A DNA stretch of 64,000 nt from Burhinus oedicnemus (taxonomy: Eukaryota; Chordata; Aves; Charadriiformes; Burhinidae), in NCBI GenBank assembly GCA_008921705.1, contig VFFE01007767.1, forward strand, positions 2,912,258-2,976,257, in the 5' to 3' direction. The position numbers were made by a program, and so were the translations under genes. Position 1 is the first letter of the stretch. Each line of letters opens with the position of its first letter. Of this stretch, positions 1 to 64,000 are shown piece after piece. A model generated the notes under the pieces. That model ran no database searches. It had not been told where the DNA came from and saw only the letters and a list, made by a program, of their open reading frames with translations.

Positions 1-1674
1 GAACCAGCTTTTAACTAATAAAAACAAATTGCGGATTCCTAACAGGAGGGTCTGTTCGGAGTGGGCAGTTACAGTGTCCCATGCAGCTCTGAAAGGATGG
101 TTGTGCAAAGCAGTTTTATCAGTGTCCTCAAGTGGGCAGTCACAGGGGACCTGGGGTGACCCAGGGAGGCCGTCTGCACTGCAGTCCCTGCAGCGCTGGG
201 GTGCAGTACAGCGGGCACGGGCTGATAGAATCATAGAATCGTCTAGGTTGGATAGGACCTTTAAGATCATCGAGTCCAACCATCAACCTAACACTGCCAA
301 AACCACCACTAAACCATGTCCCTGTGCACCACATCTACATGTTTTAAATATCTCCAGCGATGGCGATTCCACCACTTCCCTGGGCAACCTGTTCCAATGT
401 TTGATAACCCTTTTGGTGATGAAATGTTTCCTAATATCCATCCTAAACCTCCCCTGGTGCAACTTGAGGCTGTTTTCTCTTGTCCTATCACTTGTTACTT
501 GGGAGAAGAGACCAACCCCCACCTTGCTACAATCTCCTTTCTAGTAGTTGTGGAGAGCAATAAGGTCTCCCCTCAGCCTCCTTTTCTCCAGACTAAACAA
601 CCCCAGTTCCCTCAGCCGCTCCTCATAAGACTTGTGCTCTAGACCCTTCATCAGCTTCGTTGCCCTTCTCTGGGCACGCTCCAGCACCTCAATGTCTGCC
701 TTGTAGTGAAGGACCCAAAACTGAACACAGTATTCCAGGTGCGGCCTCACCAGTACTGAGTACAGGGGGACAGTCTCTGTGCTTGGCTTGGAAGGTTTTG
801 TCTTGCAGAACGTTGCTCCCTGGTAGCAATCACAGTGCGTGCCTAAGTGCTCTGTAGCATAAGGATAAGCGTCACCATGTTTCTTCAAACAGAGATCACA
901 GGCTCGTACCCACATGCCACTATGTGATTTATTTCCTGCATCTCGCACATCATCACTGAATTTGGTCCACTGGATCTGATGATGAGTTAAGGAGCAGGCA
1001 GCAGTAGGAGTTGCTGTAACTCACACATTTAGCATCCAGCAAAGAGGAACGTAGCAAGGGAGGCAACTGCTGGGCGACTGCAAAAATAGACAAAATGCCA
1101 ACTGTTTCTTACTTTATGCCTTTCTACGTGGTGCTCCCATAGAAGTTAAACTAGCTAAGATGCTGTGGTGCATGCATATTAATATGGCAGCTAGCTGAAT
1201 CAAACTGAGAAGTAATAAATTTCATTAAAGTAAGAAAATCTTAGACTATCTTATGTACCACCTGTGACTCTTGTTTACAGAACCAGATTTTGTATTATTC
1301 TGTCATGTAATAAAAGTAAATGACATGGTCCTCGCCTCTAAATTATCTGTAATAGACTCTTGCCTTAGCTACACAATCCCTTCAGCCTCTGGAGGGGAGA
1401 GCACCTACGAAATCTAGAAGCCTCTCAGTAGGGGATAAATATATTTGCATAGCTGCATGATGTGTTTCTGCATCTGACACCCTGGGAATAAATTGCCTAA
1501 AATTATCTTTTCTGCATTAATAATGATGATGACTCTCAGTGGACCACAATAATGAAAACCATTGACTGTTGTCACAATATGATGTATGAGAGGGGGGGAA
1601 AGGCATGAACTTAATTGCAGCTGAGATATTATGAGCATTTCTTACAGTGTAAACCATTATTATTCTGTGTTTAG
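1..1674 (+). other. GAD2: GAD2 intron (partial), upstream of the penultimate coding exon
   Basis: This stretch lies 5' of the first recognisable GAD2 exon and ends in a usable acceptor (TATTATTCTGTGTTTAG). Nothing here encodes the preceding GAD65 residues, so the earlier exons lie outside the window. Apart from one CR1 insertion near its left end, I see only AT-rich intronic sequence. Confidence 0.8.
226..776 (-). mobile_element. CR1 LINE, 5'-truncated, reverse orientation
   Basis: The left edge carries the reverse-strand CR1 tail (TAGAATCATAGAATC), followed by the 'gttggataggacctttaagatcatcgag' type 3' UTR. Reading leftwards on the minus strand gives the CR1 ORF2 C-terminus: [13 protein letters not shown], then [16 protein letters not shown] and [19 protein letters not shown]. 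The frame is eroded and there is no upstream reverse transcriptase, so this is a dead, 5'-truncated copy inside the GAD2 intron. Its 3' UTR resembles that of the fragment near 11.3 kb, suggesting the same subfamily. The right end is approximate because homology fades near the CTCTGTGCTTGG stretch. Confidence 0.9.
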
Positions 1675-1764
1675 CCTCAGCACACAAACGTCTGCTTCTG
1701 GTATGTACCTCCCAGCTTGCGCAGTATGGAAGACAATGAAGAAAGAATGAGCCGCCTTATGAAG
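1675..1764 (+). CDS. GAD2: Glutamate decarboxylase 2 (GAD65), penultimate coding exon
   Basis: This 90-nt, phase 0/0 exon encodes PQHTNVCFWYVPPSLRSMED and then NEERMSRLMK. It sits between the acceptor ...TGTGTTTAG and the donor AAG|GTAAGC. The residues match the C-terminal part of vertebrate GAD65, the PLP-dependent enzyme that converts L-glutamate to GABA and associates with synaptic vesicle membranes. The PLP-binding lysine and the palmitoylated N-terminus lie upstream, outside the window. Taking the usual GAD65 length of about 585 residues, this exon covers roughly residues 499-528. GAD1 (GAD67) is the main alternative. The downstream exon, especially its ending, favours GAD65. Confidence 0.96.
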
Positions 1765-2454
1765 GTAAGCAGCATCCTCCAGGACATCATGTAGTGAACA
1801 GTGAAATCATTGCAGGCAGGCAATCCTCGAAGTGGTCTCCCAGGGCACAGGGCAAGGTCACCTCGTGGTATTCTGGCAAATGACACCTCTGTGGTCATTT
1901 TACTGCAGGTTAGTCTCCAAATTTGGTATTCCCTGGTTTTGCCTGGTCTCCAGAGTACTTACTGAACTCTCTGTATATTTACTGAAGTTACTGTAGGCTG
2001 CAATTGCTAAACCCAGCAAGTACAACAATATCTTGATAATACCATGGCACTCTGGTGTACGAAAAGAAAATGGAAAACAATTGTAACACTTTGAACACTA
2101 CAAAAAACAGCTACTGTGTGGCTGTCAGCAACATTGAGAAAGTAGAGGGGGCAAAACTCCCCAGTGATTTTAAGAGCAGGACAAAGAAACAGGATAAACC
2201 AAATGTCTTTTCAAGGAGACATTAATTCCTTAATGGAGGCTAACTTTTTTATCAATATTGCATGTAATTTCATTTGAACTCCTCCTTGTAGCTCTTCATC
2301 TTTTTTAAAATAGAAAACATACTCTGTCTTTTGTTATAATGATAATGATTATGGTAACAATGAAAGTAATTAAAACAATTATAATAATTACAATAATGAT
2401 GATAATAATCATCATCATCATGATCATCATCCCCTTCTTTTTCTTACATTGCAG
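1765..2454 (+). other. GAD2: GAD2 last intron
   Basis: A 690-bp intron with GTAAGC donor and TTTCTTACATTGCAG acceptor. Its 3' third is an imperfect AT-rich trinucleotide tract that ends about 20 bases before the acceptor. Nothing else recognisable is present. Confidence 0.9.
2333..2432 (+). repeat. Imperfect ATA/ATG/ATC trinucleotide microsatellite beside the GAD2 last acceptor
   Basis: Runs of TTATAATGATAATGATTATGG, then AATTATAATAATTACAATAATGATGATAATAATCATC grading into ATCATCATCATGATCATCAT. The tract is about 100 bp, with both ATG and ATC registers, so it is partly self-complementary. It stops just before the polypyrimidine run CCCCTTCTTTTTCTTAC of the last GAD2 acceptor, so length changes would act at the branch-point region. 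Confidence 0.85.
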
Positions 2455-2628
2455 GTGGCACCAGTGATAAAAGCCAGGATGATGGAGTATGGAACAACTA
2501 TGGTGAGCTATCAGCCGCTGGGAGACAAAGTGAACTTCTTCCGGATGGTCATCTCAAACCCTGCAGCAACTCACCAAGACATTGATTTCCTGATTGATGA
2601 AATAGAACGCCTGGGACAAGATTTATAG
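2455..2628 (+). CDS. GAD2: Glutamate decarboxylase 2 (GAD65), last coding exon with stop
   Basis: Starts after TTGCAG in phase 0 and encodes 57 residues plus TAG. It begins [20 protein letters not shown], continues [20 protein letters not shown], and ends [17 protein letters not shown]. The closing ERLGQDL is the characteristic GAD65 C-terminus, and the segment contains the part of the C-terminal domain that packs against the PLP domain. Only a conservative D replaces the more usual E in FLI(D/E)EIERL. With the preceding exon it gives 87 continuous GAD65 residues with no frameshift, so the gene appears intact here. On the + strand it is the only recognisable gene in the window. Confidence 0.97.
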
Positions 2629-4274
2629 TAATCGGGTGTGAAAGTCTGTTCCTGGACCTCTAAGGAGACAATTAAGTTGTCACAAACTGTGCGAATGTAT
2701 TTGTAGTTTGTTCCAAAGTAAATCTATTTCTATATTGTGGCGTTGGAGTAGAGTACAGTTTAAAATCAAGAAACATGGCTCCTTTAAAGTCCTTCCCTGA
2801 GTTTTAGAATACCTCCTTAATAATTAGCTGCACAAAAAGCTGCATTGAAACAAATAAGGGACAACAGAAGATACTTAAAATTTTATCCCCTATTTTAACA
2901 CAGCAACTACTTTAAATTAAAAGCAATCAGACTGAATGATGCCAAATTTGCCCAAAATGATAACAAAATCAAATTGGGGGATGTGGGAGGGGGCAGTGAG
3001 AAGCAGAGTATACAAGCTGTATGTTTAAAAGTGAAAGTATTTTGCCTTTTTCGTAGTATTAGAACAGAATTTCTAATTTACCTATAGCAACATTTCAAAT
3101 GTATTTAAATAGGTATAGTTTTACAAAAGGAAATATATATATATAAAAATCCTATTTTGTAAACTATATATTTTTATTTTATATGGGTTATAAAACTGCA
3201 AGGACAGAAGCTGGAAATTAACTAGGATTCTTTTTCTTTTGATGGAGGTGCCTCAAATATTTATTACTGCTTATTTTAAAATATAAGCCCATATACTACA
3301 TTTTTAAGAGGTACCAATACCTCATTTCTCAATGTCATATGGATTGTACATCTCCAGGGTTGATTACTGAAAAACCTCAAGAGTACTGCAGCTCTTAAAA
3401 CCACTTAATAAGATCAATTACAGTACAACAATAGGATGCTATTATTCCTAATTATATTTCCCACTTGGCCTACCTAAGCAGACGCACAATGAATATCCAG
3501 TGCTAACCAAGACTGAAATAAGGTTGTATTTGGATGGTTTCTGTGTTCTGTGGTAAAAAAGCCTATCCAAAAAAAGGCACATGTCTGAATAAATGCTTAT
3601 CTCATAACCCTTTCTTCTATGAGCGGTCCAAAACTACATGGAAAATTAAAATTGACTGAAATTCTTACTAAAGAAATAGCATGGAACCTCACAGCTACAT
3701 TAAGAGGGTAAAGACTTCTTACAGATGTACAGGTCTCCAAGACAAGGCCTGAATTAAATGTGACTGTAATCTGTTTGACAGGGATGGGGTCTAAGTGACA
3801 AAATGCGTGGCCAAAGGTTTCTCCCAGTGCTGGACTCCATCCTTGTCTGCAATGGCTTTTGAAATTGCAGAAAAAATTGAGATAAGGCTACATCTGCCTA
3901 AAACAGCCCACGTGTAGCCTCAGAGCCTGTTCAGAAACCACGGGCACAGCTCTTGCAGAATTCATGTGCTGCATCGTTCCTTAACATTAGAGGTGACTCT
4001 GGTATGGAAACTGAAATTTGTCCTCTTCCCCCCCAACATCTGGAAGTGGCGGTAAGAGTTCTGCGGTTTGGGCCTGTCTACTTATAACCCTACTAAAGTT
4101 TTGGTTTTAACTTTGCCTAAATGGCCAACTTCTGTTTATAAAGCAATATCGTTTTGCTGTCTCTAAATACTTGAAGAGAAAAAAAAAGAAGTGCAATGTG
4201 GTTTTAATTTCATCTAAAATAGATAAATGGAGTATTGATTCAATGTAATATCATGAGGACGTGAAGTAAGAGGA

Positions 4275-4280
4275 AATAAA
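4275..4280 (+). promoter_or_regulatory. Candidate proximal poly(A) signal of GAD2
   Basis: AATAAA within AGGAAATAAATTG, followed at once by the GT-rich run TTGTGTCTGTAATTGTGTTG, the normal downstream element of a cleavage site. It lies about 1.65 kb after the stop codon. Confidence 0.5.
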
Positions 4281-5015
4281 TTGTGTCTGTAATTGTGTTG
4301 CCTTTATTATATTGATAGTACTGTTTTGTCACCTCAGATTGAGGCTGTGCACTTTAGATTTAAACTGTACAATGTTGCAAATCAACATGTGTTGCTGTAT
4401 AAGCTTGTACAATATATTATTGATATGTCATTATTTGTGTGGTAGTAGTATTGACTCTTGATATTGTAAGAACTGCATTCATGCCAGTCCCTCTACTATA
4501 TCTTTGCTTGGTATTCACCTCTCCGCGTCGACTTTTGGGCAGACCTCTCGCCTCACTTCAGCGGACTTCCATTGCTACCTGCGATGCATAGTGTTGCAAG
4601 TCAAGCTATAGAGGACATATCAATTCTATCAGGGAGGACTTCAATGTGACCTTTGCTAAATGTGTCGAAATTGGCAGACTAAGCACTGAAATAGTGAGTA
4701 GAGCAGCAAATTTCTTTTTTCTTGCTGGGAAAAAGGCAAGCAAAGAGCTTGAAAAGTAAAAATAGTACAGGGACAATGATGAAGGTGATCAGTAGCCTGG
4801 TTACACCTTGCATGTGCAATTCTGTTTAAAGTGCTAAGTGCAAACAACATATTTATTAGCTGTATGTGCCAATCCAAGATTTACATTCACTGTTCCAGGA
4901 GAACAACATTTTTTTTTCCACGTTACTGTACTTATTGCAGCCAGGAAAGAGCGGCATAGCAATCTGTTCTTGTGTTTGACCAAAGTATCTTATCTGTGGT
5001 GTTGATCTAAATCCA

Positions 5016-5021
5016 AATAAA
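5016..5021 (+). promoter_or_regulatory. Candidate distal poly(A) signal of GAD2
   Basis: AATAAA in CCAAATAAAAGTG, followed about 15 bases later by GTGACTGTGGGTCTTTTC, a GT-rich stretch. A further AATAAA at 5112-5117 could serve as an alternative. Confidence 0.45.
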
Positions 5022-5040
5022 AGTGTAAAACGTGACTGTG

Positions 5041-6433
5041 GGTCTTTTCATTAGCAGTACCGATGGGCACTGTGAGCATTTATCACTTGTGCCATTTCGG
5101 AGCAAGGCCCCAATAAAGAGAATGTTTAATTGTAACTTTCTGTGTCTCCTGCTGGATTTTTTCATTACAAGATGCATTCTGTTAATTATTGTAGCATTAA
5201 AAAAACAGTTCCATCACCAGTCCCTTTTTGAGGTGATACTCAGCACCAGCATACAAGTGTAAATCAGCCATCTGGTATTCCTTTACCTTATCTTTAAAAG
5301 ATGGATTTAGTTGCTTTATTCTCCTCAGACAGGCTCAACAATTTTTTATGTTTTGTTTTGTCTTTTTATTCCACCAGTACTTATCCCCAAATTAACCATA
5401 GACTCTAATCAGCCTCGGGCACAGCAGTGAAAGCAGTCAGGGCACTTTTCAGGACGACACAGACTACACGATGGCAACAATTTAAAAGGGCCATGAAGTA
5501 AAAAAGACAAAACAACCAATACAAAAATTAAGATTTTTAATCCTCATGTCTCCCCTGGCCCGGGGCCTCATTCCTCCAAAATCTGCCACCTGTCTGCTCT
5601 GTTTTCCTTCCACCGTCTGAAGTGCTGCTGAGCATGATGCCAGCAGCAGAGAAAGAAAACAAAATGATGCTGTGAAAGCAGCAGCAGTCAGAAAGCTTAT
5701 GCCTGAAATGAGATTTTCTGTATCATTTCTTTAAGTCTGCAGCAGAATTTGAGATGGTCGCCTACACCAAGTACCTACACAGAGCCCAGCTAGGAGCTCA
5801 GTAAGGATATACAGAGCGGAAGAAGATGTGGGCATAAGTTATTATCCTTACCCCAATGAAGCTCTCCGTTTGGCACTGGGAGAAGGAGCACTGGTTTAGT
5901 ATTTTTTGGGGCTTTGCTGTAAACCTGTTGCGCCCAGAGCTGCATGGAGTCTCCCTAAGAGACGGGGGGCTGGAACAGGTTTGCCCAGCCGAGTTGAGCA
6001 GAGTCCTGGCTGTGCTCAAGGAAGGCAAAATAAAATTGCCAAGCAAAAGGGGATTCAGACAGCAACCTGAGTGCCTGCTCTTTACAAAGGTTGGTTCCTT
6101 TGGCATTGTCCTAGGAGAACAAAAGCTCTGATTTGCTATTTCTCTGCTCCTTGGCACAAAACCCCCAAGAGAACCCTGCACAGGGAGAATCGTGGATCTA
6201 GAAGAGAAGATTACCTAATTTGTTGCAGCAGCATACCGGCATGGCAATCTCACATCTGTGACTGGTGGGTTCCCATGCTGTTGTACAGTCCCACAAAGCT
6301 CCTAGGAGCTGTTGCCCCCACGGGGCACGCTGCCTTCCCCCCACCGTCCCACTGTGCTGCTTCTGCCTCTCCGCACCAGTCCTCTGCTCTACCTTTTCCT
6401 GCCTCTCTTCCCTTTTGCCCCCTTCCCACAACA
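5041..6433. other. Intergenic, nothing recognised
   Basis: No exon, repeat family or RNA gene was recognised. The short open frames around 5.8-6.4 kb on both strands overlap each other and lack splice context or family resemblance. Confidence 0.6.
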
Positions 6434-6474
6434 TAGAATCATAGAATCCTTTTCGTTGGAAAAGACCTTTAAGT
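6434..6474 (-). mobile_element. CR1 LINE fragment, 3' end only
   Basis: The 41-base stretch from ATAGAATCATAGAATCC through GTTGGAAAAGACCTTTAAG is the reverse-strand tail and the last bases of a CR1 3' UTR. Homology stops abruptly after that, so this is an extremely short 5'-truncated insertion or a deleted remnant. Confidence 0.85.
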
Positions 6475-9400
6475 ATATATGTGAACATCTTAACCATCTT
6501 CATAACTTGAGGGGACTTTTTTTTTGTCTAAAGAGATTAAGATTCCTTCGAAATGCAGCCTACAGATTCAATTAAAATCCCACCACAATGAGACTGGGCT
6601 CCTCAATCCAAGAAGTGGTTGTTCTTTCCTTTACCATGGGGTGGCCGTGGTACAAACTAACTCCAGGAGAAGCACAGTGTCAGTGGGTGACCCCATCCTG
6701 GAGCCGGTCTGCTGCGAAAGGAGGCAGAGCACCAAGGAAGAGCCCAGCAGAGCTCAGGGAGTCCTCAAAATCTGCCTGGAGCCATCCCAATTGACTCACA
6801 ACCACAGTTCACTGACTCTGTTTAGTGCTCCTGAAAAATTGTTTTGTAGTTCACTTCTTAAACCTGGGCTTAATAAAATGTGGTTTAGTAAAGCTTAGAT
6901 AAACCAGGTTCTGTGAAGCAGAGACTGGCTGAATGAGCAAACCTAATGGTGCTTGTACATGGCCTCATGAAGCTTTGACATACTGGTATGTGGTATCCTC
7001 TGGGATTTTAATCTGTGGTGCATAATTTCATCCAGAGACACGCTCTTCCCACTACTGAAGATATCCATTCTTGCCTAAATGGATGCTGCACTGGGAAACG
7101 GACAGAGTGCAAAACTGTATGATGTCAATAAATACAGCAGAATATTTTACTGATGATACTTATGTGCTATGAGGAACTAGGAAACAAATTCAGCTATTGA
7201 AACAGCTGTGGTAGGCACCATCCAGTGCTAGCAGAACTGCAGACCAAGAACTGTGTCTGCACCAAAGCAAGCCACATCCCAAATTACACAAACCCTGTGG
7301 GTTTGGGGTTTTTCTTTGTTGTTGATTATTATTTGGGGCAAGAGGGTGCACAAACACTGGTGCATGATTTTGAAGTCCATAGCTATAAAGAACAGTAAGA
7401 CAATACGTAGAAGCAATTTCTTGACATGATATTTGCCTGAATACTCAGTAGTTAATAGGTGCTGGGGGGATTAGTGCAAAGACAACAGTGTAGGTGGGCT
7501 GTCCTGCAGCTTTTGCAAATTCTTGTCTCTGGGGCCATGTTGGTCAGAGCACAGGAGTGGCTGAAGGGCAGATGAGAGGCAGGAAAAGTTCTCAGCCCAG
7601 CTGGCCTGACAACACAAGATGGACCACCCAAAGACATGGTTGATGAGGTGGTTGGGCCTCAGAGATTTTGGATACTCATTTATGCTGCTTGCTCTTCTGC
7701 AAATGGCCTCCAGGAGGGACCCAGAGAGAAGCCCTCACCTACCCTACAGCTCATGGCTCCACGGAAGGCAAGTTTAAATATCAAGTTAGTTATATTAAAC
7801 TCATGTTCCAGCATGGTTAAGGAAGGAACAAAGCAAGACAGAGCTCAAGGAAATGTATATCTTTTATCTGACTTAGCCAGGCTATCTGCCAAGTAGAAAA
7901 TCATTTTAGGTAGAAAGTGAGCCCCATAGAAAGCCACAGGATACTGTCTTTAATGTACTAATGTCTTAGAATTATAATGTCTGAACTATCAGCTTTCTAC
8001 CTGATCAGCCTAACTAAAGGGAGTAATTCAGCCATTAAGGGAAAGCCAAGTGCTGCAGCTGGAAGAATTACAGACCTGATGTTGCTCTTCACTGAGAAGA
8101 CGGAATGGCTGCAGGTCATGGCACTGATTATTACAGTACTGTAGGATGCGGGTGTATAGATTTTACACTGTACTTTGAAGCAAGAAATTGAGTCTGAGAT
8201 TAGAGTCAGAGGAAAAGGAATACGTACTTTTTTTGTACTAGAATAAAAGCCTATGTATGTTGCTGCTGAAATTCTTGCATTACAAAGAAAGATGAAAGAA
8301 ATCTGTTCCATAAATTCATATTGCATGAACAGAGCAAAGGCTATTTTCTCAGGGCACAGAAAAGTCACAAGTCAAGCAAGGATGGAAACCTCCAGTTCTC
8401 CCACTACTATGCACCAGCTGCCCCTGTGCCTGTTCTTACTCCAGCTGATGCCTGGTGCTGACTCTTCAAAGGCATAAGCACCTAACTACCATGACGTGAA
8501 CCCAGATTGCTTAATTCCCAGTCCTTTAGACTACTTGCTTTCAGCCTGTGACCCGTAAACCCCTATGGATAATTTCCCAGATGTCTGTGACAAATAACTG
8601 GGAAGAACAAGTTCATGTACTGCTCTGCGGTATGTGAAATTTATAAAGGGGTCCTCACCTTCCATAGAAAGATTTTAGAGGCTCACGACTCGAAAGACCT
8701 TGAAAACCACACAACTAGGCAGCCTTTCTTTCTAAAACACGTCATTTTGCATTACAAGTAACAGGGTCTAGCGTACTACTGTCATCCGACCCGCACTGGG
8801 CACTACAGTCATACAAGATTTTCATTATATAGCAGCCGAAAGATATGCTCTGCACAGCAAGCATTAAACTAACATGCAGGACAGGGAGTATAAGAATAGC
8901 TGTACATAATTTGCCCCATTACCCTAGAAACTTTTATTATTTTATATAATCTTGTATCAGTAAATTTCCATTTTCTCACACTTCTGCACTGCCTGTGTGA
9001 TGGACTTCTATTTTCCTACCCATCCTCCTCTCTCCTGGAAATGAAGGCAGTTCTGGAAGAAAGAACAGATGTTTGGGCCTTGATGTAAACATGCTTTTGT
9101 TGCTCTGAGAAACTCAAAGGAAATGGCTTGTATTAAAATAGTTAGCTGCAGACCGCAGCTTTTTAAAGACAGTCTATAAAGAGTGATGAGGCAGTGTGGT
9201 TGAGGGTTGTGCACACGCTGGGACTGGCCAGCAGAGCTCCCCAGGCGCTCCTGTGCTGAGCGGCAATGCCCACCATGGGAAGCAACTCCACAGCAGTCCC
9301 TGCCAAACAGCTTACTCTGCTAAAGCTAATCCAGCTATTTTCCGCATTCAGATAAACCACTGCTGTTTGTACTACATTAGCAGCCAGCTGAAGCCCAGGC

Positions 9401-11322
9401 CTTGTAGCAAGAGAAGCTATAACACCATGAGCTCAAGATCTGAAAGCATGGAAAAGAGTTGGTGCACAGAGCTTGTTTGAGGACTTTGTCTCACATGATG
9501 ATTTTCCTCTTTCACCAATCTTTCCTTCTGATCAGGAGAGACTGTGGAAATAGAACATGAAGCTTCCAGGCAATTGTCTGTTTGGATTCATCTTTCAACG
9601 AACTTGACTTTGGGACACAGGGTATTTAGAGCTGTTCCGTTTCCTTTCACCAGTTCCCAGATGTGTGACTTCCACCAGCATGTTTGATAAATCCTCCTGG
9701 CTGCAGAAAGCTCCGAGAAACCAGGACACCAACTCTGCACAGTGCCTGCAAAGAAGATTCCTAGAGACCAGGCCAATAAAGCTGTCCTTCCTGGATGAGG
9801 TGGGATAATGCACCTTCCTCCTGCAGCAGACACCAAGGTCCCACATGGGATCAGAACACATCTAGATGAGTTATGAATCCCCTGCAACAGATTTATTTCC
9901 ACATACCTTCCCCATCCCTTGTTCTATGGCTATGGCTCTTGCATCAACAGTTTGGGCTGCTACTCCAGACAAGCCTGTCCATATTAAATTTGGGAGATTG
10001 AGAATTAAACTGTATTAATAGTGATACTAATGAGAGTTGGCGAGGATGATATTAATAAAATGCAGAGTACCTCAAGTAAGCACCTACTACTCAGTGAGAT
10101 TCATGACAGTTCTGAATAGATGCTTCAATAGAAATTTTTAGACTGCAAGATTATCATTGGGTTATTTTCTGTAATAACTTTGTATAAAAATATAATAATT
10201 TCCTGTTTGCAGTCTACAGACCCAACAAGCTGCCTTGGGAATTAGTATCCAACAGGCAAATGATAAATGGCAGGGTTATGAAATAGCGCAGTGCCTCAGT
10301 ATCTCACTCTCTCCTTTTACCTTCAATACAAATGAGTTGCAATACTGCTTACTACAGAGGTGTTTTCCATGCTTAACCAAACAGAGATCTGTCTGTTTAC
10401 ACCTCACATTTGACAAAATTTCAGTAGATGTCAGTAGTTGAAAGAAATATTCATATTAAAGTGCAGTACAAAACACAGACAATTAACGGTAGTGCTCAAA
10501 AATGTCAGTTGATGCACACACTTTACTTTGTGCCTGTTTGTGCATAATACAGTTCAATTTGCATTGATTCATTTCTCCCTTTGCCATTTCACTTAATTCA
10601 CAGTGTCAGGTTTTTATGAGCTGGTGCTGCAGGAAAATCTACAAGCAGAGCACGTATTGTTGATATGACACTGGCAACCCAAGAGGTATGCACGGATCAT
10701 CTCACTACTTTGCCGTTGCTTCTGAAACAGTCTGCCTTTTATTTACCACTGTGATAGACTGTCTTCTACAGATGACAATTTGCAATCACTTTTCTCCTTT
10801 TCTTCACCTGGTTCAGCTACAGTCATTATGAAAAAAGAGATAAAAATAATAAAATTCAAAAAACCTTCCAGTGATTGGATCTGATTGTAGATGCCTCAAT
10901 TGCAACACAGCTGAAATTACTGATGTATTACAGTTCTTGAAAGCAATTTTCTTGCAGTAACTCTGGTAGGAATCTCGAATAAATTGTAGCTATTGATCAC
11001 TAGCCTTCATATTTCCCACACAGAAAGCCTGGCTCTTTGTTCACATTGTAGGCAGCCTCACTTGCTCCCAGGCTTGTTTTTAGAGTGAACCAACTAATCC
11101 TTTTCTATGGGAAAGTGGGCACATTTGACAGGATAGGTCACCACAGAGCCTGATCCAAGAGGACAGCACAGATGCAGACTGCACCAAGTTTGACTTCTGC
11201 ATCACAGGGGACATCGCAATTTTAAAAATATTCCTGCTCTCTCTCGGGTACACAAAAAATACCCTAGTGTCATGCATAAAGACATCATTCTGCAAGCTGT
11301 AACGGAGCCCTCCCAGAACTCA
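6475..11322. other. Intergenic, no gene recognised
   Basis: About 4.8 kb of unique-looking sequence. Apart from a SINE-like scrap near 8.5 kb I identify nothing. Open frames of 60-124 codons on both strands have no splice sites or recognisable family. Confidence 0.55.
8490..8560 (+). repeat. Possible ancient MIR-type SINE remnant
   Basis: GTGAACCCAGATTGC followed by TTCCCAGTCCTTTAGACTACTTGC resembles the conserved right part of MIR-type SINEs (GAACCCAG...CTCCCAGTCC...CTCTTTCCACTAC). Only this core is recognisable. The rest is too diverged, so the call rests on one short motif. Confidence 0.35.
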
Positions 11323-11440
11323 GAGAATCATAGAATCATTTTGGTTGGAAAAGACATTAAAGATCATTGAGTCCAACCGTAAACCTAACACTGCCAAGTC
11401 CACCACTAAACCATGTCCTATGTGCCACATGCACACATCT
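11323..11440 (-). mobile_element. CR1 LINE fragment, 3' UTR, reverse orientation
   Basis: Begins with the tail AGAATCATAGAATCATT and continues through GTTGGAAAAGACATTAAAGATC and AACACTGCCAAGTCCACCAC. The same string with small changes occurs in the copy at 226 (AACACTGCCAAAACCACCAC). Homology fades after CACATCTTTCAAGAAG. Confidence 0.88.
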
Positions 11441-12929
11441 TTCAAGAAGTCTTGAAAAAGTTATGCCTTGGGACTACCCCATGGTACTCCAAAGACACCT
11501 GCTCAAAGTGCTATGGAGTGTCGATGTGGGCAACATGCTGGCCTTCAGCAGGGTGGGTACAAATCAGCTCATCTGTCTAGCCCAGGGTGTCTTTCAGGTC
11601 GGTCCACAGAAGTACAACAGACATAGTGACAGGACCAATGTGTTAAATGAATCTGAGCACTCTCCTGCTCCAGAGAAACACCTCGTAGCAGGGGTTAGGA
11701 TATGCCAGGATATATTTGTTCAAGTGTATCCGATAAGGCACTACACTAAGATGGTGAGTGGTTTGATTTTATATCTGGCTGTCTTGGGGCTGTCGAGAAG
11801 GACACCCTTAGACATGGGGAATGACTTGTCCTCATGGGTGGCAACGGCCTCTCTGCAGGGCTCTCAGTGATAGCACATCTCTTATGAGACTGCTGTGCTG
11901 CTGCTCAAGGGGGTCCTCAAGGGTAGCTGGCAAATGGCTGTGCTCCGTTACCTTGCAAGTGAATTGTTTAGAGCAGAGCAGAAGGGACAACATTTTGGAG
12001 CAATGCCATACATAGCTCTCTTCTCTGTGCTTTCCTGCTTTCTAGCAAAACTAAGATGCTCCCTGCTCCCCTTGTTCTTGGAAGATGCAACTAATGCAAC
12101 TAACCCAAGCACTTCTCACCCCTGAGAAAACTCACCCTGCCACAGGACCTTTGCTCATGCATAGCATGAGATGGGCTCTGTCCTGCAGCGATTGCAGCAC
12201 CTCTACTTCTCCACCCAGCAAGGACTCCAGCACTTTGTTTCTTTGTTGTCTTTTGCCCTTTCTGTAGGAAGATAAATGTATACAGTCATTGGCTCCAGGA
12301 TTTAGCTCAGTGCCATAAAATAATGGAATGGAAACAACTGTTTTCTTAGCTGCCTTATACAACAAGTCCCAGTGAGGAGGCAAAGGCCTCGGTTATTGCT
12401 TCAGCTGATATAACCCTACCTCAAGGTCCTTACTGTCCACAGTAGTTCTGTAAGCAGAAATTTAGAAAACTAAGGGTGGATCCTCATTACTGGCCACCAA
12501 TCCCTAGTTTCAATGCCCAGGACCATGCACGAGCTGTTGGCTGTTGTCCAACATCCTTTGCTGTATTACTACGTAGTCACTGAATGTGAACTAACTTGAA
12601 GTTGATTCCCATGAAGGACTGCCACAGGAAGAGCAACAAACAGAAGACAAAACAGGCTGAGGATCAAGAAAGCCTCACAGAGGAGGAGGTCTCCCCTCTC
12701 ATTTGGTGGTTGGGACCTTCAAAAACAACACCATGAGGTCTCAGGTCCAAACTGTAATTTTGTCTAATGAGACCTGAATCCACACCAGCACACTCCAATA
12801 AAATGCTCATTGGTGCTTATAGGAATGCTCTTAATCCCTTCTGCTGACATGTGGTCTGGATGAAGCTATGATGGGGTTGGGACATAACTGGTTAATAAAT
12901 GTGCCCAGAGAATTTTTTGTAGGTACCAC
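11441..12929. other. Intergenic, nothing recognised
   Basis: This stretch holds a long open frame on the + strand that begins inside the CR1 remnant, but it has no recognisable domain. Other frames overlap it. No repeat family was identified. Confidence 0.5.
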
Positions 12930-13845
12930 AGAGTGGCTCTGCAGGAGTCTGTCCCAGACCTGATTTTGTTCAGCTTCTCACTACGGACTTGGACAGTGAA
13001 ATACAGACTATGTCTATCAAGTGCCTAGATGGTATGTTGCAAGGAGGGGCAGAATTCTGGGAAGAACAGGGGAAGGGTGGTAGCTGAATTCAAATCAATC
13101 TTGACAACCTGGAAAAACAGTCTGAAAAAATAGGTTAAATCTTAGTAAAGGCAAGTGAAGGGTGTCACTTCAAGCAGGATTAATCACAGTCATAGACTTG
13201 GGGGGGTGGGTTATGCAGCAGCCTTTCAAAAAAGGGACTCGGTTATTAGTGAACAATGTCCTATCAGAGACAAAAAGGATGTAGTCATTTTGGAATATAT
13301 GTGTGGGAGAATGGCTTGCACCACAGTCTGAGTCACCCTTCTGATCTGGTCACCAGTGATGACTGGTACAGCCTCAATAGGGACATAATACTTAGTTTTA
13401 GGCATCACACTTCCAGGAAGACATTAAGATGACAGCAGCAAGAATTATTAGTGATCTAAGAATGTATGGTCTGAAAGGAAATACTGAAAGGTGAATTGTC
13501 TGCCTAAAAAAGGTGCCAAAAATTATGATGAAAGTCCTCTAATATCTAGAAGTTTGCTATAGAGAGGAAGGGATTATTTTTTTCTCTGTGGTCATGAAGG
13601 CTCAGACAGAAAATAATGTGTTCAAACTCCAGCAGAAAAGATTCAGTTCAATATTAGAAATAGATTTTCAGTGATAAAGGTAATAAAGCCTCAAAACACC
13701 TTACCTTGAGAGACCATGGGATGCTGGAGGTCTTCAGAACAGGGTGGATGAATGTTAAGCAAGGAACAGCTGATCCTGCTTGGAGCAGAGGGATGGACCA
13801 GGGACCCTCCTGAAGTCCTTCCTGCTGTACTTTTCTGTGACTCAA
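12930..13845 (+). mobile_element. Ancient, heavily degraded CR1-like LINE, forward orientation
   Basis: The order of eroded CR1 landmarks identifies this. A reverse-transcriptase-end stretch (TTCAGCTTCTCACTACGGACTTGGACAGTGA) is followed by the 'cctggaaaaacagtctgaa' region. Later comes the 3' portion GGGATGCTGGAGGTCTTCAGAACAGGGTGGATGAA, then GATCCTGCTTGGAGCAGAGGGATGGACCAGGGACC, the equivalent of 'gcagggggttggactagatgacc'. Many indels and stops break all frames. It is far more diverged than the other copies, so it belongs to an older wave. Ends are approximate. Confidence 0.65.
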
Positions 13846-13849
13846 GGCA

Positions 13850-16800
13850 GCAGCCCTGGATTAATCTGTGACTACCTGTAACTCCTTTCAGTGACACTTT
13901 TCAAGACTGTGTCAGTGCTGTGGATCAATGTGAAGTTCAATTCTAGGAAATCCACTGTAGCAAGAGAGCTGTAGAGATCTCAGGCAATCAGTGTCATAAC
14001 AGATGTAAGGAACTGTACTGATTATCCTCCTTTGGCAAAGGCAGTGACCTTCTGAACTGCCAACTCCCCAGACTGCTGCTACCCTACATTAACCATACAG
14101 TTAGTTGTCTCCTCCTAAATCATTAACTGTTGAAAAACACAGCAGAAAATTCCTAAAAAATGTTCTCAAATCTAAGTCCTGTGAGAGAGGTCAGAACAAG
14201 AAATCCAGATTACACTTGCAACTGAATTTTGAAGGTAACGAAGTAAAAACAGGAACAGAGAGAGAGAAGGGGATGAGTTCAGATTCGCTCCCACCAACTC
14301 AGCTGGAGGAGAAACCTGGGTGCTCATCTTGACCCCTTAAAACCAGGATCAGGGAAACAAACCCAGTCTTCTGTGTTCATTGCAAATTTGTCAGCTTGTT
14401 TTGCCTACGTATTCTCACCCCACTGCGCACTAGCACATTAATAATTTGTTTATATAGATATTACAAGATTTTAAGTAGATAAACCAGGGCGTGGACTGGA
14501 CAGCCCTCCTACACCGTGCCATCAGGGCATGGGGAGGGAGAAGGGAGGGATGGATGGAGGAGCAAGGTGGCTGGACTGGGGGGTGATTTCCCTTGGGGCT
14601 GGAGAAGGGGGGACAGGAGCTGATGCTGTACATCGCAGGACAGTCCTGGTCTAGTCCCGGATGAAATACAGAGGCCAGATCTGACTGATGGCAACTCCTC
14701 TCTAATTCATCTTTCCAGCTGGGTGATCTTGGACGATCTCTCACCCTGACTCGCCTTGAAAATTAACCCAGCGCAGTGGTGAACAGGTGATAAAATATCC
14801 CTGTAGCCTTAGTTACAGACAGATATGTGTTGGAGGAAAGTAGCTGTAAATCCCGCTCCTCTACACCCACACAAGCTGAGTTTGATCCAGCCCCTGTCCG
14901 AGTCCATGGCAAAATTCCCATGGACTGCAAATGGACTTGGACCAAGTTTATGAGCCACATAATTTACAGGATGTCTTGGCTGCCTGAACTAATGTCCATC
15001 TGTTTCAATGCCATTTACGACACCTTACAAATCGGTTGAGCCTGGGGGCTAGGCAGGGCCTGACAGGCAAACTCCAAATGGAAATGTGGATCGTCACTGC
15101 TGCTGCAAAGAAGCTCATCGGACACAGCCGTTTCTCAGGGACCCTTCCCCGGAGCAGCTCTCACCTGCTTGCTCTTCACTTCCCAGCCGAGGGGGCACCC
15201 GAGCAGGGGGTGCCTTTAGGGTCAGTTGGAGCAGGAGGAAGCAGCTCGCATCGCTCTGCCAGGTCCTCACGCCCTGTGGCAGGCGGTGGCTGGTGATGGG
15301 TGTTCATCTGCTTTCTAGAGAGGTAAGGTGTTGCCAAACCATTACAAAGGTCTACAGGATTAAAAAAAAATGGTTTCTAACCTGCACATATTTTTGACGT
15401 AAATATTCAGTTTGTATGCATGAAGGAATTAAAATAGGCACCAGAAACTGGGTAACAGCTACTATACTCTGTCAGTCCAACTAAGAAACCGTATTTACCT
15501 TAAAAAATTGAGAAGGAAAAATTAAGAAGTAAGAATGAAGAGACATGGAAGAGGAACAATGGATTTTTCAGTTCAATGGTAAGAAAAAGATTTTTAAAAA
15601 AATCTATTCAAGTTGACCTGAAATTAATTTTTATTGTGGAAACAAAAATTATATATGTCCCTCCACAATTTAATTTCTGGTCAACCACATGATGTTAAAA
15701 CTAATGTTGTTCTTTCTTTTGGGATTTTTTAGCCTCATGAACCTGGTATTTTTTAAACACAAGTAAGGTTTTCAACAAAAACTGCTATTTCAAAATGAAT
15801 GTCACGTATTCATCTTAAAAATGCAGAAATTATGTTTCTCAAACATGTTCAGATTATAACTACGCTTCTGTCCAGCATAACTGGGTGATCGAAGTTAGTT
15901 TGATCCAAGCTACATTTGGAGCCCACCTGGTCCTTTTCTCCCCCCCAGACCTCACTTCATTTCTGGAGTTTTTCCTCACCCCACGCACTTGCCAAGCCCT
16001 TGGGAAAGAGTCCATCACAGCCAGTTGTGAGGTAGCTGGAGACTGAGGAGGCCTTGCAGCGCTTCTTGATGGGACCATATTTGTGCATTAATTACAATAG
16101 AGTGAGTCAGCTCTCTCTTTCTGTATCGTTTTGCCTGTGACAGGTTGGTGAGGGTAAAGCAAAGGTGTGGGAAGAAGCAGCAGTTTAAACCTGACCACCC
16201 ACCAGGCACTGCACGGTGATGAGTGATGAGTCTGGAGTACCCTGCAACAGATGCGGCTTTTCTTCGTGCATGCTCTCAGTCTGGAAATGTGGGCCTTCAA
16301 TAAACACTTTCACCAAAGCAGAGTTACCATGCGTGCAAATTCACTCATTTCAGTCTCATCAAGTCATAAATTTGTTTCTTGTTCCTCGCGACAATTAAGG
16401 TGTATTTGTAGAGGTGGGGGCAGCCCCGCAGCCATCCCACATGAAATGGTGGGGTTTGTGAAGCAGCAAAGCATCATGTGACCATGCAGCCTCCCCTCCA
16501 CTCAGAACGCTGGATACTGGAACCAGCTCTTTGGGGCTGAAAAGAAATGAGAGAAAACTAACCAAATGCTGTTGGTTAATGTCAAAACTTCTTATGGGAG
16601 AGTGGAAGAGATCAGAGGTAAAAGCTGAAATGCACAGCACAGACACAAGCCCTGGCAGGAGACAGGGTGGCTCAGTGGCCAGCAGATGCTCTCATGGGTA
16701 CTGCCGCTTTTACCGTGTTTTTAACTTACTGTAATTTTTTTCTACTAAATGGGGAAAAGGCCAGGTGGGGGAAGATATCTGATTTTCTGCAGGTATCTTC

Positions 16801-19800
16801 CACTGAGAGTGTTTTCAAGAATTTGACTGAAGGAGTAGAAGGAGGAAAAGCTCATATTGCATAGAAAACGCTGCAATATCACATTATGCCAAGAACACTC
16901 ATTTACCAAGGAAGAAAAGAGTCCCCCCCTCACAACTGCAGACCACAAAGTGTTTTTAAACTGTGCACTGAGACAAATGATAGCAATTGCCATGTGAGCG
17001 TGCTTGCAGCACTCGGGTGCAGAGGGCAATGAAAGGTGTCACATACTGGCCCTTCAGCTCTGGCAAGTGCCCTTGTTTTAGAGCTGGCCTGTTTTTCACA
17101 CCACACCGGGGCTTGCGATAGTCTCTTCAGCTGGCTGAGATGCCTACTGCGTGCTATGGAGTCCAGCAGTTGCCTTCTGTGGGGATGTTTTCCCTCTCTC
17201 ACGGTGCTCTGAAGCAGCAAAGGAACTGGTGCGATGCCTTCTCTGCTTCTGGGCAGCATGAGAGAGCATGGGGTCATTAATTTGGAGCCAGATGCCCTAT
17301 CCCAGCTGTACATGTAATGTTTTCCAAAAGTCTTCTGTCTGCAAGCAGCATTTTCAGGGTAAAACTGCTCAGTACCAAACAGCAGTGTGATTTGACCACT
17401 CTGATGTGATAATTCCAGCTTTTTTGAATTTAACTACCTAAATGCTTGAGTTCCTCATATAGCTCATGGAGAAAGGTTGGTGCCTCTTCAAGGCCTCCGA
17501 AAAGACCCCCTTGCTTCAGACTGGGAGTCAAGTTAGAGGGCAGAGAAGAGTTAGGTACACAGAAATTTATTTCATGCAAATGCAAATCTTTGGCTTTCCT
17601 GCAGCCAAGGACAACTTACATTTGTACAGGAAGAGTAAAAGTGCAGCCCTTACAGTAGGCTGGATATTTTAAATCTACAGATCAATTGCTGGTCTGTGAC
17701 ATGGAAAATGAGCGATTTTTATTGACTACAAGTTTCAGTTTAGAAAGGGGGAAAAAAAGGTACCAAGCTAAGATCTGTCTTTTACATAAGAAATCACAAT
17801 ATTATGAGTTGTGGCACCCTGGCTATGTGAAGGGATTCTGCAGTCCAGCTGCTAGATGAAATCCCAGCCTTGCAGCAGTCAGCAGTAGAACTCCCATCTG
17901 TTGGAAGGATTTCAGGATTTCCCTGATATCCTTGGGGCGTTCTGAACTTGATCGAGTTTTTTCCATGAAAAAAGGACAATGGTTCCAGAGTAGGTAGTTA
18001 TTTTCTACATCACAGAGTTGCCATCTGGTTGTTCTCACAAGAATCAGACCTCCAGTGAGTGGCAGGTTTGACTGAATTTGACAGGGGAAGGGACAGAAAG
18101 CTGCTGTAACATCAGACATCAATCATGCAGAGCTTCACTGACCTAAAAGAGTGGAAGGATTCACCTGACACACTGGTACCCATGCAGGGAGGCCACTAAA
18201 TGTGAAAGTGACTGCCATCATTAAGAAGATGGATTTCTTTGTTAGTCTGTCCTGTAATTTCTCTGTACCTCAGTTGTATTCAGGAGACCTTATAGTTTTT
18301 CCCCTGGTGGCTAATTTAACAACCTGAAATGTTTTGTTTCATTTTCACCTTGGATGTCATTATTTTTAAAAAGAGACAAGCTGACCCAGGACTATGCAAT
18401 TAAATTGTTAAATTTGTAAACAGACTAGTAATACATTGGTAGCAGTTGGGATGTTCTTTACTCTTCATGACTAGGTAGCTGGAGAAAGCTGCTGTTACAA
18501 TTAAACAGCATTTTGTATACTATTACAGTGATTCCTAATTTTTTTCCTAGTCACATATTTTCATCTAAGCATTTTAATAACCAGCATTTATGAATTTATT
18601 AGATAAAACTGTTCCTCTCATCTTATTTTCTTATGTTTCTAGTGCATGAATCTGTGTCGCTCCTCAATACCTCATTTTCTTTTATTTCTTTTTCCTCTCA
18701 TATTTACACGTATATCATACTTTGTCTTCATCCAATTTTTACTGCCATATGTCTATGAAGATAATATTTTTATCAATGAGGCACACATCGGAGATGAATA
18801 GCAATGTGCAATGAAACCTACTAAGCTGTGAATAAAAGAAACCTTAGTTGGACTTTGTAGTTAACTTTCTGCCTAGAAAGATTTATTTTTCTGTAGAGGA
18901 TATTTTACATAATGTAGTTTAAAAAAGAAAAGCTCAAAGCATAGGTACCTGGACTGGTTTGGGGAAGAATGAGTCAGGGAGATTATAGCAGGGCATGAAG
19001 TCAAGCTTTCACATTTCAGGCATTAATTGGCCACTAAGAAAGAACGGCTGAAGCGTAGGAGGAGGGTTAATTTTGGTGGGCACTAACATAGAGCAGATAG
19101 CTTCCTGGTGGTTTTATTTCTCCATCCTGCTCCAATACAAATTAAGCCTGTGAAGGTTTTTTAAAAGTCAAGGCAAGTAGATGTGAGCACACTGCGCTGG
19201 GATGAGGACATTACGTCTTCTCGCAGTCTTATCACCTCCAGCCGAGTCTTCTGCTGCAAGTATCGCTTTGCTGCAGTGAAGTGGGGCTGGGCTGCAGCAC
19301 CTTTGAGCATTCCAGCACACCATAGAGCTGGCTGTTCGGGTAATGTTTTCCTCTAGATCAAGAGAGTGTATGTCAAAAGATCATGTTTAAAAAAACTTGC
19401 AAGTATTGGAGGTGCTTCAGAGCTAACTCCAGTTCCTACAACCAGTCTAATTCAGTTGGTGGCTGAAATCCTGACCATGCTGAAGTCAGAGATAAAAGTG
19501 ATGCTCACTCCAGAAGTCCCAGGAGCCCACTGGCCACCTTTGCTGCTTGCTGCCACCAGAGCTGTTTGGGTTTGATGGTGCTTTTTTGCATGCCTACAAG
19601 CCGCAGTGACAGAGGGTCTGCATTTTCACAGTGGGTAAGGTGATACCCTCTCCGGACCCTACACTTCTCAGGATGACAAGCTTGCCACAGATGGACAATT
19701 TGGCCTTTTTTAAGCTAAACTGTAAAGCCACCCTGGGCAAGCACAGAGGACAGAAAGGACCTGAGGCTGTAAAATTACCCACTTCCAACCTGCTGCTTCC

Positions 19801-22800
19801 AGACAGAGTGATGGGCAGAAAATTGCAGGCTAGCACAGAGATGGGCAGATTGGGGGTCCATCCTCCAGGGCTAGGCGTAAGAGAGGGCTGCCAGTCACCC
19901 ACCAGAAAGATGGATGCCGATTTACTCCCCGAAGAAGTCAAAGAGCAAGAAGGATTTAAACTGTATAAGTTTGTCCAGCTCATGGTCGCCACAGCAAGTT
20001 GTTGCCCCTTATTCTGGGTGGACTGTGGCATGACAAAAAAATTCCTTGCCAAAAATTAAGAAAGGAGTTTGTGTTTTATCTGATTATGAGTAGAATGCAT
20101 GCAATGGCTTTAAAATACTTAAAATACTTTTTATTTATATTGCACTGCTATATAAATAAAAAGAAACTGGAACATTCAAAGGAGAGTGCAAGATCCTGTC
20201 TGTGTTTTTTGAAGCATCCTACAGACCCCTGTGGCAGGCATTAAATTTTCTATTAATTCTGCAGCATGGTTTATTTTCTGCAAAGTTCCATAATGCAAGG
20301 ACAACAGGAATGTTTTGAAAATGTATCATGAATAGGTATCGGCTCTGCACAGTCTCAGTTACATACATAAAATATGTATGGAAATCAAGCATTTGTTGAA
20401 AAATTAAAGTAAAGTAACTCTGCCAGGCTCAATGAGACATTGTCTTTCATTCACTATCCTAAGCTCATGTTTTCTATTAGAAGAGCTTTAGCTGGAATGT
20501 GCCTGGGACCTTTTAAGCAGAAGAAAAGGGATCAAGACAAGATTAACTAGGATGATGAAAACCTTCAAGTACACATTATCCTATGTTGTGTTAGCTTGTG
20601 CCTTTCTGTATACAAAAAAGTGGATTATATACGTATGCCCTATTATTCAACAGGCATCATTGTTAACATTTATAGGAACTCCATTAAGTCAGCTGCATTT
20701 CATAGCTAGTAACTAATCTGCTACTTTTTCTGTATCTTTCTAGAAATAACTTGAAAAATACCTAAAAGTATGCTATAGTTTTCTTCCTCTTTATGAGCTG
20801 CTAAGACTACAAAGAAATTGCTACATTTTCCAAGTATGAATTAAGACAAGGATTTTTTATCTAATGAAAGAGTTTTACATCTTCTCAGTCTAGCTGCTTC
20901 TGTGAGAGTTGTAGTTTAAAAAAAGAAATAAATACAGCTGCATTTATTCATAATGTTTAGTAAGCAAGAGGCCTTACTACACAGAGAAGCAATAAAAAAA
21001 AGAACTGTATTTGAACTGAAGTTTTAACAACCTCCTAGTTCTAAAATTCTGAAAAAAACATGTGGTTCAGTTTTTAAATGGTGGTTTTAAACTCATTATA
21101 GTCTTCTGTAAACCTAGTGAAGACAAGGATATTTCTGAAGTGGTCATGAGTTAGTTTGCAGAATTGTAAGAAAATTATAAGGATTTGGCTGCATATGTAA
21201 ATGGAAACTGTTGTGTCAGTCTGATTCTACTATGGGAAATAACTTCCTCAGACATACATTTTTTCTTTTTCATAATAGATTTCAGGAATAGATTTCAGGT
21301 TGTTTAATCTGCTGTGTAAACTAAACTATTGAGAAACAGTGCATGAGAAATATTTATTTTCTGATTCATCTCTTGTTTTACAACAGAAGTCTACTGTATA
21401 TTTTTTTCCTCCTTATTTGGATAAAGAGCCTCAAGCAAAATCTGCTTGCAAATCTCAACACTTGAGTAATCATGTGGCCATTAGTGCATTCAGATGGACA
21501 CTTATTAACCACAATTATGTAATGAGAATAGATACTCTGTGCATGTAATTGAAACCCACAGAAATTGTGCAGGCATACTATGTATAGCAATTTGCTCTAT
21601 AATGCTTAGCGTGTTAGGAGCGATCACCAGTCCTCATTTTCTATCCGTTGTTTCATAGTCTTTAATATTCTTCTACAAATAGGAAGCAGATAATCTCTGC
21701 TTTCCTTAAGGTACAAATGGCTGTTTAAATAGAATCAGTAACATAACTCACCTTACAGCAAAACACTATTGATGCTTCTTCCAGTCTTCTTTTGCCAAGC
21801 CCTAAAATGACAACACGCTGAACATTAAATTAGGTGTGACATTTTAATAATCAGCAAGAAATTGTTCAGCATTAAGTCAGCTCACTTATTGCTTCTGAGT
21901 ATCCTGAAAGTTCTTCTGGGTACTGCTGCAGTATCTGTAGGAGCTGTAGAAGATCGTGCTGTGGTGCATGCTCAGGTGCGTGTTTCCTCTCTCCGTTGGC
22001 ATGGTCATCAGCACTGTCACTCTTTTCAGGATACCAATCAGAAAAGCTATTTCTTCTCACGAGTACAGGCTTTCCTGTTGAAACAAATATTGATAATTTC
22101 AAAGCTATCAGACAGCTACTGAAATCAGCCTGAAAAATGTCATGTCAACTAAAATACTGTGTAGTGACAGATGTGGAGCCAAAAATACCAGTTTGACAAT
22201 TTTTTGAAAAGTCAGACCCTACTGAGAGATGTATTTCAGGCTCAGTCCCTCAAGGTCTGGGCACAGACACAGACTAGTGAGCAAGAAAAGCATGGGAAGA
22301 GCCAAGGGCTGGAGCGAGGTGAGGCTGGATCATCTCACTGCTCCCCAGACCATGACCCTGCTGGGGACTGGAGCACCGTGGTGTCGGAGCAGCTCTGTTG
22401 GCCCAGCCGTGCTGCAGCAAGGCATGGTCTCGTTTTATCCTCCGTGCCAAAGGTTTGGGTCCCCATCCCCTGAGGATTCCCTTGTGGAGGGAGAAACTGC
22501 TACTGTCCACTTAAAAAGCCACAGGAGATTTAGCGCAAAGGCAGACATCTCTATCCTCCGTAACTCATACTCATGCCATATTAAGGTGTGTTTCCATCAC
22601 GTGCAATATAAAACCATGGGCACTCTGCCCCTGGCAGAATCCTGAGCCCTGGTTGTTACATTATTGCATTACAAATGTTTACCCAAGGAGATTGTCTTCT
22701 GTTTCTGGCTCTGAAGATACCCCCTTTCATTAAACATCCCTCCCAAGCATTATCTGACCCTCCTTGCAGTTTTAGCCCTACTGTGATTCTCACTCCTGTG

Positions 22801-25800
22801 TCTTTCCTGCAAATAAATGTGACAAATTGCTGTGAACTGCACATCAGCCTTTTTCCACTGCAAAAAAATTGACCCTTTTTTAATTTCAACTTTTTACTAT
22901 CTTACTTTAAATCAAGGTCAAGCCTCTCCCCTCTACCCAAACCATTTAAATCATGCAACATTTTTTACTTTTGTTTCCTAACACATACAGGGAAAAGTCC
23001 TGGAGCTTGAATTCCCTGGTAGCACATTCTCAAATTTTCAGTGTCTCTCCAGAAAGGTGTGATTGAAAATAGACAAAGGAATTGCTTTGCAGACCTCAGC
23101 ATCTTCTGGATATTTTCTCCCACTAATTGCTGAAGTTAACCACTAAAGCCAGGTTTACTGCCTGATGGGTCATTTCAGTGTTTGAAAAAAAGACACTTAG
23201 AAAAACACAGTGGCCAGCTTTACCGAATCATTGTGTCAAACCTATATAAAGTCACCCTACCAATAAATTTAATGAGAATGAACTAAATAGCTTTCTATTG
23301 ATGCAAAAGGCTTATATTTCCAGACAGAGCAAGGGACTTTGTTATACCACACTACTGGCAAGCGTCTGCTTTTTTCTGCCATTTTCTTTCTCCAGACTCT
23401 GATTTTATTATCATATTGCTGTAATGAAAAGCACAAATCATCTGGACAGCAATGGCAAGGAGCCGTATCTCACTGATCTGATGTCACCCAATGACTATAT
23501 TTCAAGGCTTTGTCATCACATAACTTTTGTGAAAAATACCAACTAGCTTGAGGACTAGCATGTAAATAAACAGGAGCTGGCTACATGGGTGTCCTCTGAG
23601 TCACGTCAGACAGATATTTCAGCCCTGCCTTTGCCTGTGCCTTTCACTCCTGGCTGGCTGCGGCAGCTCCCTGCACAGCGGCTCCCTATGGACCCTTCTG
23701 CACTCCTTGATGGGGACCAGGGGCTGGGGCTCGGAATTTCCTTGAGGGGAAAGTCAAACGTTACAGCACAGCAGGGAAAGTTCTGTTTTCCCTGTAGTTT
23801 CACACAGTGCGAACAAGTGTTTCATTGCTATTGCTCTATTCGTAATCCAATTACTACGCGTGTTGATCCCTCCCATCCGACAGCAGGAAATGCTGCTTTC
23901 TGAATTGCACACATTTATTGCGACTTGTATGCAAAATTCCCACAGTAGAAATAGCGCTGTGATATTGTAGCTTTTTTCAGGCTCAATTCCCTCTCCTTTA
24001 AATTAAGAAGGCACTGGACTGGAGCACTAACTCAGCATTGTTTCAGCTTTCTGTCGATACTCGAATCGCCTCCCAGCAAACTAAGCCCACTCATGTGCTA
24101 AGAAACAGCTGTGAGCAAATCTTATTTGGGTCTTTGTGTAAAAAGCCACAGGATGGAGATCGAACCTGGAGAAACCGAGTGACCTTGCTTTAAAAGGCAG
24201 CTAAACTTTAATGTCTTTAGATGAAACATTCCAGAAAGAGCTAGTGATTGAGATATGTAATATGATATCTGGAAAACTGACCCCAATTTCTGGTTACTGA
24301 CCCTCATCTTACCTGCTACTGCTGCAGAAAGCTCAAGTAGCTGTGCAAAGGCAAGTGTGAACACACTCAGGCTCTGCCAAAGGTAATGGTACATTTCTAC
24401 CAACAAGAAGAATTAGGCGGGGAAAAAATGATGGCTTTTGTTTTGCTAAATTTTGCAAGTAATTGCTTCATTAAAAAAAAATCAATCCAAAACTATACAA
24501 AACCCCAAGGTGATTATTCACTGCAAATCCTTCTTAACTATACCATTATGAAAATGATATTTTGGACTGAAATTTTTCCTCTTGTAAGTTGTTATTGGTG
24601 GATGTTGGGAGGGCATCGCTGCTTGCATTCCTCTGCTGCTTCAACAGCAAGATGGAGTCAGAGGAACACCAAGAAATTCTCACCCATTAAAAGAATGTAG
24701 GGTAAGAAAAGGTTATGAGAAAGAGCAATATAAAAAAACTTTACTTTCTCACAAGAATCTGTATTAAGCTACCCTTATTCAAATGGCTCTCCAGGGGCTC
24801 TGTGTGTCCACAAGCTAGGCACAATCCTGCCAGCAACAGCTGCTTGACCCGTGCTTTCCTTCCAGAAGGCATCCTGGTTCATCATTGCAGAACCATGTTG
24901 CTCTTCCCATTTATAAAGTAAAACCTCTCACACTCAGGTATTTATGGCATGATATTAACTCAAAGTGGTGTTTTTTGTGAAAGAGTGACAGTGCTTATCT
25001 GTCCACTTAATGGTTGTAACAACAATTAGCATTTGAAACCCATGTATCTCAAAACACCAATATGATCCCTAATCTGTAGATGGGTTAACAAATACTTGTG
25101 GCCAATGCAGCACTGCAAGCTAGAGGTTTATTTTTGACTGAAACATGGGACAAAAGCAACTAGATCTAATTACCAATAAAGCCTCAAAATCTGCAGTCCC
25201 ACCTTGAAACGTAAGAAATTTTGAGGCACGAATGTCCTCACTACAGCCAATCCATAGGAGCCTACTAGGTGGTGTTCTGGGCATGCCCTGGAGGACCTAC
25301 ATATTGGTGTAGCTAATCAGGTAAGTGTTTAGCGCAATATTGTCCTTTCTGGACTACAAACTGAATTTCTTACCATTTCATTCCACAGACTCCTCCTGCA
25401 GATTTTCTTCACGTACAAAATCCAGATGAGGTTCAGCACATACCCATGCACTGCTCTGTCCTTTGTTCAGGCATCCACGGTCAGAGATAGAGCAATGACA
25501 TTTCATTCTCTCTTCTCCTTCAATGGATTTAATCGCATACCTCAAGGAAAAGTGCCTTGCACTATACATATTTTCAGGTGCTCATTGTTGGATCCTTCTT
25601 TTTTTTCCCCCCTGGAAAGAATACGAGTTTTTTAAGTAAAAGATGGTAAGTGAACCTTGCTCCAGAAAAGTATATTTATCCTAGGGGGACGTACACTTTA
25701 TTCTAGCTCAGAGTGATTAGTATGACTGTGCACATTTCCTAAAAATAATTAGCACATGCTTATAAAACTAAGGCTTTGTTTTTTCATTCTCGTGTTATTT

Positions 25801-28800
25801 TAATGTAGATATATACCACATGTTATATATCTACACACACCTGCACATACAGCTTGCACTGTATTGAATATGTAAATGTATTGACAGCCTTCTCAAATTT
25901 GCTTACCCATGCCACCCTTTGGAGTACAACAAATAGAAATAGTGGCAGTATCGATTATATAGCAGTACCACACGCTTAAGTCTAACCAATATAAACATGT
26001 CATATTGTGAACAGTGTTATGTGAGAGGTGACTGCTACACCATGCTATCAGCAGTGCTCCTGCCACATTCCAGAGCTGTTCCAGGGTAGGTGTGCTCCAA
26101 AGGGAGGCCAAAATGTTGCATTAAATGCAGATTGTTAATGTTTAAAATGCTGTTGAATAACGATATTTAAATCATTATTTAAAAAAAACCCAAACACCCA
26201 AAACCCAACACTTTAAAATACAACTAAATCTGATTCTATTTTGAGCATAGCAAATGACATGTAGATTTTTTCTTGTTGGTTCTTAACCAAGTACAAGGAG
26301 TATTGAATTTTGAGTTCCTGAATGTGGTACAGCTATTCTAGCAGCTATTTGTGCCTTCGTTATATTCACTGCAAAACTTCTTGCCTTTATAAGACACAAG
26401 ATCAAGTACCCAAAGCCAGATTCTACCCCAGTGGGGTAAGTGGGGACTTTGCCATTGATTTTGTTGGAAGCAGAATTAAGCTTTTATGATGTGTTGCACT
26501 ATCTTCTCGTGAATGACTAAATTACCAATTTACTTCAGCACCTCTTTCAAAGCTTATTGAAGACAATGAAAATCTTTTTGCATAAAACCAGAACTTCATC
26601 ATGATAATTTAAAAGTCTATATAACTATCACCATCATGAATATCACCACTATTTTACAAAGATACCCTGAGGTAGCTTTAGGAAGCAGAAAATGCACATG
26701 CAAGGAGAATGGTGGGCAAACACACAGCTGTGTCTCTGAGGTATGTATATGTCCTGGAGGTTTGACTGAAAAGGACCAGTCAGAAACAAAGACAGACTGA
26801 AACTCAGGACTGGTCCACAGCACAAGTTTTCAAACTCAGAGATTTCAGTAATTTGTTTATGTATCTAGGCCCTAATGTGGTTGTTCTCTGGATGAGTGGA
26901 TATAGTTGCCTCTATCTGAAGTCAAGAAGAATTAGATTACAGAGGATAAGTTCAAACCCTTAAAAACAAGAAAATGTAACTTCTGTGATAAAAAACCAGA
27001 AGAGTTAAAAGTATATCCTGTTTTCTGTGCATTCTTATAATGCCGCAGAATCTGAACACCTTCAAGTGGTGCAAGTGATGCAGCTAGTATTTGTTACATG
27101 CGTTTTACTTTCTCTCCTGTTGCCACTAAAGGGCTCAGTGTGTATCTGTGAAATGTTGTGTCCTGTATTGGCAGTGACTCTACCCGACTGGGCATTTAGC
27201 CTCCTTATTGCTCTATGTCAATTTTAGACAAGTGAATTGAAGGAACATTCTAACAGAAATTCTTGATGACTGTATATTTTTAGACTTGTCCCCAGGAAAT
27301 CTCAGCTTTTATTTTTGAACCAGAAAACGAAGATTTACCCCACCATCAAGTTTTTAGGGTACCCCTTCAGAGACATTTTCAAACAGTGCAAATACTATGG
27401 ATATTTTTGGATTTTGGCTTTGGTGAAGCATAAAGCATCATTTATGTGTTAAATACACACAGACACTGCAACTCTCCCCAAGAAAGCTCCTGTTACACTT
27501 AATTTGTTTCAAACAAAATTTTAGTGTCCTCTCCTGTTGCCTGATGGTCACAGCCCAAAAAAGTACAACGTCTGTTTTTAATCTCTTTAAGGGAGAAAAG
27601 CACTGTCCTTTAGTGAAAGCAGATGGGAAAGCCTAGGATTCCAGGCAATTACACACACGTGGTGATCCAGGAATAGAGCAGCTGATGATGTTAAACTCTT
27701 TCAGCCTGCTGGAATGGATGAGTCCTCTTTAAGGATAGATTCAAAGGAGTAATATTTTTCAAATTGATGGATTATAACCCTTGGCAGTCACTTAAAAATA
27801 ATAAGAACTGAAGGAAAACGTAGCCTGAAGGCAATATGTCTTAGTACATGATTACATTTCCATTCTCAATGTGCCTGCGATGACCCAACATTGTAACTGG
27901 GCACACTCACAGGGAGTGACCTAAACAGCCCATACCTTGCCTCCATCGTGCCCACTGAAATCTCTTTGAGACATGAAGAGTTTTGCAGCCCCAGCAGCAG
28001 CAAAGGATTTGTGTTACCACTGCAATCTATTAAAAGTAATTATAATTGTTAACCAGCAAGCACTGCAGGCAAGAAAAGGGGAAAATACAGTGAAGCACAA
28101 CAGACATATGAGATTTAAGTCACCATTGCAGCCTTTTAACGCTGAGCTGTCATGGACTGTATATTTCATTTAAATTAAAGCAGACCAAGAGTCCTCTGAG
28201 GTGTAGAGTGTTGCGGACTGCTAGTGAGCAACACAGACTCCCCATGTTCTTGGTATCAAGCAGCCTATTCCGGTCCAGAGTAATGCCCATACCCAGAGAT
28301 TGTAGGTTATGTCTTACGGCATACCCCCACTGAGTTTGTACTAAGTGATTCCTGCTCTGAAGGATGGTAGAGATTTTTTACTTCTATGCTTCTCCAGATC
28401 TGCTTGTAGGGGCAGGAACTCAAGTGAGAGTGTCCCAGAGCTGCTTTCAGTGTACGTTTCTAGGAGCTTGGCAGAGTTGCCTGCAAAATCAGAGGTCTGG
28501 ACACTGTGACTACATTCCTTAATCCTACAGAAGCATTTGAGGTTCGCCAACAAGGTTTCTGCTCCAGATTATTATTTAGAAGATGCTGAACTCATAGGTC
28601 AGAAGTATAAGTCAAGGTATTAAAGATAACTGCTGGATTTGCAAGAAGGCAGTTTTTTGAAAGAAGGATAATTGATCTCCATACAAGAGGGATTTTACAT
28701 CTGTTTTTAAGCCCCTCCTTCTCCAAATAGTTGCCAAAGTCTATCAGCAGAAGGGTAGGGATGAGCTGGGATGAAATGAAACACCTTTTTATATGTAAGG

Positions 28801-31800
28801 GCATTTTAAGGCTACTGGTTCTTCTTAATTTTAAATAAATTGAAACAAGCCATTTTAATTAAAGGGAACCATTTCATTCAGGAAGAGCCAAAAAAGAGCA
28901 TCCTGAGGATAATCACATAGGCGTTTTCCCACCAACAGTTCTAAAAGTTAAGATGAAATTGCGAAACAACTGCAGGTTGCTCACAAATCTGTAGCTGGCA
29001 ATAATGTGGTGTGATCAGATGTGCTGTAAATAACTAAACCGACTCTGGATGCTGCTCCATTTCCTCTTTGCAGCTGTGGCCAGTAGCTGTTTATCATATA
29101 GCTGGAAGGCACAGGTAGGCTGCATTCTTCATTCTTTCTTCATTCTTCATGTTATTTCATGGATTTCCTTGTTTCTTTCATGGACTTGCACTCAGCTATG
29201 ACATTTATTGTGCAGTTATGCAGTGTTGGCTGTGATGACAAAGTTGGCTTCAGAAGTACCTGCCCTGGAGCCTCTGGTAACTATTTTAAACATTTCAGTG
29301 ACCTGGTTTACAGCATGGCCTCAAAACCAGCCGTAACTTCACAACTTAGAGGCAGTAAACTTCAGCGTAGCATTGCAACACTTGTTCATGGCTGTTATGA
29401 AGAAAGGAAGGAGCTTCTTAAACCAGCTTTCCCAGTGGAGCCAGCACACAGGCTTGACTTGATTCCCTACAGAAATGCAGTCCATTAGGCACTGCATGGT
29501 GGAGAGTCCTGGGCTTTTTATTGATTGGAGGCAATCTAGAAGTCCAATCAGTGAGAAACATGGTGCACAGCTACAGCAAACTATAATATGGAGGGTCGTG
29601 CTTCCCTGCTTCTCACAGTTATGCCATGACCCAGATATAATGGGCTAATTGGTTTGTATTGAATTCAGGACTCTGTTTCTTGTTAGAGACAAGTCCACAT
29701 TTGCTTCGTTAATCCCTTACAGAAGTGCCTACTGAATCCTGAAGTTTATTTTCATTGAGGTCTCTGTCACACTTGAGTCTTTTTCCCAGTATTGCAGTGT
29801 TTCCACATATGGCTCCCACATTTCTGGAGTATATTTTTGTCTGTAGATGTATATATATGTTCTCCTACCCTGCCCTTCATTAAAGTAAACGTGTACCATA
29901 AGATCTCTTTGTCACGTAGCCAATGCTTTCTCGGTACCTACGTCAAATGCAAAGAACATTCTGCCGTTCTCTGTACGCTTCTTATAGAGCAGCTCTGCCA
30001 CTGTGTCCATGCTCAGCTGTTTAAAATACCTGCTAGGCATGAAAATGCTCAAGTCCCTTCATAATTTTCAGAGAAATTGAACATCCCTAACAAAAGACAG
30101 TATGCCTGGAGATCAGGGATTTGCATGAAACAGTCAGTAAGAAACAGGGAGGAGAGAAGTTCCATCTCTTCCAGGAATTTTAACTCCTACTTGAAAGCTG
30201 TAGAAAGTGACTATTTTCAGATTGGATTAGCAACCCTGAGCCCTGTCCTGGAACTAGACATATGTGTCAGTGCTTTCTCACAAACATAGATAAGGACATT
30301 TGTCATTTTTCCCAGCAGCTTACTTAGGATGTTTTAGAAGATTTGATTTCAGTGGGGTCTTGTACCTAAAGGGAATTTCAACCCACATCTGCCCCAAAAA
30401 GCTAAATCCCCATTGTTTTTTCCCTCTACTTCGTGCATAGATACTATATGTGTATGTGTGTTTATGTTTATGTAAAAACAAAGGCACTTAATTAATTAAC
30501 TTGCACAAAACACACAGAGGGGAGATCTCATTAGAATCAAGGAAAATGATGTTTTGTAAGGTATTGGTAGCATGTAAATTTGGAACCAATTTATGTTAAT
30601 GTTAAAGTATGTACACTTAATCAGCACTGATTTTTAAAATGGAAAATTGTCTCCCAGGATATTGTAGAGCAATTCCTCATGTCTTAATTTGCAACAAATA
30701 CTAATTCAAGAAACAGAATTTAGTAGGGACCAACACATTTCAGGCAAAAGGAGATGTATAAACTTGGAAGAGGTAGAACATGCGCTGTAAGGAGGAACTG
30801 TTAGGATAATCTTCCCAGATCTCACAGAGAAAAGTCTCCTTGACCTGTCTTCAGTGCTTGCCAAAAATAAGCAAGGTTCTCCTTTCTTTTGCATCTATTC
30901 ACATTCCAGTTTTTAGATAATGGATGGAGGTCTCACTCGCACTAAAGATATAATTGTGGTAATATCATGCTCACACGAACACTGAAAGAATGGGCAGATT
31001 TACAGGACAGATTTTGTGGCCCACATGATGTGCTTCCTCTTTCTTTTGATCATAAAATATTTCTTAGCCAGAAATTGATTTTCATGTTCAGTTTTGCAAC
31101 ACCTTAACCCTCTTTTTTGGCACTTTTTCTTGGGACATCACCCAGTGCAAATGCACAGAGCTGCAAACCGGTTAATGAACAGAGGTGCAAGCAAGTGAAG
31201 TACTGGTCAGTGCAATGAACCCCTGGAGAACTGAGCTGCAGAGATGTAGGTGCTGGGAACAGGCACAGCATCACAATTTGAACTCAGGTGCCTTTTCACC
31301 ACTTTGTTGCCTATATTCCCTTTATATCTTTACATGCTAATCAGGCTAGACTGACAGTGAGAAGAACTGACCTCCTGAAACCTGAAGTTGTTATTTTGAA
31401 ATTGGTGACAACTATTTAAATACGACACAGTTGCTTTTCTCCATATGTGGGATTGGATCTTTGGCAGACATGAATCACCTTAACACATGGGAGTTCAAAG
31501 GAGGACAAAAGATACTGGCTGGATTAAGTGGATGAGACTGCACTAAGTTTACGCACTGTGGTGCACACTTTCTTACGTGAGGAGTCCTTGGGCTTCCATG
31601 GGCTATAAACTCTCAACTGGCTAGAAACAGTGACCGTGTGTGGCTCAGAACTGCAGATCTCTTTGATATTTATTTCATGGAAAGGCATTCGTACAACCAT
31701 GACACATGTCAAGATAAAACTGTTAGTTAATATCACATATCTCTACATCGCTAAAAGGAAAATATCTATGGATAACAGAAGTGAAATACACACAGCTCTT

Positions 31801-34800
31801 TCCAAGGAAGCAAACACAACATTCTCATGGATATACGCTGACAGTAACAGATGGCAGCACTAATTGTTGTTCAGAAAGTTCATGTTGTTCTAATTTTCTC
31901 AAGGGCAATGCACAGACGTGGACACGATGTGTTTCTGTATTACCACATTGGTGCACTGCTTAGGGAAGCGCTGCTGCTTCCCACCTTTGGTGGGGTGACC
32001 CTGAGGCTTCTCCTGTAGGCAGAGAAGCGGGCTAAGCTGAGCTCCCTCTCCATGGCTCCCCTCTCTCTTGCCTCTCTTTTCTCTTGCTTGGCCTCTGCTA
32101 TCCCCACAGCATCAAATGCCGCTCTGACCCCTCTGAAAGGCAGCTGAGCAGAAAACCATTCCCTTGTTTCATTTTTGCACGAGGTTAGTTTGCTAGCTGT
32201 CAACTGAACCAAATCGGCCTCCTGAAGGGGTGAGCCCGGATCCTGATGGTAGAGAAAAAGGGGAGACCGCACCCCTGGGCAGGCAGAGGGAGGAAAAGAG
32301 GAAGGAGCAGGGAGGAGTAGGCCTGCACCGTTCAGAGTAGCGCACTGTCAATGCAACAAACAGAATTTTTTTAGTAGCAGAATATGAACGGAGCAAAATG
32401 TGAGCAAGCTTCAGTAATGATGCTTGATGTTTCCACGTACAGCGGAGAGCAGCTACAATGGTACAGATGCAGAGGGGTTGTCAAGGAAACAGACATGTTT
32501 TGCTTCAGATGTGCAGTGAAGCACATACTCCAGACATCCATATAGCCTCATTACCACCGCATCTGAATACCTCACAGTCATTAATAATGCGTTTTACCCT
32601 CATAAAACTCCTGTAGTATAGTGGCACTTTATCCCGTTTTTAAAGGAGCGAAAACAAATAGATTGGGCCACCTGCTCAGTCATACCAGCACCCTGTGGTC
32701 AGACCCCTGAAATCTAAACAAGAACACAGCAGTCGTACCCGTCATCCAGCCAGTGTCGTGACTTTGATACGGGTCAATAATAAACTACCAGGGAAGAGCA
32801 TACAGATAATAAAACTCCAGCTCCTGATACTGGCCACCAGACCATTGCCAGGGAACAGTGCCAGGTTCATATCCAAGGATACATGACACTTTCTTCCCTG
32901 AATGTAGCAGGGAAACATGGATGTGGTTTGGGGCCTTGTGCTTCACAATCAAATACAGATATAGGAAAAATCTCTCATCATAAGCATACTGGTAATTTTA
33001 TTAAAAATTCGATAGAAAGATAGAGATAAGGAAATGAGCAGACATTACCCATCAAAATCCAATTTTTTGTCATGCTCCATTCACTTCTGCCTTCAAACCA
33101 GCACACCTCCTTGTAAGCTTGCAAGTGAAGAAAGGGTGGGAGGTCTTATCCGCTTAGAGAAGATGAAGAGATGGCCCAATCATAGGCAGATAGACTATCT
33201 GATATACTTACCTAATGGTGAGACTATATTTGCCTTGCCCTTTAGTATAATTTTCTTTTCTAGTCTATGACATGCCCAGCAAACTTTGTTCTTATTAGAA
33301 CAAAGAAATAATTAGAACAATCATTATTTCTCATTATTCTTATAGTAGAAATCACTATGCTGAGACATGCATTTTTTACATTCCTAGAGAAGAAGAAACA
33401 GTGCAAGGCTCTCAGGGTAAGCTGTGGATGACAGGTAATACACTGAAAGCACAGGCCCTGGTAATAGGCTTTCAGTCCCTTTAAAGAAACCCAGAGATAA
33501 GTAGCAAGAATGCCAGAAAAACTAAATAATGATTCAGGGTGAACAGAGTAGTCCATAGTGATTTCAGGACATATGATGGATTCAGAGTCACTGTTAGAAG
33601 CTCTGTGTGTCAGAGCCTGTCCTGAAAACCTGCTTCAAAAGCCTGGCAACATCCTTTCTTCAAAAGAGGGGAGTTCTCTAAGCTGTGGCTCAATCGCACA
33701 GCGTGAGCTATGAAAGGAGGAATGCATGTCCTGTTCTGCCAGTCTGCAGTTAGTTTGTTGAAGGTACTGTTTCCTTTTAGACTGTCTGGTCTGGACAAAC
33801 AGGTAACTGAGCATTAATGCACGTAGATGGTTGAAGACGACACTTTTGTCATTATTGATACAGACCTGACTTCAATAGTCCTCAAAAAGGGAAAATACCT
33901 GTGTCCTAAAACCATCTTTGAAGATGTCTACAGTCTACTTTGGTTTAAGGAACTTCTTCATCTGCCCATGAGATTTTTCTCAAATTTAAAATATGAACAA
34001 GCTGCAAAAAGACAAATAAAAAGAAATAAGTGTCAAGAGTACAGGATCCCATCTAATTTGCCTTTAGAAACACTCTTCAATATTGCTGCCATGAAAGTTT
34101 AATCCCCAGAATATTTTCAAGGCCTGTGATATAGAAATTCCCAGATTTCTTCCCACACATATGCTTTTTCTTTCCAATAAAGCAGACCAGCACATCCTGT
34201 TGTATCAAATGAGGTTAAGGGTTTAGCTGGAATCCACAGAAACTGAGGGACAGAGTGACTGTGACCTCCCCTGTTTTCATTCTTACATTCTCTGCGTCTG
34301 AGTATTTCTTATATCAGATTAATTCAGTCTTTGAAGACTTCAGTGTTGACCACAGGGCACCTAAGACAAGTCAGTATGGATGTTCATATTCAGAAATAGA
34401 CTCGAGCCCAAAAGAAAAGCTACCCGGCACATAACATCTAGTTTTACAAATATTTGATCATTCAGAAATGTGAGAGGAGAAATACAACAAGATTTGTATT
34501 GCTCAAAATGTTGTACAAGGCAAACTGCAGACTTCCTTTCCTTTTGAAAATGAGTGTGTATGGGGGTTTAACATTCAATTACCACTCATCTAATTCTGTA
34601 CAAAAATATCTAACAAATGGTTACAGTGAATATCAGCTGATTCATATTGTGATACACTTAGGGAAACAGAAAAGACAAAAATTTTTAACAGCAAAGACTA
34701 CAAAGAAAATCTGTCATGAACTGATTGCAAATCAGAAGCAAATGTAACTTGCAACAAAGCAATCTGGGGCAAAGACTTGTCACAAACACAGCTGTTTAAC

Positions 34801-37800
34801 GTATGACAGCAAAATCAAAAGACATCCTTTTCTTTGTGCCCAAAGAGCTCGCTCATCCCTCAATCCCTGGTCTCAGAAGGTCTTTTAAAAAGAAAAATGA
34901 ATTAACCATGAAGGCAAAAAATGCCAACAGTAGATGAAGAGATTGTTGTAACTACCTCAAGTACACCTACAGTAATTTTTCTATCATTTACCTGTAGCAT
35001 TATCTACATTCATCTGATGAGCCCATCGGTCTCCAAGCCAGCAACACCTCCAATCTAGTGAGTGGCCATTTGTCAAAACCTTCCCCAGGCTTAGAGACCT
35101 GCCTTTTTATTGCCCTTATCAGCTAAATATTATTGCCACTTTTATGACTGCTAAGCCGAGACCGTGATAAATAAGACCTTCCTCTGTTCAGAGCTTTTCA
35201 CGGGACAAAAAAAAAATCCTCTGTAGTAGTTAAACCTGCTACTGTCAGGTTTCATCAGTACAGAAACACCTCTGGGGCAACGTGAATGCCATCAGCACTT
35301 AACAGCCCTGAAATCAAAAAACTTCTTTCCTGGCTCTGTTTCTCAATAGCCTACTGCAATCCCTCCATCCTCAGCCTTCCCTGGATGAAGGAGAACTGCA
35401 CAGGGCTGCGGGCAGAGCAGGTGGGGTTGTTACTTTTCGCAAGGTCCCACTCATGTGTAGCTTACTCGGTCTCCTGGTGTTTCAGTGATAGTCATTGCTA
35501 CTGCCCAGCTCCTAAGACACTGCCATTAATAGGGCTACGGTGCTACTTTGGTCATCAGTCTGGGTATTTTAGTTTTGAATTCTGGATTGAGAGCTTGGAC
35601 ATGGATTGAGTAGCTGTTACTTGAAGCAAGGATCCAGACTTTGGTGATGTAGCTTGTCAGTTAGGAGCAGTAGTGCTACTGAAGTAAGGATTTTCAATTT
35701 ACCAAAAATACTATAATTCAAGTACCTATTTCAAAGTGGTTATTTACTAGAAGCGAGCAGATCCATGTGGATCTTTTAGATAGCTGGAAAGAAAATAATG
35801 ATTGCAGAAGAGATTTCATAAGTTTCACTCCATAAATTTAGATGCATGTGACTAGGAGACCTCAACACTTCGCCATTGGAGTAAAGTCCAGTGAATTTAT
35901 ATCCACTGGTTTCCTGGGAGGAACTATTGTATGTAGCACATGCTACAGATGTGGAGAACCGCAGTGCACACAGAAAGAAAGGTCTTCACTGCATTATGCC
36001 AGAACCAGTTTTTATTTATCAGCTGAGGACTATATCCACAAGATTACCCCCAGCCCTAATACAGATCTCAGACTGGATACTTGCATAGTTTAGCATGCCA
36101 CGCTGCTTGCTGTGCTCAAGGCACTAGCATCTCTTGGCAAAACACCTTACAGAACAGTAAAAAACAGAGATTCAAAGGCACAGCCAGGAGGTTGGACAAA
36201 TCTTTCTTTAGATATGGTTTCTCAGGCACCTGAAACTAGATCACAGGTAAACAAGCACATCACTATGTAAGTGCCTATATAAAAAGTTAGGAGACAAATA
36301 TCCACTTGTTACCTGTCCACACTGTTTAGCCTCAGAGGGTGCATCTATACTGATAAATAAAAGAGAGCCCAAGACAAAATGGTGTGGGTAGATTTACCTT
36401 TTCACTGCTTCTTGTGAGCTTTCTCTAGCTGAACTGGCTGTATTCACACTAGACACGCAATGATAGAGCTATGGTAGCTGACCTTGGGTGTAGTCTGGAT
36501 GCTGTGGCCCTAAGACAGCTACCAACTGAAGGCTGAAGCCACCAGAGTGGCATTTTTACAGTACAAAAATTAAGAGTATATGTTACAGTTCCAGCCTAAG
36601 TCTCTGTTGTCAAGTGTCCTGTGCCCCTAGTGACTTGTGAAAACTCAGCCCACTTCAGGAATATCTCCATGCTACAGTGTCTTTAGTTGCTAGGCATTTT
36701 GCTCAGATATTCAAACCAGGTTGGACTCCTGGAACAAATTTCCCTTAAGTTGCTATTAGATACAGCACTGAATATGGGCAACCTTCCAAGCAAAGCATTT
36801 CTTACCCTTAGGAGTACAGCAATCAGCAACAAAAATGCTACAATAGCAAAATAGCCTCAACACAGCCCAGCCATACCTAAAACTTAGCATTTCCTGGAGG
36901 CTGGTCAGGTCCCATGTACTCCTGCTCCTGCAAGGGCCAGGCTGCAGCGGGACCCTCTGTCACGCCGACTCCTGAGCTTCAGCAAGGGGACCTTCTTGCA
37001 GAGCCAGCCTGGCCTGTTTACTCGGTGTTTCCAAGTGCTCTCTGACCTGTTTCTGGTCAAAAAATATTGTGCCCAGTTTGGTCAGAAACAAAACTTCAAA
37101 GGCTTTTATACCTGTGCTGTGATTTAAATACTACCTGCAGAGCTGGCCAAATTCATTAGTCCTTGTGTCCGTAGGCAAATTTACAGAGTGCTTTAACACT
37201 TAAGGTGTCTTTTAGCAAATTACAGCCTCAAGCCAATAGATCAAGGGTCACAGACCAGTCATTAAGTATCGTATACCTCCCACATTTGTCATATGTAATT
37301 AAAATGCAGGTATTCACAACTCAGGTCCCCCAGGTCCTATCATCAGCCACATTTTTTGTGCACATGAGTATTCCCGTTACTTCTAGGACTTCCACTTTTA
37401 CACTTACACATACCAATACCTTTTATACAAACTCCTGCATTTAATATTTTCTTCATCACATGAAGTTCACTTGAAGCGACTTTGCTAAAAGCATATTTCA
37501 TGTGAAATAACTGTCCAACCACTGTTAGCAGGTATCAAGGATTGTTCCATTTATTTTGCCCACTGGAACTCTTACTGTTCATAAATCCAACTCAGAACCT
37601 GATAATGGTGTCATATTTATACCAGATGAACTGTGCGGAGCAAAGCAGGTTGGTAGAAAGAAAATTTTAATCCAATTGTGCACTTTCATGGCCCTAAGAG
37701 CAACTAGAAATAAAACAGTTTCTGGCATAACTTCAAAAAAGCCATAAACTGCTCTACATGATGTAGCTACCATAATCCCAGAGACTGTATCTAAATAAGT

Positions 37801-37860
37801 GGGGTTGGGAGAAAAAGCATATTTATGATAGTCTTCACCAAAATAGCTTTTTTAAAAGGT
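13850..37860. other. 24-kb gene-poor intergenic region
   Basis: I recognise no exon, RNA gene or well-preserved transposon here. The sequence is AT-rich, with short low-complexity stretches such as the TATATATCTACACACACC tract near 25.8 kb, the ATGTATATATATG tract near 29.8 kb and A/C-rich AAAAAAAACCCAAACACCC near 26.2 kb. Open frames up to about 150 codons occur mainly where G+C is locally higher (14.5, 19.6-20.0 and 22.3 kb). They occur on both strands at once, as expected by chance. A MIR-like phrase (AATTTGAACTCAGGTGCC) lies near 31.28 kb. Regulatory elements cannot be judged without comparison to other species. Confidence 0.5.
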
Positions 37861-37864
37861 ATTT

Positions 37865-38001
37865 CTGACCAACCTTATGAGGTTCAACAAGGCCAAGTGC
37901 AAGGTCCTGCATGTAGGTTGGGGCAACCCCTGGTATCAATACAGGCTGGGGGATGAAGGGATTGAGTGCAGCCCTGCAGGGGGTACTGGTGGATGAGGTG
38001 A
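37865..38001 (+). mobile_element. CR1 LINE composite, segment 1 (forward ORF2 fragment)
   Basis: Forward frame reads [18 protein letters not shown] and then [12 protein letters not shown], the part of CR1 ORF2 just after the reverse transcriptase core. It ends at TGGTGGATGAGGTGATTCT, where about 200 bases of the element are skipped and the sequence folds back into the reverse-oriented segment next to it. The same ORF2 region occurs again, inverted, in that neighbour, so this is a duplication and not simply the missing part. Confidence 0.85.
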
Positions 38002-39090
38002 TTCTACAGAGTAGAGGGGCAGAATCACCTCCCTCAACCTGCTGGCCATGCTTCTTTTGATGCAGCCCAGGATATGGTTGGCCTTCTAGGCTGCAGGCGC
38101 ACATTGCCGGCTCATGTTGAGCTTCTCATCCACCAACTCCCTCTCCTCAGGGCTGCTCTCAATCCATTCTCTGCCCAGCCTGTATTTGTGCTTGGGATTG
38201 CCGTGACCCACATGCAGGACTTGGCCTTGTTGAACTTCATGAGGTTTGCACAAGCCCACCTCTCAAGTCTGTCCAGGTCCCTCTGGATGGCATCCCTTCC
38301 CTCCAGTGTGTTGACTGCTCCACACAGCTTGGTGTCGTCAGCAAACTTGCTAAGGGTGCACTCAATGCCACTGTCCATGTTGCCAACAAAGATGTTGAAC
38401 AGCACTGGTCCCAGTACCAGCCCCTGAGAAATACCACTTATTACTGGTTTCCACTTGGACATCAAGCCACTGACCAAATTCTTTGAGTCTGGCCATCCAT
38501 CCAGTTCCTTATCCACTGAGTGGTCCATTGGTCAAATCCATTTCTCTCCAATTTAGAGACCAGGATGTCATACAGGACAGTGTCAAACGCTTTGCATAAG
38601 TCCAGGTAGATGACATCTGTTGCTCTCCCCTTATCCACCAAAACTGTAACCCTGTCATAGAAAGCCACCAAATTTGTCAGGCCTGACTTGCCCTTGGTGA
38701 AGCCACGTTGGCTGTCACCAGTCACCTCCTTACTTTCCATGTGTGTTAGCAGAGTTTCCAGGAGGATCTGCCCCATGATATTGCTGGGCACCGAGGTGAG
38801 ACTGACTGGCCTGTAGTTCCCTGGGTCTTCCTTTTTTCCCTGTTTGAAAATGGGGGTTATATTTCCGCTTTTCCAGTCAGTGGGAACTTCACCAGACTGC
38901 CATGACTTTTCAAATATAATGGAAAGCGGCTTAGCAACCTCATTTGCCAGTTCCCTCAGGACCTGCAGATGGATTTCATCAGGTCCCATGAACTTGTGTA
39001 CCTTCTGGTTCCTTAGATGGTCTCGTACTTGATCTTCACCTACAGTGGGCAGTTCGTGATTCTCACAGCCCCCTGCCTTTGCCTTCTGCC
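38002..39090 (-). mobile_element. CR1 LINE composite, segment 2 (inverted reverse transcriptase part)
   Basis: Read on the minus strand this is the CR1 reverse transcriptase: [20 protein letters not shown], the [20 protein letters not shown] block, a [21 protein letters not shown] block, and [11 protein letters not shown] carrying the FADD catalytic motif. It continues through the MSRQCAPAA region to VILPLYS near 38.01 kb. Frames are mostly open but interrupted by stops near 38.1 and 38.46 kb, so the copy is inactive. Its right end abuts the forward 3' part. Confidence 0.93.
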
Positions 39091-39530
39091 CACATGAGAA
39101 GGACATGGACCTGTTGGGGTGGGTCCAGAGGAGGGCCACAAAAAGATCAGAGGGACAGAGCATCTCTCCTATGAGGACAGGCTGAGAGAGTTGGGGTTGT
39201 TCAGCCTGGAGAAGAGAAGGCTCCAGGGGGACCTTATTGCAGCCTTTTAGTACTTAAAGGGGGCCTACAGGAAAGATGGGAACAAACTTTTTAGCAGGGC
39301 CTGTTGTGATAGGACAAGGGGTAATGGTTTTAAACTAAAAGAGGGAAGATTTAGACTAGATATAAGGAAGAATATTTTTTATAATTAGGTTGGTGAAACA
39401 CTGGAAGAGGTTGCCCAGAGATGCCCCATCCCTAGAAATATTCAAGATCAGGTTGAACAGGGCCCTGAGCAACCTAATCTAGTTGAAGAGGTCCCTTGCA
39501 ACTCTAACCATTCTACAATTCTATGATTCT
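39091..39530 (+). mobile_element. CR1 LINE composite, segment 3 (forward 3' end with tail)
   Basis: Starts in the ORF2 region equivalent to [16 protein letters not shown], about 15-20 codons after where the inverted segment stops. It runs through the ORF2 end and 3' UTR to the tail TTCTACAATTCTATGATTCT. The order 'inverted 5' part then forward 3' part, with a small gap at the breakpoint' is what twin-primed LINE insertion produces. Several stops show that it is not functional. Confidence 0.9.
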
Positions 39531-42500
39531 AATTTGTGGCACGAGCTAAAACATCCATTTCCCCAACCACATATGGCAAATCTTAAAGAACTTGTATTTC
39601 TTACTAGTCAGAATATTAGCATTAGTATTAGGACATTTGGAGTATTAACCTTATAGTCATAATTAAACCATCTGAAGTACTTGATGATTTAGATCACCTT
39701 GAAGTTAAAAATTATCAGTTCTGAAACAGATTTTATCAGTAGCACATCAATAATATTGCAGGCATTTATCAACATCTTATATGCAGAATAGGAAACACAC
39801 TGCTTTGTGTTTTGGCCTCTGGAAGTCAAGTGCCAGGAAGAATGGATGAAAGCAGATCTTTTCTATATAGTTGACTTTGGAGGCAATTGAAAAGGTAAGA
39901 AAAGGGAGGTATTCCCTCTTCTCTCAGGATATAAGTGAATTCTCAAGTGCATGTGCACACATGAAAGAAATTTTCATCAATGTTTCAACAGCCTTACCTA
40001 GAGCAAGGGATGGTACCAAGAGGTGTAAAACGCTGCAAGAGCACTGTTACAGAAACAGGTCATCTCTAGGTATGAAAAGCAGAACTATGGGAATGTTATT
40101 GAATTTATATACTTCCAGAAGTGGGAACTGAGAAAATGAAAACCTCTGCTGAGAACAAGGCCTGTGGGTGAATGGTGCACAAAAGTCCACTCTGAATCTT
40201 ACCCCAAGCTATGGAACAGAAGAGAAATGACTGTGTGCTTTGTCATGGTAGCAAGAACATTGTAGGCTCTGGATTGACCTTTATGGCTTACTTTACCAAA
40301 TGCCATTTCCATAAATAGTTACTGTTCTTAGGAGCAGAGTAGTATGATGTTGATGGATAACCTAAAATTGTGCACTTGATTTCTCTCCATTTTACTTTGG
40401 GCTCTGGCTTACTTATTCTGGCTATGAAGTGGTTCTTCAAGGCTCACAGCAGGCTGGCAGGATCAGGCTTGTCAAAATGTTCTCAAAGCTTGCAGCATGA
40501 AGCACAGTGACACTGTACAAAAGGAAAGCAGGCTGCTGCTGCCTTTGCTTGAGATACACAAATAACAGGGACAAAAGCTGGGCAGGGAAAAAATATATTT
40601 ATTCTCAGCATTATAAGAAGTTTTACCTCCCTTTTTAATCAAAGAAAGGAACTCCTGAGGCCAGTCAAAACACAGAATATCAAAACAGTCTTGACCGGAG
40701 GAGGGGTTTTGCATACTTTAACCGTCTTGTGCTCTTCACAAATGCTGCTGTTATGACTCCCACCACTCCTGCAGAATGCCACTACCCTGGTCTCCCAAGG
40801 GTGTAGGCGGGTCCAAATGGGAAAAAACATCTCTGGTTATGCACAGGTCTAAGCCTCTCAGATGTATGTGGTACTTAAGTGTATGCGGTGCTCCACAGGT
40901 GAGTATGAGAGGAAAGCCTACATCCAACAAAACAAAGATTCAAACCACAGTCACACACCAAAACATGAGAGAGCAGAAATAAAGGTGCACGTCAGGGCTG
41001 GAGATGTGGGAATGGTGGATTTTCAGTCCCATGGCTAACCATGAAAGGAAGGTGGAAGGCAGAATGGCCAAAATCAGAGGAAATAAAACCTCCATGGCTG
41101 ATCCAAAACAAATATTTGCAGTTTCCCAGGCAAGACAGCTGTTACTGTGCCCCTCTAGCAATGCCAAAAGGTGGGGGAAAGCTTGAGCACCTCGGGACAA
41201 GGGCTTCAGGAGGCTGAAGCAGCTGAGGACAAAAACTGCTGCCTCAGCCAGAATCATGGGGTTCACATCTCTCAGGAGACTTGCAGCATCGGACATTGTT
41301 TTCCAAGGATTGATCAGATGTGTTTGAAATGTATTATGTTTGTCTGGCATATGGGGGGAAAAATATCCTCAAAGAGGTTTTAGCATCAATCAAGCCTGTA
41401 TTAAGTCATTGATATGGCAGTAGTTTGAACCAAAGGTTTAAACAAATCTAGGTACGTGTTCAAGAAAAAGTGAAGTATAGAGCATTTTCAGGCATAAAGG
41501 CATCTTAAGCAATTTGTCTTATCTACTTGGCATAAAGCACACGTTTTCATTCTCCTCTCCTAATAAAACCAACAAATGTACTTCTCCTTCAACAAACAGC
41601 ATATTTTACAGTATATACTAAATCTTTTTACTTTTTTGACCTTCTGAGTAGAGTACGAGGCTTTTATTTGAGTTTGATGCAAAGCATCTCCAGCCCTTTA
41701 CTCAAGACACCTGCATTTAATCTATGAATATTCTCAGAAGTTTTTTATACTCTGCAAGAAAAGGCTGCAATCATGCAACTCAGATGTGATTACCAGTCTA
41801 AATCACTCACCAGGTCACATTTCCTTTGAAAGCCCATATCTATCATATGGACTCCTGAACCGATTTCAACTTATGATTTAAAACAACGAAACAAGTCAGG
41901 AAAAACTAACTGTGACAAGAACACTCTGTCGACATCCCACAAGTACAGAGGTCCTGAAGACACTTAGTACATGTCTACATTATTGACTGCAGTATAATAG
42001 AAAAATGCCCAAAGGAGACTTAAATGAGCCACGTTAGGTACCATTAGCAGCCAAGTGATGGTAACATGGAGCTCAGAGAAGGCTCATTTATTTAATGAGA
42101 AGCTGAGAAGCAGTTACCAATATAAACATAGTTAAGAGGTAATGATGAAAACTGAGCTTTGCATGCCAAAACCCACAAATATATCCAGAGGTTTCCCGAT
42201 ATATGTTGGCACTTAATTAACCCAATTACCCAACCTAATGTTCCAGCTCAGCAAAATACTTAAGCATATTCAGAATACTCTGTTACTGAAGTTTACAGAA
42301 GTTGGTGGGTGACAAGTGCTTTGATGAAAAGAGACAACAATGAAGGCAAATGTGATAGAATTCATTTTTAGTTGAACAAATTTTCAATTACAACTGGGTG
42401 AGAAAACAAGAATTTCTTTTAGAAGGTTCTGAAGGAAACTAGTTTAAATTCTGGTACATTAAATTACCTAAACACTGGAGATTGCTTTTTCCTTCTCCTG

Positions 42501-44188
42501 CTTTTCTCCCCTTCTATCTCCATTCCCCCCACTTTCACGTTCTTATTTTTTTTCTCTGTACTTTTCCAGTGGAAAAAAGGCAGAGGGGAAAGTTGGAGAA
42601 ATTGTTTTCATAAGAAGATGTAGAAACTTTTGAAAATCCTTTTTCCACAGTTCTTTTAGAGAAAATACTGTTTAACCCAAGGAGATATATATATTTTTTA
42701 ACATGACAGGCTTTTACTTCAAGCTTCTGCTAAAGCCAGGCATTAACACCCTTCTAGCAAGGAAATTACATCCAGCCTTTTAAGACTACTTTCAAGAGAT
42801 GCCATTTAACAGGATTGCACTAGGCTGTTGGGAGAGCAGTTAGTTTCTCTTCTGAAAAGCCTGTAAACAACAGATGCAATCCTGACAGTCCCAACATGCC
42901 TGCAGAGCTCCAAGGAAAGACTGCAGAAAGCTACACAAACTGCAGCTGGCCAAGAAACTCTGTTTTAGCAATAATGATTCAATTATTGAATGCAAACAAG
43001 ACTTTCTTGGATGCCCCAAGAGCAGTCATTTGGCTTTCAGGCATCAAGAGCCAGACAGTGAGACATGCGTACATGTATAGATATAGAGGTGCAGAGGTCC
43101 AGTAAATTGGCAACAATAGCTGTTTCCAGGCCCACTCACTGCCTGTTTTTTTAGGCAGCACTACCACAGCAGCACAGGCACTGCCACTACCACAGTTAGT
43201 ATCTTCTGAGCCTTATTTTAAGGCAAAACCTCCAAGCAGAGGAATGGACACCACGCTTGGTTGCACAGCATGCTTCTAGACACCTTTGTATGTTGTACAA
43301 GTGAAGGTCAGGCTCCTGAAGAGAAACATGGGGTGAATCCAAGACAGCCATTGTACGTAGCAGTCAAAGATCAAGATGTTTTGGGCTGTTATGGAAAGGG
43401 CATAAACCGTACCAGCTGCTGAAGGCCAGAAAGGGCAGCTTTGGATGCAGCCTGGAGGAGGATGGTTTTCTTTTCACGAGTATTTCACAAATACTTCTTT
43501 TCTCCTTTCTCTGAATTTCATCCTTGGCTAATTTAGGCTATGTTAATGATGTCTGTAATCCCCTTCTTAGAGTAATTATTTCTTTGAGCCCTTCAAATCA
43601 GTACAAATGCATGTACACATCATGTAAAATTTCTCTTTTTTGCTTTTAGTGGAAAAGGCTGAAAGAAATACCAACTGCTCTCAAATTGTTTTTTGGAGGA
43701 ATCTGTTTAAAAATTATTCCTAAACAGAGGTCATTTGGTAGCACCTCTCTTTTCATTCAGAACTAATAAACAATAACATGTCCAAAAAGAATAAACAATT
43801 GTGTAATTTAAAATAATTGTATAGTCTCTACTGAGAACACGAGCCTTAACTTGCACAGACCCTGACAAAAGCATAGCTGTGCTACTGCAAAGATCTGACC
43901 AGGACAACCCCGCACCCCACTGTCAAACCTTCCACATATGAGAGAGAGCCTATGAAGCACCAAGGCGGTACACATTTCTTCTTAAAAAAAACAATTCCCA
44001 TTTTTCTTCTCTGCATTACTATAGCAATGACCAAGAGAAACTGTACTGCTTTTCTGACACAAGTATTTATTAGTGCAGTAGCGTCAAATGTAATTTTCAT
44101 CTTCTCAGATCTACAGTTATGACAGTGTGAACAGGTAGACTAGATGATCTCTAGAAACGTGTACTATTACTGTCATTGTAATACTGTC
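39531..44188. other. Intergenic, nothing recognised
   Basis: About 4.7 kb without recognisable gene or repeat. Two pyrimidine-rich stretches, near 42.48-42.56 and 43.5 kb, are the only compositional features. Confidence 0.55.
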
Positions 44189-44791
44189 CCTGGGCTGCAT
44201 CAAAAGAACCATGGCCAGCAGGTCAAGGGAGGTGATTCTGCCCCTCTACTCCACTCTCCTGAGACCCCACCTGGAGTACTGCGTCCAGCTCTGGGGCCCC
44301 AACATAAGAAGGATATGGACCTGTTGGAGCAAGTCCAGAGGAGGGCAACAAAGATGGTCAGAGGGCTGGAGCACCTCTCCTGTGGAGACAGGCTGAGAGA
44401 GTTGGGGTTGTTCAGCCTGGAGAAGAGAAGGCTCTGGGGAGACCTTATAGCAGCCTTCCAGTATCTGAAGGCGGCCTGCAAGAAAGCTGGAGAGGGACTT
44501 TTTCAAGGGCATGTAGCGATCGGATGAGAGGTAATGGCTTCAAACAGGAAGAGGGTAGATTTAGATTAGATCTCAGGAAGAAATTTTTCACTCTGAGGGT
44601 GGGGAGGCACTGGAACAGGTTGCCCAGGGAAGCTGTGGAGGCCCCATCCCTGGAAGTGTTCAAGGCAAGGTTGGATGGGGCTTTGAGCAGTCCGATCCAG
44701 TGGGAGGTGTCCTTGTCCATGGCAGGGGGGTTGGAGCTAGATGATCTTTAAGGTCCCTTCCAACCTAAACTATTCTATGATTCTATGATTA
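44189..44791 (+). mobile_element. Young CR1 LINE, 5'-truncated, forward orientation
   Basis: Begins in ORF2 at CCTGGGCTGCATCAAAAG. It reads through [20 protein letters not shown] and the [20 protein letters not shown] block, then the 3' UTR ending AACTATTCTATGATTCTATGATT. It is nearly identical over its length to the inverted copy at 53.1-53.8 kb, sharing uncommon variants such as ATGTAGCGATCGGATGAG. Both therefore come from a recently active subfamily. A one-base frame change early in ORF2 separates the LPLYS block from the QRRATK block. Confidence 0.95.
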
Positions 44792-47700
44792 TTTAACACC
44801 ACTTTAGCAAACACAGGTAACTAATTCATATAACATCTATGAAATAAATCCTGGCCCCGAAAGAGTCACTGGTAAAAATCGCAATAGCTGCAGAACAGAA
44901 CATAAACACCAATGAAGCCTTATTGTTTTATTTATTTCAGTAAGGTTCTCTTAAAACATATTAAAATATAATATTAACAGAGGCAAGTGTCTAAACAGTA
45001 TTTTTAAAACAATGTAATATTTCAAAGTAGGAAATTTCATTAAAAAAGCACCACTTGAAACTAGTGTAATTTTCACAGTGTACTGCAATCTGCAGACACC
45101 ACAGAACAGAGGAAACATCCACAATATTAAAATAGACTTAACATATTCTGCCCAGTTTTGACTTCATAGAAAGCATAAAAAATTTGTATAGGTAATAAAA
45201 TATATTCAGGTAAAATCTTTGAATTTGCAAAATGTTTCACAATACAAAATGATGCAGTTCTTTGTAAGCCAAATCCTTTTTCCTCTTGTATGAGCAGCAC
45301 TATACAACCAAAATTATTTTCCTCCTGTAACACTCATGTATTCTATAACAACCTTGTTGCCCATTATCTGCATAACATAAATGAAATAACCACCTGCCTT
45401 CCTGGATGTATTAACTTCAACTCTTCCTGTACAGCCGGATTCTGCCAGCCTCATACTTACTCATTACTTTATGAATACCTTCATGGGACACACTCTCTGG
45501 CAGAAAGGACTGGAGAGACTGTCTCCAGCTATTTTAACCATACTCATGGACATGGTATCAAAAGATGCAAAAGAAAAGTTTTTTAATTAATTCCGTACTT
45601 CACAGTATTATATTGTGTTACTAATAGAAAGCAAATATACGAAAAAAAGAATTTTTAAAGTTCAAAGGTTGTAAATATAATTAGTAAGATATACCTGTCA
45701 ATAAAACATGCAATTTATTACAGCAAATGGGATAAGTGCCATAAAATTAGCATTCATTGTATATCATCTGATGCCTCTTGAACTTCATCTTATTCAGGAT
45801 CATAGTGCACCACTTAACATTGCAAGGTAGGAGGCAATATAAATCATTTTCATAGATGCAAAGGCTACATATACTGTGCCATTAATTAGACTATCATAAA
45901 TCCACACTGATTCCAACACACTTACTCCAAATTCATGTTATTATAACCAAAGTCAGTGAGTGGCCTGAACTATGGATTCAGGCTTTTTTTTCCCAAAAGG
46001 GAGAGATGCAAGAGCCTTTTCTTGCTTGAAATAAGGCTAAGCTTGCTCTAAGTTGCAATTAGTACTACATATTTAATAACACTTTCTTTTTTAATCATGT
46101 GAGTACCTTATCACAGATGACATTAGCAAAACAGTATCAGATGCATTACCACCAGTAGACGGGTGCAAAATACTGCATTTCTGCCGTTGTGCATCTAAAA
46201 ATTTACTCTGAATTTAAGGGCAATTATGGGCACTCTCCCCAGAATCCTCAGAGATTTACTATACTGAAGAATTCATACTCTGCAATCTCTCTTAGCTGTA
46301 ATAAAGTTCATTTGTACCTCCCTGGTAGTTTCTGCATCCTTTAATAATGGTGCATTTAAATGCAAGTACCACCAACGTGCATAATACAGGATTTGAGCCA
46401 TCAGTCTCTTCCATATTCAAGCAATTCCACTGATATCACAATCTCATTAAAATAAAGCATACTCATACAAATCATGCGATTAGATTTGCTATATGCTATA
46501 TATAGGCAAATGCTTATTATATTCAAGTAACATCTGCACTTTGCTCAAGATTTATCAGATTATGTCTAACAGATTCTGAGATCTACACAGGTTTAAACCT
46601 AGAATGGCTCTTAAGTTGTCATTATACTGGGGATTGGCAGCCTTTAACACAACTGCATAGAGCAAAACAGCAAAGAAAAATAAGGGGGTTTGTCTGTGAG
46701 AAAGTGACTTTATTAACTTCCTCTAAAACAAAACCATAAGCATATCATTTCAATTGTCTTCCCCTGAAGTCTTACCTTAGAAATACCCAAGTCTGCTCTC
46801 TGCAGAGCTCCTCTTTATGTCACATGCATCCTTGTACAGAAACGAGCTCCCTGTTTCTGTAAGGAAAAAGCCCTTTGACTCCCTCCTCGCAAAATCACCT
46901 CTGTGTAGAGAGGACTTTGAGAAGATGTGATGGCCTTGATATCACCGAGGAGTCATTTCACGAGTCTGCCTTACTAAGCAGATGGATATCTCCGAAAAGT
47001 TTAACTCCTGTGCCATTTCGTCTTTGTTCAATCTCAGTAGACTTCCAGAGTGAAGTACCCAGAAAAACTGCTCCGATCCTAGGTAATGCAGCTCTTCTGT
47101 ACATAATAGATACACGTGTTCTCATTCCAGAAGTCTTCCTCTACCACTACAAAATATCGTCTGTAACAATAACAATATTTTGCAAATATTGAACACATTT
47201 AATATCACGCTTCACTCTATCCTTCCTTATATCCTTGCAAGAAAAATGAGCCTGGCTACATAAAGGCACTGAGACCTCTGTCACAGACTTCAGGGACACC
47301 GGGATTGAATTTACTGTGGTTTGCATACTTATGCCAGCTTCAACACAACATCCAGTGAGGTATCTTGTGATGGACTGCTTAGACTTTGCAGTTGAAAGCA
47401 AGGAAAACTACTGTTTTCTGTTTGGAGCAGGAGAGCAATTTGTCCAAAGTCTGTATGAACCTGAAGAAAAAAGGATGAGGGAAAGAGAACTGCAAGTGTT
47501 AAGGACGCAGTTATGAAGTTACAAGTAAAAATAGAACCACCAGGTACAAGTCTTGCATTTGGATTCATGCTTCCACAGAAAATTATAGGAGGAAACTAAA
47601 CAGCAACAGCAGTGTGACAAACTCCAAAACAGGTGAAGAGCACAGGACAGTGCATATATTTTAGATATACATACTCAGGCAGACACCTACATTAAAGTTA

Positions 47701-48741
47701 CATCGTGCATAGTGTTTCTTCTTTCAGTAAGGATGATGTAAGGCAGCCTGTGGGTGCCTTATTAATGTCCCTCTTCCGTAATTACATATGTGACATACAG
47801 ACATCTGTTCTTTAGTAGGGATGGTGAAAGAAGGCTGGAAAGAGTGGAGCTACGTGACAGGGCATGCCATTTACTCCTAACAAAAGAAATGAGATATGAG
47901 AGTGAAGCAGCATTTGTGGAGAAGGGAGAAAATGAGACAAAACACTCTACATAGATTAGAAAAAGAAAGAATAGTTTGATGGAAGAATTGGAAACGACAA
48001 AAATCATTGTCACTGAACACATCATTTCTTTTCAGAATTAACTGAGTGATTTAAGGGGAAAAAAAAAAAAGCAACCAAAAAACCCCCCCATCTTTTTAAG
48101 TACCTGTTCAGCAAAATAAGTACATTTGTGAATGGTGTTCCTTTTTGGTCAGAAAAATATTTTGTCATTTATAAGAAACTGAATAAAAGTTTGCTTAATT
48201 TCCAGAAGTCTCATTTGCAAGACATAATTTTAATATTCATTTCTTTTCTCCTATATATTCCTGCTTTTTAGAATAGAATTTCTTCCTTCTCATCCTGCAA
48301 CTTTTCAGTGGCAAAAACTAAAAATGGGAAAGACCCTTCCCAAATTACTTAAATGCAGATTATTTCCAAATGAAATTAGAACAGTCATTATTTCTAATGT
48401 TTTTGCTAAGAGCAATTATTATATTTTGTAAAAACAATATTCCATTTTTGAACCATGTCCATTTCTATAGTACTAAGCATGCATACTCTAGTGTCACCAC
48501 AGTATAACCTCTAGTTTGAAGGATGTTCTCTCCATTTATAGAAAGCACAACATTTTATACGATGTAGACAAATTAGCCTCAAAGTGCATTTAGTCTTGCT
48601 ATTAGCCTGCTGCAGTGAAGAAACTGAAAGCAGGTTTCCATTATTTGGCTGTGCTGCTTTCAGTTGCAGTATTAAAAGGTATGCATTTACCCTTACCTGC
48701 AGTTTCTTGTGGTCCAGAAATAACTCATTTTAAGAGACTGC
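44792..48741. other. Intergenic, AT-rich, nothing recognised
   Basis: About 4 kb 3' of the minus-strand gene. It includes an A-run/C-run at 48058-48090 (12 A residues, then AGCAACC, then A and C runs). No exon or repeat family was identified, although part of it may be distal 3' UTR of the minus-strand gene. Confidence 0.5.
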
Positions 48742-48747
48742 TTTATT
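48742..48747 (-). promoter_or_regulatory. Candidate poly(A) signal of the minus-strand TNFR/EGF/jelly-roll gene
   Basis: TTTATT on the + strand is AATAAA on the minus strand (context TTTTTAATAAAGCAGTC). It lies about 270 bases past the stop codon, so a 3' UTR of about 0.3 kb would result. Other reverse AATAAA hexamers further left could extend it. Confidence 0.45.
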
Positions 48748-49014
48748 AAAAATAAGAGAGTTTGATCTGAATTCAAAGTTCCCCTGCCTGAAGATGTTAA
48801 AAGATGTAAAATCTTGGAACACTGAAAGCTCCCTTTTCTTTAAATACTGATCATTCAATTAAGATTCTATTTAAATATTCCTAAAATTGAAAGCATTTTA
48901 GTGGGACAACCTGCTCATGTCAACACAGTATAAGGTGTTAAGTATGTATAGAATCAGAGTAGAATCCAAATGTAATTTAAACCCCAGTTCTGTGCTGCCT
49001 TCACTGTACATAAA
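48748..49014 (-). other. Putative 3' UTR of the minus-strand gene
   Basis: AT-rich sequence between the stop codon and the nearest minus-strand AATAAA, without open frames or repeats. Confidence 0.45.
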
Positions 49015-50534
49015 CTAAGATGAAATCCATAAAATAGATATACTGGTTCCATGTTCATGAGTGATCTGATTGATTCTTCCACGCACACAGTCAAGAGAAA
49101 CTGATATCAGTGTTCCATTATGTACTTCAAAAGATGCACGGAGGGACACACTTGTCCACATGCTTCCCTCTGGCATCTGACCTCCAATCTGCTGAGCAAT
49201 TGCTGTGGGTTGCATGTGATCCATGGTCAACTGATTGAGAGTCATTTTGAGCACATTGCATGAGTGGATTAGCTTTAAGTTAAATGCAAGGCTGGCAACT
49301 CCCTTTTCAGTAAAAATGAAATATTTCTGTGCAAGCTGTCCAGAAGAAACCAGCTGTATCTGTTTCTCATTGGATGAGACCTGGGTGAAATCCAGTAATT
49401 TGTTTCTCACAGCTCCAGTAGGCAGACCTGTAACAGAAACTGTGGCTGATATGGCACTAGAAACTGCTGAAGGGATCCAGATGAGGCTAAACATACTAAT
49501 TCCAGAACTATCTCCAAAATACCGAACATTACACTGTGCAGGAGAAAGTATCTCAAAGCTAATCAGATCTCCAGCACCAACTTTTGTGGCCCCAGAAGCA
49601 GATATTGATGTGTCTCTGTAATTTACCCCAGACTTAAATACATTCATTAATTCTCTGTTGGTACCATTCCTATTGATATAAGAAATTAAGGAGAAGCCCT
49701 CCCGGACACATGTATGACCCATGGAATACAACGCTTGGTGGAACACAAATTTGACAACACCGGTTTCAGTGAACTTTATAGCTCTGCCATCATGAGATAG
49801 ACTTAGCATGTAAGGGTCGGAAACAGATATTATTTTAAAGGTAGGTCGATAGTTGGTTTGGTAATGTATTGCTGTTGACATCTGTGCACTGAGTGCCACA
49901 GCTCCTGTGTCGTGGGACAACCAAAACAAACTGAGTGCGGTATTAAGGTCATAAATATTTAAGTCTCTACTTTGATTGCAGAATTGATTGGGGCTCCTCA
50001 AATACACAGAAAGAGTTTGGCTGGGCTCCACTTCAGCAGCACTGCTTAAACTCGTGCTCTGGAAATACTTTCCTTCTGGCTGTTCAATGCGAACACCACT
50101 CAGTTCATAGCCTTCCTCACTGCCATTTAGCTTTAAGGAAAGTTGCAAAAAATTCCTGCAGGTGTGCTTTACTGCAAAATTTAGGTCAGTCCACAACAGA
50201 CCATGTTGCCTGAATAGCAGGCTGTTATCTTCAACAGATAGGATTTCACAGGGAAGCTTTCCCTTTATCTTCAAGTTCAAGCCAGAGTAGACCTGAGAGA
50301 TGCCAGACTTTACAGAGGGTAGAATGATGTTTGCAGCCCAAGACTCTGAGAGCTTGTTTTCACTGGTTGCTGAACAAACTGTATCACTGACAGTGGAACA
50401 AGGCACAGCCACCATTCCATCTTCACATTTTAAACATGCCTGGCATTCCTGCATTTCCTTATTAAAGAAATACTCCTCTCCACACAGTCCCAAAGCTGCA
50501 TCTTTCTCAGCAATTCCAAGGCAACGGAAACCAC
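49015..50534 (-). CDS. Terminal exon: EGF end, TNFR-like module and three C1q/TNF-like repeats
   Basis: A 1,520-nt exon, open throughout, entered in phase 1 after CTGTTCACAG and ending in TAG. It first completes the EGF-like module (GGFRC) from the small upstream exon. A TNFR-type module with six cysteines follows (C287 to C323 of the predicted protein), ending CSTVSDTVC. Next come three repeats of about 150 residues. Their anchor is F-x(3)-G-V/L-x(5)-F-x(n)-C (FTETGVVKFVF and FTEKGVASLAF in copies 2 and 3, FRQHGLLWTDLNF in copy 1). Each copy closes with a tryptophan strand: SLFWLS, SLIWIPS, SILWISS. That pattern fits C1q/TNF jelly rolls, but the fold is inferred. At least four NxS/T sites suggest an extracellular protein. 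I do not recognise the gene. The reading frame is certainly coding. Confidence 0.92.
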
Positions 50535-51640
50535 CTGTTCACAGGAAATGGACAACTTTTATTGTCATACCTTTAAAACAATAAATCTAAGAACTCTACA
50601 GCTCCACATATCAACTATCTTTGATAACACATCTAATTATAAGAGAGAAAACAGAGGACAATTATGATGTTAGATCACTTTCTGCTATTAAAGGAACCTT
50701 GATAGCAAACAGAGGAAATACTAGGGGTAACTCACCTTGTCCAAGTAGAATCCACTGGTTTAGAGTGGGAAAGGAGCAAGACAGGGCTGCATAGGGGCAA
50801 TTCTAACCAAACCCAGTAATGTTTTAGATACAATGATGTCGCTGGAAGGGCCCTCTCTCCCTTCCCCTAGGTGAAAGGCTTGGTGACTAACTGGTGTACT
50901 GAGTAGCAAAGATATTTTCAACTAATGAAGAGTTCCCCTATACAAGAAGAAACGCGCGCTGCCTGCCTAGCCATGTTACTGTGTAGCACAGCTGTAGCTG
51001 TGATTGCTAAAGCAGTGCTTTTCAACCCAAGGGACATGGATCCCAGGCATTCTGTGTACAGTTTTTAAAGAACCTGCAAGAGACAAGTAGGAAAAACAAA
51101 ATTGTGAACAGCAGGCTTAGAATCATTATGCAGAAGTCCACACATTTAAAAGGTGGAAAACCACTGCCCTAAGACACAGGACAGCATTGGTTGTGACAGT
51201 CTAAAGTTAAAATAAAACACTGCTGCAAACAGTGAAGAGAATATCAAGAGGTGCTATTTGACATTACTTTGTGCTGTTAAATGGTACACCATGACCTCAG
51301 TGGATCAAAGAATGCACACCCAAAGAGCAGGTTTTAAAAACAGCCTGTAATTTTCTATGGCAATTTTCCAAGAGCACTGCCAGCTGCCAGTGTCTCCAGC
51401 TGTAGTAACCAGTGCCCAAAACCTCTGTGCACAGAACCTTCAGGATCTAAATCAACACACAAGATTTGAGGCACCCTAAAGAATAACCACTTGTAGTTTG
51501 GGCCTCAAAGCTTAATTGCTAATGCACTTGCTTCTGCTTTTTTACCATCATAATCAAAACTCAATAATCATCATTCTTATAGCTCTTCTTAAATATCCTT
51601 TACTATCTAAATACTGTATTTTTTAGATAACTGTGTCTAA

Positions 51641-51895
51641 ATGTATCTAAATACATTTGATTTATTCCTCAGCTGGAAAGTTGCTGTATTTGGGCTGGAA
51701 TTTGCTCTGAGACTGGGACTACAAGCATTTGACACGGACCCCAACAAGCCATTTTTCTCCATTGCTAACCCCAAGGTGGAGCTGGCTATGCAGACTGCTG
51801 ATGCAGGCAGAAAAGCACACCACATGTATTATGAACTGCAAGACAGAGCAGTATACGCACACCTGGCCCACAAGGGAGGTCACAATATTGGCTAA
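51641..51895 (+). other. Unexplained open frame with acceptor, antisense in intron
   Basis: An 84-codon frame starting ATG TAT and ending GGC TAA. A credible 3' splice site (TTGATTTATTCCTCAG|C) lies just inside it. Downstream the residues read WKVAVFGLEFALRLGLQAF, then DTDPNKPFFSIANPKVELAM, ending HLAHKGGHNIG. The composition is protein-like, with balanced charge and few serine or leucine runs, unlike most chance frames here. I know no family for it and no partner exon was found. It could be a last exon of an unknown + strand transcript, a remnant pseudogene, or chance. Confidence 0.25.
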
Positions 51896-53097
51896 AATTA
51901 ACTTCTGGTACTACGTTATTCAGCAGAGAACACCAGACACTGTGTTAATTTATAAAGCCTTTATATATTCACTCTTGTATCTCTTTGTCTATTTATGTTT
52001 CATTCACTTCAGCAATGAGTCTCCACTAACACTGATACATAGGACTATACAATTTATGATGTGAGAATGCTCTTTTGAAGATCAGGTATCATTTTCTCAA
52101 AAGAGCTCACTGCAGAATAGTAAGATTTTTCCATTTTAAAAAAGTCAAGAGAAACTTAACACTTTGTTCCCTCTGAAAGCATCTGGCTTTTTTTTATGAG
52201 AAACAAGTAAAATAAATAAGATCACATTTTTTTCAACTAAGAACATTCTAGAGAAAATAGAGACAAAAAATCCCAGACAAACTTTCCTTCTGAAATCAGT
52301 TTTAACCATGGTGTAATTGTATACATGACACTTCTTAAGCAGTTCTACTTCTCATATCCATGGCTCCCTCATCACTAAGAAATGCTATTGAGTACACAAA
52401 TATAGCTGGTTCACATAGCAGAGAAGACCTGCAGTAGTGCCTAGAAACATTTTTTACGCTATTTGCTTCTTTAAAATATTTTAACGTATATTTAAGGATT
52501 TTTGTACATATCAGGTCTTCCAAATACATGTGGTGACTACTCTCATCAATTTGTTGTCTAGTCTTTTATTGGTTAGATCTGCAGCAGGCATTCCCCCTGC
52601 ATGTACTTCAAAATAGGTGACTTCAAAGCAGCACAGAGACTGCTTTATACTGTGGACACAGTGGCAAGAGCAGCATCCTACCCTTTGCCCAGAAGAAGTC
52701 AAGCAGCAAATGACAGCCAAACATCAGAAAGCCAGCACAGCAGCATGCTGTGACTGCATCCTACTTCTCTTTACTGCCTGACAACCTCTCCCACCTCTTC
52801 CTGGCTCTTGCTCTGGGCACTGCTGCACCTGGTTTAACAGTGAACAGCCCAGCTGTACTCAAGCTGGTTTTGTGAAATCAAGTATATCTGCAGCACATTC
52901 ACCAGCCCTCGCCATTCAAGGAGGCAAGGCAATTGCAAGGCAATTAGAATAAGCCATGCATATATTTTTCTGCTGGCACTACTCCTAACTGCCTGATGTA
53001 AAGTTGACATTCAAAGAGACTAAGTATAGGACTCATCTCTTTTTAAACCCTCTATGTCAAATTTCGATCATCACAAATCAACACAGGTAATTACAAA

Positions 53098-53760
53098 TCA
53101 TAGAATCATAGAATAGTTTAGGTTGGAAGGGACCTTAAAGATCATCTAGCCCCGACCCCCCTGCCATGGACAAGGACACCTCCCACTGGATCGGACTGCT
53201 CAAAGCCCCATCCAACCTGGCCTTGAACACTTCCAGGGTTGCAGCCTCCACAGCTTCCCTGGGCAACCTGTTCCAGTGCCTCCCCACCCTCAGAGTGAAA
53301 AATTTCTTCCTGAGATCTAATCTAATCTACCCTCTTCCTGTTTGAAGCCATTACCTCTGATCCGATCGCTACATGCCCTTGAAAAAGTCCCTCTCCAGCT
53401 TTCTTGCAGGCCGCCTTCAGATACTGGAAGGCTGCTATAAGGTCTCCCCAGAGCCTTCTCTTCTCCAGGCTGAACAACCCCAACTCTCTCAGCCTGTCTC
53501 CACAGGAGAGGTGCTCCAGCCCTCTGACCATCTTTGTTGCCCTCCTCTGGACTTGCTCCAACAGGTCCATATCTCTCTTATGTTGGGGCCCCAGAGCTGG
53601 ACGCAGTACTCCAGGTGGGGTCTCAGGAGAGTGGAGTAGAGGGGCAGAATCACCTCCCTTGACCTGCTGGCCACACTTCTTTTGATGTAGCCCAGGATGC
53701 AGTTATCTTTCTGGGCTGCAAGTGCCCATTGCTGGCTCATGTTGAGCTTCTCATCCACCT
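53098..53760 (-). mobile_element. Young CR1 LINE, 5'-truncated, reverse orientation
   Basis: The left edge is the tail TCATAGAATCATAGAATAG. Reading on the minus strand yields 3' UTR, then the ORF2 end ([20 protein letters not shown]), and further up DEKLNMSQQWALAAQK, where the copy is cut off near CATCCAC. It is almost base-for-base the inverted counterpart of the copy at 44.2-44.8 kb and extends about 60 bases further 5'. It lies in an intron of the minus-strand gene in the same transcriptional sense. Confidence 0.95.
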
Positions 53761-56070
53761 ATCAGGTGTGGATCAGGGCCTATCTGTCTAGGTTCTCATT
53801 CCTCTTCCCCCTGCATCCCACAGTAAGTTTTACAGTAAGTCCTCTTTAGCTTGCATGGCATTCTGAGGAGAGTGCCTTTGGTTGACTCCACTTGGTGTGT
53901 TCACACCAAAGACAATAGTCTGACCACTCTCCCATGATTGTCTAAGAAGGGAACGATGCACTGGACTCCATTTTTGCTGGCTGGGTACCTCCAACTGTCA
54001 TTGCTCCTTGATGACTAGCCTTTAATCAAATAACCTAACAACTCTCATCCCAGATAAAAGGAATAAAAAGCAGCAGGCAAAGAATGTATGATGTAAAGGG
54101 AAGTGGAAGGGTGAAGAAAGAGAGACTCCTAGTGCATGTTTCTTTATTGTTATTTGTTCTGTCTCCCTTCACACTGTACAGTGAACATGAGTTGCTACAG
54201 ATGCAACAACCTTTGCGTGCAGCTCAAGAAACCACATACAACATCTGGAACTCATATGTCAGATCACATCCCTAACTCCCCTACATTACTGAAAACAGGC
54301 ATTCAGTTTCAACCTCCCTTTTGACAAGTTAATTGCACTTGTATAAGATAATGAGCTATCAAGAACAGACAGGCTGAAAGTAGCGATCCTCTCTAATAAA
54401 AAATAAAAAGAATGCTTCCTCTTCCATGACAGATGGGGATGACATTGACAGGACATTGACTCCTGATCCAGGTGATGGGAAATAGTCTGCTTTCACATCT
54501 TTACAAGCCACCATTAAAACTGGGAGAGGAGGAATCAAGGGAAGAGTCTTTCCTTTCAAATACATTGCTACTACCTTTCTGTGGTCTGACACACCACCAC
54601 TATCTGTCTGTTTCTTGGCAGTATTTTGCCCTCACTTACTTCCCTCCAGCAGTTGTATAGCCCCACAGTTGGTCTGGGTCTCCCCACCACAGAGTCCACT
54701 GGATAAATTCCTTACAGCCTTCTCTCTTCCCAGCCACAGACTAGAGCAATACCAAATGACTACCACATTGGTGGCTCTCCTTTCCTAGGGCTGGGGCCTT
54801 GTGGGCTTCCTTCCACAAAACCACCAACTCAACCAAACGCAGTCTCTTACTAAATAAGAGACAAACCCTTACACCTTTCCAATGCTCTGTCTCAGATGAT
54901 GTGCCCTAAGCTGTCTTGCCTCTAACTGCCCAACACTATGGCTGTCTAAAAGTGTCTTTGCCTCTTTTGTAAGACTGATGGTACCTCCTCTAAGGCACTT
55001 GCCACATAAGGCAACACTAAGTGCTCTCCTCCCCATGTGATTTCCAGTTTCCTGTGGTGTTTGTAGTAGTACCACCTAAACCATCACAGTTCCTGCCCAG
55101 AGGAAGTAAGGAGAATACAAGTGAGCACGTCCTCTTTTAACCCTTTTCTAGGACCAATTCCCTCCCACTTTTTTCTACACCAGTGGCAAGGCAGGAATAG
55201 TACAAAATCACCCATAATCAGCTGAAAACAGCCCTTGCCACTCAGAGAGGCCACCCTCTTTTTACAAGTAAGAAGCCTAGAGAAGGAAAAACAAAACCTA
55301 ATGAAGTCCTCCCTTGGTTATTTGACTGGGAGCCCTCAGGTAGAGGTCACAACTGGTGAAATGCTCTATTTGACCAGAGTTCCTTTCAAGTATTTCTGGC
55401 TGACCAAAAATTAGGCAAGTAGAAAGAAACCTAGTACCTGCGTGTAATTTGCTCAGTGTCTGTTAATTTTGCTTTTTTTGTCTGACTGTCATGAGAAGTA
55501 ATGAAGGCAAAGTCTGCAGTGCAAAACTCCAGTCAAATATGTTCTTAAATGTCTGAAAAATTCCCCCAAGTCCCCGCAAATGATGGAAACTGTTGATTGT
55601 TCCTCAGTATTGGCAATATTGTTGCTAAAGGAGAGTAAGATTGATGGAGGGAGGCCTTATAAGAACCTTCATTAGATCAAATCAAATATCTACCCCAGTG
55701 CAGCGGAAGGAAAATGACAACTATTTTTCTCCATTAGGAATAATATCTTTGATTTTGACTCCATTTGCACGAGCATAAAAAAGAAGAAAGTCAGGTCATA
55801 AGGGAAAATTAAAACCAAATCATACAAAACCCCATGAAAATAAGGTAAAAGGAACTATCCAATGCTCCTAGCGGATATTATGTTCTAAGCAGCCCATTGC
55901 CACAAGAACTGCTATCAACTTAGAGCTGAGTGTTTTCCAACCCCTTTGATTCCAGCAAGCTGAGCATGTCATTACTCAAACATACAGGCCTGCGTCCTTA
56001 TCTATCTCTTTGGCCTGTTCCTGAAGATCTAATTATCTTCATTCTTTAATTATCAGAGAATGTAACTTAC

Positions 56071-56137
56071 CTGGAGTATTCAGGCATTTTATCCTCTCAC
56101 CACAAATGCTTGGAGATTCAGTGCATTCATCTCTGTC
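56071..56137 (-). CDS. Small exon encoding an EGF-like module
   Basis: A 67-nt exon between TTGTGATTTACAG and CCAG|GTAAGT, phase 0 in and phase 1 out. It encodes DRDECTESPSICGERIKCLN and TPG. Joined to the next exon it continues GGFRC, giving the EGF signature D-x-D-E-C-x(6)-C-x(5)-C-x-N-T-x-G-x-F-x-C. The DxDEC start and N-T-x-G are typical of calcium-binding EGF modules. The sixth cysteine of a normal EGF is not clearly placed and may be C287 of the following TNFR-like part. The phases match both neighbours exactly, which is the main reason to accept so short an exon. Confidence 0.88.
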
Positions 56138-57464
56138 CTGTAAATCACAAGAATCATACTGAACACTTTAACGCAACAACTTAAATTTGAAACAGGCACT
56201 TCTTCAGGCTCTGTGACACCCATCTGCCAGTAAAAGGCACACATGGGGATGGAGAGGGGGCTGATCTCATAAACATGTTGGAGCAAGACAACTTGTTTTC
56301 GATTTGTCATCTGTTTTAACAAGTTATCCAAAAAGACTGAGCAGAAAGCTAGTAGTGCGCAGATGACGAGCTAAATGGATTGGTTGTACAACTAAGGCTT
56401 GTTATGATGCACAATCTGTGAGACAGTACCACATCCCTGAGAAAAATGCATCACTTGAATGGTCTTAAGGATGTTGTAACAATCAAGACAGTGTTAGGAA
56501 GGGCTCTTAAAGACATTTAATCTGGGAGGAAGGTGCTAACTGAAAAACACACAACAAAGGTAAATGATAAAGTAGTATTTCCTATCAACAAGCCCTCCTT
56601 TCACCCTACAGCAGGCAGAGGGGAAAGAATAATATGCAACATTTGCATTTAAATTCTAGCATTAAAGAAAACTGAGACTAGCAGAGAGGGAACTGGACAG
56701 ACCCTTTCAGGTTCTCCTCTCAGTATCTTGGGCTTAGGTCAACAGCCATTTGGGCTCATGTTAAGCTAAGAATTGGGGGCAATACTTGGCAAACAAGACA
56801 CTGCTTTAAAAGTCAATTTCCCCATATATCTTAGGATATCTAAACAAAAGAAAGTGACCAAAGAACCATTTTATTTTGCTTACAGGCTTTTTTTGTATTG
56901 TATAATAAAATGTATTTTATAATAAAAAGTATTTAATAATAAAAGCATCTGTGTTCTATATTTTTTATATGTTAGTGTGTTATGTTTAAGCTGGAACTAG
57001 TTTTTACATTTAGCTGACAACTTTTGTTTCCAAACTTATAAATAAATATCTGACCTCTATTTTTGCTTGCTAAAGCTTTCCTCTGCTTTTCATAGATGTC
57101 TAGAAGTTCCTGTAGAGTGGACTGGGATTAAACAGACAAATTGAGCATCCATGACTATACATGTTTTAGGATGTCCTTTCCTACCATCATGAAAAGACTC
57201 AAAGTCCTGCCACCTGTCAGGTTTGGGAAATCATTACACCCAACAGGCACAAACTAGTGCCCCACTTAGAGCAGTAAATGATAAAGGGAACACCCATAAA
57301 AAATGTCAGGAAGACTTTGAAGTGCCATAGACCCATTCGGTAAAGCACATGCTTCAAACTGGATCTCTCTAGCTCTCCAAGTAGTTATTTCCAGAATGTT
57401 ATCCCAGTATGTCCCACAAAATACTTCACAAGAAATAACTGAAAGATACAGAATTATATTTCAC
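56138..57464 (-). other. Intron between coiled-coil exon and EGF exon
   Basis: A 1.3-kb intron with donor CAG|GTGAAA and acceptor TTTACAG. No repeat or gene was recognised. There is an A/T-rich stretch with repeated ATAATAAAA near 56.9 kb. Confidence 0.8.
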
Positions 57465-58003
57465 CTGGCAAATCCGATCAGAGTTTGCAGAACACTCGGC
57501 CATTTGGAAAAAACCAGCAGGACACAATGTGCATTTTTCACATTGTGAAGGTGTCTTCTGGAAATTGCAAAATTCATCACTTTCACAAAGGCCACAGTCC
57601 AGCAAAGACTCTCCAACGTTAATCACTTTTGCATCCACTTCTACTTTATGCACAGAGTATGACTTCTGGAGATGATTTCTGACCTGGTTCTGAAGTCCTT
57701 GAAGATGACTTTCAAAATAATTTTGAATATCTTCTTGCAAACTCTGAAATGACATTTGTTTCACCGTATCAAAAAGCATGCCATACTGGACTTTGATCAG
57801 ATCCATTTGCTCATACATTTTTCTTTGCTGTTCAAGAATCTCCCGTTGCTGGCTAACCAGTATCTGCTGCTGTTCAGCAAGTTTTTGCTGCAAATCGACA
57901 ATGATCTGCTGTTGGCTTTTTAGCATTTCAGTAAATTTCTCATGCCCTTTTGCAAGGTGCAGCTGTAGTATTAGGGCATCTTCAGATGGAACTTCATTTT
58001 CTC
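57465..58003 (-). CDS. Exon encoding Q-rich coiled coil and first TNFR-like cysteine module
   Basis: A 539-nt exon entered in phase 1 after TTTGTATTTCAG and leaving in phase 0 at CAG|GTGAAA. The first 26 residues (from GENEVPSEDALILQLHLAKG) lead into a long heptad-like helix rich in Q, L and I (KSQQQIIVDLQQKLAEQQQI, then LVSQQREILEQQRKMYEQM). This covers roughly residues 78-185 of the predicted protein and predicts a coiled-coil oligomer. The last third has eight cysteines (C204 to C246) in a TNFR-type pattern, including CEKCTLCPAGFFQMAECSAN and closing SDRIC. Helical oligomerisation followed by cysteine modules suggests a secreted or membrane-anchored multimer. The TNFR assignment is from the C-x2-C-x2-C-P-x-G-x-F signature. 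Confidence 0.92.
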
Positions 58004-60169
58004 CTGAAATACAAATGGTCGATTATTGTCCAAGAAAAGTAATTTTCCAGCTTGCTGTATTATCTCTTCAAAGGCATTCAAATTTTAATAAGTTAATGAA
58101 AAGTCTCATTAAATTCAAGTCATGATTATAAGTCCAGTTACTTTACCATCTTTGTAGCCCCTTCATGGGACCACAAGGTCATCCATTTCATAAGCAACAA
58201 CATTTATAGTTGTAGATATTTAAAAAGTTGTAATCAAGCCCCATGCTTCAGGGCATAAATCACAGGGGTTCAATAACAGATTAATCATTCCTGTGTACAT
58301 GTTCAAATACAGTAAAGAGTAAATGGTCAATTTTCACTGTAGAGGTGATAAAATAAGGTGATAAAACTTGCTGAGAATACTAAGCTATTAAGGGTAGTAA
58401 AAGTAAGGGTCAATTGCCAAGAGCTGCAAAAGGAGTCTATGATACTAAGTAGTGGCAATAAAATGGGAAAAAGAAACTCAAAGGAGATAAAGGTGAAATG
58501 AGGCACCTACTGGAAAAAAAAAAATCTAAGTGTCTTATATCAAATGTTGTACTTGTAGATTATTATCACCACTTGGAAATGATCTTGAGGTAATATATCT
58601 AGATATAGATCTTGGGCTACAGAGTCATGTAATCATCAGTTCAGTACCCAACAGAGGTCAAAAAGGCAAATAAAATGCTAGGACTAATTAGAAGAGGAAT
58701 ACATAACAGAAGAGAATGTATTGTTATGACATTATATTAATCAATAGAGCATCTTCAATACAGCATGCAGTCTTGGTTCTCCATCTCAAAAAAGCACACA
58801 GAAGAACTTGAAAAGTTCACAAAAGGGTAGCAAGGAACATCTCACATATGATACTGCTACAGTATGACAAAGCAGGTAGGATTTTTCAGGCTTGGGAAAA
58901 AAGAAGAAACCGAACAACTGTGCTATATTACAGGTGTCCTAAAGCAAGTGGATATGGGAAGACTCTTCACTCTTTCTTCCAATACAAGAATTAGGGGACA
59001 TTAAATGAAGGCAGCAGTTTCAAAACATTTTAAAAGTTCAACTAGATCCAGAAAGTTGCGGGCCCAATATATAAAATAAAATCAATTTGTGGCTAACAGA
59101 TACACAGACATCAATCAGGTTCAGGAAATCTGAGCAACAAACTGTCGGAGCTGGGAAAATGATCAAGGCAAGTATCATGCCATGCTTTCCACAGTATCCA
59201 CTGCTGGACACTGCCCGAGAGAGAATCCTGAATCCAATACGGTCGCTCATCTGTTCTTATGCAGCACTGAATTTTCTTCTTTTACGTGCAGAACATCAAG
59301 GATGAGACAATGAAAAAAACCATAGCCGGTTCCTGTTTATGGTTCCTAAAATATTTTGCTTTTCAGTTACTTTTAGTCACAGCATAAGGCACACATTAAG
59401 TTTTATTTTTCAGTATTCACTTAAATATTAAGGTAGTTTGCAGGGTACTGGATTTGAGAAAGTAAAGACCAGGATTCAGGAAAGGCCACACTCCCCATCC
59501 AAGATGGAAATTCCAGATCTTGAAATATCTGGCAAATTATATCCCCAGATCTCCTTCCGTTTAACATGAACAAGTAGTTCTGTGAAGAGAACCAATGTCA
59601 TCCAATTCTTTGTGGATTTCTGTTTTCCATTTGATTGGCTAAATAAGCAGCACTACCTTCACCACCTTTCTTCTTCAGAATACAGAGCAACAACCAAGCT
59701 GCTTTTGTCCTACCAGCTGAAAGGATTAACAGCTAGAGGCAAACTTTCAAGTGCTCACATTCGACTCTCTCCTCTCTTTAATCACCTCTTACAAAGTTTA
59801 TACAACCTTGCCTACTTTTAATACCTCTGCCCATTGTCAAATTTGCCTGAAATCAGCCCATAGGTTTGACAGATACTGGGCAGCAAGACAGTTACAAGCA
59901 CACTGTGATTGCCTATCAAGATTTTTCATCAACCTACATGGGCTCCATTTGTGCTTGAGGCTGGAAAGACATGAACAAATCCCTTTTCACAAAACTTCTG
60001 CTCTCAAAAGTCTGGCTTACAGCCAAGAATACAGGCAGAAGAGCACAGGTCTTTGCCATGTATTTTGGCCGTACAAGTGACAACACAGTGCAAAAGGACT
60101 ACGCCATGTGTCAGTAAGTTGTGTCTTCAAAGCAGATGGAAATTCTGTGAGGAAAAGGGTTGTCCTTAC
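58004..60169 (-). other. Intron upstream of the coiled-coil exon
   Basis: About 2.2 kb, mostly filled by an ancient CR1 in the opposite orientation. Splice borders are CCAG|GTAAGG and ATTTCAG if the upstream exon is right. Confidence 0.6.
58340..59265 (+). mobile_element. Ancient CR1-like LINE, degraded, forward orientation
   Basis: Successive diverged landmarks include the AAATGCTAGGACTAATTAGAAGAGGAATACATAACA region and the CTCCATCTCAAAAAAGCACACAG region. Then come GAAAAGTTCACAAAAGGGTAGCAAGGA (equivalent of the QKRATK block) and AGAATTAGGGGACATTAAATGAAGGC. The 3' part resembles 'ccactgtcggaagacaggatac...cggtcgttcttatg', here CCACTGCTGGACACTGCCCGAGAGAGAATCCTGAATCC with TCTGTTCTTATG at the end. 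This form is typical of old amniote CR1 lineages such as those abundant in turtles and crocodilians. It has no intact frame and runs antisense to the host gene. Confidence 0.75.
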
Positions 60170-60378
60170 CTGGCCAAATAAAGCATATGCACCTAGAAAA
60201 ATAGCTTAAGAAGGCTGGCATATTGAGGCTTTGAGTACCATGTTGACTACTGTTACTTAATTGTTTCTTGGTAGATCTCCCTGTATGTTTTCTGAGAGGG
60301 ACTTCATCCTCTTGTCCGGTGTTAACATGATTTCTTACATGCTTGGATAAAACGTGAGAACAGGGCTCCATGCTAGTA
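60170..60378 (-). CDS. Probable first coding exon of the TNFR/EGF/jelly-roll gene
   Basis: A 209-nt exon-like unit: acceptor ATAACTGCATTGCAG, then seven bases, then an ATG at 60371 in a strong context (AGCATGG, A at -3 and G at +4). It is open for 67 codons to the good donor CCAG|GTAAGG. It leaves in phase 1, exactly what the coiled-coil exon needs. It encodes a charged, Cys- and His-containing N-terminus (MEPCSHVLSKHVRNHVNTGQ) and then a short, mildly hydrophobic stretch (MPAFLSYFSRCICFIWPG) just before the junction. That stretch could be a poor signal anchor (type II topology) or, starting at its internal Met, a poor signal peptide. Its arginine weakens both readings. Splicing and phase support it, while the residues alone do not, so another upstream exon remains possible. 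Confidence 0.45.
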
Positions 60379-61354
60379 CTGCAATGCAGTTATCAATAAA
60401 AATAATATAAACATAGCTAATAATGAGCAGTACCAGAAAACCTAAAATCTAAATGCATAGGAAACTCTACATAGTACTAACAGCCATCGCATTTACTGTC
60501 AAATGAGCTGCATACATGTCTACCTTTATCAGTAACTTCAGAAAGAGGTATCTTGACTTTAAGCTTGAAATGTTAACAAATCCAGGTTTGTAAGGAACAA
60601 ATAGTAATGAAAGTAACAGCATTAAACTCTAGGCCTTCTGACCCTCTTTGTCAATGAAACAGGAAAAAAGAAATAACCTTCACAGAGGTGAGGAAAAGTC
60701 CAACTGCACCACTTAAAAGTCAGCCCAGGGAACTGCCTCTGGGGAACTGTGAGAGGGAGTGCATCCTTTAGTCAAGAATATACTGCCAAACCGCTTTTTT
60801 TCCAAAAACACTTTTCCTCCAGTTCCCAGTGGCTGAGATTCAGGGACCAGTAACATTCTGAATTATTCCAGCCATCACAAATTTATAGACAGGGAGAATA
60901 CAGACTCTTCTAAGACAGGGTTATTGGGCTCTTCCCATTCTGGGAATCTGGGCTTTTCTCTCACACACGAGCAAAACTGTTACAGCAAAGAAAGGTTAAC
61001 TAAAGCCCTGATTCAATAAGAGACATAAAGTAGAGCTTATTTTTAAGCACATACTTAAGAACCATTGTCTTCAGCCAGTAACTGTCTGACTTTCTGGCAG
61101 TAACAACAGCTGAAATTTTAAGTACTGATTGCAGTGGAGCTTACTGACATGATGGACCAGCTTTCTATTATCTCTGCCCTAAACAGCCTTACTGAACTTT
61201 GTAACAACAGCTGCATTCCAGTCAGTCAAGGAGCTTTGCTCCTTTTGGCTGTCTAAAGCTCAGCTGGTGAGAATGAGGCCTAAAAAATTCTTTGTGAGTG
61301 TTTTTTTTCTCTCATTTTTATTGGTTTTGCAGTACCATGACTAAACTTATACTT

Positions 61355-61466
61355 ACCAGTAGAAGAGGCCCTTCACTGCACAGTAGTACAGCCGGTGCTA
61401 CTGGCAGTTCACAATACCAGAACAAGAGAGAGCATAATAAAGCTCTTGCACAAAAAAGAAGACTCT
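61355..61466 (-). other. Candidate untranslated or missed exon with near-consensus donor
   Basis: On the minus strand the string TTCTACTG|GTAAGTAT is a near-perfect 5' splice site, and TATATTTTCAG lies 110 bases upstream. One frame between them is hydrophobic (LLCSLLFWYCELPVAPAVLL), but it has no ATG and meets a TAG at the putative acceptor, so it cannot be a signal-peptide start. As a 5' UTR exon joined to the acceptor at 60378 it would make sense. No direct support exists. Confidence 0.22.
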
Positions 61467-62564
61467 ACTGAAAATATATTACATTCAATTAAGCCGAAGT
61501 GATATCTTGTTTGCCAAAAGAATTCTGAAGAAGTGGTCTAAAATAGCTCAGACGCAGAGTGCCCTAAATATGGCCTTGTTTCTCTCCATTAATTATACAA
61601 AGGTAAGACACGGTGAACATATCAGATGGGGATGTCTCTATTGCAGACATCTAAAATTATTAGAATTCCATTGCAAGTGATCTTTACACATTAGTAGATG
61701 CCAGCAATCCCACTTAAGTACTGTTCCACATTGCCCAGACAAGCATTGAACAGGTATACCCATTAGCAACACTCAGATGTTCCCATGACCACAGACGCAA
61801 TATTACTTTCCTTCCACATGCATGCCACACACAGCCATAGCAAGGTCTGTTTTGCAAACAGCGGCTCCATGCTTCTGGGATCAATCCATGGTGCAAACAC
61901 AGCATCACATACAAACCGCTGCTACATTTCCCTAGTAAGCCTGGAAATGACACATCATCCTGAGGGCATGCTGCACAGACAAGGCAGCTGTCAGGCACAA
62001 TCTGCCACTGCACAAGGGGCAGAGGCTAAAAGCAGTCACCCTACTGAGAGGAAGGTGAGATCTTGATTGGGACCGGAGAGCACAGGGTCATCTGATGGTG
62101 CCAGTCACTCCAGGTGACCACAGGAGATGAGAGAGCAGCGGCCTGCAGGCACTGCTCATTGCACAGGTAGCAACAGCACAAGAACCTAGAACATTGTTCA
62201 CCAGGTTTGGCAAGTATGAGATATGGCAGCTGTACATTATTTTGCCCAAATGCAGGTGTTTGCAGCTGCAGAGAAGTCTGCCCAAAAGAAAACAACAGAA
62301 CAATGGGTCTGATAGGGAAAACGAAGGATTTAATGGCAATTAATGAGTGAGGAGAGAAACACAGAGGAATACAAAATGATAACAAAAATAGGTCCTGTGC
62401 ATTCCTTCTTTTGGAATGCCAGTCTTTCATCTAAAGTAAGGTGTACTCAGGGTGCTGCTGAGAAACAGTAGTGACAATCTTGCAGGGGAATGGGTTCATC
62501 TGATTTGAAAAGGAAGTACAAGTCTGCACTCCAGCATCTTCACTTAACAAACAGAAGTGGTGCT

Positions 62565-62720
62565 TCAGCTGCAGTTGGCAGGAGCTTTCCAGATAGCAGC
62601 TGTGGTGTTGATGATACCGGCTGAAAAGATGATGATGTTCTGTGTCCCCACATAAGTGCTGTGCTGGTTCTGGTAGGCAGCCGGTGGACAGTTACAGTCA
62701 CCTACCTCATGCAGATGGGC
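62565..62720 (-). other. Candidate terminal coding exon of an unknown minus-strand gene
   Basis: After the acceptor TGTCTCTGTTTGCAG a 51-codon frame runs to TGA. Many codons end in C or G (AAC ATC ATC ATC, GCC, TAC CAG AAC CAG CAC AGC), unlike flanking sequence. It encodes AHLHEVGDCNCPPAAYQNQH, then STYVGTQNIIIFSAGIINTT and AAIWKAPANCS. The WKAP phrase recalls strands in reeler-type and other extracellular beta domains, but that is only a hint. No preceding exon with matching phase was secured, and a competing donor (GAG|GTAGGT) lies 15 bases in. A pseudogene fragment or chance is possible. Confidence 0.28.
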
Positions 62721-63247
62721 CTGCAAACAGAGACAGTGCTGGGCATCAGCTAGAGCCCCCGATACTGGCCTGTATCTCAAAGGGCTGATATCGGGCATGG
62801 TCTTCAGCAAACATTCAAGTAGATTGCACCTCATATGAACAGCGCTACACAACAGCTTGAACAAAAGATTATTCTGCTCACCAAAACACAGCCTTCACTG
62901 CCAGGTAAACTGGAGAGGAGGTCTCTCTTAGTGACTGAAGAATCACTGCAAATCTACTCATGCACTATCACAGAACTGGTAGTCATAGGCTGCGGTGGGC
63001 CACCAGGTCTCCATCTGTGGATGGTGAATTAATACAAGCAGAAAAATGGCCTTAGGGTCACCTAGGCAGCATATTCCAGCTCCCCTGCTGTCTGAGGAGA
63101 TGGCAATGGCAAAGAAACACCCCATGCAGCTGGCCTTACAGTCATGTGCTGAAATGGTAACCAGACAGAAATGTTTCCCTAAAAACAAGAGAAAGACAGG
63201 AACAGTCACTGACCTGTTTCTTCTTAGATTGTTTCCTCTATTTTCAG

Positions 63248-63434
63248 CTACAGCACCTTAGATGTGAAACTGAAAGGCCAGACAGCCTTCTGTTTCTTTC
63301 TTCCACCAGGAATTAACTATACCTTTATACTTGATCTAAAAACACTAGAAATCCCCAAAACGAATTGTCTGCACGTGACTGCCAGAGAAACCTCCTCTTT
63401 TGGGGTGACCAAGGAATTAGAATTAGGAGGATGG
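63248..63434 (+). other. Candidate internal exon on the + strand, extracellular-type sequence
   Basis: Bounded by GATTGTTTCCTCTATTTTCAG and TGG|GTGAGG, 187 nt, open in phase 1-in/0-out. It encodes YSTLDVKLKGQTAFCFFLPP, then GINYTFILDLKTLEIPKTNC and LHVTARETSSFGVTKELELG. Alternating hydrophobics and two cysteines suggest a beta-rich extracellular domain, vaguely CUB-like. I cannot name a family, and no other + strand exon connects to it. A minus-strand open frame covers the same DNA, so chance is a serious alternative. Confidence 0.25.
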
Positions 63435-64000
63435 GTGAGGATGTAGAAGTGGCAGATAATCTGTCATAAACTTGTGCTCTTTCTGAATGTGTGACAAGTT
63501 CCTGAAGGCTAAAATAAATGTATGATTGCCTGGGCTGGAGGCATACATCTACGCTGTCCATGAAATGTATACACATCATCCTGCAATCATGCAAAAGATG
63601 TACTGTGCACAGAACAAAAAATATTGCAGTATTTTCTTTGCCTCCTGCCCACCTAAGCCACATGCTGAGCACACAGAGCAGCCTCATCTCACAAGACACT
63701 GCGAAGAGGACTGGGAACACACGGCAGCCACCCTGAGTACTAGAGGCAACTCTGTGCACTCTGACTAACCCCAAAGACTCCTAAAGCTCAGCTAAGCTTG
63801 TCCGCAGCATATACACTGCTGCACTCAAGAGGTTCCTAGATTTCCTTCAGGGGGGTATCTTGCTGGTCCACACACACTACTGACCACCACAGGCAGTTCT
63901 GCCTGAATCTGGTCCTTCTCCATGAAGTTACATCTGTACCACACATCTGTAAGACAGACTCCTGCCACACCTGCATAATGAGATTTATCCACAAAATTTC

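Follow-up and report, generated by a model that had tools for sequence, protein, structure and literature searches.

A minus-strand gene in a 64,000-nucleotide stretch of Burhinus oedicnemus DNA (the window) is, on sequence comparison, almost certainly a genuine bird member of a vertebrate ortholog group (labelled nell3 in fish), and its three C1q/TNF jelly rolls are predicted, with high confidence, to pack together as one intramolecular pseudo-trimer within a single chain. This predicted packing is the main point absent from an earlier note on the same DNA. Taken as a whole, the best explanation, an ortholog with a predicted pseudo-trimer head which would act as a secreted oligomeric ligand or organiser, is considered reasonably probable.

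Gene structure

Splice borders (AG/GT) were identified in the window sequence at three minus-strand exons, exon 2 (57465-58003), exon 3 (56071-56137) and exon 4 (49015-50534), with phase 0 for the intron between exons 2 and 3 and phase 1 for that between exons 3 and 4; all three are covered in alignment by orthologs among the matches listed and together encode 708 residues. Exon 2 encodes a helix (a probable coiled coil) and the first TNFR module, and ortholog matches within it are approximately 180-190 residues long among those listed. Exon 3, which was found by a splice-site and phase scan and agrees with the orthologs, encodes the first half of an EGF_CA-like module (DRDEC...CLNTPG). Exon 4, identified by its open frame of 507 residues and by orthologs, encodes the end of the EGF module, the second TNFR module, three jelly-roll repeats and the stop codon. 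A pattern search placed a possible polyadenylation signal (AATAAA; 48742-48747, minus strand) approximately 270 bases past the stop.

The earlier note had proposed four minus-strand exons (phases 1, 0 and 1) encoding about 775 residues. Exons 2-4 and phases 0 and 1 were upheld, while the proposed exon 1 (60170-60371, minus strand) is without support as part of the gene, as its 67 residues gave matches in none of the 221 fetched relatives at E values up to 10. The length estimate was not sustained, given the 708 residues of exons 2-4 and a different first exon in the orthologs, which is signal-peptide-like and rich in cysteine and proline; of the 14 listed bird rows, 11 (all but P0007, P0008 and P0011) have 139-276 residues ahead of the part encoded by exons 2-4. 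With ortholog N-termini as queries, a first exon of the ortholog type was not found within the window, and the 86 N-termini compared gave one marginal match, far from the gene (E 0.048, 19187-19276). As to GAD2, named as the neighbouring gene in the earlier note, an approximate GAD65 probe had two plus-strand matches in the window, at 1675-1791 and 2452-2625. An Rfam scan of the window had none.

Orthologs and distribution

Compared end to end, exons 2-4 were found to be 98% identical to the stork ortholog, 82% to that of the dunnart, 64% to that of Danio and 38% to that of the lamprey. Identity was 94.8-97.9% in 13 of the 14 bird rows (85% in the fourteenth, P0011) and 61-67% to teleosts among the matches listed, and the order of helix, TNFR, EGF, TNFR and three repeats is similar end to end across the vertebrate 'nell3' / si:ch211-37e10.2 group. 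The gene was found in birds, frogs, fish, lamprey, platypus (P0027) and dunnart (P0028); among the matches listed there was no placental name and, outside teleosts, no second gene copy. The suggestion that the gene is retained in birds and other vertebrates was therefore borne out by orthologs from stork to lamprey, and its suggested loss in mammals agrees with the lack of a placental among the matches listed but does not extend to the platypus and dunnart, which carry it. In the ortholog tree, sharks and rays join the ray-finned fishes (support 96/82), contrary to their expected position outside all bony vertebrates; the lamprey and Denticeps form long branches, and 8 of the 29 inner branches are weak.

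The gene, which had been described as one without a recognised name, is already listed by NCBI and UniProt, where its orthologs are labelled "uncharacterized", 'nell3' (fish) or 'leucine-rich repeat-containing' (two reptiles). The NELL family has an N-terminal thrombospondin/laminin-G-like domain and VWC domains, and NELLs also contain a coiled coil. NELL1 and NELL2 share an EGF module with the bird gene, whose orthologs, unlike them, carry neither TSPN/laminin-G nor VWC domains (0/10 full-length orthologs, E up to 5); membership of the family was thus rejected, and the fish name nell3 looks like a misnomer.

No published study or function of the gene was recognised in the main texts of the open-access literature; the vertebrate family appears almost unstudied and is apparently missing from placental mammals. 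As far as the accessible part of PMC10416458 goes, 268 frog genes lost in placentals are given in its supplement, and the gene may be among them. In the main text of PMC7674686 the terms nell, EGF and single chain were not found.

Helix and cysteine-rich modules

Pfam, orthologs and predicted structure together recovered the parts described in the earlier note: a long glutamine-rich helix, two TNFR modules with an EGF module between them, and a set of three C1q/TNF jelly rolls. The helix, which may form a coiled coil, lies at 57684-57923 (minus strand), a position transferred from residues 2-81 of the AF2 model of ortholog P0007. AF2 confidence along it drops from 82 to about 50 in the P0007 model, in which the helix may start earlier, and a hydrophobic-period test (without a control) did not separate periods of 3.5 and 3.6. 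Both TNFR_c6 modules (Pfam PF00020, cut-off 29.4 bits) are on the minus strand, module 1 at 57468-57587 (E 6.7e-07, 30.1 bits) and module 2 at 50374-50484 (E 2.8e-06, 28.1 bits). All ten full-length orthologs have two TNFR_c6 stretches, and all ten have EGF_CA, each time under the Pfam cut-off. A strict six-cysteine EGF pattern gave no match in the window because an intron splits the module, which was recovered with a splice-aware scan.

AF2 confidence is low in the TNFR/EGF modules and the helix end (blocks of 28-61 across residues 111-230 of P0007), and for this reason the stalk and the oligomer are put forward as proposals. Across 14 aligned orthologs, with segment borders one residue off, invariant columns make up 43% of TNFR-EGF-TNFR compared to 35% of R1, 42% of R2 and 30% of R3, a share at the level of the head, so that the stalk is not obviously a passive part.

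Jelly-roll repeats and the predicted pseudo-trimer

The repeats lie on the minus strand at 49918-50349 (R1; AF2 residues 239-382 of P0007), 49474-49905 (R2) and 49021-49461 (R3), the latter two as placed by the AF2 structure model. Profile comparison linked R1 to R3 (E 9.3e-06, probability 63) and, weakly, to R2 (E 0.0011, probability 8), with no link between R2 and R3 (E 0.66). Pairwise scores were 59 for R1-R3 (best of 300 shuffles, 47), 49 for R1-R2 (best of 300, 48) and 39 for R2-R3, under the best of 300 shuffles (67).

In the AF2 model of P0007 all three repeats are jelly rolls with good model confidence, as the earlier note had anticipated for the terminal exon; AlphaFold on the exon 4 sequence alone was unusable (mean pLDDT 29.9). 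In structure alignment R1 was placed within whole single-chain trimers and was absent from the single-domain rows listed, and 376-400 residues of the predicted structure superpose at 2.9-3.3 Å on engineered single-chain TNF/C1q trimers. The model covers a single ortholog, P0007 of a cuckoo, and carries no error values between domains. The predicted jelly rolls, arranged as a trimer, have the fold of the C1q/TNF superfamily; by sequence, neither the C1q nor the TNF profile of Pfam reached its cut-off. Of the profile searches which the note had proposed, those for TNFR_c6 and, below cut-off, EGF_CA were successful, while C1q was found in 0/10 full-length orthologs and TNF weakly in 1/10 (E 0.18). 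A PDB sequence search with exon 4 or a 102-row profile returned no jelly rolls, only EGF/TNFR relatives and weak noise.

Known families overlap with parts of this architecture. The cysteine-rich modules are those of the TNF receptor superfamily; the contiguous ligand-binding array and usual membrane anchor are lacking, since an EGF module separates the two TNFR modules and the core protein has no clear membrane helix. TNF superfamily ligands are single-domain type II membrane proteins that form homotrimers, compared to three predicted domains per chain here and an ortholog N-terminal stretch that resembles a signal peptide (judged by eye). The collagen stalk ahead of the head in C1q/CTRP proteins had no counterpart (collagen matches in 0/10 orthologs).

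Proposed function

A role as a secreted oligomeric ligand or organiser is put forward tentatively, at somewhat less than an even chance, having been lowered from even because TNFR-EGF-TNFR is as conserved as the head. The protein would be secreted, with several chains joined through the helix; the EGF/TNFR modules would form a cysteine-rich stalk, possibly with a binding role as well, and the head would be a pre-assembled ligand or organiser domain. Its three faces could differ, unlike those of a homotrimer, and might engage a single asymmetric partner or a different partner each, with oligomerisation supplying avidity. Its mode of action would come closest to that of a soluble TNF ligand or of organisers in the C1q family (cerebellin, C1QL, CTRP) and would differ from that of a decoy receptor.

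Alternatively, the protein could be a soluble decoy or carrier receptor in which a cytokine of the TNF family is held by the two TNFR modules, with the jelly rolls as a self-capping or targeting domain, as one TNFR module passes the Pfam cut-off by itself, the core is without a clear membrane helix and TNFR-EGF-TNFR conservation equals that of the head. This last comparison raised our estimate slightly, to a still unlikely one in five or so; the decoys OPG and DcR3 carry several contiguous TNFR modules, compared to two single modules with an EGF between them here. It is about equally unlikely that this is a structural matrix protein, in which the helix and cysteine-rich N-terminus build a network and the head, like the NC1 of collagen VIII/X, is an inert knob for assembly: the Cys/Pro-rich ortholog N-terminus and the EGF_CA-like module would suit it, but three-chain selection, the usual NC1 role, is impossible for a single-chain pseudo-trimer, and collagen matches are lacking. 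Immune recognisers usually evolve more quickly, and a decoy or fast-evolving recogniser, both among the roles first suggested, fits less well with the high identity in 13 of the 14 bird rows, yet both stay as rivals. Least likely is an innate pattern-recognition protein, a C1q-like lectin gaining avidity via oligomerisation, for which the predicted fold is that of C1q, involvement in the immune response has been reported for a mussel protein carrying three gC1q domains in tandem (PMC5519582), and binding of LPS and PGN for all three domains of HcC1qDC5 (PMC10672478), but against which stand the bird and teleost identities and the lack of a second copy outside teleosts among the matches listed.

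Returning to the ligand or organiser, it is an even question whether this is a secreted natural single-chain TNF/C1q pseudo-trimer with three diverged, non-equivalent faces and TNFR modules in the same chain, of an origin before the lamprey split: a ligand-receptor hybrid, possibly belonging to a system for signalling or organising that placentals have lost. Its retention from platypus and dunnart to birds, frogs, fish and lamprey, with no placental among the matches listed, implies a role that should be important elsewhere and dispensable or replaced in placentals; if so lost, the system would have been overlooked since mouse and human lack it.

Comparison with known systems

C1q and TNF proteins work as trimers of separate chains, and engineers link three copies as a single chain so that the faces can be fixed or made different. 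The TNF ligands APRIL, BAFF, CD40L, TL1A, RANKL and LIGHT, with 7-16% identity among the structure matches listed, have one domain per chain and are type II membrane proteins. CTRP4 / C1QTNF4 is, to our knowledge, without a TNFR/EGF stalk. This vertebrate protein has two tandem C1q domains, going by the accessible part of PMC10206021, compared to three jelly rolls here. Three tandem jelly rolls per chain are shared with mollusc C1qDC proteins, according to the parts of the sources available: HcC1qDC5 and CfC1qDC-2 have three tandem gC1q domains (PMC10672478), and HcC1qDC6, described as a signal peptide and three tandem gC1q domains in one chain, is discussed without the word "trimer" in the main text (PMC5519582).

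The closest likeness in arrangement, three jelly rolls in one chain about a common axis (here predicted), is to the engineered single-chain trimers 4zch (APRIL-BAFF-BAFF), 5hkj/5hzf (C1q head), 5kca (cerebellin-1; a single-chain trimer judging from chain length) and 4dou (adiponectin). Judging by the titles of their entries (and, for 5kca, presumably), these were made in the laboratory by fusing separate or repeated chains, whereas the repeats of the bird gene arose naturally, have diverged and are retained as far back as the lamprey. A conserved natural single-chain trimer, if true, would mean that evolution reached the same solution as the engineers, and designers of asymmetric trimers could use it as a ready-made template.

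Gene model and N-terminus

Exon 2 (57465-58003), exon 3 (56071-56137) and exon 4 (49015-50534, an open frame of 507 residues) lie on the minus strand; they are bordered by AG/GT splice sites, and the phases at the two junctions are 0 and 1. Exon 3 was also recovered independently in an intron scan for cysteine-bearing exons of compatible phase; it carries the first part of an EGF_CA-like module (DRDEC...CLNTPG), which is joined across the intron to GFRC in exon 4. By similarity the window is avian DNA: the product of exons 2-4 (the core, 708 residues) was 94.8-97.9% identical to 13 of the 14 bird proteins fetched and 85% identical to the other, P0011. This 778-residue gene model from Chloebia gouldiae (compared over 778 columns) holds extra sequence absent from neighbouring rows, probably an intron read as coding. 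At least six orthologs of 883-928 residues (P0048, P0054, P0085, P0096, P0104 and P0106) are encoded in contigs of 3.2-4.1 kb, and because the gene in the window has introns between the same parts, the simplest reading of these unbroken frames is that they come from spliced transcripts.

The earlier note had proposed four exons; the exon 1 that it placed at 60170-60371 is not supported, as its 67 residues match none of 221 relatives. In orthologs, the sequence ahead of ENEVPSEDAL comprises a signal-peptide-like start and then a Cys/Pro-rich stretch, which in most rows carrying it terminates near GVQLTCDxKPG. With up to two substitutions allowed, this motif has a single match in the window, at 54341; the site falls within the exon 3-exon 4 intron and is therefore out of place for a first exon. 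Ortholog N-termini (n=86) gave a single marginal match to the window (E 0.048, 19187-19276). It is probable that the true first exon is located past position 64000 or falls within a gap of the assembly. A CxGxxC motif recurs in the ortholog N-terminus; among 101 proteins with more than 120 residues ahead of the helix, 15 have five copies, 38 four, 32 three, 14 two, one a single copy and one none. Sea lamprey protein P0221 retains CKGIEC there.

Elsewhere in the window, an approximate query for the C-terminal part of GAD65 matched the plus strand at 1675-1791 (71.8% identity over 39 residues) and 2452-2625 (96.6% over 58 residues), probably the last exons of GAD2. Stretches of open frame at 53135-53702 (minus strand), about 38000-39250 and about 44140-44750 resemble remains of avian CR1 LINEs, one of them sitting in the exon 3-exon 4 intron. 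An Rfam scan of the whole window returned zero matches.

Domains and repeats

The TNFR modules of the earlier note were borne out by Pfam in all 10 full-length orthologs searched (two TNFR_c6 stretches, above cut-off), and EGF_CA was found in all 10 below cut-off; TNF appeared in one of the 10 (E 0.18), and C1q, collagen, laminin-G and VWC in none. The fish label 'nell3' is a label only, NELL membership being rejected on this domain content, which lacks laminin-G and VWC. A family profile searched against the PDB matched EGF and TNFR chains and no jelly-roll chains.

Profile comparison of the three exon 4 repeats linked R1 to R3 (E 9.3e-06, probability 63) and, weakly, to R2 (E 0.0011, probability 8), while R2 and R3 were unlinked (E 0.66); pairwise scores against shuffles were concordant. 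All 18 repeat rows, taken from six species including lamprey, share a Gly, two Cys and a closing Trp. The two Cys lie 57-67 residues apart in five proteins, a spacing which suggests one disulphide per repeat.

Distribution and phylogeny

When 5.8 billion proteins were searched, 390 matched at E <=0.001, and the best 120 of these included birds, turtles, alligator, squamates, amphibians, bony fish, sharks, a ray, platypus (P0027) and dunnart (P0028). The score of any placental ortholog should fall below that of the dunnart (1026 bits) and above that of the last teleost (789 bits), yet no placental name occurred among these 120, nor among the best 120 of 161 matches in a second search limited to about 254-807 residues. 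A third search, of longer proteins only, gave two matches, a turtle and P0221. P0221 shares 40% identity with the shark query stretch and 37.7% with the 708 residues of the window over 791 columns. No invertebrates were among the matches listed in the three length-limited searches. Retention in birds and other vertebrates, as first proposed, holds from lamprey upwards among these matches; the proposed loss in mammals narrows to placentals, since platypus and dunnart carry the gene. Placental loss is likely, absence being judged by row names, which many rows lack, and from 90%-identity clusters, which hide members. A second teleost copy, si:ch211-252f13.5 (rows including P0175, P0181, P0201 and P0203), was about 50-54% identical among the best 120 of 161.

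A 32-row tree placed the window with the two other birds (support 100/99), recovered the main lineages together, and put the second teleost copies inside teleosts on a longer branch. Sharks and rays grouped with ray-finned fishes (96/82) rather than in their expected place outside all bony vertebrates, the lamprey branch was very long, and support was weak at 8 of 29 inner branches. The tree fits one vertebrate ortholog group, with deep branching weakly resolved.

Proposed function

The signal-peptide-like start, together with a core in which no clear membrane helix was found, suggests a secreted protein. The predicted structure contains a helix of about 80 residues, along which model confidence declines; this may be a coiled coil that would link chains together. 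The head, predicted to come pre-assembled in one chain, could show three different surfaces because its repeats have diverged. High bird identity and three head N-glycosylation sites, retained in at least 101 of 102 rows, argue for a fixed partner. The TNFR-EGF-TNFR part may have a role beyond supporting the head, as it is equally conserved (43% invariant columns, many of them Cys, vs 30-42% in the head repeats). A ligand or organiser is our tentative preference; a matrix protein and a decoy are each rather improbable, and an immune lectin is the least probable.

Relation to known proteins

The gene is already present in public annotation, and the literature searches made found no paper on it. 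As far as they reach, what is new is the predicted pseudo-trimer, the way it is combined with TNFR and EGF modules and a long helix, the conservation from lamprey to dunnart, and the apparent absence in placentals among the matches listed. Mussel and scallop proteins are reported to carry three tandem C1q domains per chain (PMC5519582; PMC10672478), the main text of PMC5519582 not containing the word 'trimer'; the likeness to the window's protein lies in three tandem jelly-roll-type domains per chain. CTRP4 differs in having two tandem C1q domains per chain against three repeats here (PMC10206021).
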